Shown here piece by piece: positions 1 through 64,000 of a DNA stretch of 64,000 bases. The stretch is taken from assembly GCA_032622095.1 (NCBI GenBank), contig CP136067.1, forward strand, positions 55,593,899 through 55,657,898, in the 5' to 3' direction. A program made the position numbers and the translations under genes. This stretch comes from Siphonodentalium dalli (taxonomy: Eukaryota > Mollusca > Scaphopoda > Gadilida > Siphonodentaliidae). Numbering within the stretch: position 1 is the stretch's first letter; the number at the start of each line of letters is the position of its first letter. The notes below the pieces were generated by a model. That model searched no databases. It saw only the letters and a list, made by a program, of their open reading frames with translations, and was not told where the DNA came from.

Positions 1-1400
1 TGGGGTCTGGGTGTGGAGAGCCGAAAGAGATTAAAACATTTCGTCGTCAGAGAAGTATAGTTCTAACTCCAAACAATTGTTCAAGAGAAAGCGCCATTTG
101 AAATTGTTATGTTTTGAAAATTCATCTTTGTGTTATCTGAGCAACATAACGGTTGACCTACCATTGCACACGCATCATCTGGGGCCACTCAGAATGAAAA
201 TAACCACAATTTCTTAACATGAACATTTTAGCGGTGAAGATTGAACATTTATCTAAGCGATTTGTTGCTTGAAACATAACACAATTTAACACTGAGGTCT
301 ACAGTCAAATGCTCATCTCATCAGTGGAACATGAATGTTTTAAATTCAGAATCGTGCTAGAGTTAGATCACTTTCTGAACATCAGGACTCCCTGAGCTGC
401 GAGTAGTGTTATTTGTGGGCACATGTATCAGTGTGATACTGAAATATTGACTGCCAGTGTAACAGTTTAGTAATACATCTGATCTGATATGGGTGCAGAT
501 GCGTTATGTATCATTGTGATATTACGTCGCCTCGGTGCTAAAATGTTCTACTAGTATATCCATTTGGCGGAAAATGAGATAATGGTATCGTTCGATTCGG
601 CGCGGTATTTTCTGTCCAAAAACAAAAGATATTGAGTATAGCATGTACCAGATATGAATGAGAGGCTGTGTAAATATGTTCCATCTCCAGAATTAGTTTT
701 ATGTCAGTGTTGTATTGTTCAATCTCCACTGTTGACCAATGAATTGATTTATTTTGTACCACGTGGTCGCAGGTATGTCATGTTCTACCTCGAACCGACA
801 ATGGTAAGCAATGGGAAATAATGGAGTGCTTTCCTACTCTTATATTGAAAATCTTAATTCTAGCAGAACTCTGATTAAAATAAATACAGAAAAAAAACAT
901 AATATGCGAGTTTTGTACTTTCTAATGATTTAAGAACATAAAAAACCACTTTAGCACTCACGAAAAACACTAAATTGTTAAAAAAAAGTATTCTATCTCC
1001 AAACACAATCATGTCAACCAATTACAAGAATAATACTGAGATTTGATGTAAAGCAATTTTAACTGATTAGTTTTTCGTTTCCTATGATAAATTGAAAACA
1101 ACATAAGGTGTAAATAATGCAGACATATACGAAAATCTGGTGGTCAAATTTTCAAATCGAGCTACAAAAAATGGATATAGAACATTATAGCACCGATGCG
1201 ACGAACTTTGTATACGTAGACACTCCGCATGTGGCTCAATCGTCTAGCATTCGTACCCATCATAAAGCTGAGGCCCTGTCGATACCAAATTACACGATAT
1301 TTTTGAAAAATGGCGCTTAGTACAGTATTGTTCTAAGGCGACAAATTCTATCGCAGATTTACTTCAAATGTTATATATAGGAATCCCCATGATATAAAGA
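1..1400. other. No gene recognised
   Basis: AT-rich sequence with only short open frames on either strand. I see no conserved protein motif, RNA gene or clear repeat here. The short frames at about 540-760 (minus) and 1117-1320 (plus) have no recognisable motif and are probably chance. Confidence 0.5.
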
Positions 1401-1839
1401 ATCTAATGCTGCAGTTGAAATGTTTCGAATTTCAGTTCAGGAATGGGTCTCGGGGGACCAAATATGTTTTCGTTGATACTACTACAAACTTATTTTTGGC
1501 ATCTCTATTATATATGATGCATCAGCTGGTGTGATTTAAACTTCCCAAAGTGGTGCTGTCCGAGTCAGGATTGGTGGCCAAGGAGTAGGCACAAACATCG
1601 CTAAAATGTTCGCCGACTTCACCAAACATGTAGTCATGTCCAGTATTGAGGGAGGCATGCTCGGATCAGGGGTAATATACAAATGTATCTGCATGGTATC
1701 GTTGATCGGCATTCATCCGAAGTTCGGCGGGATCTTTACCGTAACAATAATATATTGACATCCACATTTCAGTGGCTTTATGGTACAAGTCAAGAATCAA
1801 ATATTCCGAGAATACAAAGTTTAGTTCGTATCAGCGATA

Positions 1840-2120
1840 AAATACAACCGACTTCGTTTGTTGACTTCAAAAAAGCAATCGACTGATATATCTATTTGAT
1901 TTACAATACTTCAAGATGTTGGTGTTAACGGATCAGTACTCGCGATTCTACAGTACATTTATAAGTCGACTTTTTATTCCGTTAAATTTAACGTCAGTGG
2001 GATTTGGTTCCCATTTGCTATCGAAAATAGGAGTAATGCAGGCATACGCGTTATCGCCAACCTTTTTCAAAATATTTATGGACGATATTAGCCGACAGTT
2101 CAACACCGCCCGTACTACTT
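1840..2120 (+). pseudogene. Non-LTR reverse transcriptase fragment, decayed
   Basis: Reading across frames, the segment carries FVDFKKAID at about 1857-1884, which matches reverse transcriptase motif A (xVDFKKAFD). It is followed in another frame by VGVNGSVLAILQYIYKS and in a third by a stretch ending ALSPTFFKIFMDDI. The last resembles the conserved GxxQGxxLSPxLFxxxxNDx block of RTE/L1-type enzymes. The order and spacing of the three blocks fit the palm and fingers of a LINE polymerase. At least two frameshifts and a stop directly after motif A show it is dead. No catalytic xADD block follows before the foldback at 2137, so only a fragment survives. Upstream sequence back to about 1400 may belong to the same relic but shows no motif I can name. 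Confidence 0.6.
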
Positions 2121-2136
2121 GAGCAATTTGTCTTGA

Positions 2137-2307
2137 TATATATAAGGATTAACTGTCATGTGGACTGTTTTTATGGAGATGTAACCGTGAGGTAAGTGGA
2201 CATAACTTGTGTAAAACTCGAAGGGTATTACATACAAGTTATGACCACTTACCTCACGGTTACATCTCCATAAAAATAGTCCACATGACAGTTAATCCTT
2301 ATATATC
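2137..2307. repeat. Foldback hairpin with arms of about 75 bp
   Basis: The arms at about 2137-2212 and 2233-2307 are near-perfect reverse complements separated by about 20 bases. Both contain TGTCATGTGGACT and TAACCGTGAGGTAAGTGG (the right arm as its complement). Differences are single substitutions. No coding content is present. It is most likely a small foldback or MITE-type element; no unambiguous target duplication is visible. Confidence 0.85.
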
Positions 2308-4291
2308 TACATTTAGCGAAAAAGCCACTTTGTAAATGTATTTAAATCGAAAAGTGTATCGTGACAAAAACAGCCCAAAATACCCAATAGCACCCTTGGC
2401 AAAAGTTAATAGGAACAATTTATCTTCATATTGAAACACGATGATGTATTAAGTCAATCCTGCGCGAGTCCAAATGCGCCCAAAACATTACGCGTTCGTC
2501 TTTCCAAACCCAATGACGTATCGATGGTGTTATGAGCTTGGTGTTAATAGCCGTTGCGCATTCACCGAGAAATAACTGCAACTAGCCACGTGGGCGCCGA
2601 CCAATCAGAATGCTGGATTTAGTAATGACAACACTTAGTATGTAAATATATATTGGTAATGAGATGTGGCAAAGAACTCGACAAAATGAACTGTCATTTT
2701 GAGAGAGAAATAACCACTTATGAATGAGGTCATCAGTAGCTTTGTTTGGTATGAATTTTCTTTGAAAAAACAAATGTACTTATAAATAATGAAGGTTTCA
2801 TTGTACGATATGTGCCGACACGTTAACTCTTTCTCTACTAAACGCTCACCGACGAGACGAGTAGTTACCCTAGGAAATGTTCAGATAGTAAGTTCAGCAA
2901 ACATTTCTTGAACTTATCATCTGAACATTCCCCAACAATGAATATGAATTCTACTCTTATATATTATTTGCTTTTATTACACGAACACCCCGCTGAAGGA
3001 ATAATAGACCGTGCCAATGTATAGTTTTATAACTGAACGGGAGAATTTGCGTGAAAACAGCCACAACATAATACTGACCCATATTTCAGACGGTGATTCA
3101 CGAACATCTTGAATGTAATCACGTGACATTGGTATTTTCATTGTGGGATTATCGATTGTGGGAAATAGTACCTGGCGCGTGCCGCTCAAATGACTTGAGC
3201 ACGATTTTTGACAGGGTTGGCTTGACCCTCACTGAGTACGGAGGATTTACTTGATGTGGACATGCACTTGATGCGATGGGGCCTACTAGCAACGATGTCT
3301 CTGTCAGTTTATTTGTAACCACGCTTTATCCAAAACTCCAATATTCGAATACACACACAACTTCGACTTCAAGTTATAGGATGACTAAAACATACCAGAC
3401 TTTGTCCATACCATATATATATTTATTTTTTTCAAATTCAAAGGTATGTCTGTAGCTCGTGTGCCCCATCGTCTCAAGTCAGCACAAATACATTTATGTA
3501 TATGCATGTCGCTATGACAGTATTCCTGTGTAAATGACGCGAGTGTATCAAATAAATAGATAGTCTGTATATATAGTAACGGGCATATCCACTCTGTTTT
3601 GGGTGGATGTGCCTTCAATGAATGCATTAATATTACATATACTATTATATAATTATGTACCTGTTTAAAATGTGTTTTTTTATGTATTTAAATTTGTATA
3701 TCTCACATACCATGTTTTTTGGTTTATTGAGATTAAAGAATTGAAAAAATGAATCCATTCGGTATAGAATGTGTTAACTGTGTGCAGCCCGTCCATTACC
3801 GCCCTTCATCACATATTACAGGGTTGTACGGGTGGTGTTGACACATCCCAGGTACTTAATCGATTTAATTTTAAAATATTGCTAATGGGTTAGGATAGAT
3901 ACCAAAGTAACGCAACCAACTATCGATCATTGACTGCACTCAAAATAGCGTCAACTTTTCACAGAAACTGTCGGATCTATAAGCTTATTTTAAAGCCCAG
4001 GCACTGGACTGACTGTGATTCATTGTCCAGCAAAGGTTGTGGTTTTAGCATAAATTAATTTAAGCCTCAGAAAATATGCTAGTCCGAGATTCGTAACTTA
4101 CCTGTTACATTCCTTCTTGGACGTTGAGTGTTTCACATATATTATCTTACAGGAAGCGACCTGCAACATGGATCCGATTATCTATACCTCAGGTTGCCAC
4201 CCAACCAGGAGTGTCTCTCTTGTCAACAAAGCTTGTGAGTTGGCTCACACACAGCTGAAGTGATACGTATTTTTACATAACAGCTGCAGTG
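2308..4291. other. Intergenic, no gene recognised
   Basis: AT-rich intergenic DNA upstream of the first receptor gene. A short hairpin lies at 2877-2928 (listed separately). Minus-strand frames at 2977-3189 and 3385-3627 show no motif. Just upstream of the receptor, TTATCTTACAG at about 4143-4153 resembles a 3' splice site and could mark a 5'-UTR exon, but this is speculative. Confidence 0.45.
2877..2928. repeat. 20-bp-arm hairpin, one member of a dispersed repeat
   Basis: ATGTTCAGATAGTAAGTTCA at 2877-2896 pairs with the sequence at 2909-2928, with two mismatches and a 12-base loop. The preceding GACGAGTAGTTACCCTAGG resembles GACGAGTAGTTCCATTAGG just before a degenerate version of the same hairpin at about 39254-39305. 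The two sites therefore look like copies of one small repeat. Confidence 0.6.
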
Positions 4292-5518
4292 ATGATGTTC
4301 TTCACACGTTCACATGTTTTATTATGCCTCATCATTTATGTGACTTCGAGTTCGGCATCAGACAAAACCATGGCTAAACTGCTGTATGATAACATAACAT
4401 CGAACTACTCACCGAATTTTCCTCCTGCGCGATTTGGAAATGAGACAATACGCGTCGATATAAAATTCAATCTGAGAGCAATCACCAAAGTGGACGAAAT
4501 TACTCAATCAATCTGGTCGGGTGTATTACTTGAAATAAGGTGGACTGACCCGCTACTTAAGTGGGATCCTCAATACTTCAACGGAATGCGAAGTATCAAA
4601 ATGCCGAGCAAGGACGTATGGAGACCGCCGTTTCAGCCGACGACTGTTTATGACGAATCAACACTGTTTTCAAGTGGCGATGCGCTCCCCGTTAACGTCA
4701 GCCATGACGGACGCATCTATTGGGCTTCTGGAGTGGCGTTGAAGAGCAATTGTGTAATCGATGTGACATTATTTCCGTTTGACAAACATGACTGTGAAAT
4801 TGTGATAACATTGTGGATGTACTCACAGAAAGAGGTTGCGCTAAACAACTTAACTATATCCGTGGACTATTTCAAATCCAATGGGGTGTGGAATCTGACC
4901 AATTCGAGTATTTCTAGCGACGCATGGTTCACTGGTGTTCAGTACATTAAGGTTTCAGTGACCGTTAAGAGGCTGTCGCAGTTCATGGCTGTTACATTGA
5001 TAGCGCCTATAATGCTACTAAACATACTGAATATTGCTGTTTTCATGATACCCTCGGATACAGGGGAGAAAATTTCCTTCGCCGTTACGTCCTGGCTGAC
5101 ATTCGCAGTATTTATGAGTTTCATATCAGGTTACCTGCCAGAAGGAGGTGTCAGTGTCTGCTACCTTTCGATGTATCTGTTGGTTATGTTGGTCCAAAGT
5201 TCGATTGTTGTCATAGTAACAATTTGGATCGTTTATGTCCATAACCTATCGGGAGATATTCCCGGGTATCTGAATGGATTGTTCTCTTGTTATACATGTA
5301 GAATTCGTCATAGAATAATTGCCCATAAAGGAGAAAATCCAGAAATGACATCGGAAAATAAGGACATTTCACACAAGAGGGATAACTCTACATGTGGTAT
5401 TCGTATTCACACTTGGAAGGAAGTCAGCTCAAAAATGGATATATCTTTTTTCATTGCAATTCTCGCGACTTCTATTTTTCTGAATATTATATTTAATCCG
5501 ATATTTGTGGCTGGTTGA
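4292..5518 (+). CDS. Cys-loop ligand-gated ion channel subunit (nicotinic receptor-like), copy 1
   Basis: Intronless gene for a 408-residue subunit of a pentameric neurotransmitter-gated channel in the plasma membrane. A hydrophobic signal peptide (about 8-23) precedes the ligand-binding domain. The Cys loop is C154-C168 with exactly 13 residues between and the signature FPFDKHDC. Loop D-like WTDPLLKWDP and loop A-like DVWRPPFQP blocks are present. M1 is about 230-253, GEK 258-260 leads into M2 (260-281, leucine at 9'), M3 is 289-316 and M4 is about 383-405. The glutamate at -1' and absence of a PAR motif predict cation selectivity. Loop C (about 206-219) lacks the vicinal Cys pair of ACh-binding alpha subunits. 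Two adjacent ATGs (4292, 4295) are possible; alignment with copies 2 and 3 favours 4295. It is clearly the most diverged of the three copies. Ligand unknown. Confidence 0.95.
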   Translation: MMFFTRSHVLLCLIIYVTSSSASDKTMAKLLYDNITSNYSPNFPPARFGNETIRVDIKFNLRAITKVDEITQSIWSGVLLEIRWTDPLLKWDPQYFNGMRSIKMPSKDVWRPPFQPTTVYDESTLFSSGDALPVNVSHDGRIYWASGVALKSNCVIDVTLFPFDKHDCEIVITLWMYSQKEVALNNLTISVDYFKSNGVWNLTNSSISSDAWFTGVQYIKVSVTVKRLSQFMAVTLIAPIMLLNILNIAVFMIPSDTGEKISFAVTSWLTFAVFMSFISGYLPEGGVSVCYLSMYLLVMLVQSSIVVIVTIWIVYVHNLSGDIPGYLNGLFSCYTCRIRHRIIAHKGENPEMTSENKDISHKRDNSTCGIRIHTWKEVSSKMDISFFIAILATSIFLNIIFNPIFVAG

Positions 5519-6147
5519 CATTCCTTTATTTGAGAATAACTATGCGCAACCAATCAAAAAACGTTGGCTATAGTTATGAAGCAGTTGCGCATATTTAAGG
5601 ATGTCGGATCTTACTTTAATTTTGTATTAAAGAAAATTAAACAAATCTTTTGATCGAGTAGTCAATTCAACTGTTTTCATGCTCGAATCCCAGAATGTAC
5701 AACGAAACAGGGTACGTTAATCTCCATTTTAATTCAATCTAGCAAGGAATTTGCACAAAAAAAACTGTATAAAAAGTATCATTTAGTCATTTTCATGATA
5801 AGAATCGAGACTTTCATTTTGCCGCTGTCACCGTGCACAAATCGTTCGGTTTGTTCATTGCGTTACTCGGAACAATGCTCCGTAACAATTTCGTGTGGGG
5901 CGGGTTGGCTCGTTTCGCTACTCCGTTCTGCGCCGATGAAATTTTACCGTGCTACATTCAGATTTGATGCACGCTGAAGCGGCCGATGTTGGTGAATCGA
6001 AAACTAAAGTTAGCCACTCTCTTCCAATCAGAATGCTTGTTTTTAGTGACAAATACTCAATTGAATTACAATACAATACGGTGCAGACGGCAATTATTTA
6101 TAAAAAAAAACCTTGGTACGGTACCAGTCAAAAGAAGTGGTATATTA
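5519..6147. other. 3' flank of receptor copy 1
   Basis: A stem formed by TATGCGCAAC (5541-5550) and GTTGCGCATA (5584-5593) lies just past the stop. ATTAAA occurs at about 5627 and could serve as a weak polyadenylation signal. No gene is seen; the overlapping short frames from 5795 show no motif. Confidence 0.4.
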
Positions 6148-6480
6148 AGCGCGCTTTTTTCGCGCCCAATGTCGCAATAATATTGCAAATGGAAACGCTT
6201 AAAAGCGCGCAGCTTGCGATATTATTGCAATAATTTGCGCTTAATATCGCAATATTTGGCGCTTGATATTGCGATATCGCGCGCTTATTATTGCTCAAAA
6301 TTGTGACAGAGTCTGTATGAAATTTTGTCGCGCTCATTATTGCGAAAATGCGCTCTTAATAATACAATATTCTGCGCTCAATATCGCAATAATAACCGCT
6401 ACATATATTTGGTATTGCGCTATAATCGCGCCTTTTTCGAAATTAAGCGCGCTCAATATCGCAATGAAGGCGCGCCTCAA
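6148..6480. repeat. Degenerate short tandem repeat rich in GCGC and ATATCGCAATA
   Basis: About 330 bases are built from variants of a unit near 20 bp: GCGCTTAATATCGCAATATT, GCGCTTGATATTGCGATATC, GCGCTCAATATCGCAATAAT and similar. The unit is itself partly self-complementary, because ATATTGCGATAT-type cores read the same way on both strands. The long open frames through this block are products of the repeat and not genes. Confidence 0.75.
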
Positions 6481-6599
6481 TATATCACTTCATCTGAATG
6501 GTACTGTAGTATGCTATTCCTTCGTATGTCGTGTTTTATGTTATACACATGCCAACAACAAATACTTCGGGTCCAACTATTGGCTATCGGATTTATTAG

Positions 6600-6800
6600 T
6601 CAACATTATATAAACTTCCTTTGGATGATCGAGTATTTCGTCACACGGTCTTCAATATTGTCCGAAAATAAATGTCCGCAAGTAAAGAATAATTTATTTA
6701 CAACTACGCGTATAAAGACGTTATCTGTTTTATTTAATTGCACTATCGACGTCGTTGGAATTCTCGACAATATAGTAGATGATTGTGTGCCAGATATAAA
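6600..6800. other. Probable 3' intergenic segment shared with the receptor duplication unit
   Basis: TATCGACGTCGTTGGAATTCTCGACAAT at about 6745-6770 resembles the segments centred on CGATGTGGTTG downstream of receptor copy 2 (about 26337), copy 3 (about 34213) and the gene-less unit (about 58991). The match is short and diverged. Confidence 0.4.
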
Positions 6801-6872
6801 TAATGCCTGATCACTCGCTGATCAAACTATAAATTAAAACACAGTTTGCCTTTAAAAAGTAAGCTATATATT

Positions 6873-8110
6873 GTATAAGTTTGGTGGACCGGCGACTAAA
6901 CAATTTTATCAAATACAGTGCCATCCCCATCTCTGATAAAAACGGCATCAATTTGGCGTTTTAAAACACGATTAGATTCCTCGTATCATTGAGAAGAATA
7001 TGTATAAATTTGGTGGATATCAGCGCTATATTTTATCAATCTCCCCCAACTCTGACTCGAGCGGCTCCACTTTCGACATTTTTGAAGCACGCAATTAGAC
7101 TCCTAATAGCACGGATATGACTATATGTTTGGTGGATATCTGCGACTAAACACATGTTATCAAATGTGGTGCCAAGAGGAAATTTCGTAACCATCACTGT
7201 TTTTATCAATTTTGGTGTCCATAGCTCCTCATCTCCAACACCAGGAACTTACGTCATGCATTGCTCGAGAATGGCAGCAATATGGTTCACATCGAAGAGA
7301 GAATTCGCAATTTTCTTAACCTACATCAACACTCAACCATGAAAGATAGAAAATGAGCTATGTTTTAGTTTTTGCTATCTCACTGTGAATGTCCTGATAT
7401 AAATATGACAGATGAGAAGATATAAGTGTTCAAGTAACTTAATTCGGTCACCATTATTCGAGGTTGTGAAACTTGTACGCCAAAATTTCCTCAAAACGAT
7501 ATCCGGTATTTTGAAGTATCCGCGACGAGTTATTGGGAGACCTAATTAGACCAATATATAGATATGCTGATAACTTTGGAAAGTTAGACAACACCAATGT
7601 TGAAATTTAGAGCAAATTATGACGTATGTATATACCTGGTACCGCACTGCCAACTTTGAACAACACCATTATATTCGTGGGATGCTACATGTACATCTAC
7701 TTTTGGTAAGCATTGGCTATAAACTGTTTATCCCGGCATTATGGTGCGCTCTCGTCCCCATTCCCTGTCCATACGACTCCACCTTTAAGCCCACACCAAA
7801 TAGATTCAATGTGTAGATGATTATTATATGATCATGAAAATAAGTGACATACTTTTGGTGTCCCTCCCTTCACAATCACTGACTCGAATGGGGCCACTTT
7901 GGTTACTTTAAACCACATTATTTGATTCCTCGTATTATGGAGATGACTATTTATAACTTTGGTGAAAATCGGTCACTAAAACATTCTTATCAATGTTAGT
8001 GCCCCTCCTAATCCCTGCCCCAAACGGCACCAAATTTGTCGTCTTTAGCCCAAATGATTAGATTCCGTCTTTAAACCACACAAATTATATTGCGCATATC
8101 ATTGGTGTAA
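6873..8110. repeat. Satellite array A, alternating units of about 120 bp
   Basis: Units alternate between two related monomers, one containing ATTAGATTCCTCGTATCATT and GAAATCGGCGCTAAAAT, the other ATGGAGATGACTATATAT and GGATATCTGCGACTAAAC. Both share TTTGGTGGA, TTATCAA and ACTCGAGCGGC-type cores. Units are well preserved at 6873-7180, heavily eroded between about 7180 and 7840, and recognisable again at 7840-8110. The same family forms array B at 12310-13930. Confidence 0.75.
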
Positions 8111-9514
8111 ACAATATTTAATTTCGAACAGAACATGTAATACATACAAACAGATTGACATAATTAATAATAATGTTCAAAACGGGGATTAGACAACAAG
8201 CCTAAAAGGCTTTTATAAAGTCTTTTCCTCGGAGTAGGAAGTTTACCCTTGGTATCAGAGTAGATACCATATAGGGTAAATTTAGCAGACGGGGATAATA
8301 TGTTAGATCCGAAAAAATATTGTTCAAGAAGGGGGTAGAGGGATAGAGTGCAGGAAGGAAAAACGTTTGTCAAGTTAATTGGTATTGCATACCGTGCATC
8401 GGCCAAAACGAAAGAGGGGAGTGAAGCGAAGTACCGTATATATTTTAGTTACACAACTTTGATATTTATAACATATACTATTTAATAACTATGAAAAAAT
8501 CAAAATCAAATCGAAACGCATCGCGGCCCACGTGGATGAAATGCGAACATGCGAGAAAAACAGTCAACCTACTTGTACTGTTAATTAATATTAAAATAAT
8601 TGGTAAAAGCCTACTTTAGCATTATATGATGGAATATGATGAAACAATGACTTAATTGCACGGAGAGTGACCCAGTGACACGGAGAATGATTGGCCCTCG
8701 ATTGGAAATTATTAAATTTCATTTCATTAAAATTCCATTGAGAAGTGACGAGTCGACCCCACCAGAGCACACACTACAGATAATGTGGTAAAACCAATAC
8801 ATAATTACATATAGTGGTGTATTGCATGGCCCGGTGATCGGACGACTCATCACGCGGTTATGAGTAACGCCGAGTTTGTAAAATGAACTTTTGTACGGCG
8901 ACAAAGATCTGAGTATTGAAACGATCAGAAAGTTCACTTGAGCCATATAATAGGATATCAATTGATATTCTGCTTGTTGGTAGAGCAGCCATGATTTTGG
9001 CATCAGTTAATTTGTTTGAACGAATGAAAAGGAAGATGACAAATGCTTCAGACATAACATAGTCAAAAGTTCAAAACGCTTTCTCCGGTGGAGTCGCGAC
9101 GCTTTCGATAAGAACATGCCAATGCTAGCACGGTGATGGGTGATGTCAACCATTATCCCAAGTCATATATTTTGATACATAAGTGTACAAAGTGCTCGAT
9201 AATTGGCATTCATGGTTTTCAAAATAGATAATTGGTAGTACTAGCATATGAGGGTTGTGTCGAATGGCAGGAGGGACAGTATATAGAGGTGCTTCATTTT
9301 TATGAGGGAGAAATGCATAAGAAAAGAGAGATACGAGAATTAAGAGTGGGAACAACATCTTGTCTTACCTCGTGATATTATCCGAGGGACGATAAATCAA
9401 CCTGCACTCATTGGTTCGATGGATATTGGGGATACATTGATCAACGCTAGTCGATATCATTGGGATAAGAGAGAAGAAATAAGATAGTGGACATGAATGG
9501 AAGCGGTAATTTTT
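8111..9514. other. No gene recognised
   Basis: Several short minus-strand frames (8164-8406, 8719-9055, 9146-9358) occur but none shows a conserved domain. No repeat structure beyond simple AT-richness is apparent. Confidence 0.45.
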
Positions 9515-10000
9515 CAGTGAAATAAACGTGATATAAGAATAGGACAGGGGGACGGACGGACCGACATGTAGTGCAATTTGGCCTACATATAATTGGCATA
9601 GACCGGGTCAAGTTTCTAGCCTATGTATGGTTATAATGCATAAAAGGGCTATGGATGTACTAGAAACAACATAGTCATATAATCATACAGTGCATGTGAT
9701 TTACGATATACTTACAAAGACGGACAGACGCGAAGTGTGTGGGGTGACTGAACCAAGCCAGTGAAATAAACGTGATATAAACATAGGACAGACGGACGGA
9801 CTGACATGTAATGATATTTGGCCTACATATGATTGGCATAGACCGGGTCAAGTTTCTAGCCTGTATATGGTTATAATGCCTAAAAGGGCTATGGATTTAC
9901 CAGAAAAACATAGTCATATAATTATACAGTGCAATATACGATTTACGATATACTTACAAAGACGAGCAGACGCGAAGTGTGTGGGTAACTGAACCAAGCC
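9515..10000. repeat. Two tandem copies of a 244-bp repeat
   Basis: Copies begin at 9515 and 9759 with CAGTGAAATAAACGTGATAT. Both contain TAGACCGGGTCAAGTTTCTAG, a GGACGGACGG cluster and GACGCGAAGTGTGTG. Differences are scattered substitutions and a few short indels. The GGACAGACGGACGGAC motif is the kind of tract often seen in invertebrate dispersed repeats. Confidence 0.85.
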
Positions 10001-10135
10001 AGGCTTTATCCGAATCATGAATTTGACCGCAATCGAATAACACAACAAGCGCACTAACTGGACCAAGCCAAGCTTTACCAGAATCACGAATTGACCTCAA
10101 TCGCATAACACAGAAGCGCACGATAGTCACGCGTA
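9991..10135. repeat. Two tandem copies of a repeat of about 70 bp
   Basis: The segment beginning ACTGAACCAAGCCAGGCTTT (about 9989) repeats as AACTGGACCAAGCCAAGCTTT (about 10057). Both end near CACAACAAGCGCAC or CACAGAAGCGCAC. It abuts the 244-bp tandem pair. Confidence 0.7.
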
Positions 10136-10773
10136 ATTAATGGTGCGACACTGGATGGTGATTTAGTAGTTTAATACAAATACTACTGACGACCACGCAG
10201 AATGAATCCAGATTGATACTTCAGAATCAGGTCACGTTAAACGAATGGAACACATGGCATTTCGGACGAGACAGGCATTGGTATAGTAGAACAATTTTGT
10301 AATGCATAGCATTGTGTATGGTTGTTGAATTGCATGAATCATGCTGTCATCTCAAGAGACGGAAACTATGTTTTTCGCAAGTCATGGATTACCCAAATGA
10401 ATTTATGTTTTGTTTTTGTTTACATCGCGTTCAAGGAAGGTTATAATGGCTTATGATACTTTCCAGCAGGGTAAGCATATGTTCCATATTTTATCATGAT
10501 ACAGTAAATATGAAATGGCTAGCATTATTCGGGCTTAGCTTATATAGGTGTGTTTATGGCGTATATATTTTCCAACCAGTGAAGAAGGGGGGGGTCGGTT
10601 TCGGTGGACCAAATATAGGTCTTTAGTATGGGACTCAATTATCTAACAGTCTGACTTAGAGTGCGAAACATAAGTTCCAAATCAGAGATAGTGGGAGAAA
10701 TATGCATATGAATATATACACACAACGACCAACCATCTAGTGGTGGTCGCTGACGCATTGAAAGGTCACAGCG
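10136..10773. other. No gene recognised
   Basis: Intergenic DNA with a G9 run at about 10588. Nothing coding is visible. It lies downstream of the minus-strand ORF1 relic, where the ORF2 of an intact LINE would be expected, yet no polymerase motif is present. Confidence 0.4.
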
Positions 10774-11861
10774 TTAGTTTACTCGCCCCTCCAGGACATC
10801 GATGTGTCTGAATGTTGTTAGTTTCATGACTTCGCCACCCTGGGCCTCTCTTGCATAAATGTTCCCATCAAAAGTCCAGCATTCAGCATTTTTTGAAATC
10901 TGCTTTAACTTTCGTGCACGTTGGAAGATTATGGCGCGAGTTCTTGTAAGGTCCTCATTAATGAAGAGGGGTCCCGGGTATTCAGGAACACCGAGGTTTT
11001 TCAGGTCACGTCGCACATCATAAACAGACTTTCTCACACGGTAGGATGGTAGGCGGAATATAATTTGCCTTGACGGAGCTGGAGCACCCTGGTTATTAGT
11101 AACATCTGCAGGTTTTTTAAATGGGCCAACTCGGTGACTGCGAAAAATATGTTTTGGCTTCAGTGGAATACCTAGTTTATTGATGACTTTGTGCACGATT
11201 GAGTCGGTATCTTCTCCGTTTTTTTCGGTATACCAGATAAACGTAAGTTAGTACGCCGGCCGCACTGTTGGAGGTCATCGATCTCGGCACGAAGTTCATA
11301 TTCAACTTCCTGGTGCTTTTCATTTTCAGTTTTTAGTTTATTCTCGAGCTCCAGAATTTTGGCATCGCGTTTTGATAGCTCGCGATTAAGTATATCGGTG
11401 GTAACAATGTCTGCCTTGCAAGCGTTTGAAACTTCATCCTTGACAGCCTCCGAAACAACAGTTTGAAAAAGTGCTTGCATAACTTTTGCCATGGCTTCAA
11501 TGACTCGAGGGCTAGTTAAGGCTTTTATGAGACCGGCCTCAAAGTAAACATTAGGTCCAAAGAAATCCGATGGTTCCTCTTCCATGTCACCTGGATTTGA
11601 TCCATCGTTAGACGGAATTGGACTCCGCAAAAGGTTACATTGATAAACAGGTTTGTACTGTTTCTTATTTTCTGCATACATGGATGGAGACACTGGGGAT
11701 GACGATGTGGCGCGCTCCTTCCTTTTTAGAGGTGTTGGCGTGGGAGACTGATCATCGTGATCGTTCGAAACGCTCCCTTTCTCTTGTTGATTTTCAAAAT
11801 AAAAAGTTTTTTGATCGTTCGTAATATCAGAATTGATATTTACTGAGTCCGTGCCACTCAT
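10774..11861 (-). pseudogene. LINE ORF1-type RNA-binding protein, one frameshift
   Basis: The minus strand encodes a protein of about 360 residues in two frames joined near 11190-11200 by a single-base frameshift. The first part (229 residues from ATG 11861) has a low-complexity acidic/Ser/Pro N-terminus and then a coiled coil around residues 160-200, rich in Leu, Glu and Lys heptads. Next comes CGRRTNLRLSGIP, the classic transition from coiled coil into the ORF1 RNA-recognition fold. The second frame continues with RSHRVG, RQIIFRLPSYRVRKSVYD, FINEDLTRTRA and WTFDGNIYAR, which match the conserved order of L1/CR1-type ORF1 proteins. This would be a nucleic-acid chaperone of the retrotransposon particle. 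No ORF2 follows, so the copy is 3'-deleted, which is unusual because most dead LINEs are 5'-truncated. Confidence 0.8.
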
Positions 11862-12309
11862 TGTGAATGAATTGGAATCGATGTGCTGGGAATGCTAGAG
11901 GAGCAGAAAATATCAAAATCCGAGCCTTGACCATGCACTGTAGAATGGAAAATTTGGCGAGGACGTTCAGGATCAGAAACAGAGTCAAGTTTACCAGGAA
12001 AGCAGAAATTAAAACACTGCTGATTTGATGCAACACACAGTTAATTCATTCCTTGGGCAATTATATATGTAAATAAGGTTCGATCTCACCAAATTGCTGT
12101 CTGTTAAACTTATCCCCAATCAAAATTCAAAATGGCGGCTGTTGTTTACAGTCATCTGGAATATTTCTGTTCCTTATATTCGTCAAATCTGAGCACCAAA
12201 TCCAACATTTCTTCAAATAGTGTGATATGCGTACATCGGAACACACATTGACATCATATTTTCATATAGGCGTTGAGCATTTAGATAAGAAAACTTTAAA
12301 AATCTCCAT
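11862..12309. other. Possible 5' leader of the ORF1 relic
   Basis: No motif is visible. The stretch lies immediately upstream (minus strand) of the ORF1 start and may be its untranslated leader. AAAATGGCGGC at about 12129 is a common fragment of invertebrate dispersed repeats. Confidence 0.35.
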
Positions 12310-13233
12310 CGAACTCAGGAGCGAATTTTTTAACGACCCGCCACGCAAGGGCAGATAATTGAGCGCATATCATTGAGAAGAATGTGTATCAATCTGGTGG
12401 AAATCGGCGCTAATTTGTTTAAATTTTTATCAACATTGATTCCCCTCACCTCAACCATCTCTCACTCGAGCGCCGCCATTTTTCACAGCTTTTCACCAAA
12501 CACTTAGGCTCATTGTATAATGATGATGACTATATATTAGTTTGGTGTTTATCGGCTACTAAAACACATGTTTATCAAATGTTGTGCTCCTCCCCAATCT
12601 CTACCCAAATGGCTCAAATGTATCGTCCTTATACCACGATTAGATTCCTCCTATAATTGAGAAGAATATGTATAAATTTGGTGGAAATCGGCGCTAAAAT
12701 ATTTGACCAATCTCCGCCAACCCCGACTCCAGCTGCGCCAATTTTTACATCTTTGAACCACACAATTAAAGACTCCCCATCGCATGGAGATGACTGTATA
12801 TATGTTTGGAGGATATCTGCGACTAAACATATGTTACCAAATGTGGAGCAAATTCCTATCTCTGACACAAACGGCAGCAATGTGGCGTCTTTAAACAACG
12901 CGATTAGATAACGCGTATCAAGGAGAAGAATATTGAATAATTTGGTGGAAATTGGCGGCAATTTTGACATTATTTAGACCACACAATTAAACGCCTTGTA
13001 TCATGGAGATTACTTTATACAAGTTTGGTGGATATCGGCGACTAACAAAATTTTATCAAATTCAGTGCCCTCCCCCGTCTCTGACATAAACGGCATCAAT
13101 TTGGCGTTTTAAAGCACGGTTAGATTCCTCGTATCATTGACAAGAATGTGCATAAATTTGATGGAAATCAGCGCTAAAATATTTTATCAATCTCCACCAG
13201 CCCTGACTCGAGCGGCGCTACTTATGACATTTT
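12310..13233. repeat. Satellite array B, same family as array A
   Basis: Tandem units of about 120 bp alternate as in array A, for example ATTAGATTCCTCCTATAATTG at about 12640, ATGGAGATGACTGTATATAT at about 12784 and GTTAGATTCCTCGTATCATTG at about 13119. The array resumes after the MITE at 13821 with ACATTTTTTAACCACACAAT and fades by about 13930. The frames at 12629-12970 come from the satellite. Confidence 0.8.
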
Positions 13234-13820
13234 GATGGAATCCTATTAGGGCCACTTGCTAATGGCGCTTTCTCTAAAGCACCGAAAGCGACAAAATGTG
13301 CGCGGCGCGTTATTAATGACGCACTTTCTGTCGCTTTCCAGTACTTATTTACTTGAAATTGGCCCAAAAAAAAGGGAATTAGGGGCTTGATTCCCTCATA
13401 TGGTTTGCTTATTGAATTAAAATTTGGTACCCCCCCCCCCCATATTTTCATGTTATCAGCATCTCTGCCCCACGAATGTGTGTCTCCACCCCGGAATTCT
13501 AGTAAATTTTAGAATGGGGATATCTCCTGCACAGATATATTTAGCATTTCAATGGTAATCAAAAGGGAATTATGAGTTATTGGTGGACTGCTTCCTGCAT
13601 ATGGTGGCCCTATATAGACTCGAAATTTGAATACAAGACATATTTCTAAATGAATATCAGCATCCGTGCCCCAGGGATGTGTCGCGCGCCGAAACAACGC
13701 TGATGGCGCACATTTTGTCCGCACATTTTGTCGCTTTCGGCGCGTTACTAATGGCGCACTTTTGTCGCTTTCGGCGCGCGCCGAAAGCGCCATTAGCAAG
13801 TGGCCCTAATAAGATTCCAT
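13234..13820. mobile_element. 587-bp MITE inserted in satellite B
   Basis: Terminal inverted repeats of about 40 bp: the left end reads ATGGAATCCTATTAGGGCC and continues CACTTGCTAATGGCGCTTTC, and the right end ending at 13820 is its complement with one mismatch. ACATTTT flanks both sides (13227-13233 and 13821-13827) and matches the interrupted satellite sequence, so it is a 7-bp (possibly 8-bp) target duplication, in the range of hAT-type elements. The interior carries GAAAGCGC/GCGCTTTC-rich subterminal repeats and a core that reappears in inverted orientation at 17390-17780. No transposase is encoded. Confidence 0.85.
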
Positions 13821-13930
13821 ACATTTTTTAACCACACAATTAGAATTGAATGTTGTGCTAACTTCACGGACCCCAATTTATTTGCACAAATATATTCACC
13901 CATGTATTTGACGTCATATATAACGTACTC

Positions 13931-14291
13931 ATCCGCCAAAGGGTTAAGGATGTATGTATGTTGTGGGTGTTTTTATGTTTCAACACATGATGTAAATATA
14001 AGATTTTATTATTTGTTTTGATTGAGTGTTATGCTGTATATATATGTTTGTTATTAAAAATAAATGTCCTATCACGAAAAAGCAGTGGTAGGGAGCATAT
14101 TCAAAAAAATCGAATCGTGCCTGCTTCAATATTGGATACGTTTCAGTGAGTACCTCAATATCTGTTTTTTTTCTGATAGCTCATGATCTGGAAATGACAT
14201 AAATGCATTATAGCTCCAGGTAACTCTCTGTACTCATATGACGAATACAACATATTCTTTAATTGATGCCAGATAACATGCTAACCACGTA
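13931..14291. other. No gene recognised
   Basis: Short AT-rich gap between satellite B and the first TTAA-flanked MITE. Nothing supportable is seen. Confidence 0.4.
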
Positions 14292-14691
14292 TTAACCCTT
14301 TACCCAACAAACCGGCCAAAACCGGCCAAATAAAGCTTCAACAGCCTAAAATATCTTCGGTCTGTCTCAATATAACCATACACATATGGATATCATTGGA
14401 ACCGGCTCCTTGACCACATTGTGATAGTTACAGTTATGCCCTGTGCCAATGCATTCTCTTATATATGCGAGTCGACCATAGGTCGCCTCGCATATATAAG
14501 AGAATGCATTGGCCTAAAAAAAATCTTTTTTTAACACTTTTTACCATTTTTTCTTACATTCTTTAACAATTTTATAATTTTTAATGTGTTAAGCCAATGC
14601 ATTCTCTTATATATGCGAGGCGACCTATGGTCGACTCGCATATATAAGAGAATGCATTGGCACAGGGCCCTTCTGTTGGGTAAAGGGTTAA
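14292..14691 (+). mobile_element. 400-bp piggyBac-like MITE, copy 1
   Basis: Starts TTAACCCTTTACCCAACA and ends with its exact complement TGTTGGGTAAAGGGTTAA. The TTAA target site and CCC start of the inverted repeat are the hallmarks of the piggyBac superfamily. Inside are two 69-bp palindromes (14445-14513 and 14593-14661) separated by an A/T-rich spacer. No transposase is present, so it would need enzyme in trans. The superfamily assignment is inference from ends and target site only. Confidence 0.85.
14445..14661. repeat. Pair of 69-bp near-perfect palindromes in MITE copy 1
   Basis: Each palindrome runs from GCCAATGCATTCTC through TTATATATGCGAG, a central CGACCATAGGTCG-type core, and back to GAGAATGCATTGGC, with one mismatched pair. 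The two (14445-14513, 14593-14661) are also inverted relative to each other, so the block can form one long or two short hairpins. Confidence 0.9.
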
Positions 14692-14922
14692 GACGGGACA
14701 TGGTGCTCGGATATTTTTTCGACATTGCATGTGCATGTGTTCTTTGCAGCATTAAGATGGAGTTTCACGAAGTTTACTCCAGAACTTCCTTGAGATAGAA
14801 CAGCTATAATCAACCTGTTAAAAATTAAATTGGTGTCCGATTTTGGAGAGTTAAATGACAATGAACCACTCTTTCTGTGACCGCCTTCATCCAATGTAGA
14901 GATAAACATCGACCACTTCCTC

Positions 14923-15323
14923 TTAACCCTTTACCCAACAGAAGGGCCCTGTGCCAATGCATTCTCTTATATATGCGAGTCGACCATAGGTCGCCTCACA
15001 TATATAAGAGAATGCATTGGCTTAACACATTAAAAATTATAAAATTGTTAAAGAATGTAAGAAAAAATGGTAAAAAGTGTTAAAAAAAGATTTTTTGTTA
15101 GGCCAATGCATTCTCTTATATATGCGAGGCGACCTATGGTCGACTCGCATATATAAGAGAATGCATTGGCACAGGGCATAACTGTAACTATCACAATGTG
15201 GTCAAGGAGCCGGTTCCAATGATATACATATTTGTATGGTTCTATTGAGACAGACCGAAGATAAGTTAGGCTGTTGAAGCTTTATTTGGCCGGTTTTGGC
15301 CGGTTTGTTGGGTAAAGGGTTAA
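14923..15323 (-). mobile_element. 401-bp piggyBac-like MITE, copy 2, opposite orientation
   Basis: Same family as 14292-14691 but inverted: its left end carries the GAAGGGCCC segment found at the right end of copy 1, and its right end carries the doubled GGCCGGTTTT segment found at the left end of copy 1. TTAA flanks at 14923 and 15320. It holds two 69-bp palindromes at 14953-15021 and 15102-15170. The copies differ by few substitutions, which suggests a recent burst. The 231 bases between them are not palindromic. Confidence 0.85.
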
Positions 15324-16460
15324 GATGTGAGCAACGACTCTGATGACAATGAGCAACCTTTCATTCTAAACATGAATATCGATACATTACATACCTTGCT
15401 TTGACTTGTAATATCGAAAACAGCTCACTACGTGTAAGCGACAAATGTCGGTTTTTTTTGCGCAAGAGTGCACACAGGACTTAAACCACCAGGAACTCCA
15501 CTTTTCTCGAGGAAAAATATGCATGTATATCAGTTCTTAAAGTCATTAGCTTCACTCCCGGTGGGCATATATTTGATGTCAGACAGAACTGTGCCCGATA
15601 TACCACAAGAAAGGTCATAAAAAACTAGAAAGAAAACCCCAATGTGGCATATTATTAGTGCGGTACTCGCCCTGTATTAAATTGTTGAAAACTGCGATCA
15701 GAGTAAGAAATCTTCTCAGACACTAACACATTTTCGGAGCGAATCAGCGCGCGGAGTCTCATGGAATTATATTCGGAGGAAATCGGAACCACCCGAATAA
15801 CGACGATCGGCTGGCACGCACGACTGGGAGAACAGCCAAAACAAAGGCCGGCATGTCGATAACGAAAGTAGATTGAACAAAAAGAGAAGAAACAAAAAAT
15901 AATAGGGACCTATCATAGTTTTTGCATTCAAGTTTTCTAAGTAAAATGTCGACAATTATTTGGCAACTAACAAAGTTTTCACACTCTGTATATATATTTA
16001 TATATATATATGGAATTTTTGCAAATTTAGGAGAGTATGAGTACGTACTCACAGTGTGCAAAAGACGATTGGCACACCTCCGAAATTATCCAGGTTCACC
16101 AATAATAAACAAATCTGGGAATTCTGCCTTCTAATCTAACGTCAACATATTTGGCCGAATACAAGGTGAAGTTATCTGCATGCGAATTATTGACTTCTGT
16201 AAATGTAAATTATAAGCAATATTTCAATAATATTTGACATCACAATAGACCAATCGTGCTGAGCTAGATCGATTGGTCTTCCTGACACTGTTGTAAGATA
16301 TTTCTTGAATATTGAAATTTTGTTTGCTTGAAGATTTGTTCAAATTTATGATGAATATACCAGCAAAAAATTATACATTGTCTTTCATTAGTTTCAAAAT
16401 TGTCTTTCATTAGTTTCAAAATGAATAAGAATAATTTGTTTACAAAAAAATGGTTGTAAC
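15324..16460. other. No gene recognised
   Basis: Contains a short hairpin (GACCAATCG at about 16249 with CGATTGGTC at about 16270) and a 22-bp direct duplication of ATTGTCTTTCATTAGTTTCAAA at about 16377-16420. The frames at 15759-16061 show no motif. Confidence 0.4.
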
Positions 16461-17280
16461 TTGAAAGAACAATTTAGAGTAGGCCTACTCCCTTTATCCA
16501 AGATTCATGCTGGCTGTGAAAGACCGATGGGATTATTTTAGCCCGATCGGTATATTATAGCCCGATCGGGCTATTATTGATTGATTGGTGGTTCACCCAG
16601 ACCTGTAGGATATGAGCACTATAGGATATAGATAAGGCGTTTTATGTATGGGAGGCCTATTTCACTTGAAAGAACAATTTATAGTAGGCCTACTCCCTTT
16701 ATCCAAGATTCAGGCTGGCTGTGAAAGACCGATCGGTCTATTTTAGCCCGATCTGTCTATTTTAGCCCGATCGGGCTATTATTGATTGATCGGTGGTTCA
16801 CACAGACCTGTAGGGTATGCGCGCTATGGTATATAAATAAGGCGTTTCATGTATGGGAGGCCTATTTCACTTGAAAGAACAATTTAGAGTAGGCCTACTC
16901 CCTTTATCCAAGATTCAGGCTGGCTGTGAAAGACCGATCGGTCTATTTTAGCCCGATCTGTCTATTTTAGCCCGATCGGGCTATTATTGATTGATCGGTG
17001 GTTCACCCAGACCTGTAGGGTATGCGCGCTATAGTATATAGATAAGGCGTTTCATGTATGGGAGGCCTATTTCACTTGAAAGAACAATTTAGAGTAGGCC
17101 TACTCCCTTTATCCAAGATTCAAGCTGGCTGTGAAAGAACGATCGGTCTATTTTAGCCTGATCGGTCTACTTTAGCCCGATCGGGCTGTTATTGATTGAT
17201 CGGTGGTTCACCCAGACCTGTAGGATATACGCGCTATAGCATATAGATACGGCATTTCATGTATGGGATACCCATTTCAC
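16461..17280. repeat. Four tandem copies of an exactly 205-bp satellite
   Basis: Copies begin at 16461, 16666, 16871 and 17076 with TTGAAAGAACAATTTA, and the array ends at 17280. The spacing is exactly 205 each time, so there are no net indels. Each unit includes AGTAGGCCTACT, the palindromes GACCGATCGGTC and AGCCCGATCGGGCT, and ends TGTATGGGAGGCCTATTTCAC (degenerate in the last copy). Divergence is by substitution only, highest in the outer copies. Confidence 0.9.
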
Positions 17281-18560
17281 ATTTATTATTCATTTACGAT
17301 CAAGCGCAAATATTTCGCAAAATAACATCTATCATTTGCGCTTCAGTGTAAATCATTTGCGCAAATAAAAATTAATATGCATTGATATCACCCCCCTGAA
17401 TTAATTTGAAATGGCACAGACCCACCATATGAGGGAAGCACCCCCCCCCAGTAACCCCAATATCTCTTTTATGACAATGGAAATGGTAGAGATATGTGCA
17501 GGATATATCTCTTTTATAAAATATACTAGATCTCTGGGATGGAGACACAAATTATTGGGGACAGGGATGCTGATAATATGAAAATTGGGGTTTTCCCCAA
17601 TTTCAAGTCAATAAGTACACCATATGAGGGAAGCGAGTCCCCAGTAACCCCGAATTCCATATTTATGGCCATGGAAATGGTATATATCTGTGTAGGAGAT
17701 GTCCCTTTAATAAAATATACTAGAGCTCTGGGAGTGAGGCACCAATTCTTGGGACACCAGGGACAGAGATGCTGATATACATGTATGCATATGGAAATAT
17801 TTTTTCTTCAATGTTTCAGTATTATATGGGGCTACTACTATGGGTCCATGATAATATACTATGAGATGGACTCTATCATTCACAATCAGAGGGAAGTATA
17901 AAGGGAGTGTTAGGTATTTGCGCTTAAGCGCAAATATATTGATAGACATATACTTGCGCTTAAGCGCAAATGATTCATTTTCACATTTTATATTAACTAA
18001 TTGCATTTAAGCGTAAATCAGTTACGCTTAATGTTACGCTTAATGTAATCATTTACGCTTAAGCATAATTGACTTATTCGTTATCATAATACATTGGAAT
18101 TATATTAAGAGCAATAATTTCATCGGCTGTCTTACCTTATATGTATATTTGTATAATCTGATGTATGTTAACTTACTGGCATTAGTAATGTGGTTGCATC
18201 CATTTCAGCTTGAGTATGTGGAGTTCAATGGGGGTGTATATGAATTACGGTTAAGCGCAACTCATTTACGCTCAAGTGGATTTCATTTACACTTAAGCGT
18301 AATTGAAATGAATTATGCTTAAGCAAATACATGTACCTATCTCCAACTGGTTTCCTCAATCTGAACATCCATCTTAGTATGGGATCTGGGTGGAGTCCTC
18401 ACCTATGTTTGAGTAATGTTTTATGGCCTGAGTTAATTTGAGTTTAGAGCAAATCACATGGGAGTCTTTTTTACATTTATTATTTATTTGCATACAAATA
18501 TTTGCGCTTAAGCATAAAGCAATTGCGCTTACTTAGTGCAAATACACAACACTTCTTTAC
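17281..18560. repeat. Cluster of the palindrome ATTTGCGCTTAAGCGCAAAT and variants
   Basis: Perfect or near-perfect copies lie at 17916-17935 and 17953-17971. Diverged copies (TTGCGCTT, TTACGCTTAAGC, TTTACACTTAAGCGTAA) occur at about 17300-17370, 18000-18070, 18245-18325 and 18495-18545. They are dispersed singly within AT-rich DNA and not head-to-tail. Function unknown; they could be a transposon's subterminal repeats or protein-binding palindromes. Confidence 0.7.
17390..17780. repeat. Two pearl-like core repeats of about 195 bp
   Basis: CACCATATGAGGGAAGC begins copies at about 17423 and 17618. Both contain a homopolymer C or CCC tract, AATGGAAATGGTA, ATATACTAGA, CTCTGGGA and GGGACAGGGATGCTGATA or a close variant. 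The same core, reverse-complemented, is the interior of the MITE at 13234-13820, and a further diverged piece is at about 18590-18720. This recalls the tandem cores of bivalve pearl elements; that link is from memory. Confidence 0.65.
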
Positions 18561-19389
18561 TTCCATCCAATTTTAACTGTCAATGATTGAGTCCATCTTA
18601 TGGTATATTTATTTGGGCCTATATAAACTCAAAAATTGAAGAAAACATAATTCCATATGGATATCTATATCACTATCGCTGTCCCAAACAAATACGGTCT
18701 GTACTAGAATAGTGAATAGCAATATGGCACACATGTAGCATTGCACAGGTAATTAAACAGTTTGAAATACACATGTAAGACAACTCTTTCTGCACGAGAC
18801 TGTACCTGCTGTAGTTCGATCATAAAATCGGTCAACGATCTGCAACGATTACAAATTTCTATAAATAGTAACATTTTCAACTGTTACCGTTGTTCATTGC
18901 TAGATCATGACCACTTTGATTATAATTCTTTCATAACTCGGTCAATGTTCTTCCGTTGGTGATTTCAGGCAATAATTCCTTTTATATCCCTCCCATTCGA
19001 ATTGACTATACCGCTTGTTTTTCGTTTTATTAAGCTGATGTTACGCTATTCCAGCAAACGGCCTCCCTCCACGGAAGCTATTTTCTGAGAACGAAAGCCG
19101 ACTCAATCCCGACCAAGTCGGAAGTGTTCGGGTGTTTCCGCGACTGCACACGACAACTCGTTTGTGTATTTATTTCGCGTTTACAGTGGAATTATTCGTC
19201 CCGATTGAGGGAAAGTAAATAGTTAGTTACGTGGCCGTATAATTAGTACAAACTGATATCTGGTTAGGGCATTTCGTGTATGGGGGTTATTTTATTCAGT
19301 CTTTCCACAGAATAACGCAGGGAACTCAATTGTGAGGTTCAATTTACGTTTCACATCACTTTAATTTCTTCTCACGTGGATAAGGAAAG
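18561..19389. other. Repeat-derived flank, no gene recognised
   Basis: About 18590-18720 resembles the right half of the 587-bp MITE interior (GGCCTATATAAACTC against GCCCTATATAGACTC). GGGCATTTCGTGTATGGGGG at about 19268 recalls the end of the 205-bp satellite unit. No coding sequence is seen. Confidence 0.4.
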
Positions 19390-19799
19390 TAGTGTAGTGA
19401 CTTAGCGTTTTTTTTGGAACGGACTGGCCAAAAGTGCCATTTTTTTATATTTTGTCAAGTTATGTGTGCTCTTTCAGAAAGTGAACTAGAAACAGGTTTC
19501 TGCTCAATATTAACCCTTGTTTCCAGTATAAATCCAAGATGGCGGCCAAATTCAATCATTATTTCACCCTGACGTTCCAACTGGTATAAAATTTGAGGCG
19601 CATGCATAATAAAGGCATCATTCAACCTGACATTGTCATATTTTGAAGATAGTAGCAACACAGGCTGACCAAATTGGAAATTTATCACTTTTTGTACCAA
19701 AAACATGCAATTTTGTCATATAATCATTCTCGTTTCAATTATTTCGGAATAATAAACAGACAATTTCTCAAAATGTTTCAGTGTAGATCAAAGGTTAAG

Positions 19800-20280
19800 G
19801 TCTTAGCATTTTTGGACATGTATACTCTAATCAAAACATACAATATCTAGGACACATTCTTAACCGTATTTTAGAAATTTTTGATTATGTTACCCCTCAC
19901 CCCAAAAATCATGAAATATTGTTTTTGTGATAAGCATCCGATAGAACATGGATGAGAATCTATAAAGGACACTATTTGATCACATTTCTAAATACTGCAA
20001 TGTCAATTACATACACAATGACCAAAGTTGAAATATAACATCTTTTTCGACAAAAAATATGCAATTTTGTAAGAAAATCCTCGTCATTTAAAATATTTTG
20101 GTCCAATAAATGGTCATTTACTCATAGGATATTTGCGATAGTTCACAATGTTCGGTCTTATATGTTTTGGACATATATACTGAACACGATGAATACATTG
20201 TATGTGTTTAATATGCAACAACGTTTCAGAAAACTTCGTTTATGTTACCCCTCACCCCAAAAATCAAAAAATTTGACTTG
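19800..20280. repeat. Direct duplication of about 350 bp inside the left arm, mirrored in the right arm
   Basis: TTATGTTACCCCTCACCCCA occurs at about 19887 and 20240 in the left arm, each within a longer similar block (ACATGTATACT and ACATATATACT upstream). The right arm has the complementary pair at about 23354 and 23710. The duplication therefore pre-dates the inverted dimer. Confidence 0.7.
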
Positions 20281-20849
20281 TTGTAAGGATTCAATAAATC
20301 TTTTGTTAAATCTTATAAAGTGAGTTTGTCGATCGCAATTCGTCATATATTATAATGTAACAATCTCATTGTCAGTATACTGTTGAAATTAACAATATTG
20401 TATGCCTAATAACAATTTATTTGATCATTTCAAATATGTTCAACCAATAGAATGGCAATATGCAATAATATACAATATGCGGTCTTAAAAGTTTCGAAAA
20501 TGAACATCGAATATATATATACAACACATATAAGGGTATATACACGTTATGTTTTGGTGAAATAAAATAAAAATAAAAGAATCTATAATACCATTAATGG
20601 ATATATTTGACCCAATATCATTGACTTGTGTAATCTAGCATTCAAGAGGGGTGTATATATAGATATGCATTTCAGGTCACAACTTTAAATTGGTAATCAA
20701 TAATACACATAAAGATGGCCTATCTTTGTTTATACTGTGTTCTTAAATTCATGTTTGTTATGTTATATAACTATAATGTTCACAGACTGATAATACCAGC
20801 CGATAGATAGCAACTCATAGATTGTCATGTTACCGCTGCCTGTGTTTAT

Positions 20850-21468
20850 ACGTTGAACAAATATTTTAAGCACACAATTACATCTACATAACTCTGTGTA
20901 TGGTAAATCAGCGTTTGCACATTTGCATCTGTTACAAGTTTGTGATTTGCAACAACACTTAATGAGTTCTGAGCACACAGCTGCAGCTTGGCATGACAAG
21001 TGTACCACAATCCTACCTGGTAGGCAGCTCGTTTCATATGTCCCACACCACATATATATGACAGTAACACTTCTTAGTCTGAGTAGAAACTTCATTAGTG
21101 ACTGGGCGTAATCATTAAAAGTAGATACTATATCGCAGGTACCATCATATCCACAAGAACGCCTCCATCAAATATCTTGCACTGAACATTTTTAGGTGGG
21201 TCCGATATATCTCCAATTGCTTCCCGGATACATCCCAGCAAATCAGATTGTGTCCCCTTGAATTTATCTCCCATAGATAAGGCGGGGGAAATAGCCGACT
21301 CTCATGAGAGAAAAACACGTCTGGTTCGGGGAGTTCTAGCCATCTCGTTATTGTTGATGAACTCTCTGTTAAACCGATCAACCCTCCATTTCCTTTCAAT
21401 TTGATGTTCTCCTGTTCCTGCACTTGATCGTTTGGAATAGCGGAGAAGCGATTTCGGGTTTTTTGAAC
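20850..21468 (-). pseudogene. Left half-copy of an uncharacterised transposon-linked gene
   Basis: On the minus strand, a block with FSAIPNDQ, EQENIKLKGNGG and IGLTE (about 21468-21316) is followed, after unrelated sequence, by AAYQVGLWYT and then AAAVCSELIKCCC plus TCNRCKCANADLP (about 21060-20860). I recall this series (FSAIPxDQxxEQN, KGxGGxxGLTE and a Cys-rich tail) from unnamed multi-copy proteins in marine invertebrate genomes, but I cannot give a family name. Frameshifts and a deletion between the membrane-proximal and Cys-rich parts make it non-functional. Biochemical role unknown. Confidence 0.6.
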
Positions 21469-21610
21469 TGCCCAAATGTTGTTCGAACACACTATTACAA
21501 GAAATAAAATATTGGAAGTACGTGCAAGATATTTGATGGAGGCGTTCTTGTGCATATAAATGTGCCTGCGATAGGACCTACATGTACTTTTAATGATTAC
21601 ATAATCACCA

Positions 21611-22690
21611 ATGAAGTTTCTACTATACAAACTAAGAAGTGTTAATGTCATGTGTGTTGTATGGGATAGGTATTTTGAAAGCAGCACAAAAGGCAGCACT
21701 AATGAGAATCGTGGTATAGGTCTTGGACGAGAAGTTGGTGGCCAAACTAAGATTCCAAAAAAATGGAACGACTTCCTCCGTCATTCTGACAATAAGCTTG
21801 AACTTTTTGTATTCCTGACAAGTAATGCGTCAGAACATGATGATAAAGTGTTAAACATGACAGATTGTTCGTCAACTCTCAAAATAGCAAATTCTTCCTA
21901 GTAAATCTTGAGAAAATGTTGTCAGGAGGAAGCTGATATTAGAATTGTTCCGCACATTATCCATGCGCTTTCTTGTGGGCTGACGACCATCCGTCCTGGT
22001 AATGGTCATCGGTCTGTTTTCAAAGTTTACGGATGCTAACAGTGGTGGTGATACATGTGTTTCTATAGGAACAGGCAAAACTAAAACATTGTACCATGAC
22101 AACAGCACATTTTCCGCTCTGGGCGATGACAATTGTTATCACTACCCAATTTTCATTCGATATCTGATTTTGATACCACTTTGTTCTTCCATATAAAGGG
22201 CAGAAAAAGTTTCTGGATAGCATTGAAATATTATCCCGTTATCACAGATACATGTACATTTCTTCTATAGGCGAATCAACCTTTTATTCAACTAGATTCG
22301 TCCTCATATATTTTCAAAGAACTCGAACGTTTCATTACCATTAATTATAATAAAGGTTGTCAAAAGTTGCTGATAACGAGGCATATGAAGAGAATTCTCC
22401 AAAACTTATCGGTCAAAAGGGGCCATAATACAGCATATGAAATGAGCCATATACCAGGCAGGATTGTGGTACACTTGTTATGACATAACAATTCCAATAC
22501 ATGGCCCGCATGACTGGGAATGGACAGTTGAAGATCATGGATGTAAACCATTGTGGACTACATTACCAGAAGCTGCAGCTGTGTGTTCAGAACTCATCAA
22601 GTGTTGTTGCAAATCCCAAACTTGTAACAGGTGCAAATGTGCAATAGCTGATTTACCATGCACATAATTATGCAGTTGTAATTGTGATAT
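21611..22690 (+). pseudogene. Right half-copy of the same gene, with Cys-rich C-terminus
   Basis: Plus-strand motifs in order: IPKKWNDFLRHSDNKLELF (about 21755-21812), EEADIR (21926-21943), IGTGKTKTLYHD and SALGDDNC (about 22060-22135), AIYQAGLWYTC (about 22450-22482), then PLWTTLPEAAAVCSELIKC and a tail of paired cysteines (TCNRCKCA) ending about 22668. The Glu-Glu-Ala-Asp-x-Arg then GTGK order resembles proteins I recall with EEADTR, DTDVV and TGCD motifs. Those acidic motifs faintly suggest a FEN/PIN-type nuclease, which is inference. Several frameshifts are present. The C-terminal part lies in the right inverted arm, and its mirror copy is at 20850-21100. Confidence 0.65.
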
Positions 22691-24588
22691 TAAGAATGCC
22701 TAAAATATTTGTTCAATGTATCAACATGGTCACCGGTATGGTCACCGGTGATTATAACATGACAATCTATGAGTTGCTATATATCCGCTGGTATGATCAG
22801 ACTGTGCACATTATAGTTATACAGGTACAACAAAACAAACGTGAATTTAAGAACAGAGTATAAACAAAGATAGACCATCTTTATGTTATGTGTATTATTG
22901 ATAGACAAATTAAAGTTGTGATCTGAACTACATGTCTATATATACCCCCTCTTGTATGCTACAATTGTAGATTATATAAGTCAACACCTTCAAATATTTA
23001 TGGTATAATAGACTTTTAGAATTTTATTCTATTTCACAAGACATGACATGTATACACCTTTAAATGTGTTGTATTCGACAGTCATTTTCGAAACTTTCAA
23101 GGCCGCATGTGGTATACGATCTTGGGAAATGTTTGAGAAATTGCCCATATATTGGTTGAAAATATTTGAAATGATGGTTATTTTACCATAAAATATAGCT
23201 GTTATTAGGCATACACTTGTAAATTTAAACTGTATACTGTCAATGAGATTGTTACATAATAATATATGACTAATTGTCATCGACAAACTCACTTTATAAG
23301 ATTTAACCAAAGATTTATTGAATCTTTACAACCAAGTCATATTTTCGTGATTTTTGGGGTGAGGGGTAACATAAACCAAATTTTCTGAAACGTTGTTACA
23401 TATTAACCCCAGAAAATGTATTCATTATTTTCAGTATATATGTCCCAAACATTTAAGACCAAACATTTTGAACTATCGCAAATATCCTATGTGTACATGA
23501 CCATTTATTGGACCAAAATATTTGAAATGACGAGGATTTTCTTACCAAATTGCATATTTTAGTCGAAAAGGTTGTACATTTCAACTTTGGTCATTGTGTG
23601 TGTAATTTCAATTACAGTATTTAGAAATGTGATCGAATAGTGTCCTTTATATATTCTCATCCATGTTCTATCGGATGTTTATCACAAAAACAAAATTTCA
23701 TGATTTTTGGGGTGAGGGGTAACATAATCCAAAATGTCTAAAATATGGTTACGAATTTGTCCTAGATGTTGTATATTTTGTTTGCAGTATACATTTTTGA
23801 AATTTTTAAGATCTTAACCTTTGATCTGCACTGAAACAGTTTTGAGAAATTGTCTGTTTATTATTCCGAAATAATTGAAACGAGAATGATTTTATGACAA
23901 AATTTCATGCTTTTGGTCCAAAAAGTGATAATTTTCAAATTTGGTAAGCCTGGATTGCTAATATCTTCAAAATATGACAATGCCGGATGGAATGACGCCT
24001 TTATTATGCATGTGCCTTAAATTGTATACCAGTTGGAACGTCATGGTGAAATAATGATTGAATTTGGACGCCATAATCGATTTATACTGGAAACAAGGGT
24101 TAATATTGATCAGAAACCTGTTTCTAGTTCACTTTCTGAAAGAGCACACCTAACTTGACATAATATAAAAAAATGGCACTTTTGGCCAGTCCTTTCCAAT
24201 ATGACAAAATTTTGTCGCTAAGTCACTACACTAAAGTAATCATGGCACAGTTCTTCCTGTTTTCCAGGATGCATTCACGGAAGCTACAACATAGAAACAC
24301 GGAGTTGATTCATACACGTTAGTCTATAATTATATAGGGCTGACGTGATCACGCTGAGTACCGAGACAGTGACATCCATTAATTTCAATTGTTGTAATAA
24401 GACAAGAGCATACACTGTTAAAAGCATTAAATTATATTGCGGTCTATAACAAAATATTAAAACACGTAGGCAGACTCAATGTGATGGATCCATTGTATAA
24501 AACGAATATAAAACCACGTTAATGGCCTGCAAATATGGCATACGATTACCAGAACCGACTTGTTGATTTAGTTCTGGAAAATCACAGG

Positions 24589-24596
24589 TATAAGGG
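24589..24596 (+). promoter_or_regulatory. Candidate TATA box of receptor copy 2
   Basis: TATAAGGG here and at 32376-32383 occupies the same place in the conserved 5' flanks of copies 2 and 3, a little over 100 bp before the initiator ATG. The surrounding flank is otherwise diverged, which supports constraint. Transcription start not visible. Confidence 0.45.
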
Positions 24597-24612
24597 ACAG
24601 GTCCCAACACGC

Positions 24613-24645
24613 ATGGCTTGGTATAACTATGGTTGCAAATTTTAA
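24613..24645 (+). promoter_or_regulatory. Conserved 10-codon upstream ORF, receptor copy 2
   Basis: Following CCAACACGC, an ATG opens a 10-residue frame (MAWYNYGCKF) ending in TAA. Copy 3 has an upstream frame of the same length at 32408-32440 (MVWFYSGCCM), with M, W, G and C in register. It would lie in the 5' leader if transcription starts at the TATA candidate. Possible translational control; unproven. Confidence 0.4.
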
Positions 24646-24701
24646 AGACTTTCCTTTCCATAAACATTCTGCGACGTGTTTTGTGTGTTATAACGACGGT
24701 C

Positions 24702-25907
24702 ATGTTCCCAAAGCGTGCACTTGTTTCCGTTTTCTTCCTCTTTAGTCTGACTTGCATCTTTGCATCGGAAAGTATGTTCAAGCAGCTATATGACAACATA
24801 ACAACGGGCTATTCACCAAGTCTTCTACCTGTGCGATTCGAGAATGAAACGATAAGCGTCGATGTAATTTTCGATCTGGTGACAGTTTCGAAATTGGACG
24901 ACATTACTCAATCAATGTGGGTGGGTTTTTTTCTCGAAGCAAAGTGGACCGATCTGCTGCTCACATGGGACCCCCAGTACTTCAGCGGCATCAAAAGTAT
25001 CAAAATCCCAGGCAAAGATGTGTGGAAACCGCGCTTTCAACCGGTGAATATTTATGAATCATCCACAGACTTTTCCAATAGTTTTCTTCCTGTGAACGTT
25101 AGCAACGACGGCAGCATGTTCATGTTTACTGTGGGGACTTTGCAGAGCAAATGTAATATCGACGTGACATCATTTCCGTTTGATAAACACGATTGTAGCC
25201 TGATCTTTTCTCAATGGATGTACACACCAGAAGAGGTTACCATAAGAAATGTTAGTATAACATTGGACTATTACAATGCGGATGGGGTGTGGAGCCTTAC
25301 TAACTGGAGTATTGGTAGGGACACGTGGTACACTGGTGTTCAGTATATGAATATTTCAGTCACCGCCGAAAGGCTGTCGCAGTTTATGGCGGTTACATTA
25401 ATAGCACCCGTAATGCTACTTAACATTTTAAATGTTGGTGTTTTCATGATACCGCCGGATTCTGGGGAGAAAATTTCTTTCGCCGTTACAGCATGGCTTA
25501 CATTCGCAGTATTCATGAGTTTTATATCTGGTTATCTGCCAGAAGGTGGCAAAAACGTCTGCTATCTTTCGCTGTATCTGCTGGTTATGCTGGTGCAAAG
25601 TTCGGTTGTTGTCATGGCAACAATTATGACCGTTTACGTCCACAACCGTACCGGAGATATTCCCAGTCGTTTAAATGGATTAATGTCTTCTTATAGGATG
25701 TGCCGAAAGAAGATTAACCCCACGGAAGATAGTTTAGAACCTGAAAAGGACGACAATGACACCCAGCGAGATAACTCTACTCACAGTACCCACATACACA
25801 CATGGAAGGATGTCAGTTCAAATTTGGACACGGTGTTCTTCCTGGTTATTTTCGCGACATCTATTTTGCTGAATGTCAGATTTAATCCAATGTGTGTATC
25901 TCGTTGA
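24702..25907 (+). CDS. Cys-loop ligand-gated ion channel subunit (nicotinic receptor-like), copy 2
   Basis: Intronless, 401 residues from the first in-frame ATG, which aligns with copy 3; the open frame extends upstream only through non-ATG codons. A signal peptide is followed at about residue 20 by ASESMFKQLYDNIT. Cys loop C151-C165 (13 between, FPFDKHDC). Binding-domain blocks WTDLLLTWDP, DVWKPRFQP and QWMYTPEEV correspond to loops D, A and B. M1 about 227-250, GEK 255-257, M2 257-278, M3 286-313, a short M3-M4 loop, M4 about 376-393. A glutamate at -1' predicts cation permeability. Loop C contains no vicinal cysteines, so it is non-alpha-like. From YTGVQYMN through M2 its protein is identical to copy 3, with about ten nucleotide differences, all synonymous. 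An inverted-dimer transposon sits directly upstream. Ligand unknown. Confidence 0.95.
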   Translation: MFPKRALVSVFFLFSLTCIFASESMFKQLYDNITTGYSPSLLPVRFENETISVDVIFDLVTVSKLDDITQSMWVGFFLEAKWTDLLLTWDPQYFSGIKSIKIPGKDVWKPRFQPVNIYESSTDFSNSFLPVNVSNDGSMFMFTVGTLQSKCNIDVTSFPFDKHDCSLIFSQWMYTPEEVTIRNVSITLDYYNADGVWSLTNWSIGRDTWYTGVQYMNISVTAERLSQFMAVTLIAPVMLLNILNVGVFMIPPDSGEKISFAVTAWLTFAVFMSFISGYLPEGGKNVCYLSLYLLVMLVQSSVVVMATIMTVYVHNRTGDIPSRLNGLMSSYRMCRKKINPTEDSLEPEKDDNDTQRDNSTHSTHIHTWKDVSSNLDTVFFLVIFATSILLNVRFNPMCVSR

Positions 25908-26435
25908 TACGTATATCTGTGTGAATAATGTTGTCAAGAATCAAAATGAGAGTCATGATTTACAATTTTGTCAAACTTTAACCCATGCGGCTGGTTGCAT
26001 ATGTGTTGACATGGAAGAGTTTTGATGATCGCCATCGGAAGCCGGGATTTGCATTTGGAGAGATTGATATATATGTGGCGAAAATGTGAAGATCTTATTC
26101 GCGAGAGATGAGTCCTGACCCTAAGTTAATTCATTGCTGCTTCATGCCATTGCATTAAAGAGAAGTGAACAACTCGTGTCGTGTTGTGGTGATTGTTATC
26201 TTCATAATTTATTGTTACCAATTGGCAGAACATATAAATTCAGATATATGGATAATATGCAGTTAACCTAAGTGAAATAAGGACTAACAGTTTACAGCTG
26301 AGCTTGTTCAGACGTGTTTTCTGTAAAAGTACAATCGATGTGGTTGGATTTTCGTTTGTTCGATTAGTTGCTATACATTATGTTAGTATATAGTGTCTAT
26401 GTACTCACGAAGCAACTTGGCATTATAATTGATGG
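25908..26435. other. 3' flank of receptor copy 2, duplicated at copy 3
   Basis: Closely matches 33722-34310 downstream of copy 3, including GTCAAACTTTAACCCAT, GGAAGAGTTTTGATGATCGCCATCG and TTAGTATATAGTGTCTATGTACTCAC with few changes. ATTAAA at about 26153 is a possible polyadenylation signal. The duplication unit thus spans both flanks and the gene. Confidence 0.75.
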
Positions 26436-26726
26436 ACATATATCGTCGGTGGGCGTGTTAAATCCCGGATTTTCAAATTCTACAAGAGAGACAACAAACT
26501 GAATGAAATCGGTGCAGGATGCTAAAGCTGATTTGTTGTATACTGAAAATAATATCAAGAGAATTGCGGATGTGTGTACAATCTTATATGGCTCTTGTTC
26601 CTGAAATACCAAAAAGCAGACATAGAAACACCATACGATATTTTTGACTTCGGCATAATCCATCGTCCAAAAAGGGACAGTAGTTTAAACAAGCTTATCA
26701 TTACTTTCACTCTCTTTACTTCAATA

Positions 26727-26753
26727 TTTCGGCCCGATCTGGACCTTCATCAG
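26727..26753 (-). ncRNA. Hammerhead-ribozyme-like core
   Basis: On the minus strand CTGATGA (26747-26753) is followed by a stem GGTCC...GGGCC (26741-26745 with 26731-26735) with a small loop, and then GAAA (26727-26730). This is the conserved catalytic core order of a hammerhead: CUGAUGA, stem II, GAAA. I could not establish stem III and the UH cleavage site. The inverted partner near 26988-27010 has CTGATAA and has lost stem II, so it would be inactive. Penelope-like retroelements are known to carry minimal hammerheads in their terminal repeats. Confidence 0.4.
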
Positions 26754-27496
26754 AAAAAAATGAAATTTCGGAACACAACTACATCTTGTCAGATTAGCAT
26801 AAATTCACATAATATGTCAATAAGTCAACAGAGTTCCGTTAAACCTACATATCCGTATATATGTATTACATTTAATATACGATATTAAATACATTTGTTA
26901 AGTGTTTCTTGTTGTTCCATATTTACAAATCGTATTAAATTGAATTGGGTTTGTAAGATGTAGTTGTGTTCTGGAATTGATTTTTCCTGATAAAGGTCCA
27001 GATCTTTAAATAAGAAGAGCGAAAGTAATGATACATTTTTTTAATTCAGTTATCGAGAATGTAAAGACAAAATTGAATGTTTACGAATAATGTTCCAACA
27101 ATTCATGTGATTAAAATATCATGTCATACACTTTAAGAGTAAGTTTAATGAACCAAAGAATGAATAATGCCTCCTAATGAGATAGAAATGAAGTTTACCA
27201 CAATACAACAACGTGCATGTGACAATATCCCCCACACTTGTTTGGAATCAATCGACATAAATACAGAAAAAAAATATTCATAAAACATGGAAAGCTAGTA
27301 TCCGGTAATAAAACATTTGTTTTATTACACGCTTGTTCCTCGAATTACAGTGTTCTTGTGCTCCATATACCATATATGCGCACCCCGCGGGTGTAACTGG
27401 ACGTAATTGACGTTCACCTTACCTACGAAGCAGGAACGATATGCACCGAACGACACGAGTGTGTTAACAGGTTTGTTGATTCGGCACATGTGCTAG

Positions 27497-27547
27497 CGCG
27501 GAAGGATATATAAGGAGAGGCGCAGCCCCGAGTTCTGTCCTTCCGCG
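27497..27547 (+). promoter_or_regulatory. Promoter-like TATA box inside a perfect 10-bp inverted repeat
   Basis: CGCGGAAGGA (27497-27506) and TCCTTCCGCG (27538-27547) flank TATATAAGG (27507-27515). The block is GC-rich relative to its surroundings and followed at once by an ATG with an 18- to 20-codon frame. It could be the U3/R part of a solo LTR or a promoter of a lost gene. No terminal TG...CA could be fixed. Confidence 0.35.
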
Positions 27548-28041
27548 ATGGCACAAGTGCCGTATCACAAAACACTTAACTGGTGGGTTTCATTCACTGA
27601 AATAAGTTCGTAATATGTCATTGTATAACGATATCTTTAATAAAATGTCATTGGACTGAGATTTGATTTAAACATATTTTATTAGATGGACCTCCGCTCC
27701 CTACAGATCATGCATGAAACATAAATATAACAATATATTTTGGATTTGTATCAGGTTTTGTTAGGGCGGGTAGAATTGTGAATGCGTGAGTATAAGATAG
27801 TACGTGGGGTGTTAATTATTATAAATCAATGGTGTGGTGGGGATATTTAGTTTAATTATACATACATATGAATAATAAGCCAACTGGCAGCATATATATG
27901 TATAAGGTGGGGAGAGCGTTAGTTGGTGTGTTTGGGGAATTGTAAATGGAAAGGGGTCGTTTGAGTAAGTAACAGAACAGGATATTTGGGCACCAAGTAC
28001 ATTTATGGTAGATAGTTCAGATTTTGTGGGTTTACAAGAGC

Positions 28042-28793
28042 TTATTCGTTGCACGACGCAAATCGTCCGGAAGAATTTATGAATTTTAAAGCTGTATCTG
28101 TTAGAATGCAATTCTCGTTGGCGGTTAAAGTTAGATCTCCGTTTAGAAGCGCTTTGTAGGACGTGACTCGAAATGATCTCATAACATGTGACAGTTCTAT
28201 GCGTTGTTGTGAATAAAGGGCGCAATACATGAAGTAGTGTTCTGCACTATGATCTTCCACAGGGCTTCCACAACTACACATGGGGTTATCACCAATGTGA
28301 TTTTCAACTTTGTCATGATTTAGATTGCTACAATTGTTTCTAATTCGACAGTGTATGATATTTGTCTGTCGGTCACCGAGATATACATGAGATGAATTTT
28401 TTCTCTTGGGTAGAATTGTTGATTTGAAAACCTCGTAAGATTTTATTTTGATGTCATTTGCCAAGCAGTTCCAAACTTCGATTGTTTTTGGAAAGAAAGA
28501 TTTCTTGAAGGTTTCTAGGTGACAAAAGTAGTTCTCAAAATCGTCCGCATTGCGCAAAAAGTAACGACTCGTATCACCGACGCGTGGAAGAAGATCGGAT
28601 AAAAATTGAGGGGCTTTACGATTGACAATTTTGTGCATAAGACATAATTTTTGTGCATCTCGACGAATCTGGAGGGGTTTCCATCCAAGTTCGTTAAGTA
28701 AATTGGCGTTCGATGAGGATCTAGTTAGGCCAGATACAACTCGCGCTGCATCGTAACACAATTTGTCGAGTGTCGATTTTGTGATGTCCCCCT
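28042..28793 (-). pseudogene. LINE ORF2 C-terminal domain
   Basis: Resumes ORF2 beyond the insertion with GDITKSTLDKLCYDAARVV, then a conserved tail with WNCLANDIK, HCRIRNNCSNLNHDKV and CSCGSPVEDHSAEHYFMYC. The Cys/His arrangement C-x-C-x9-H-x3-H-x4-C looks like a small zinc-binding tail common at the C-terminus of these LINEs. The stop is at 28042-28044. Confidence 0.8.
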
Positions 28794-29085
28794 TGTATGA
28801 TTATTTTTCGAAGAATAACCTTTTGTACAAATACCAATAACTCCATAACTACGTATTTTATGAATTAGTCCTTTATGCCAAACCCGCTCAAACGCTTTAG
28901 AGATATCACAGAATACACCTATGGATAACATCGACTCACTCCTAGTTTTGGTAACAGAGTCCCCTTGGTACAGTGGTAGGGCTAGAGTTTTATGGCAGGG
29001 CGGGTAGAATTGTGAATGCGTGAGTATAAGATAGTACGTGGGGTGTTAATTATTTGTACACTTGGTGGGGTGTATGATTATTTTG
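28794..29085. other. Patchwork insertion assembled from pieces of the same LINE
   Basis: Successive blocks: 28794-28838 is the reverse complement of 29867-29911 (45 bp); 28839-28954 copies 29694-29809 (116 bp, direct); 28955-28968 source not found; 28969-28998 copies 30083-30112 (30 bp); 28997-29054 copies 27763-27820 (58 bp) with a 2-base overlap; 29055-29071 source not found. TGTATGATTATTTT stands at both edges (28794-28807, 29072-29085). It splits ORF2. Confidence 0.85.
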
Positions 29086-29086
29086 T

Positions 29087-30041
29087 CACAGTCCCAGACA
29101 CAACTGCCATATTCTAGTATGGGCAATAAATGTGTTTTGAATAATGTGTCGAGGGTCTTTCGTGACAACATATACTTTAATTTTCGGAGTTGTGAAAGCA
29201 CAGTGCAAGCATTTTTGTAGATGTGTTCTATGGCAAGGTCCCACTGAAGATCGGATTGCAGTACGATTCCTAGATGACAGTGATCTTCAACTATTTCGAG
29301 TTTGTTGGAACTGAATATGAGGTCTGCACTGCGTGGGAATGTTGATTGGTGGCCCTGAAATATCATTGCTTTCGTTTTTGATGAGTTAAGGGAAACTAGC
29401 CATTTGCTAGTCCAACTATCAAGTGATGTAAGGTCGTTATTTATATGAACCACCAGATCTTCATAAGACGGTAGTGAATAGAATATACAGGTGTCATCTG
29501 CAAATAGGCGAACGTTTGACTTCAGATTGTCTCCTATGTCATTTATGAATATTGAGAACAAAAAGGGACCAAGAAGAGACCCCTGAGGAACCCCAGAGGC
29601 GGGTTTTAGGGGGTGTGAATATTCCGAACCAACAAGCACTCTTTGAGATCTATTGCTGATATAATCAATAATCCAGAAGAGTAATTTACCGTCAACTCCA
29701 TAACTACGTATTTTATGAATTAGTCCTTTATGCCAAACCCGCTCAAACGCTTTAGAGATATCACAGAATACACCTATGGATAACATCGACTCACTCCTAG
29801 TTTTGGTAAGGTGGTGAATTATTTCTAGTAATTGATGAGTTGTGCTGTGTCCAGGGCGAAATCCGGATTGGTATTTGTACAAAAGGTTATTCTTCGAAAA
29901 ATAATCATACATTTTTTGAAAAACGATCTTTTCAAGAACTTTGCTCACACATGAAAGAAGTGATATTGGCCTGTAATTACCTGGATCTGTTTTCACGCCT
30001 TTCTTGAAGATTGGTATTACGCTAGCAACTTGCCACTGCAT
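29087..30041 (-). pseudogene. LINE reverse transcriptase domain
   Basis: Continues the polymerase in a new frame from WQVASVIPIFKKG. Motifs in order: NYRPISLLS (fingers), FCDISKAFERVWH (motif A with catalytic Asp), SGVPQGSLLGPFLF (motif B), LFADD (motif C, about residues 179-183 counted from 30041) and KTKAMIF. The thumb ends at LEYGSCVWD near 29087, where the patchwork insertion begins. All visible catalytic residues are intact, so the damage is recent or the copy is only lightly decayed. Confidence 0.85.
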
Positions 30042-31581
30042 TTGGGAATATACCTGTTTCTAAGGACTGTTTGAAAAGAATGTACAGTGGTAGGGCTAGA
30101 GTTTTATGGCAGCACTTCAAAATTTTATTGCTTATCCAATCTGGACCAGTGGCTTTGTTAGCGTCCAATTCCTTAAGAATTTTTTCTACATCATCCTGTG
30201 TAATAGTAATTGAATTTAGCGTCTTGGCTGTTCTTTTCGGAAAATCTGGAATAGACTGACCAGAGTCGTTTATTGCACTATTATTGATAAATATTTCATT
30301 GAGAATATTTGCTTTGTCCACATCATCGTAGGCAAAATTTAGGCCAAATTGCAGTGGCGGTATCGTTAGCGATTTATTCTTCTCGCGGAGAAATTCATTT
30401 GTCATTTTCCAAAAAGATTTTGGATCATGTACGGTATTTAGGTTATTTTGAATTTCATCTAGGTATTGTTTTTTCGCATATTTGTTCATGTTATTTACCG
30501 AGTTTCTGTGTTTTTTATATTTGGACCAATGATTCGGCTGATTGCTTTTAATTGCTTTCCTTCTGCATCTGTCTCGTCGTCTAATTTCGAGTCTGATGCG
30601 ACTGTCAAACCACGGTTTGTCGTTTGGTCTTATGGTAGCTATATGGTTTGGTACACACTTTTCAACTGTACTATTAATACTATTTTCAATAATTGATACT
30701 TTAGATTCTATTGAATACGCATCGTTTTTGTTCAAGACATTTGTCCAGTCAACTGCCGAGAAAATCCGATTCATTTCATCGAAATCAGCTAGTTTGTAAT
30801 TCCAAATTCGGCGTTTTATAGCAGGTGAAATGTCATAATCGCATGATATTGTGATATATGTGGCTATGTGGTCAGAGACTCCGGGTTCGATTGTGTCAGC
30901 GTCGAGTACGTTTATAGTTTTAGTTACAATGATGGGATCTAGAAGTGAGCTGCGAGTGGGGGAAATGCGCGTCGGCTTATCAATTACATGTTTCATGCTG
31001 AAGAAATCTATGGTAGCTTGTAAAGTGCAGCTAGGCTGTAGAAGGTCGCAGTTTAGGTCACCCACGATGATAACTGATTTATTAATATATAACGCAGAAG
31101 CTATGCTGGATTCAAGGTTGGTCCAAAATGACGAGTCTGTGAAATTTTCAGAGCGATATATAATACATAGTAAAAATGAAGAGCGTTTCTTTTTTACTTC
31201 GAACCACATCACAGAGTCACCTTTCTCGAGTTGGTGACACCGGTTAAACAAAATATTATCGGAGAAGTAAACACACAGGCCTCCACCAGAGCTGTCCCTG
31301 TCTAGACGAATTAGTCCCACATATCTATCCAATTTCAACGTGGAAGAGTTAAATGTCGGGTCAAGGTGTGTTTCAGTAAAACATAAAATATCATAGTTAT
31401 CCAATATATGAGTGATTTTTCCAATCTTGTTTCGGATGCTCCTTATATTATAGTGGAAAATTGATAATTGATTTGTAGTTGACGTTGCGTATAGTATTAA
31501 TAAGACAACATATATGCGGTTAATATATAGATAAATTTTACGTATATGCGTAAACCAGCTGATGGCAGATAGATGAGCCAT
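30022..31581 (-). pseudogene. LINE endonuclease domain and start of reverse transcriptase
   Basis: 519-codon frame beginning at ATG 31581. Endonuclease motifs of the exonuclease-endonuclease-phosphatase fold: NIRS (residues 45-48), FTETHL (68-73, catalytic Glu), GDLN (174-177, catalytic Asp and Asn) and SDH (236-238, catalytic His). About 330-400 is the Arg/Lys-rich linker, and ANKATGPDWISNKILK (about 480) begins the polymerase. The frame then runs into a stop just after GIFPNA because of one extra base; the reading continues in another frame at 30041. The enzyme would nick target DNA for target-primed reverse transcription. Confidence 0.85.
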
Positions 31582-31804
31582 TGCCCCGGTAGCTTAAGTG
31601 CCGTTGTATGGTCCATGAAGCGGGAGGGTAACAAAGGTCTGGAGTTCATAAAGCTGCGCACGCGTTGTGATTCGCTTGACCGTCTCATCCCAAAGTCTAG
31701 CGAATATGGACTGAGATATATGAACGATTCGCACAAAGCTAAATTCTGTAAAAACATGCCAGAACATATATATTGTAAAATAAATTTAGTTAAACAATGA
31801 CCGA

Positions 31805-32375
31805 GAAATTTATGTTGAAATGAAAATGTTATATATATAAATGTACATAAATGCTACCCTCAGATCATGAAAATGACATGCACAAAATACGGTAATTTTT
31901 CTTAACAACATAATTTTTTTCCGCCAAGTTCATAGGTACACCAGTAGGACCCAACAAGGTCAGAGCAATATAGCACGACCACTAATGGTGATGTCCGAGT
32001 TGATTGGGGGTTTAACCGTGATGTTAGAATGTAAACCCGTGTATTAAACGTTGTCATCGATTTCATCGTCAGAAGCTGGTGGCACAAATCCATACGGCAG
32101 TTCTTCGCGTTTCCATGTACACTTAGCTGTAGGCATAGGTTCACACACCCGAACCCATTAATATTAATGTCAATTGGTGTTATCAGAACACAGCGTCCAA
32201 TATTTAAAGCATCAAATGATATAGTGCGAATCTATAAAAACTAATTGATCATGTATAGGCAGTGACTCAATTCAATGTGATGGATCAAAAGTCCAGAAAT
32301 AAATAAAAAACTTGTTACCTCATGCAAATAATTATTATGGCATACCGATTACTTGAACAAACGTTTATTCTGGGA
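31805..32375. other. 5' flank of receptor copy 3, shared with copy 2 and the 59-kb unit
   Basis: 31805-32060 matches 59155-59430 (for example CAGTAGGACCCAACAA, GCAATATAGCACGACCAC and CGTGTATTAAACGTTGTC). 32060-32400 matches 24240-24620 upstream of copy 2 (GGCAGTTCTTC, TCAATGTGATGGAT, CCAACACGCATGG). These are the two halves of the duplicated intergenic unit. Confidence 0.75.
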
Positions 32376-32440
32376 TATAAGGGATTAAGCGTGGGGCTCC
32401 AACACGCATGGTTTGGTTTTACTCTGGTTGCTGCATGTAA
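32376..32440 (+). promoter_or_regulatory. Candidate TATA box and 10-codon upstream ORF, receptor copy 3
   Basis: TATAAGGG at 32376-32383 and the upstream frame at 32408-32440 (10 codons plus TAA) correspond to the elements upstream of copy 2. The frames share length and the M-x-W-x4-G-C pattern. Confidence 0.4.
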
Positions 32441-32512
32441 TTGTCGCGAGACATTTTTTTTTTAAAGCGTCTGATGGATACACGACGTATTTCACGCGTT
32501 ATAACGCGGGTC

Positions 32513-33721
32513 ATGTTCACAAAATGTACATTTGTTTCTCTGTTCTTCCTTGTTGGTCTGACTTGCGTCGTCGCATCCGAAATAAGTATGTTCAAGCAGC
32601 TATATGACAACATAACAGCGAATTATTCACCTAGTCTTCTACCTGTGCGATTCGAGAATGATACGATATACGTCGACGTGGTGCTCAGCCTGGTGACAGT
32701 CACAAAATTGGACGACATTACTCAATCAATGTGGTCAGGTATAAATATCGAAGCAAAGTGGACTGATCCGCTTCTCACGTGGGATCCCCAATTTTTCCGC
32801 GGCATCAAAAGCATCAAAATGCCAGGCAAAGACGTGTGGAAACCGTATTTTCAACCAATGAATATTTATGAAGCATCAGCAGACTTTTCCAACAGTTTCC
32901 TACCTGTGAACGTTAGCAACGATGGCGGCGTCTACATGGTTACTTCTGGGACTTTGCAGAGCAAATGCAATATCGACGTGACATCATTTCCGTTTGATAA
33001 ACACGATTGCAGCCTTATAATTTCTCAATGGATGTACACACCAGAAGAGGTTACCATAAGAAATGTTACAATAACAAGGGACTATTACGATGCGGATGGG
33101 GTGTGGAACCTTACTAACTGGAGTATTTCAATGGACAAGTGGTACACTGGTGTTCAGTATATGAATATTTCAGTGACCGCCGAGAGACTGTCGCAGTTTA
33201 TGGCGGTTACATTAATAGCGCCGGTAATGCTACTTAACATTCTGAATGTTGGTGTTTTCATGATACCGCCGGATTCTGGGGAGAAAATTTCCTTCGCCGT
33301 TACAGCATGGCTTACGTTCGCAGTATTCATGAGTTTTATATCTGGTTATCTGCCCGAAGGTGGTAGAAAAGTCTGCTATCTTTCGTTGTATCTGCTGGTT
33401 ATGCTGGTACAACGTTCGGTTGTTGTCATGGCAACAATTGTAACGGTATATGTCCACAACCTAACCGGAGATATTCCCGGTCGTTTAAACGGATTAATGT
33501 TTGTTTCTATGCTGGGCCGAAAGACGATTGCCCCCAAGAAAGATAGTTTAGAACCTGAAAATAACGAAAATGCAACCCAGGGAGATAAGTCTACTCGCAG
33601 TACCCGTATCCACACATGGAAGGATGTCAGTTCAAAGATGGACACGGCGTTCTTCTTGGTTATTTTCGCGACATCTATATTGCTGAATGTCAGATTTAAT
33701 CCAATGTGTGTATCTGGTTGA
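32513..33721 (+). CDS. Cys-loop ligand-gated ion channel subunit (nicotinic receptor-like), copy 3
   Basis: Intronless, 402 residues from the ATG that aligns with copy 2; another in-frame ATG at 32474 would add 13 residues but has no counterpart in copy 2. Signal peptide, then MFKQLYDNIT. Cys loop C152-C166 with 13 residues between. Loops D (WTDPLLTWDP), A (DVWKPYFQP) and B (QWMYTPEEV) are recognisable. GEK at 256-258 precedes M2; M3 and M4 follow with a short cytoplasmic loop. Like the other copies it lacks the loop C vicinal Cys pair and has the cation-type -1' Glu. Differences from copy 2 are concentrated in the first beta strands and the M3-M4 loop. AATAAA at about 33765 could be the polyadenylation signal. 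A homo- or hetero-pentamer partner is not evident. Confidence 0.95.
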   Translation: MFTKCTFVSLFFLVGLTCVVASEISMFKQLYDNITANYSPSLLPVRFENDTIYVDVVLSLVTVTKLDDITQSMWSGINIEAKWTDPLLTWDPQFFRGIKSIKMPGKDVWKPYFQPMNIYEASADFSNSFLPVNVSNDGGVYMVTSGTLQSKCNIDVTSFPFDKHDCSLIISQWMYTPEEVTIRNVTITRDYYDADGVWNLTNWSISMDKWYTGVQYMNISVTAERLSQFMAVTLIAPVMLLNILNVGVFMIPPDSGEKISFAVTAWLTFAVFMSFISGYLPEGGRKVCYLSLYLLVMLVQRSVVVMATIVTVYVHNLTGDIPGRLNGLMFVSMLGRKTIAPKKDSLEPENNENATQGDKSTRSTRIHTWKDVSSKMDTAFFLVIFATSILLNVRFNPMCVSG

Positions 33722-34320
33722 CTTGCGATAGTTTCTCAAACGGACATAATGCGTATCTGTGTGAATAAAGTTGTCCGCTCCGTGGCGCTACGCTAGATTT
33801 ATGAGAGTCATGATTTTGAATTTTGTCAAACTTTAACCCATACTGCTGGTTGCATATCTGTTGACATGGAAGAGTTTTAATGATCGCCATCGCAAGTCGG
33901 GATTTACAGACGGAGGGATTGGTATATGTGACGAAAATGAAAACCTCTTATTCGGGAGAGATATGAGTCGAGGACTTACCTAGTTCATTTCTGCTTAATG
34001 CCATTGCCTTATAGTGAAGCGAAAGACTCGTGTCGCGTCGTGTTGTGTTATCTTTGTCAATTGGCAGAACACAGAAATTCATATATACGAATAATATACA
34101 GTTAACCTTCGATCCCGGAGTTATATTGCCGTTCGTTTAATAACGATGAATTGGTCACCAAATAAGGACTAAATGTTTACAACTGAGCTTGTTTAGTGAA
34201 ATAGTACGATAGATGTGGTTGGAATTTGGGCAATATTAGTTGCTACAATTTGTTAGTATATAGTGTGTATGTACTCACGGAGCAGTTTGACACTAATTGA
34301 TAAACATACGTTTAGACAGT
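33722..34320. other. 3' flank of receptor copy 3
   Basis: Duplicate of 25908-26435. It includes an extra stretch (about 34112-34160) not in the copy 2 flank, and lacks the insertion found after copy 2. Confidence 0.7.
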
Positions 34321-35390
34321 GTGATTATTTGACTATGTTGTTATTCCTAACGGTCGAGACGAGGCCTTGGTACATGTAGATCGCAGTTAGACAGGAGTAG
34401 TATTGGCCGACACTCTGCCCCACCACCCATGGGGCCAGAGTGACGGGGCCCGGTTCTGTGACCCGTCACTCTGGCCCACCCCCTCGCTCGTCGGCACTCT
34501 GGCCCATACGCCGTGACAGTATTCATCTGTAGCATGTCCACTGGATTTCTGTCAGGCCTATGTCGCGCACGGCGCGTAGTAATACAAGCAGTCGCATGCT
34601 TGTTAGGACGGACTTCCACGGTATTGTATTCTTCCGCGTGCCACACATTCACCGGCTTCGCCATGGCATCCGGTTTGAGTTGTATGTATATAGTGCCATT
34701 ATGTGGGTGTATCGGTTCCAGCAAAAATTAGCGCCAAATTCGGAATCGCCGACCTGGATAGAATTTCGGCTTTATTCGAGCGTCACAGACAATTTTCAAT
34801 TTAATTTTTCAATTTATTTTCGGATATATGTATGAACATAACATCCACAAGGCGGGAGCCATAGACTGTTTTGGTGTGAATTGTGTACGGTACGGCTACA
34901 TTTTTCTTCTTGGTGTGAACACAACAGCTTGTGTAGTGTTCTGCGGCCTCGTTTTCACCGAAGTCAGGCGCCGACGCAGACTCAGGCGGTAGGCAATGCA
35001 GAACTAGATTTGCATATCGGGACATCAAATTATACATGTACATGTACCGACACATCGATTTACTAATGTATCGTTTTCAATAATAGTGACGTCCAAATAT
35101 AGTCGTGACAGGTTAATTCATAACCTACCTGTCCCATCATGCAATGACGACCAAACATTTTAAATTATGGGGTCTAAATTATAAATGGTATGAAATTTCA
35201 CACACGGTAGTACACTACTGAAATAGAAATTTGATTTCTGTTGATTGGAATTTCATGAAAATTCAGAGCGACGTATGCTATTTAGACCTCATATTACACC
35301 TAGTAAATAATGTAACGTTAACGTGTGTCCCATCACTGTGTTGTTATTTTATGTGGCTTGTAATGTAGCATACATAACTTAAACCACATG
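34321..35390. other. Intergenic with a local GC-rich patch
   Basis: About 34345-34510 is unusually GC-rich for this window and carries a perfect 16-bp stem (GGGCCAGAGTGACGGG at 34432-34447 with 34462-34477). The overlapping frames at 34347-34835 have no motif. The rest is ordinary AT-rich DNA. Confidence 0.5.
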
Positions 35391-35392
35391 GC

Positions 35393-35815
35393 GGTTTGCG
35401 CTCCAAAATACACATAATATTATTCGCTTTTGAGTTTTTCTCAGTGTCGAAATTGGTCGATATATATCTGAATTACCTTTGTACGAGCATTCTGTAACCC
35501 AAAAAGGCGCGTTGAAGTAATGAAAAATACAACTGTGAATACGGTGTTTGGTCCCCAAATACAAAAAAGAGAAAAGAACGTTCCGTGGTAGTTTATTCCT
35601 GATATAGTAGCAATAAAGGCGAAAATTTGAAACAGCTGTAAATGGCTGTGACTTTGGCAAGTGTTTTTTTCCCCAGAGCATATGAAGCCGGTAGATCAAT
35701 AGTTCGTTTATGTATCGCCCTGTTGTATCCGTCGCTCCAAATTACGCGGAAAACAATTTGGAGGTTCGAATGACCCATGTCCGTTTGAGTGGATATTGCT
35801 TGAATAAGGTAGAGT
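35393..35815. repeat. Dispersed repeat, copy 1
   Basis: TTTGCGCTCCAAAATA at its left edge also begins the copy at 39478. The block with CATATGAAGCCGGTAGATCAATA and AATGACCCATGTCCGTTTGAG reappears at about 45492-45585. No coding content is recognised; it is an unclassified interspersed element. Confidence 0.55.
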
Positions 35816-37310
35816 GTACCTCATAATCGTGAAAACTATTTAAGTTACAGTTGACGCCGTCGTCAAGGACATTGTCTACATAATCGGCGACAAGACACAT
35901 TTTTTATTGAACGTTTTAAAAATAAACCAATAGGTGTGCCATAAATTAAGGGGGTTCTGTACGCGAACCCGACTATTCATTAGACACCTTCCACTTTATT
36001 CAACGGAAAATATGCTACAATGAATTAATTTGAGTCCAGTATGCTTGCTGAATAAACACGCATGCTCAAAAGAACAGCAGGTATCAACATGTAAATTATA
36101 TAAAATACAGTTTATGACTCTTGAAAGCCATTAACTCGATTACGATATATTAGAAATTTCTGGTTTTGCGACGTAACCACAATTACATAACGGACGATGA
36201 ATTGGGACAATTAGAAATTAGCACACGGCATGCAGAAAGAGCAATCACGAAATATATGACATGAAATTCAAGACATCCGCTGATGATTTATCAACAATTT
36301 ATTAATACCTGGATGTGGTGACATAAATTATATATAACATTTTATTTGTCATATTTCGTCTTGGAATATAGTATGGGCAGAATCAGAAGATCTCTTTGGC
36401 GATGCATGCCGGTTTGTTGTTTCATCTGTCAATTGGAATCATTGAGTGGTTCAAAGATCGTACTCAAATAAAAGTGAACAAACACATTTTCTTGCAAATG
36501 GCGTGGATGATATTCTATATATAGGATCCAACTACACCGAGAAGCTTCACAAGACTTCGGTGAAGACCGCATTACAGTTAATTACTTCATAAATGTATTA
36601 GAGCATCCGCCCTGCAAGGAGTTGGACAGAACGCAACCATGAGGGGGTCTGACCGCGTGTGATAAGTACAATGCTTCAATATCTGTTTACCACGATGTAA
36701 AATGCATATCCTCATATATACTTATCATACAGACATAATTCCGGGCTAAATCCACAATTCGTGACGAATTTAATCACATTCGACCCAATAAGATACGGCA
36801 TACATGTCTAATGCGCTAAGTATGTATACGGTGCCGACTACTTATACTTGGTCCTGGGCAACATACATTTATCCTCGTGCAAATAGGTTCATATTGGACA
36901 TAATATTTACACCGGTTCATATTGGACTTATTTTAATTTTAAATAACCCCATAGTCAGCTAAAACCAGTTATTTCGTTAAATGGGCCGCAGGCCCGCAGT
37001 GAAAACAGAGCCGCGTCGATGAAGAAATGTAGATTAAATAGTGCCGATATGGGCTTATTTCGTATGGAAATAGTACCACATTGGATTGTTATAAAAACGG
37101 GCGTTTAGGTCCATATTGAGCGTATATTGAGGTTAAATAATGCCAATATGAGGTTATTTCGCTCATTAAAAGAATGCCGTTATATGCTTATTCTTAAGAA
37201 AACAGGCTACTCGGGGGCAGGTGTGTTGGAGTTCCGATAATTCCGCCATGTCCACGTGGGTTCATTGTTCTATGCATGGCGCATCAGACTCCGCGAGATT
37301 TTCTAAAGTA
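35816..37310. other. No gene recognised
   Basis: AT-rich. Around 36950-37160 short variants of TTAAATAATGCCAATATGAGGTTATTTCG recur two or three times. Nothing coding is visible. Confidence 0.4.
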
Positions 37311-38286
37311 TTGAGATTTTTAAGGACTTTGCTAACCCAATTTTCCCCAAATTTAATGGTTTATGTTTATGTTTAATAGAGGTTTATGTTCATTTTGATA
37401 ATAATCACAGTAACCAAACCCATGGATGCAACATTTTAAGAGTATAATCCATGGTAGATTATGTTAGAAATTCTAAATGTGAAATTTATAGAAGTTTTTA
37501 AAATCTATTTTTTCGAACCCAAATTCAACAAACACAAACATCATATCTAAGAAAAAGATATTGGTATGTGTACTGAACACTGTGAAGAATGACGAACAAT
37601 AAAGATATAGTCACATTTCTTCAGTGTTATTCAGATTTTTGGCTTGGAAGCAGTTGTTTACAAATGGTAAATTTCATTTCTCAGTGAAGCTATTTGGGAA
37701 CTGAATTTGATGGGTCAAGTTAATGTTCACTCAAGCCAGCTGGGTTTATGACCAGCAGGTGCTGACCCATGAGAATAACATATCCTGATTGGTGACCTAG
37801 TTTCTGGGTATGGGATACCCCCATATTGAGGATTACACAGTTCTTTTGTCAAGAGAGTCACAACACACCACTGTCCACAGATATTAACACTTAACTGTCA
37901 CCTCACAACAAGCGATGTCAGGCAAGTTACTCAATAATTTGTAAACAGTCGGTTCTTAGTAATTTTATCAAAGAATGCTTGATAAATATGAATATTATTT
38001 TATTGTTCATTATTCTTCACAGTGTTCAGTACACATTGCCATATTTTGTTCTTAGATATGGACTTTGTGTTTGTTGAATTTGGGTTCAAAAAATAGATTT
38101 AAAAAACCTCTATAAATTTCACCTTACTATTTCTAACATATTTCACATGAATTATACTCTTAAAATGTTGCATTCATGGGTTTGGTTACTGTGTTTAGTA
38201 ATAAAAGTAAATTAAACCTTTATTTTGACTCCATCAAATTTGGGGAAAATTGGGTTAGAAAAGTCCTTAAATATCTATCAAGATGT
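37311..38286. mobile_element. Foldback element of about 975 bp with 300-bp inverted arms
   Basis: 37311-37610 and about 37985-38286 are reverse complements, sharing AAGGACTTTGCTAACCCAAT and ACACTGTGAAGAATGA (as their complements in the right arm) with scattered differences. The 375-base centre is not coding. No transposase is seen; this is a non-autonomous foldback or long-TIR MITE. Confidence 0.8.
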
Positions 38287-38392
38287 TGACTACCAATAAT
38301 TATGTTCGTGACAGTTGTGTGTGCGTGAACATTTTAATAATATGTCAGTAGATTAAGAAACAAACCATAGTACATGTAGTATGTATTATAGA

Positions 38393-39163
38393 TCAATATT
38401 CAGGGTAAGGATATAAGGCAGATTTTCGGTATTTTATACCAAGCATTGCTAAAAATTGTTCGAACTCTGCATACACAAATTGAACTCCACTATCCGAGGT
38501 GATTGTCTCATGATAGCCCCGTCGCACGAAGAGATCACTCAACGTTTGTATTATGGATATTGACGTTATTGAATTAGTAGTTGCTATTTCTGTCCATCTG
38601 GAACGAATGTCATTTACCGTGATTAGTACCCTCTTTCTCTTTGGGCTATCTGAATTCATCCAAAAATGTATATTTAAATGTACTGTGTTTTTCGCTTATT
38701 GTGCATGACTTTTTTTCAAAGTCTCAATTTGACTATCCATTTTAGGTTTGTATATGCCAACAAATAGCATTAATACATTTTTCCTTAATTTTCACAATAA
38801 CTGGATGCCCTTTATGTGCCATCACAAGAGTTTTATTTTGGAGCGAGGCAGGGATAACTGTTCTTAAACCCGTTGACAGAAATCAGTCGTCCCAAACTGT
38901 TAATTCGTCTTTTATGAGTTCATAAGTTCCGGCAAACATATCGCGAATATTCAAAAAAAACGGGTGAGTATCGTGAGCATTCATGCTTCTGTTCACAAAA
39001 TGCCACTAGGCCTTCCAATGATTTAGGCATGATTGTGAATATATATAGTATGTTCTAGGGTCTCGGCAACATTTGAGTCAATGGCACAACACGACTTAAG
39101 ATATCAGCAACTTGATCGTTTTTTCCCGGCAGATACTGAACTTTGAAATCTATCTGACCAGCG
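38393..39163 (-). pseudogene. Ty3/Gypsy retrotransposon pol relic: RNase H end and integrase
   Basis: On the minus strand: VQYLPGKNDQVADILSR (about 39145-39090), the C-terminal end of Gypsy RNase H. Next IKDELTV and VIPASL, then AHKGHPVIVKIK with the downstream C/W pattern of the HHCC zinc-binding integrase domain (about 38840-38760). The integrase core follows with NDIRSRWTE and ITSDSGVQF (about 38630-38480), which holds the second Asp of the DDE triad. Stops and frameshifts separate the blocks. The first Asp and the final Glu regions are not recognisable. No LTRs were found flanking it. Confidence 0.75.
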
Positions 39164-39253
39164 GCATATCATGATGAGTTTGTTGCATGTACCCTATGTA
39201 CTTAATCCCTTCTATATTAAATACTCATTGACGAGTAGTTCCATTAGGACATG

Positions 39254-39305
39254 TTAAGATAACAAGTTAAAACAAACGACCAGTTGAGCTTATTATCCGA
39301 GCATA
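39254..39305. repeat. Diverged copy of the hairpin at 2877-2928
   Basis: ACATGTTAAGATAACAAGTT and its degenerate inverted partner, preceded by GACGAGTAGTTCCATTAGG, parallel the hairpin at 2877. Both fall in intergenic DNA. Confidence 0.45.
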
Positions 39306-39477
39306 ATGAAAATTAATCTTTGCTCAAATTTCCTAAACACCCCTCCATTGCAGATGAACACAGCATTCCAATATGTACATTTATAACTCGGTGGACGAAT
39401 CCATCCAGTATAGAAAGGGTTATCAGCTATGACAATGCTATGTCTAAGTGCCGAAGGTGGTGGCCAAGGTTATATGT

Positions 39478-39905
39478 CGATTTGCGCTCCAAAATATAAT
39501 TATTAATATTTGCGTTTGAAATTTTGCCGGTATCGAAATATATAAATCTACAAATACCTGCACTACCTTTCTACGCGCATCAGAACTCCCAGAAAGTCAC
39601 ATTGAAGTCATGACAAATACAATGAACTTCGAGCACGATGTTTGGACCCAAAACAAACAACAGCCATGTGCACGACATGGACCAATAAAGAGCGTTCCTT
39701 GTTAGTCTATTCATTGTATGGTAGACATAAAGATCGTTTATTTCACTTCTGCATTTGTGAAAAATTGAAAGTAGCTCGAAAATCACTGTGTAGGAACTGT
39801 TACATCGGAAATCGTTCTATCGACGGTAGTGTGATGGTTCTTGTCTGATTTGTTACGGTTCCTGATGATTGAAAATAATCATTTTTGTGACAAAATCACG
39901 CATAA
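39478..39905. repeat. Dispersed repeat, copy 2, with a part inverted at 45.3 kb
   Basis: 39478-39780 resembles 35393-35640. Its right part (about 39785-39905, CACTGTGTAGGAACTGTTAC and GTGATGGTTCTTGTCTGATT) is repeated in reverse complement at about 45325-45455. Confidence 0.6.
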
Positions 39906-40730
39906 TTATATATATCTTGAATATATTAAACTTTCCTGAATTAACAGAGGCTGCAGAAGTGCCGTGTTATCGAAACCTGAACTCTAGACCACAATTAACT
40001 CGGTATTAGCGAGTTAACGCGTAAATATCAACATGTTACCACTGAAAATCAAGCCACGTGGACGCAATTTCTTTGTTTTTCGTGGCGTATAAAATATGAA
40101 ACGCATTCTGAAGACAAACACTGACTATAAAGTGTACCCGTGTTATTCGTTTGTAAAATAGCTGAGAAAGTATCCCGATAGGGGTTGATAATTGGGAGCT
40201 GTGACCTCGTAATCAACACGGGTGCGTGTTACGGTTCTATTTCAAACCGATCATGGCTGTGACGGTTCTGTCCATGAGATTTATTCGAACGATTTCTGCA
40301 CTTGGGTCCGAAAATCGTCTTGTGTATCTGACATTTTAAACCAGATAATGGCTGTAGCTTATGTAATTTGCATAATAGAACAGGTATATTAATACAATAA
40401 ATACCTAATACGGGAGATTAAGTGACAATAATAGGCAGAAATAAAATATTGAAAGTCCCGATGAGTATAGTATCATAATCATGCCCGCCTATATGAATGA
40501 CCAATGGTAATATAAACCTATCCTCAGGAGAATATGATATGTTATATTCATTTACTTAATCTGGGCATTATTGAAAGATCCAGGTGTGACAATATTTCAA
40601 TTCCAGCGCCATCATATTTCCTCCTCTGAAGTCCGCCTGAGGGACATTTACACATGTTTGTCGCCCAGACATGAATATAACTTATGAAATCACGTTCAAC
40701 TGAATCACTGATAGGTTATGACGTGATTGG
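39906..40730. other. No gene recognised
   Basis: AT-rich intergenic DNA. GTATAAAATA at about 40087 is TATA-like but no coding frame follows. Confidence 0.4.
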
Positions 40731-40734
40731 GGTG

Positions 40735-42330
40735 GTGGTGGGGGGGGGGGGGTGCTTAATTGGTGTCTATCCCCAACTTTGGTCAAAATGTTCAACAGTT
40801 ACAAATTTCTTATCTTACAATAGATTGGTTTGAAATTTAACACCAACAATATGTTCAAATTGTTCTTTTAATTTGATTTGACAACAATTTAATAGTGGGG
40901 ATTTTGTCGTTTTTAGACTAATATTTGCATACTTTCCTACACTTTAAACATGTAATCAACCACATTTGACATATACAAATGGACACTTCTTCTTTAGAGT
41001 TGATCCAAAACTCATCATGGGTGGACATGAAGTAAGGAGCAGGTGTGATCTAGTTTTCTATAGCACATTTCCCCCCCCCCCCAATTGGCAAGAAACTGGT
41101 TTAATTGACAAATAATCTAATTCCATTTAATTAGTATGCTTTGTATTAAATAATGTATGCTCTTTTGCAAAATAAATCATCTCTCTCTCTCTCTCCATCT
41201 GTTGGGAACTTTCCAATCTTGTGGGGGTGGGGGCGCCAGGTTGGAAACTTCCAACACTTGGGAATCTTGAAGCCAGTTTATATGTTTTTTGCAATTTCCA
41301 GGTTCAGATATCCACATTTTCTCACTGGGCCCATGTATCCTGAGTTTCTCCCCCGGTTTGCATGGTGGCCAATCAAAGGCTACTGATCAATTCACTTGAG
41401 AATGGTATACAATCTAGAGCTATACTGTGTCATGCAGTTGGGGAAAACCAAAGCCCAGGCCTTGTGTATGAGTTTGGTCTGTTTCAAGGGGATGGTGCGG
41501 TTGGAAATTCCAAGGTGGACGCCCCAACACTGGATACCCTCCACCCCACGTCCCTACTCACTTGACACGTTAGTAGCGAGGAATAATAATGTGCCTTGTA
41601 ATAGTCAGGTTCAGACACCCATAACACTAATTTTTAATGATTCATTTGTATGAATGTTTTGCTAATAATTCAAACAATCTGTTACTGCATGTTGAATTTA
41701 ATAGCTGAGCATTCCTACAAATGAATCAATAGGATTCAAGTAGCTGCTCTTTATAGCACATTTAGTCATCAAAGAATTAACATCCATATAATAATATTTG
41801 TAACTGCATGATTCTTTTCTATTTGTTATATGTTACTGCTTGTTGAACTTAATAGCTAAGAATTCCTACTAATTAATCAATAGGATTCAAGTCAATTCTC
41901 ATTACAGCGCATTTAGTAACCAAAGGTTTAACAACCATATAATAATATTTGTAACTGTAGGATTCTTTGCTTTTTTATATCTTCTATTAAAAAATCAGAG
42001 ATCCCTAGTCAATCTAAAATATGATTGAATGGAAGATTACCGTGCTTGTATATGCTTTAATAGCTGCATATTCTAGAATTCTAGAATTTAACCTAGATAA
42101 TCAGCATCCAGCAAGCGGATGCCCGACATAATTTTCATAAACTGCGTAATCAGAGAATTGTATGGGTGTCAACTAACTTTTAACGTCTTATTTTTGGCTT
42201 TTTGTTGAGTAAAATACGTCTACGAAAATAGACAACACTGTCTAGCCGATGTGCCCGGCCCTCTTCGTCCGGGTTATTTAGGGATTTTTGTTTGTGATCG
42301 TCTCCGCCTGGGCAAACTATTGTTCGATCG
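40735..42330. repeat. Repeat-rich block with G/C homopolymers, a (CT)n tract and a 151-bp duplication
   Basis: A G run of about 15 at 40740, a C run at about 41070 and a CT microsatellite at 41179-41196. Variants of GGTTGGAAATTTCCAA occur at about 41240 and 41500. A direct duplication starts at 41681 and 41832 (GTTACTGCATGTTGAATTTA and GTTACTGCTTGTTGAACTTA). Frames at 41153-41653 are not convincing genes. Confidence 0.6.
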
Positions 42331-42337
42331 GCCCGGA

Positions 42338-42790
42338 AACATGCCTATATGAGCGAATATGGTCAAGGTCAAGGACATGGTCGCACGTGAAATTGGACCC
42401 ACCCATATTGTTCCCGGGATCAAAGTAGGCCTACATTATACCAAATTTGAGTCGGATTGGTCGAGGTCCAGAAACATGCCCATATGAGCGAGGTCAAGGT
42501 CAAGGACATGGTCGCAAGTGAAATTGGACCCGCCCATATTGTTCCCGTGATCAAATTAGAACCAGCTACCAAATTTGAGTGGGATCGGTCGAGGTCCAGA
42601 AACATGCCTATATGAGCGTATTTGAGCGAGGTCAAGGTCAAGGACACGGACGCACGTGAAATTGGACCCGCCCATATTGTTCCCCGGATCAAAGTAGGCC
42701 TACACACCAAATTTGAGTCGGATCGGTCGAGCAGTTTTTCGAGTCTATAACACAAATACATACATACAGACAGAAGTTCCAAAATATATA
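42338..42790. repeat. Three tandem copies of a repeat of about 130 bp with a SINE/MITE-like tail
   Basis: Copies begin GAAACATGCC(T/C)ATATGAGCG at about 42338, 42473 and 42598. Each contains GGTCAAGGTCAAGGACA, GGACCCGCCCATATTGTTCC and ACCAAATTTGAGTCGGAT. The last copy runs into CGAGCAGTTTTTCGAGTCTATAA and a CATACATACAGACAGA tract. That tail type is common at the end of dispersed repeats in invertebrates. Confidence 0.75.
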
Positions 42791-43124
42791 ATAGATAAAA
42801 TACAAGACATATAACTCTATATATCCCGTCTACGCAGGGATGTGGATAGAGGGTCTCCGCTGGGGGGGGGGTGTCCACCTTGGGAATTTCCAACTGCACC
42901 CCCCCCCCCTTGAGTCGGAATCGCACCAACACAACTTTTTGCATAATTCCATTTGCACCCCCCCCCCTTGTACCTCATGCTCAGGCCTAATTTCCTATAT
43001 ATTCATAAGCCATGCTTCTATTTTCCCAGTATGAGAACATTATGATATTTTAACCTGAAAATTGCCCCCCAAAAAAACAACTAGTGATCTAATTCCAGAC
43101 AAATGCACACAGCTACCGACAACA

Positions 43125-43720
43125 GACCAGGAAACACCGGGCCGACCATGGTTGTTCGGCCCGGTGTGAGAAAATTTTGAAAAACTATACAAGAAAATCG
43201 CAAATCCTAGCATCTAGACTGGCCTCAACTGAAGCTTTCCTAGTGTTGGAAATTTCAAACCTCATGCTCCCCCTCAGGTTGTAAAATTCTTCAACTGATG
43301 ACCATTTATGTCTACAAGTTTGACCAAATGTAGTAAAATATTGTTTTGCTAAACTAATTAGCAGTTTTGTATTGGCCATGTGGATGGGGCAATGACACAC
43401 CGGGCCGACCATGGTTCGGCCCGGTGTGCGAACATTTTGAAATCTGAACAAGAAAATCGCAAAATCCTAACATCTAGACTAGCGTCAAGCCTTCCTACTG
43501 TTGAAAATTTCAAACCCTACACCCCCACTTAGGTTGGAAAATTTCCAACTGATGACAATTCCAATGACAATGTTGACCAATTGTATGACAATATTGTTTT
43601 CTTAAAGTTTTTGACTGGCCACGGGGGAGGGACCAGGACACAAGCTTTCCAAGTGTTGGAAATTTCCAACCTGTCACCTCCTTAAGGTTGGAAAATTTCC
43701 AACTGATGACCATTTCTGTC
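43125..43720. repeat. Tandem units of about 260 bp with GGCCCGGTGTG and TTGGAAATTTCCAA palindromes
   Basis: Units starting with ACCGGGCCGACCATGG (about 43136 and 43399) each have a hairpin closing at CGGCCCGGTGTG, followed by AAGAAAATCGCAAA, CATCTAGACT and GTTGGAAATTTC-type blocks. A third, partial unit begins near 43620. TTGGAAATTTCCAA is a perfect 14-bp palindrome. Frames at 43185-43896 derive from this repeat. Confidence 0.7.
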
Positions 43721-44196
43721 AAAATTTTTGACCAAAAATAGGAACATATGCAAATATTGGTCGAAAAACAATAAATTCCCCCTAATAAATTGTTTATACC
43801 TGAAATTTGTAATTTCCAACTATTGAAAATATAGCTCTCAGCTGGGGGGGGGGCGGTGAGACCCCCCTCTAGCCACATCCCCGCGTCTACGCTCACGCTT
43901 TACGATTTCCAGCGCAATGAAATTTCACTATTGTTAACCGGCTGTTGACTCATGGTAATGTCGGGCCTGCAAAACGCGTTATTTTTCAAACTAGCTGGCG
44001 ACTTTGTGAATTTTGATAGGCGTAACACAGCTTATTGGATAAGCATATAAAGGCAGTGTAATTCGTCGAAATTAATGACAAGTGGTGCAAATTTCAACTT
44101 AATGCATAGTTTGTTGTGTTTATCTTTGTATACTTTCACAAAATTGGCAGTTTGAACCATGTACCATGGCAAATATTAGCAATAGTTTTACCCGTA

Positions 44197-45135
44197 TAAG
44201 CTTGAACGATGTGTGGCTGATATTCGATCATGGATGACAATCAACTTCTTAAAATTGAATGCAGATAAAACTGAAATAATATATATTGGTTTGCGACAGC
44301 AACTTTCAAAATGTTCTAAACATAGTCTCAATATTGAAGGCAGTGTTGTCTCGCCATCCAGCACAGTCCGCAACCTCGGATATTTCTTGGACGAGAACCT
44401 GTCTGCTGAAAAACACATCGAGCAAGTGTGCAGGTCCTCGTATTACCATCTTAGAAATATCAGCAGGGTGCGGAATGTTATCGACGTCGAGACCACAAAA
44501 CAGCTAGTACATGCCTTCGTTACAAGTCGTCTGGACTACTGCAATTCTCTGTTGTACGGCTGCAACCAGTCTATCTTGGACAAAATCGAAAATGTGCAGA
44601 AATCTGCATCACGAGTTATTTTTATGAGCCGTAAATATGATCACGTCACGCCATTATTGCGCGAGCTCCACTGGTTACCTCCGAGGGAACGGATTGAATT
44701 CAAAATTTTGAAATTAACGCACAAGTGTCTGAATAGCGAGGCCCCATCATACTTGGTAGACTTGATTTCTCGATATGTTCCTCCTCGGCCTCTGCGGTCT
44801 GAAAGTTCTCACAGCCTTGTGTTTGTACCGGGTGACCTCGTAACAGCTGGTGACCGGGCCTTTTCCGTGGCTTCACCATTTCTCTGGAATAAATTGCCTG
44901 CTCACTTGAGGGCACCCCAGTCGCTTAAAATGTTCACATCTAAACTTAAAACGCATCTGTTTCAACGTGTGTATCATCCGATCCACTGATGGTAGCCATA
45001 TGAGCAGCTCATTGTACATAATTGATATTTCTTACTATGTTCTAATCATCATTATATATGTATTGATGTAAAGCCTAAGAGCTCTATGAGGATTTACGGC
45101 TTTAAACTAAATTTATTTTATTTTTATTTATTATA
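44197..45135 (+). pseudogene. L2/CR1-type LINE, 5'-truncated C-terminal part of ORF2
   Basis: Open frame to 44989 starting in mid-polymerase with LERCVADIRSWM and LKLNADKTE. It continues with LDYCNSLLYGC, HVTPLLRELHWLPPRERI, FKILKLTHKCLNSEAPSYL and FLWNKLPAHLRAPQSLKMF. These are the conserved thumb and C-terminal blocks of L2/CR1 reverse transcriptases in animals. No ATG is expected because the 5' part, including endonuclease and catalytic FADD, is missing. The untranslated tail reaches an A/T-rich end (TTTATTTTATTTTTATTTAT) near 45130. The frame is free of stops, so the insertion is fairly young. Confidence 0.85.
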
Positions 45136-45324
45136 GAACGATTCATGGGGGATAGAACCGACTCGATCAGGAGAGAACCCAAACAATAATCAAAATTCGC
45201 GGTTATTGTCGTTGTTATGACTCGCACAATGAATTTTTCGTTATTAACACGCTCATTGGTGCCACAGATTGTTATGGGATCGAAAATAACTAATCGAATT
45301 ATCACCTAGATGCCTCAAAATTGC

Positions 45325-45600
45325 GTTTTAACTGTCAAAAAGTCGTGAAAATGTATAATTTCGATCAGCAAGAACCGTCACAAATCAGACAAGAACCATC
45401 ACAAACCGGCGATAGAACGATTTCCGATGTAACAGTTCCTACACAGTGTCGAAAATGGCTGTGAGCATGGCAGTTATTTTTCAGAGCACATGAAGCCGGT
45501 ATATCAATATTTCGCGAATCTATCTTATACCTCCTTCCAAATTAGTAGACATAATTTGGAAGCTCGAATGATCTATGTCCGTTTAAGTTGGGATTTGGTT
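45325..45600. repeat. Dispersed repeat pieces related to 35.4 and 39.5 kb
   Basis: About 45325-45455 is the reverse complement of 39785-39905. About 45455-45590 is a direct relative of 35640-35790 (ACATGAAGCCGGTATATCAATA, ATGTCCGTTTAAG). The junction shows composite structure. Confidence 0.6.
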
Positions 45601-46399
45601 ATAGACCTATGACCGGGAACTCATATCAGTCCAATTTTAATTGATGGCTACATCAACATTCTTAAATAAAGAAACGAGTGGTTGGATATCTTTCTAAATG
45701 AAAAATGCTTAAACGATAAAGTGTTAATCATTTATTGTTCCTGCTAGAATAACTGTCGCACTTATCATTCCAAAGTTAACAGACATATTTATGGCATCAC
45801 CTAGTCTAAATGATACTTTCATAAAAAACACCATTTCGTTCCACTGTATATGGTACTCGAAAAGAGACAGCATGAACAAATAATTATGTCTCGATCACTA
45901 ATTATTAGGGCTAAAACTGGTCAGCATATATATAGGTGACTTCGAAAACCCGTGCAACGAAACCACGTGTAGTAGATAAGGTGTCTGGTATGTAAACACT
46001 CAAAATGGGCCTCTACTGGATGGAACCCCGATTATTCTGTTTAACATATACGATGAAAAATTTTGGAGGGACGTTTGCAATTCCTGGGGTAAATTCATGA
46101 GAGTAAATAGAAGTGGCAGTTTTCAGCACATATCATTATGTGAAAGCAACTGTTTGAAAGGATATAAATGTAGCTATGAAGTTAGTAACAAGAATAGTAT
46201 TAGAAACATAGAAAGGAAAAGAATGTGAGTTTGTTTTTGTAGACGAGACAGAGATGGACATTATAAAAGCTATTCAATGAAGTATTGTTAAATAAAAAGA
46301 AAATGTGGCCTCCATACCACCCCTTTCAAATAAGATTATTCACACAGAATGTAATGAGCTTTAGTATGTGGTGTAACAGTTGACATGAGATGCAGACAA
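45601..46399. other. No gene recognised
   Basis: Only short open frames. Nothing repetitive enough to name. Confidence 0.4.
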
Positions 46400-46960
46400 A
46401 GTTTGACCATATTCTAAATAAATGAAAGTGTCAATGACACTGTTAGCCGAGGAAAAACAAGGTAAATTACTCATCTACATGTCATAATAAGTCATTATGC
46501 AATGTTTCAAGACAATTGATTCATAAATGCAGTCTGTGGAGTGTGCTAAAGAAATTTAAGATGGCCTCCACGGTGGCCATTTTGGGCTACTAAATGCAAC
46601 CAAAATAGGATGTTCTCATCTACAGGTCATATTATTAAAGTCCTAATACAAAGTTTCAAGAAAATTGATATATAAATGTAGCCTGTAGAGTGTGCGTCAT
46701 AATTATCATGTAAAATTTGAAGAAAATCGATGTAGCCTGTAGACTGTGCTAAAGAAAGTCAAGACAACCAAGCGGATCGAAAATAGGACGTTCTCATCTA
46801 CATGTCATACTAGGTCATCATGCCAAGTTTAAAGAAAAATCATGCATAAATGAAGCCTGGAGAGTGTGACAAAGAAATTCAAGATGGCGGCCATTTTGGG
46901 CGACCGACCGGAACCAAAATAGGACGTGCTCATCTTCTTCATGAAGATAAGCTAAAAAGT
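46400..46960. repeat. Tandem GATGGCGGCCATTTTGG-type dispersed repeat
   Basis: Three to four units of about 150 bp share TCTCATCTACATGTCATA, AAGTTTCAAGAAAATTGAT, GTAGCCTGTAGAGTGTGC and AAGATGGCGGCCATTTTGGG. The same family returns at 49560-49960. This motif set is a familiar component of marine invertebrate genomes. Confidence 0.75.
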
Positions 46961-48470
46961 CAGACCAAATTTAAATTTTTGAAAAATTTGTTCCTTTACA
47001 TTCATATTTCTACTTCATTAAAAATTGCAACAGCCATAGTAATGGGACTTATTCGCTATATTCAGTGAGTAGCAAGGATTAAAATAGGATTAAAGGTTGA
47101 TACATGTATACAAACTGGCGTTTATGCTATTTATTTCCTAAAATACTGATATCAGATGTATTAGCAATTTCATTTAAACTAATTATACCATACATGGAAA
47201 AATGAGCAGCGACAGAGAATATCTTGAATGATACTGTTACTGAGTAAATTTTCCTGATATCCTATCAAACTGGAAATTGGAGAAATCTTTCGAAAAATAT
47301 GCAAATGTTTCAGGTGCTATGCATATATTATCAATGTGTGTTACCCAGCGAGGTATATATTTCAGGAAGCCACTATTAAACCACATAATAAATCTCATTA
47401 GATCTCTTCAACTATTATCAAAAAATATTGTGTGGACAATGGTAAATATGTATAGACATACAGACAGGGCTGATTCCAATAGCAAATCAGGGCTGTTACT
47501 CAATCACTGAATATTCATTCCCTTAGGTAAATGATATAACCAATAATGAACTTAGTATGTAAATAACGGCTGTTATTAAATTACTGAATATTCATTTTGA
47601 TAGGTATTATATAAAGTGATATTACCAAAAATACTGTATGGGAATAGTGTTGTGAATAATCTTGTTTTAGCCACACCAAGCTCCACCTTTTATTACAAAT
47701 TTACAAGAATATATAAACAAATATGTAATATTGTTGACATCAATAAAACAAGTGGCACGCCACCGGTATCCACCACAAGATGTTTTATAAAGAAGAGTGG
47801 CATTTTTATTATATGAGTAGTTTAATTGTTTCTTTTATTGTCTTAATGCAATCAGTTCACATTGCTACGCCTGTTAAAGATTCATAAAAAAATAGTTGTA
47901 AAATTTCTAAGTGAAAAATAACAAAAGAGGCACAACTCTACAAAATATATTAGGACATCCCTGGGTTTTACGCAAGCTTAAGGTATCCATGTATGGAATA
48001 TACATGACAAGTTTCAGCATAATCAAATAATATATATTAATGTTATGATATTCAGAAAAAATAATTGCAAAAAATTCTAAGATCAAAAATGATAAAAGAG
48101 GCATAACTCAAGACCAGGAAACATTAGCCAAAATTTGAAGTGTTTGGCGGTGGATACGTTTATGAAGGATTAATTTGGCAAGGAAATTAAATATGTGCAC
48201 TCTACAGGTAAGACCAGGAAACATTAGCCAAAATCTGAAATGGACAAATTAAACTAAAGTTAAAGTTGTCTTAGTGAAATCTTGTGTAGAGCTCAGTTAA
48301 TGAAAGTGTGAATGTTTAAACATCTTGCTTACAAAGCAGGACCATTCATACCATTTAAAATGGCAGCAGTGGCTATAAGCCAATTTATCATTAGTGATAA
48401 AAAACAAATTGGCAAAAATATTTCCATGCCAAAATATTTCCTTAAAATCTGGTAAATACAATCAAGTTTA
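46961..48470. other. Repeat remnants, no gene recognised
   Basis: A partial duplication surrounds TTACTGAATATTCATT (about 47500 and 47580), and a loose duplication surrounds AAAAGAGGCA(C/T)AACTC (about 47924 and 48095). No protein motif found in frames at 47277-47816. Confidence 0.4.
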
Positions 48471-48629
48471 ATGTAAATAAAGATAGCCTTATGCTATGTT
48501 AAGATCTAATCAGATCACTGTAATAGGTCATTATCAACAGAATTGAAAAATGTAAATAAAGATCGCCTTATGCTATGTTTAGATCTAATCAGATCACTGC
48601 AATAAGTCATTATCAACAGAATTGAAAGA
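48471..48629. repeat. Two tandem 79-bp repeats
   Basis: ATGTAAATAAAGAT(A/C)GCCTTATGC begins copies at 48471 and 48550. Both end near CATTATCAACAGAATTGAAA. Confidence 0.8.
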
Positions 48630-48675
48630 TGTTTTTGGTCTTTTTGGTATCAACAGAATCCAAGGAGGCGATCTC

Positions 48676-49286
48676 TTATGTTAACATATAATCCGCTTTC
48701 CGTGGTGAGTCATTATGAACAGAATCCAAAGGGGGTTTCTGTGATGAGTCAGTATCATGAGGATCCAATGAGGGGTCTTGGGACTCTGCAAATTTGTCTT
48801 CCACCTTAGGAGTAGACTGACATTGGATATCATCAGGATCCAATGAGGGGTTTTTGGGAGTCCGCAAATTTGTCTTCCGCCTTAGGAGTAGACTGCCATT
48901 GGATATTGAAAGGTTTGCTGTTGCTTGCCAATTGGTCCTGAGAATTGTCAAATGACGCATCCATATGATCGGAAAAGAAATCATCACTGAATGACTGCAA
49001 TTTCTGCAGTTGCCTTTCCAAGTTCTTAATATGTGATCTTTGTTGATAATTTGATTTCAATGACACAGCATGTTGTTTTTTTAATTCTGCATACTGTTTT
49101 GATTTATAGTCCAGTTTGTCATTGAGAAATTTAGCATTCAATTTGATTTTCTCAGTAGCTTTTATAACTTCTTCCAAGGCTTGATCATTGGTAGATCTAC
49201 CTGAGTTCAGGTGAGAGACAATACCGATAATGGCTAGTGCTTGAGACTTAATGTTGCCAGTATAATCTTGAGCGTTATCCATGTTT
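48676..49286 (-). CDS. Unrecognised coiled-coil protein, possible terminal exon, frameshifted
   Basis: On the minus strand a pyrimidine tract ending TTTTCAG directly precedes AAACATGGATAAC, so an exon could start at 49286 with ATG at 49282. The frame encodes about 70 residues of helical sequence (ATEKIKLNAKFLNDKLDYK onward), a second Leu-rich coil (IKNLERQLQKLQSF), and then an acidic Ser/Asp tail. The tail contains a 68-bp duplication (WQSTPKAEDKFADSQ and CQSTPKVEDKFAESQ). One extra A in an A5 run of the first copy shifts the frame, and the second copy reads on in another frame to a stop at 48676. The 30 bases with the splice-like acceptor are also duplicated upstream (about 49287-49330). It could be a host gene, a transposon ORF or a pseudogene. 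Confidence 0.4.
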
Positions 49287-49559
49287 CTGAAAACACAAAA
49301 TACGTTATCGATGTTTCTGAAAACACAAAATACCAGGCACTGTTTGTCAAGTTGTAAACTTTCCAAGGAGAAATAACATTTTAAATGCTCATATCGTTTT
49401 GACACATATTTCTGGCACTCAGAATGAGGTGGCTAAACTATTGAGATTGAGTCAAGTAAACAAACGAGGATATGCTTCTGTTGTCAGATACGGACATAAT
49501 ATGGACGATTGAGGTAATGGTGTACCGGTATTGAAAAGAGCGAATAAGTTTGGATCATC

Positions 49560-49960
49560 GAAATAAGACGTTTTTATCTACTCATCATAATATGTCATCC
49601 TACAAAGTTTCATGAAGAAATCCAAGATGGCTGCCATGGCGGCCATATTGGGTGGCCGACCATGACCAACATACGACGTTCTCATCTACTAATCATAATA
49701 TGTCATCCCGCAAAGTTTCATGAAAATTGATGCATAAATGCAGCCTGCAGACCGTGCTGAAGAAATCCAAGATGGTTGCCATGGCGGCAATCTTGGGTGG
49801 CCGATCATGACCAAAATAGGACCTTCCTGTCCTTGCATGGGCAGGAACTTGCATATGAAATTTGGTGATGATTGGTTAACAACTGCAGGATGTAGACTGT
49901 GCTAAACAAATTGTGGGCAGACTAACATACTCACAGACTGACAGACTTCCACACGCATGA
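49560..49960. repeat. Second block of the GATGGCGGCC-type repeat
   Basis: Two units with ATCCAAGATGGCTGCCATGG and ATGACCAA(C/A)ATA, ending in a tail with ACTGTGCTAAACAAAT and CAGACTGACAGACTTCC. Same family as 46400-46960. Confidence 0.7.
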
Positions 49961-49964
49961 TGAC

Positions 49965-50229
49965 AATAAACATAAGCAAAACTTCCTGGTTAGTATTGTT
50001 AATAGTTGCACCAAAAAATAATGCTAGTTAGTAGTGTTACCACAACCCTTGTGTAGGGAATGACGATAAAACACATATATTAAATAATGTCATCAACATG
50101 TTTGCGAGCAAAAAAGGAAACAGCAATGAATAGGTTGATAAAATAAACATAAGCAAAACTTCCTGGTTTAGTATTGTTAATAGTTGCACCAAAACAGAAT
50201 GCTAGTTAGTAGTGTTACCACAACCCTTT
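49965..50229. repeat. Direct repeats of about 86 bp spaced by about 90 bp
   Basis: AATAAACATAAGCAAAACTT begins both copies (49965-50050 and 50142-50229), and both end in TAGTAGTGTTACCACAACCC. Few differences. Confidence 0.8.
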
Positions 50230-50659
50230 TGCCATAATACACACATAGCAGTTATAATTACTAAAGGACTACTATACAGAAAGAATGGGTGTTTTTTTTA
50301 GGATGGTTATATGCATGACATGACTAATTACAAAAATGGTTATATATTAATATGAAATGGTTACCAGTATGAGTTGATTATGTTTCCAGCACCACGACAA
50401 GGACGCGAGTTATGGATTCAAGCCATTTTTGAGAAACAGTGAATTGCACAGACAAAGATGAGTCTTGAATGTCACTATTTTTGATTTTGTTTTCGTACCA
50501 GTAATTCCCAGTACAAGCACTTTAGCTCAAAAAATTAAACTAAGCACTTTAGCTCAAAAATAACTTGAATGGTGCCATATAATATTAAAATGAAATAAAA
50601 ATGTAAAACAATAAATGTAAAACAGAGTTTACCTGAGTGCAGTAGAAATCTTCAGTACT

Positions 50660-51450
50660 GGAACAATCTTGTAATAACCATGGCAAAATTTCTTGGACAA
50701 AACAACCCGATGAACAAACGCATGCAAACGCAAATCACCAACATGTTAGGAACAATATCCCAGAGTTTCAAATATCTACATTTAAAACTGTAGGAGGAGT
50801 TGATTACACCATGAAGGTACCCAATCTCATCCAAAAGGCAAAAATGTTCCAAATTTTCTAAGTCGAAAACCCCCCAAAAATATGGAAAATATGATAATTT
50901 TTATTAGCTATATAGATGCTGCAAATCACCAACATGTTAGGAACAATATCCCAGAGTTTCAAATCTCTACATTTAAAACTGTAGGAGGAGTTGGTTACAC
51001 CATGAAGGTAGCCAATCTCATCCAAAAGGCAAAAATGTTCCAAATTTTCTAAGTCGAAACCCCCCCCCCCCAAAAAATATGGAAAATATGATAATTTTTA
51101 TTAGCTATATAGATGTTGCAAATCACCAACATGTTAGGAACAATATCCCAGAGTTTCAAATCTCTACATTTAAAACTGTAGGAGGAGTTGATTACACCAT
51201 GAAGGTACCCAATCTCATCCAAAAGGCAAAAATGTTCCAAATTTTCTAAGTCGAAACCCCCCCCCCCCCCAAAATATGGATTTTTTTTTTATTTTGATTA
51301 GGTATATAGATGTTGCAAATCACCAACATGTTAGGAACAATATCCCAGAGTTTCAAATATCTACGTTTAAAAATGTAGGAGGAGTTGATTACACCATGAA
51401 GGTACCCAATCTCGGACGCACGGTTGACAATGGTAATTTCTATAGTCCTC
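50660..51450. repeat. Four tandem copies of a 191-197-bp repeat with long C tracts
   Basis: TCACCAACATGTTAGGAACA occurs at 50735, 50926, 51123 and 51320. Each unit has GTAGGAGGAGTTGATTACAC, TCATCCAAAAGGCAAAAATG and then TAAGTCGAAA followed by a C run of 6 to 14. The fourth copy diverges after CCCAATCTC. Both strands show open frames through the unit, but neither matches a protein I know. The first copy's left part is truncated. Confidence 0.85.
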
Positions 51451-52461
51451 CGACGGAAACGTCGGGGACAATAAGAAATAAAATAGTAAAATGGGATCTG
51501 TATGGAAACGAGAAACTTTCCTGAAGTATTATCTATCAACAAGTGTAGAATCAACGCACCCGAGTGGCACACCACATATGGTGAGGAGATAAATAAAAAC
51601 ACTCTGTTCTTAACAACCTTCGATTATTTTTATAATTGATTTTCATAAATGCATTTCATGACCATGCCTATACTTATATATCGGGAAGTTCCTCTAAATA
51701 TTGGACGGTATTGGAGTTAATCGTCTGCCTGGGTTGATAATTATTGCATCCCCGTTTGTGTCCCACCCATATCCATTAGCTGTCATTTTATAGCAAAAGG
51801 CTTCAGTGGTTTGTGTGCGATATTATTGCAGACACTGAGTGTGTTGGCAGTCCACGAGACTTGTTCTGCGCTCTACATTTCAACCGAGAACATGACACGA
51901 AGAGACCAGGAACACGGCGACAGCTTTCGTGCAGGTTTACATTCTATTTTCACGGTTTTCTAATATACGAGTATAAGTACATGTATTTCTCACACGGGCG
52001 AGATCAATTCTTCCGCAATAATGTTATTTTTGTTAAATGCAGAAAGTATACCTATAAAACAATAAGACATGTAGAATATATATATGTTTTAAATATGCCA
52101 TGTCTGATTTGAGATAACAAAGTCACATTATGCGCGTGTTCTACACCAGGAAGTAATTAGATCGGTCTATTATGATCCCATTAACAGGTTTGGATGTTAT
52201 CGACTTAAGATTTAACAGATGTGAATGTCATAACATTTTAAGTGGAATAGATATAGTGTCCTTGAACAATACAAACCGATTACCAAGCTCCACGCATAGT
52301 TCAGTCCCCTGCTATACGCAGGACTTACCGTCAAGTTACCGATGCCAACAGATACGCAAAATGAGAGGAAATATCACTCTTTATATTATTTGAGAATTTG
52401 TGTAGGTTACAATTCATTCTGCATTATCCTGAGAAACTGAACTGTCCATATTCATTTGAAT
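51451..52461. other. No gene recognised
   Basis: Frames at 51813-52393 have no motif. AT-rich intergenic DNA. Confidence 0.4.
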
Positions 52462-52608
52462 ACTGCTGGATTTCACATGTCTAATATTCGGACAATGCTT
52501 AAAGTCGTATGAACGATAATCAAAAGCCAGTTGATCTAATGTTGACTACTAAATCACAACGCCAATATTTGGAACAAATTTATTTGTTCTTGAGAAATAT
52601 ATATTTAC
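52462..52608. repeat. Direct copy of the segment at 57771-57893
   Basis: CTGCTGGATTTCA, GTTGATCTAATGTTGACTAC and TAAATCACAACGCCAATATTT with TTGTTCTTG(A/C)GAAATATATATT occur at both places, with small indels. The 57.8-kb copy overlaps the end of a minus-strand reading frame, so this may be its duplicated 3' region. Confidence 0.75.
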
Positions 52609-52875
52609 AACATAAAACACCCTAAGCGACCTACGAAGGAATGACCAAGTGTTCTTATAGAATTGTCTGCACTTGTCGTATTGTTGGTGACCATATTGTT
52701 GTCTAACTACAACTTACAGAAGTGGATTGTTAAGTTTTGCCCACTTAAAACTGTATCATTACTCTTTACCAGAAATTGTTTTACCACAAACTCACCCGAA
52801 ACTTGAAATGAACACACACGAATTAAGTGAAGTAAATAGTTAGAGATAATTAGGGATAACACTCAACCCTCCCTT

Positions 52876-53634
52876 ATTGGAGAGATCACACTGGGGATAT
52901 TGAAAACAAAGTCTCAAAAATATTGTACATTCTGAGGAAGTATAAATACATTCTGGACAGGAGGACATTAGAACAAATCTACTATTCCTTCATTCGTCAT
53001 GTCTTGGAATACGCTTCCTCGGTTTGGGACAACTGTACTGACGCAAATGCACTAGAGTCTAGAAGCTATTCAAATCGAAGCGACCCGCGTAGTTGCCGGA
53101 GCTACCCGGAGTTGCACGAAGACATTACTAATATTGCAACTTGAAACTAGCTGGGGCATTCTACATGTATCTAAGAGACGGGAAAAGAATAAACTTTAAA
53201 AAAAAATCCTCTGTGCAGAAGACCATCCCTACAACATTCACTCTTCCATAAACTATCAATCTATGGAATGATCTTCCCACCGAAACAAGTAACAGTGACT
53301 CTGTTAGTACATTTAAAAAAACCAATCAATGCAGGTAAAGCAATTAAACGACCGTATCTCGAATTTGCACACACACAAGATGGGGCCAAATACATCATTG
53401 TCGTTTTATTTTGAATTATAGCAATCTGAAGTTCGATATATGTTTCAATTATCTGCAAGAAAATGCGTTATGTGCGGCGAGAGAGAAACTGCAACCCATT
53501 TGATTTTGTATTGTCAAAACTATCAAACGGAACGAATACCATGCTTCGGCTTTCTAGGAACGATAGAAACTAAAGTGTTACTCGAAGGCTCTCAAACTGT
53601 AACAATAGAACAAAACGTCGATATCATGGCATGA
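52876..53634 (+). pseudogene. Non-LTR reverse transcriptase C-terminal fragment
   Basis: Begins near GDIENKVSKILYILRKYKY and continues DRRTLEQIYYSFIRHVLEY and ASSVWDNC, the conserved thumb region of CR1/Jockey-like polymerases. Frame changes follow, with fragments resembling LETSWGILHVSKRR. The end is KCVMCGERETATHLILYC with the C-x2-C-x7-H-x4-C zinc-binding tail pattern (about 53461-53514). It differs in sequence from the LINE at 27.8-31.6 kb. 5'-truncated and decayed. Confidence 0.75.
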
Positions 53635-53639
53635 GTACA

Positions 53640-55965
53640 GAACTTCATAACAATGACTAAAATGTTCAATTCAAACATTTCAAACAATGCATAATTCCAT
53701 TTTAACACTATATTAATAATAAACATAATATCAAGAAGGGTGATGTCCATTAGTTTTCAAACACTGACAAATATACAGTTTTCGAAGAACATGCCCAGCG
53801 ATAGACGAACACCTAGGTAGGGGTGTCTCATGCTACAACGCACCGCAGTCACTGTCAATTGATTTATGGCAACCATCACAATACTATGATTATTTCAGTC
53901 GAAGGGAGATGGCCACAATAATCCATTGGCTCACTATCAATTCCCTTTTCCGTTTTATCTTTCATATGCTGCATGTTGTCTATATTGAATGTATATGTTT
54001 ATATTGGGAATATAATATACATGTTTAAACTAACTTTAACATAAAATGTCTTCACTAATGTATGAGGTATAGTCTACATAAAGCGTGCATTTGTCCTCTT
54101 AAATAATGCAAAATCAACCTAAATTTAACTACATTACATGTTAAATCTTCAGAGTGTGCAGTAAATACAGAAAAACACAGTTGTGTGGACATGTAGTGAG
54201 GTAAAACTCGAACGTACTGTTCTTGTTTTACCATCGCGTCACAACAAACTCGTGTCATAACGTTAACCAGTTCATACTTTTGTCGTTCCATCTATGAATT
54301 ACCCAGACATTTCGATGAAAGGTATAACCATTTCCTAATATAAGTTTCAACTTAAAATTTAGAATATCAGTGTTAACTAAATACATGTATTATATGCAAA
54401 ATAGCCAACAACACAACTTTTGGTTTTTGCGAACCCGTTGGGGTATATAGGATTAATGATTCTGCTACTTATGTGAAATAGCTGAGTTACTGCACTGTGG
54501 GATAATATTGCAGTATACTAACATCAGACGGTCGACAGTGTGATTTGTCGCCCGGCACGTGACTGGACTTGTGCCAATCAGAAGCTGGTAAAACAGGGAG
54601 GAGGGTAACAGTGTGATGAATCTCATTAAAATTGAATAAAATTTAATATTGAACAGCTTGATTGTAGCTGTTCCAGCGGGTGGGAAGGGGGGGGGGTAAT
54701 AAAACATTTGCAGGAAAGTATGCCGGTGTGGGTGGGTGGTCAGAAAGGAAAAAAACGCATTTTTTTACAACCTCACGCAATTGTTTTATTACATACCTTG
54801 TGTGCCCACATTTGGCATTTGTAACTTTAAAACATATTATAACTGCTAAAACAGTCTAAAACACCATATGTATGTTACTGGGACCTCATATGGGCATTAG
54901 TGGATAAGACATTAAGCTATGGTATGTTGCATATGGGACGGTGAGGTGAAACACTTTTGGAAAGAAGCATCGATCAATGTAAAATTGAAATAAATAAATT
55001 CAAAATATGTCAGCTCTAGTTCAATTGGAGCTTGACAACTGATGTGTCATGGATATGTCTACAAAATGTCGTGACTAAAAAGTGAAGATTGAGTTCACTG
55101 TCCCGAGATGTTATCAGTTTACAATGTATCAGTATTACAGCCAAAATAGCCAAAAAATTATTTCTCACTGGATATGCAGAGTCTATTATAATTTGTTTTT
55201 TGAAAATTGGATGCATATACCTTATACAGTAAGTTATAGTAGTGTTTTGTGTGCACGTGTCAGCTTCTGTTGGTTACTGTATTTGTCCACTACATGTACA
55301 TCGATGCATTAGAATTTCCATTTAGCAGTGTCGAATTTGACCACCCAGGTAGACCTAGCATACTCTCATCACACCTGCAATACATCATCTCATCTGCAAT
55401 ACATGTATGTGGTAAACAAAATAAAAGCATATCAGCCAGTATGTGAAACAAATCTTCATATGTAACTGTACTAAAATTAAAACAGCTTCTGAAACGGGTT
55501 AAACTGTCATTTGAACTAAATGAGATAATTTATGAGTCAAATTAGTGATATTAGTAGGGTTTCATGTGGTTTTAGACAAAAATTAGCGACATTTGGGGGG
55601 GGTGTAAAAAAATTGGGAGTAAAAAATATTTTTATTGCAGGTTTGGGGTGGTGGGTCCCCGATTTTGTTTACTACCCCCCCCCCCCCTCCCCCCCCCCCC
55701 CCACCGATTACAGCTCAAGAAAGTTCTGCAGTTAATCTCGTGTATCTCCATCATTCTTATGCGAATGGCACATCTACATGCAATGTTGAACAAATACCCG
55801 AACACTATGTGACAAGTGACAATTTAATACGTAATTATCATATCACACATGGCGTAAATTAGAGAATCGTTTGTATTCGTCAGACGACCATATCTAGATA
55901 TGGCAAGAAACGTGGTCAAATTTTTTTTGGTACTCATATTTTGAGGGGCTAAGTGCTAAGTGCAA
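53640..55965. other. No gene recognised; homopolymer tracts
   Basis: Ordinary AT-rich DNA with a G run near 54687 and a C run of almost 30 (interrupted by single T's) at about 55675-55703. Short frames at 54055-55862 show nothing recognisable. Confidence 0.4.
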
Positions 55966-56805
55966 CTGAATCAAGAAAAGGGCGTATCAAACTCAATTCT
56001 AGCAGTGCTATGCTGCTAAACTGCTAAGGAATGAAAATATTAAAAAAGAGAGTTTCAAAATGAATTCTAGCAGTGCTCTGCTGCTAAACTGGTAAGGAAT
56101 GAAAATATTAAAAAAGAGAGTTTCAAACTCAATTCTAGCAGTGCTATGCTGCTAAACTGCTAAGGAATGAAAATATTAAAAAAGAGAGTTTCAAACTCAA
56201 TTCTAGCAGTGCTCTGCAGCTAAACTGCTAAGGAATGAACATATTGAAAAAGAGAGTTTCAAACTCAATTCTAGCAGTGCTATGCTGCTAAACTGCTAAG
56301 GAATGAAAATATTAAAAAAGAGAGTTTCAAACTCAATTCTAGCAGTGCTCTGCAGCTAAACTGCTAAGGAATGAACATATTGAAAAAGAGAGTCTCAAAC
56401 GGAATTCTAGCGGTGCTATGCTGCTAAACTGCTAAGCAATGAAAATATTAAAAAAAGAGTTTCAAACTCAATTCTAGCGGTGCTATGCTGCTAAACTGCT
56501 AAGCAATGAAAATATGAAAAAAAGAGTTTCAAACTCAATTCTAGCGGTGCTATGCTGCTAAACTGCTAAGGAATGAAAATAGTAAAAAAAAAAGAAGAGT
56601 TTCAAACTAAATTCTAGCAGTGCTATGCTGCTAAACTGCTAAGGAATGAAAATAGTAAAAAAGAGAGTTTCAAACTAAATTCTAGCGGTGCTATGCTGCT
56701 AAACTGCTAAGGAATGAAAATAGTAAAAAAGAGAGTTTCAAACTGAATTCTGGCGGTGCTATGCTGCTAAACTGCTAACAAATGAACATATTAAAAAAGA
56801 GAGTT
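55966..56805. repeat. Twelve-copy 68-bp satellite with dimeric higher-order structure
   Basis: Unit: AATTCTAGCAGTGCTATG then CTGCTAAACTGCTAAGGAAT and an A-rich part with AAGAGAGTTTCAAACT. Starts are spaced 68 bases in the first half (for example 56000, 56068, 56136, 56204, 56272). Copies 4 and 6 share CTCTGCAGC and GAACATATTGAAA, while 3 and 5 share CTATGCTGC. This indicates a 136-bp dimer repeat there. Later copies share AGCGGTGCT and AATAGTAAAA. Confidence 0.9.
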
Positions 56806-57770
56806 TCCCGTAACTACTGCGTTGTCATGATAGGAACATTTATTTGTTTTCTAACATAAACATATATATACAACATAGTCAATAAAAAAAAATTAAAAAA
56901 AATTATATTTACATCACATTTTTCAACCACTCACAATGTATCTAGATAATTAACACATAACAGTGCGAGAAATAGACACAAACAAAACCTCAATGCATCA
57001 TCATGCAAAATGCAAGATTCCATGAAGAACGGACACTCATCCCTCATAATAAAATTGTGGTACGTTCCATATTCCAATTATTATAAGAACACATGTGATA
57101 ACATCCACTACTGTGGCACACCTTGAATAAAAATACATCTGACATTTCTTTACGGGTGATGTCGAGATTCTTCCGTTTAAGTTTTAACCATGAATATATT
57201 AGTCATTTGACATCCAAAAATAGAATTTCATATAATAGGTTCCATTCTGCGCTACCTAAACGTTCGATAGTTCAAGATATTATCCATTTAAATTAAATTT
57301 ACGTGTGATTTGTGTATTCCATTTAAAAAATATTGTTTCAGCATAAATATATTGATGGCAAATACTACGTGTATTTGTTATACACACAGATGGCTAGCAA
57401 TTAATGTTCAATTTTTAATGCAGTTCAGGGATATACATTATTATTGATCCTCCGATACTTTTTTCTAAACAATATAACCATTCAACATTCTAATGGATGT
57501 CAACAAATAATAAACAAAGTAATATGCACCTCACCCATGGTGCATGCATAATTGCTAGTCTGGTGTCATCTCCAATTCTGGTCCTAAATAACGGCTACCT
57601 GTATTATTAGAAATATGCTAATCAATTTGCATATTAAAATGGTTAAGCACTGGATCAATGTTACGATGCAACAAACTTCTAACATGCACATGCTTTACGT
57701 GTATGGTTTTCTGCTAGAAAATCATGCGTTATATAATAACGTCTGGTCACGTAATTTCAGCTAAGATTAC
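56806..57770. other. No gene recognised
   Basis: AT-rich, with no motif or strong repeat. Confidence 0.4.
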
Positions 57771-57867
57771 ACTGCTGGATTTCAAATGTCTAATTTTCAG
57801 ACAATGCTAAAAGTCAAGTTGATCTAATGTTGACTACTAAATCACAACGCCAATATTTGGAACAAAC

Positions 57868-58175
57868 TTATTTGTTCTTGCGAAATATATATTCCTTCAT
57901 TTCCTGATAAATATTCCGCAACAGCTTTGTCTGTTCTTCCCATTGTGAACTGTTGATAACTTGGTATATAACAGGTTGAATCGTGTGTTGTGTTTTCACC
58001 GGCGGTATATATACACTGGTTGTTGGTCCGTTCCCGGATACATTGTTGGTACCTGTTGCTGTTCTACCCGTGGTGTCACATTCCCCGCATACAGTGGAGT
58101 CGACATTTGCGTTCTTGCAGGAACATGATCGTACTGTACATCAATAGTCTTGAGAAATTCCGTTACTGGACCCAT
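57868..58175 (-). pseudogene. Unrecognised short Pro/Gln-rich frame, one frameshift
   Basis: On the minus strand an ATG at 58175 opens 59 codons without a stop (MGPVTEFLKTIDVQYDH, then VEQQQVPTMYPGTDQQPVY), ending at 57996. A two-base slip in a TATATATA tract would join it to a second frame (PPVKTQHTIQPVIYQVI, then WEEQTKLLRNIYQEMKEYI) that ends at TAA 57868-57870. The two halves have similar composition and form one plausible protein of about 100 residues with a helical C-terminus. Upstream are TGACGTCGTCAACG (about 58265-58278) and CATATAA (about 58249), which could be CRE- and TATA-like. The end of the frame lies in a segment repeated at 52.5 kb. No family recognised. Confidence 0.4.
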
Positions 58176-58365
58176 GTTTCAAAAAGACGCTCACGTTAAA
58201 GAAGTTACAATTTCGCATGTAATAACGGTAACATATTCTAGGATCAGTTATATGGGATGCGTGGGCGTCGTTGACGACGTCATTGTATTATTACAATAAC
58301 AAATGTATCAACTTATATGGTTCTAATAACAGTCGTACTTGTATCGAACTACGATATATGTGAAG

Positions 58366-58441
58366 AATAATATACAGCAGAAAGAATATTAATAATATAC
58401 AGCAGAAAGAATATTAATAATATACAGCAGAAAGAATATTT
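58366..58441. repeat. Minisatellite, three 25-bp units
   Basis: AATAATATACAGCAGAAAGA followed by ATATT repeats three times. Confidence 0.9.
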
Positions 58442-58564
58442 CCGTAGCATGTAGCCGGATCATATGTCAGTTTATGTAGGGTATAATTTAACAACATAAG
58501 ACAGGACTACATTTAAAATATGTTCGACTTCATACTAATCATGTGCAAATAATAAATAAACCAT

Positions 58565-58690
58565 GTGCCGAAACGTCTTCGATGAAGTGCCGAAACGTCC
58601 AAGTACTTTGGCCGAAACAACCAATTGCCGAAAACCCAGGTGCCAAAAACCAGGTGCCGAATCGTCCAGGTGCCGCAATGTCCTGCATCC
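58565..58690. repeat. Degenerate GTGCCGAAACGTCC minisatellite
   Basis: About six to seven units of 15-20 bp: GTGCCGAAACGTCTTC, GTGCCGAAACGTCCAA, TTGCCGAAAACCCAG, GTGCCGAATCGTCCAG, GTGCCGCAATGTCC. The overlapping frames on both strands are products of the repeat. Confidence 0.75.
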
Positions 58691-58879
58691 ATCAGGTGTG
58701 CGCTGTTTAACATGTGTTTTCACTGTGGCCCGCACCATAAAACTGTATGACGGACAAGAGTCCATCATCTGCTTATTTCAGAATCAGATAATCACATTAT
58801 GCACATAATTCCCATTGTGTGTCGATTGTGTGCGTATTTCCGCGAGGATATGTTGAACAGTCATGCCAAAATTGGTTAT

Positions 58880-59435
58880 TTTCATAAATTGTATATCTAA
58901 ATAGGCAGAAAACAGCGTCGATGTTATAAACGAATCCATTCAGTGACTATTGTCGGTGGAATAATTTGCAGCATGTTTAAAACCCAATCTTCTGAAATGG
59001 TACAGTCGATGTGGTTGCAATTTTCGACAATCTTACTTGATTACTACATTCTTCCAGCGGAGATTGTATTTGGACACTAACTTATCGGTTTTATAGAAAT
59101 AAGTTCGCAATATGTCATTGTCGTTATGAAAATATAACGATATTTTTTTTACAGCCAATTTATGTTGAAACTGACATGCTAAAAATATGTTCAGATATAT
59201 ACGTACCTTAATGCTACCATCAGTTCATGGCAGCGACCTTGAAAATATAGACAAAATGCGGTACTTTTTCTTAACAGTATAATTTTGTACCACCAAGATC
59301 ATAGGTAGACCAGTAGGACCCAACAATGTCATAGCAATATAGCACGACCACTTGACTAATGTTGATGTCCGAGCTTATTTGGGTTTTAACCGGGATGTTA
59401 GAATGTAAATCCGTGTATTAAACGTTGTCGTCGTG
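58880..59435. other. Gene-less copy of the receptor intergenic unit
   Basis: In order it contains the 3'-flank block (CAGTCGATGTGGTTG, about 58988), the middle block (AAATAAGTTCGCAATATGTC, about 59096), and the 5'-flank block (ATTTATGTTGAAA, CAGTAGGACCCAACAA, GTGTATTAAACGTTGTCGTC, 59158-59430). The order is the same as between receptor copies 2 and 3 (26337, 27598, 31805-32060), but without the two insertions. No receptor gene follows; a LINE begins instead. Confidence 0.7.
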
Positions 59436-59474
59436 ATACTGGTCTCTTCCTGCCATTTCTCATTCAAAACTGAA

Positions 59475-60200
59475 ATGAGAGCGGAAATTGTTCAACTTAA
59501 AGAGTCTTAATCGGAAATGTATTCTATCATTAAGGAGGATTTACCCACTTTGAAAGGACAGCTAACAAACATAAATAACAAAATGATCTTGTTGGAAAAA
59601 AATGTGAAAGAACTAAAGGATCAAGTTAACAAAAATAAATTAGCAGTGGAACGCATTGAACAAACAAAGAATGATAACTCTAAACAAAGAGGCTCAGATT
59701 TGAGAACTTTAAGAGATGACATAAAGGACGGAAGGGTGAATTAAAGGTCGACATGGATAAACGTCAACATAAATGTGATGAAACAATAACAAATATACAT
59801 GAGAAAATAAAATCAAGCAAAGGATGAATTGGTACCGCGAATGGTCTCCTAAGTGACATTCTTGGTCAGAAAAACAAATTCGAGAAGATGTTGAACAATA
59901 ATAAACTTTCCGAAGTGTGTGTATCCTTCATCAAATCAACAATAGGTGGGTTCTTCCAGGAGTTGCGCGACAAAATGAACAACTTTCAGACCAATCCACC
60001 CAGATATAATCATGAGCACTGCCCAGACGATCAGATACGCCCTGACTATAGGCGACCGCAAGAGTGCAAATCCCCCCCCCCCCGACACATCGCATCACGG
60101 CGATTACTCATACATAATCGTCGACGACGCTGATTCGACACAAACCGATCGTCCTCCTGCAAACGATAGAAATCACCGTCAACACGATAAGGCCTTAGGG
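59475..60200 (+). pseudogene. Coiled-coil ORF1-like relic of the following LINE
   Basis: Starts in a region reading MRAEIVQLKES, then a stop. MYSIIKEDLPTLKGQLTNIN with heptads (LEKNVKELKDQVNKNK, AVERIEQ) follows to about 59744, and further open stretches (59888-60133) contain a Pro/Arg-rich end and a C10 run. A coiled coil ahead of an endonuclease/polymerase relic fits a LINE ORF1, but no RNA-recognition motif is readable. Broken by several stops. Confidence 0.45.
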
Positions 60201-61019
60201 TGATCGTAGTCAATTCGAATATCGCCGCCGATTCAGACGTCTTCCATTCGGAAAGTCTCCATATAGCTGCAATTATCCAATTACTACTGTGCTCTTGAAA
60301 GTGTATAATCTGATACCGGATGTAACTCAAGACCATGTGGAATACCACCTTCATAGGAATCAGGGAGCTAAATGTGTTCCAGAGTCGGGGAGCGAGTACA
60401 CCGTGGAATGCTAAAGATGAAGGTAACTGAAGAATGACCTTCACCTGATACACGTGACACGTTATTAAAGGATGACATCGTGTTTATTTGATTTGTACAT
60501 CATATCTAAATAATTTAAACTGGTGAATTAATGGGGGAATGGATTTTTGCGAGTGGGAAATTGATTTAACTAGCTGCTGTAGTTGTGGGTTTTTCCAGAC
60601 CAAATTTGGCTGTGGGATAGCCCTGTCATACACTTGGGGATTTATTTTAAAAAAAGTAAACACAAGACCTATGATTTTACTTGCATTTTCGTGATCAACT
60701 GGTGTCAATCTAGCTGGGTAAACACCACTGGAATAGCCTGTAGGCTTCAATTAAGATAATTCGGTCGAAACATTAACACTGTCGCCTATGCGAAACCATT
60801 TAGTTCAGTGATTCCTATAATACCAACGACATATCCTTCTCAGTCGTGAGGATGTATGTGGACGGTCGTAACAAACCAGCATACGCCAGCATACGCCATT
60901 CTCTCATCGGATGTGGACCGTGTCTTGGGTTATAATTTCTGGCCTAAAGGAGTCCGCTGCAGGGAAATGTACTCCCAATACGACATATCTTAACTATATT
61001 CTATTGCGTGGCTCAAACT
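60201..61019. other. Interval between ORF1-like and ORF2 relics
   Basis: Minus-strand frames at 60046-60453 and 60484-60750 are open but I recognise no domain. They may belong to another insertion nested between the two LINE parts. Confidence 0.35.
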
Positions 61020-63260
61020 CAGTAATATCAACCCATCATATTTAAGCATCTCAGTTGGAATGCAACTGGTATTTTCAGTCCTTCTTCTTATCTAGTTAAT
61101 TTGCTGTCGGATAATTCAGTCGACATTTGTGGCGTCAGTGAACACTGACTGTGCAGTGCGAATGCAAGTTTCATGGACACCCTGTCTCCCAGCTATCGCG
61201 CGCACACAGTCTGCGATCAAAGACAACGACAGCCAAATCAGAGAGGGAGAAGCGCTGGTGGGGTCAGCATCTTATGGCACGAACTTCACGATTCTAAAAT
61301 TTCAGTCATCGACCTTGAAGATGACCGCATAGCAGCTATACAGATCGAAATTACTCAAAATTCCTTCATGTACATATTTCAAGTATACTTACCTTCATCA
61401 AACTCTCCAGTCGAACTATACGACGCATATATTAAGTCATTGTACGATATCTTAGAATTTTTTCATGCCTCTAGGTACTCCGATCCTGATGGGTGACTTC
61501 AATGGGACGCTATCGAGAAGTGACGCTCGTAATAAACGATTTCAAGAATTGCTGATGATTCTTCAGTCGGGTCCAATATCGACCATTTTCTTATCCGGTC
61601 ATGCGATTTACACCATGTAATCAATGCTCAAATATTTGACGACGCTTCCCTTAATGTTACCAATCATATGCCTATCGAAATGTCTATATAATTTGATCTC
61701 AACTGTTCTCCGACAGCCAGCTTCAGTCAGGCTCCAGAGAAATTCAAATGGAAGCTTTTAAATAACAACACCGATGTTCTTGAAAATTACCAGTCGAAAC
61801 TGGAGTCGTACCTTCCTCAGTTTCAAATTACCGATACATTCTTGTTGGATCAATATTACAACGATATAGTAAACGCGCTTCTGTGTTCATCCAGGGAACT
61901 CATTCCCATATAAATATTTCAAAGGCACATGAAGCCTTTCTGGGACGATGAAATTCGTGCCCTGCATAAAGTGATGGACGAATTACGAGTCCTCTGGATT
62001 CAAGATGGCCGACCAAGAGGCATCTTATTTCCTTCCTATGCAAACTATAAAGATGCAAAACGTAACTTCCGTTATGTTCACCGTAGAAAATCCAGTAAAC
62101 CGCTTACTGAAAAATAACAGAAAAAATCACAACCATTCTCTCCCGTTCTCCAAACAACGACACCATTCTCAGAGGTAGAACGGAGATAGTCAGCGCGTGG
62201 GCTGAATACTATAAATCAATCTCCACTGAGTCGACTGATCCATTATATAAACTCAACAGACTAGATAGGAACAAAGCACATGGATACGACTCAGTTTCCT
62301 ATGAGCACATAATTTTCGGTAGTGAAGCGTTGCTCAATTGCCTCGCACATTTATTCTCACATATGTTTGAATACTCACATGTACCTCTTGCAGCGAAACG
62401 GGGCGTCATGGTGTCTCTTCACAAGGGTGGACGAAAACCTAAAGACTGTTTTGACAGCTATAGAGCAATTAGCATATTACCTGCCATTTACAAGCTATTT
62501 GAGATAGTGATATCACTTCGATTGGAAACGTACATGTTGTCTTCAATCGCCGTCCATCCGTTACAACACGGTTTTGAAAAAGGAATCAGTTGCACCATGA
62601 CATCCTGTTTTGTGCAAGAATGTATTAGTTGCGCCAGGGAACAACACACTAAGCTTTACTCATATATATCGAACGTGCGTAAAGCTTTCGATTGTGTATG
62701 GACCAATGGCCTCTTGTACAAATTGTTTCACAGAGGATTACAAGGCAAAACATGGCTCATCATACGAGAATTATTATCTGGCATAAAATGTTGTATCCGC
62801 AGCGACGGAACATATTCCGACTGGTTCTCATTGTCGCAAGAAACCAGACATGGATCCATATTATCACATCTGTGGTACAAAATATACGCAGACGACCTCC
62901 TCCATATGATTGAGAAGTCAAAATTAGGCCTTCGTATTCCAAGCCGATGATATGATGCTTCTTTCGTTATCTCGCCCAGGTCTTATTGGCCTATATGAGT
63001 TATGCCTTGAATACAGTTATAAATGGCGGTTCAGCTATAATTCTTCCAAAACCGTCATAATGGTTTTCAATGAAACCAAACAAGAAGCCGAAATATGTGC
63101 AAGATCGTGGCCATTTGTATCATCCTTTCTCAGAGAAGTTGACTCATATACTCACCTGGGAATTCTGCTGTCCAAATCACATTTCAATAATAAATTTGTC
63201 GATGCCATATGTAAAAAATTAAGGGGGGCATATTTCGGCCTCTCCGATGTATATGCATAC
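61020..63260 (+). pseudogene. Decayed LINE ORF2: endonuclease and reverse transcriptase
   Basis: Endonuclease start LSWNATGIFSPSSYLVNLL then SVDICGVSEH (about 61045-61145), broken by a Trp-to-stop change; GGVSILWHELH; MGDFNGTLSR (about 61489-61517, catalytic Asp/Asn) and NHMPIEMS (about 61664). Polymerase: NKAHGYDSVSYEHI (about 62270), GVMVSLHKGGRKPKDCFDSY with AISILPAIYKLFE (about 62401-62500), SYISNVRKAFDCVW (62660-62700, motif A), a degraded motif B, IYADDLL (62884-62904, motif C) and FSYNSSKTVIMVF (about 63030). Numerous stops and frameshifts. It is a different lineage from the 27.8-31.6 kb LINE. It occupies the place where a fourth receptor gene would be expected. Confidence 0.8.
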
Positions 63261-64000
63261 GTGGATGTATGTATATGTGTATGATATGCATATGCAAGTG
63301 CATGATCGTGTGTATACTCGTGAATACAGACATGCTTATATGCACTAAACTATGTTCGTATTTGTCTCTTTGTCAGTCAAATTATATAACCCTGTATATT
63401 GTATAGCCAAATCTCCTGCATGCAGGATGTCTTTATGTTCTCAATTTATTTGTAATGTTTTTATATATGCTCTTCATTATATGGATGAATAAAGATGTCC
63501 TTGTAATTGCCCCCACCCACATGCCGTGTAAGTGACAAATAACCCACTCACACAAATTGTCCAAGCATTTTGCTTTAAATTGACAGATAATGGATGTCGG
63601 TGGGAAAACACCGAGGTGCGACAATTAGCGACCCATGGAAGACTTAACTCCGGGAATAGATCAAACATTTAAAGGAACTTGTCGATATAAAAGTATAGGC
63701 GTGGTAATGAGACTAATTTAGTCGCAGAAAGGGGAAAGGTTGCGACTGAAACAACAACCCCGCGACGGTACTCAACACTGCCGGGCAAGTGGGAACGAAA
63801 CATTCTCTTAATTTGATATGCACTATAACTGCGGCTTGTTAATTGTGTAACTGGTCGCTGCCGGGTGAACGGGAATAACCCGAATGTTTCCATTACTTTA
63901 CATAGAATGCAATTAATAGATACGAGCAACATGACGGCCACGACAGGCGTATCTAGGCCGCCCGAGGACATTCATCAGCGCCCAAGGAGCTATCTAGGGC
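63261..64000. other. No gene recognised
   Basis: Begins with TGTATATGCATA-type simple sequence. The remaining frames have no motif. The polymerase C-terminus of the preceding LINE is not recognisable beyond about 63260. Confidence 0.4.

Follow-up and report, generated by a model that had tools for sequence, protein, structure and literature searches.

The window, i.e. the entire 64,000-nucleotide stretch of Siphonodentalium dalli DNA analysed here, harbours a 4,844-bp element whose boundaries coincide exactly with the interval delineated by an initial annotation of the sequence (Table 1). Read inward, both ends (19390 and 24233) begin with TAGTGTAGTGACTTAGCG and are flanked by AAG, and within the window the terminal 17-mer (at up to three mismatches) is found only at these two ends (chance expectation 0.07). 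One end lies ∼400 bp upstream of an open reading frame (ORF; 24627-25907) that belongs to a set of three intronless, same-strand ORFs (the others at 4259-5518 and 32441-33721) for proteins of 419-426 amino acids with neurotransmitter-gated channel domains. At the gathering threshold, Rfam gave no match in the window.

Table 1. Features of the inverted element and its flanks (window coordinates).
Feature	Position	Strand	Basis
Target-site duplication AAG, left copy	19387..19389	.	Exact 3-bp duplication in 22/29 loci
Whole non-autonomous element, 4,844 bp	19390..24233	.	Same ends, copies with same order elsewhere in genome
Left tip, TAGTGTAGTGACTTAGCG then T run (5'-type)	19390..19407	+	Asymmetry in 29/29 copies and in intact relative L049
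Left arm: inverted C-terminus and 3' flank, outward-reading	19390..20989	-	Arm alignment
Two ∼354-bp-spaced subterminal repeat copies, left arm (19671-19770, 20025-20124)	19671..20124	.	
Left-arm gene piece: HMKRAAYQVGLW and Cys-rich tail	20874..21040	-	P0125 residues 1410-1421, 1455-1492
KIFDGG.. piece, inverted partner of 21522-21573	21131..21182	-	90% identity, P0125 match
End of DDE-like region, WAVQKTRNRFSAIPNDQ..GLTES	21289..21474	-	P0125 residues 836-898, 49% identity
KIFDGG.. piece, start of nuclease domain	21522..21573	+	Inverted pairing, P0125 match
Decayed XPG/FEN1-like nuclease domain with stops and frameshifts	21617..22354	+	P0125 residues 1122-1376, E 6e-55
C-terminal region, WTTLPEA and Cys-rich CXC tail	22413..22688	+	P0125 residues 1403-1493
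Right arm: C-terminus and 3' flank, native orientation	22570..24233	+	Arm alignment
Three ∼354-bp-spaced subterminal repeat copies, right arm	23132..23903	.	
Right tip, TAGTGTAGTGACTTAGCG then ACAAAATTTT (3'-type)	24216..24233	-	Terminus search, L049 comparison
Target-site duplication AAG, right copy	24234..24236	.	Exact 3-bp duplication in 22/29 loci

The initial annotation had proposed that the arms are more than plain terminal repeats, and their alignment bears this out: they are inverted copies of one another (83.5% identity over 1,689 aligned columns; 83-93% in ungapped blocks), each carrying a Cys-rich protein C-terminus that reads outward (22446-22667 on the plus strand, 21040-20874 on the minus strand) together with its 3' flank. 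The internal duplication reported for this flank is a repeat spaced at 353-356 bp, with copies starting at 19671 and 20025 in the left arm and at 23132, 23488 and 23841 in the right. The outermost 76 bp of the right arm match the 3' end of an intact relative (see below) at 72.7%, and a short inverted pair further in is 90% identical between its two pieces. As also anticipated, the centre holds different parts of one gene on opposite strands, namely FSAIP..GLTE on the minus and KIFDGG..EEAD followed by the C-terminus on the plus strand, and the motifs it listed (FSAIPNDQ, KGNGGLIGLTE, EEADIR, GTGK, WTTLPEA, CNRCKC) are present. When aligned to the intact relative P0125, the minus strand runs from the end of a DDE-like region into the start of the nuclease (to 21131) and then jumps to the C-terminus, while the plus strand covers the nuclease domain and then the C-terminus; residues 1-835 of P0125 found no match in the element at E 0.01. 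None of six window pieces matched a Pfam family, and a homologue search with the minus-strand ORF alone yielded 73 candidates without a significant one, probably because full-length relatives were excluded by a length rule.

In its own 2.23-Gb genome, the element's terminus occurs 200 times in forward and 211 times in reverse orientation (reversed control, 1 and 1), which, if the termini are paired, corresponds to some 200 family copies. From among the first 100 terminus places listed, we took 28 loci with a terminus at each side. The order seen in the window copy was kept in 26 of the 28 (blastn), in some with insertions or deletions; the other two, L016 and L024, are divergent and rearranged, yet still head to head. 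Together with the window copy, 22 of 29 loci carry an exact 3-bp target duplication, whereas random deals of the right flanks gave a mean of 2.3 and a maximum of 8 (2000 deals); the remaining seven lack one. Two locus pairs (L009/L010 and L021/L022) have common flanks, each pair apparently representing one insertion in duplicate; for independent insertions, the figure is hence 20 of 27. No locus among the 29 showed an exact duplication of 5 to 8 bp, and per-position matches for 9 and 10 bp were near background. The longer duplication suggested by the window alone, the 5-bp AAAGT, was rejected: it would require the 3 bp to be preceded by A and followed by T, a context found by eye solely in the window among the 22 exact loci. 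Without exception (29/29), each copy has one tip in which the shared core is followed by a T run and one in which it is followed by ACAAAA.

Inverted repeats are prone to mis-assembly, and the apparently duplicated locus pairs might be taken as a sign of it. Since copies in the same order occur at numerous sites, in flanks and with 3-bp duplications of their own, an assembly artefact or a private local rearrangement nonetheless has next to no probability. The initial annotation was right in its reading of a transposon gene in back-to-back layout. The inverted arms it described are real, but the structure is not private to this locus: it represents a non-autonomous family that was amplified as a unit. 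Left out of the duplication and divergence counts were L001-L008 (3,015-bp cut-outs) and L037-L048, a set that comprises two long pairs (as overlapping pieces), two same-strand pairs and six single ends; eleven of the latter twelve loci (all but L042) entered one other analysis only. At L041 and L042 (G000:C1:270578051 and 270868066), same-strand termini lie 4,573 bp apart and the loci are ∼290 kb from each other, perhaps reflecting a tandem or duplicated arrangement. Besides, L011, L023 and L033 represent a 5.15-5.18-kb variant whose extra DNA, located near the centre, is a repeat of part of the gene region.

Twenty copies including that of the window (the 29 two-ended loci minus L010, L016, L022, L024, L025, L026, L034, L035 and L036) share 97.0% identity on average (range 95.9-99.4% with gaps disregarded), and each is 97.7-98.8% identical to the majority sequence. 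Stops at 21899 and 21902 are common to all 20, which places the death of the gene before the spread of the family. Six more stops in that frame, each in 18 to 20 of the 20 copies, are less telling, as part of them lie where the reading frame has shifted. The arms of the majority sequence are 86.6% identical to each other, compared with 97.0% between copies, and hence differed before the family spread. This gap would fit different source elements, as in a head-to-head insertion of two distinct family members or a recombination between them. The tip pattern of an inverted copy could, in addition, be mimicked by two copies exchanging strands at the terminal repeat. Such a two-source composite is, however, the less probable reading, as two complete 3' ends would have given two 3'-type tips rather than the T-type and ACAAAA-type pair of all 29 copies. 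A tree built from both arms of 10 copies (20 arms) unites the left arms of the amplified family (bootstrap 100) and, separately, its right arms (100). The split of all right from all left arms, with L016 and L024 included, has a bootstrap value of 82, which lends moderate support to a single origin that would predate the separation of the L016 and L024 subfamilies; the left arm of L024 forms a long branch and is homologous along part of its length only. L014-L030-L029 and L018-L027 cluster in the left-arm as well as in the right-arm part of the tree, as expected if the unit moves whole, and L032 shifts with low support.

A search of the genome with the homologue P0107 gave 35 matches (33 of 4,769 candidates scored), seven of which are full-length, stop-free and intron-free. 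The initial annotation had named single-copy host genes with introns and without flanking repeats as the counter-case to a transposon; what the genome holds instead is several intact, intronless homologues, and the two whose ends were read are both flanked by terminal repeats and 3-bp duplications. One of them (L049:959-8415) spans 7,457 bp between copies of TTC and has a single 1,509-codon frame, translated into 1,494 residues from the chosen first methionine. The other measures 7,660 bp as judged from its ends, the part that was read, with CTG on each side. At L053, no end was recognisable. The terminal repeats of L049 are short (∼57-67 bp), which means that its native state lacks long arms. 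After the shared core its tips continue with TTTT on the left and ACAAAA on the right, the same asymmetry as in the window family. At the DNA level, L049 resembles the window element weakly (58-73% in six of seven aligned stretches; the seventh, of 26 bp, has 85%). Among the relatives retrieved, none is a close intact parent of the window family, whose breakpoints are thus not directly readable. L049 also has ∼210-bp direct repeats in its 5' leader (1738-2156), while the repeats of the window family sit in the 3' flank.

The intact relatives encode one long protein with a putative DDE-type transposase region, a nuclease of the FEN1/XPG fold and a CXC tail. Fold searches, whose coverage was confined to the nuclease part, listed nucleases; a DDE fold was not among the matches, which is no evidence against the DDE region. 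The latter is suggested by conserved D..D..HEQ motifs among homologues, by predicted secondary structure and by weak DUF6589 matches, on eight of the 120 homologues listed and above the cut-off in one of seven scanned (P0107, 27.8 versus 27 bits). P0125 itself had no Pfam match. Neither a helicase family nor a P-element profile was detected by Pfam in the proteins covered, P0125 and the seven homologues; L049 has, besides, shorter frames of up to 261 codons. A PDB sequence search with profile A3 gave two matches up to E 10, the better of which (E 0.12) is an unrelated GTPase, and 58 pattern matches in viral contigs yielded no confirmed case. A predicted FEN1/EXO1-type nuclease with a set of conserved acidic positions provides a structural assignment for a widespread, unnamed group of animal proteins.

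The L049 terminus led to a second family of the same layout. It occurs 94 and 90 times on the two strands of the genome (control, 0 and 0), with at least eight pairs 4.7-5.1 kb apart among the 100 places listed. We read the ends of three copies, at C1:163638052-163642726 (901 bases each side), C1:195032916 (261) and C2:74946602 (211). In all three, the arms are inverted (for these ends, 82.8% over 839 columns, 86.5% over 237 and 87.9% over 199), both arms match the 3' end of L049 at 79-86%, and the outer 55-56 bp of one arm match its 5' tip at 94.5-94.6%. That 5'-type arm also aligns to the L049 3' end from the first base (79-82%), as the two tips are themselves inverted repeats; judged by the higher identity and the T-type continuation, comparison with L049 shows an apparent 5'-like tip seated on 3' subterminal DNA. 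Such a fusion also speaks against a composite of two sources. Exact 3-bp duplications flank two of the three copies (AAA and ATA), the third having TAC and TGT. The ends of the first copy resemble the window element DNA over only 24-26 bp at the tips, so it is likely that the mirror layout arose separately in two related families of one genome; alternatively, an older common structure may have been followed by conversion between arms. At G000:C3:181448394-181448469, three second-family termini 29 bp apart form a small tandem array of the tip.

Taken together, the window element is very probably a non-autonomous derivative of an Academ-like (AcademX) cut-and-paste DNA transposon, in which an inverted half-element was amplified as a unit. 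With one tip of the 5' type, it looks like a single element whose 5' interior gave way to an inverted 3' end; the proposed "dimer" is thus a loose term. Copies insert with a 3-bp target duplication, their tips reading TAGTGTAG.. followed by a T run or ACAAAA. While a broken or excised element was under repair, its copying end may have primed anew at the wrong end's short terminal repeat and run along the 3' end backwards into the gene. This would replace the 5' interior by an inverted 3' end while a ∼55-bp 5' tip is kept, giving a product with both tip types and two 3' subterminal regions. The family was amplified as a unit and, its gene being dead, must presumably have moved in trans. The published model for Galileo (PMC3573991) is a close counterpart of this mechanism: one terminal repeat is repaired from the other, and the copied tract overruns it and lengthens the repeat. 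Galileo and Foldback of Drosophila likewise lengthen their repeats by inverted internal recruitment and bear tandem repeats in their arms; Galileo is, however, a member of the P superfamily, and its recruited stretch usually lies just inside the repeat, whereas here it reaches the coding region and replaces the 5' interior. Our data suggest how a single step may suffice to convert a short-repeat transposon into a long-repeat, foldback-like element, and that this took place repeatedly within the same genome.

Closest to the window element in anatomy is Mu killer, a maize MuDR derivative described as a partly duplicated, inverted mudrA in which one terminal region is present twice (PMC3440606). 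The window element likewise combines an inverted duplication within a transposase gene with a doubled terminal region. Mu killer is a single rearranged locus and belongs to another superfamily, whereas the rearranged unit of the present family has itself become mobile and reached many copies. By analogy, read-through of the inverted fragment might produce a hairpin and small RNAs against the active family. Despite the shared anatomy we consider this role very doubtful, given that the arms of the window copy are only 83.5% identical and L049 DNA would be too diverged to serve as a good target. More speculatively, and with the odds against it, repeated mirroring of the 3' end could be favoured in this transposon group: two families would each have given rise to ∼4.7-4.8-kb derivatives that combine a 5' and a 3' tip with a pair of 3' subterminal regions and that spread widely as better transposase substrates or as mobile silencers of their own family. 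The origin of long terminal repeats, and possible selection on this architecture, can be tested with living relatives.

AcademX transposons carry a nuclease of the XPG type, and a nuclease predicted to be of this type is found in the protein encoded by the present elements. As quoted for the two groups, target duplications are 3 or 4 bp in AcademX and 9 or 10 bp in AcademH, a difference tied to the encoded nuclease or helicase (PMC10045372). Here, the 29 loci gave 3-bp rather than 9- or 10-bp duplications and both intact relatives have 3 bp, with terminal inverted repeats in L049 and matching tips at both ends of the window element. The likeness to AcademX, in the quoted description a nuclease-encoding DDD/E transposon, thus extends to nuclease and duplication length, the window copy differing as a dead derivative with an inverted 3' end. 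The initial annotation suspected a poorly described family; Pfam is indeed almost blank, but AcademX is a plausible published home for the gene family, compared with Academ by description only. Because no Pfam family covers the protein well and membership was judged by described features rather than by Academ sequence, the elements might instead form an undescribed superfamily that merely resembles AcademX. This appears unlikely in view of the nuclease and duplications quoted for AcademX (PMC10045372) and of reports that bivalves are rich in Academ, with 100 curated consensuses averaging 5,565 bp (PMC10294476). In the literature searched, which did not extend to the key Academ paper, no head-to-head Academ derivative was found. 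KolobokP is also a DDD/E element with an added nuclease and unusual ends and is rich in bivalves (PMC9587614); its long terminal repeats are direct and its nuclease is a His-Me finger, whereas the window arms are inverted.

The remainder of the window contains LINE-like ORFs (29046-31593 and 62111-62950): reverse transcriptase and endonuclease domains are encoded on the minus strand, and the plus strand carries another stretch of reverse transcriptase. Besides, there are two tandem arrays, one of a 205-bp unit in four copies (16459-17280) that contains shorter 19-bp CCGATCGG.. repeats, and one of a 68-bp unit in ∼12 copies (55976-56807).
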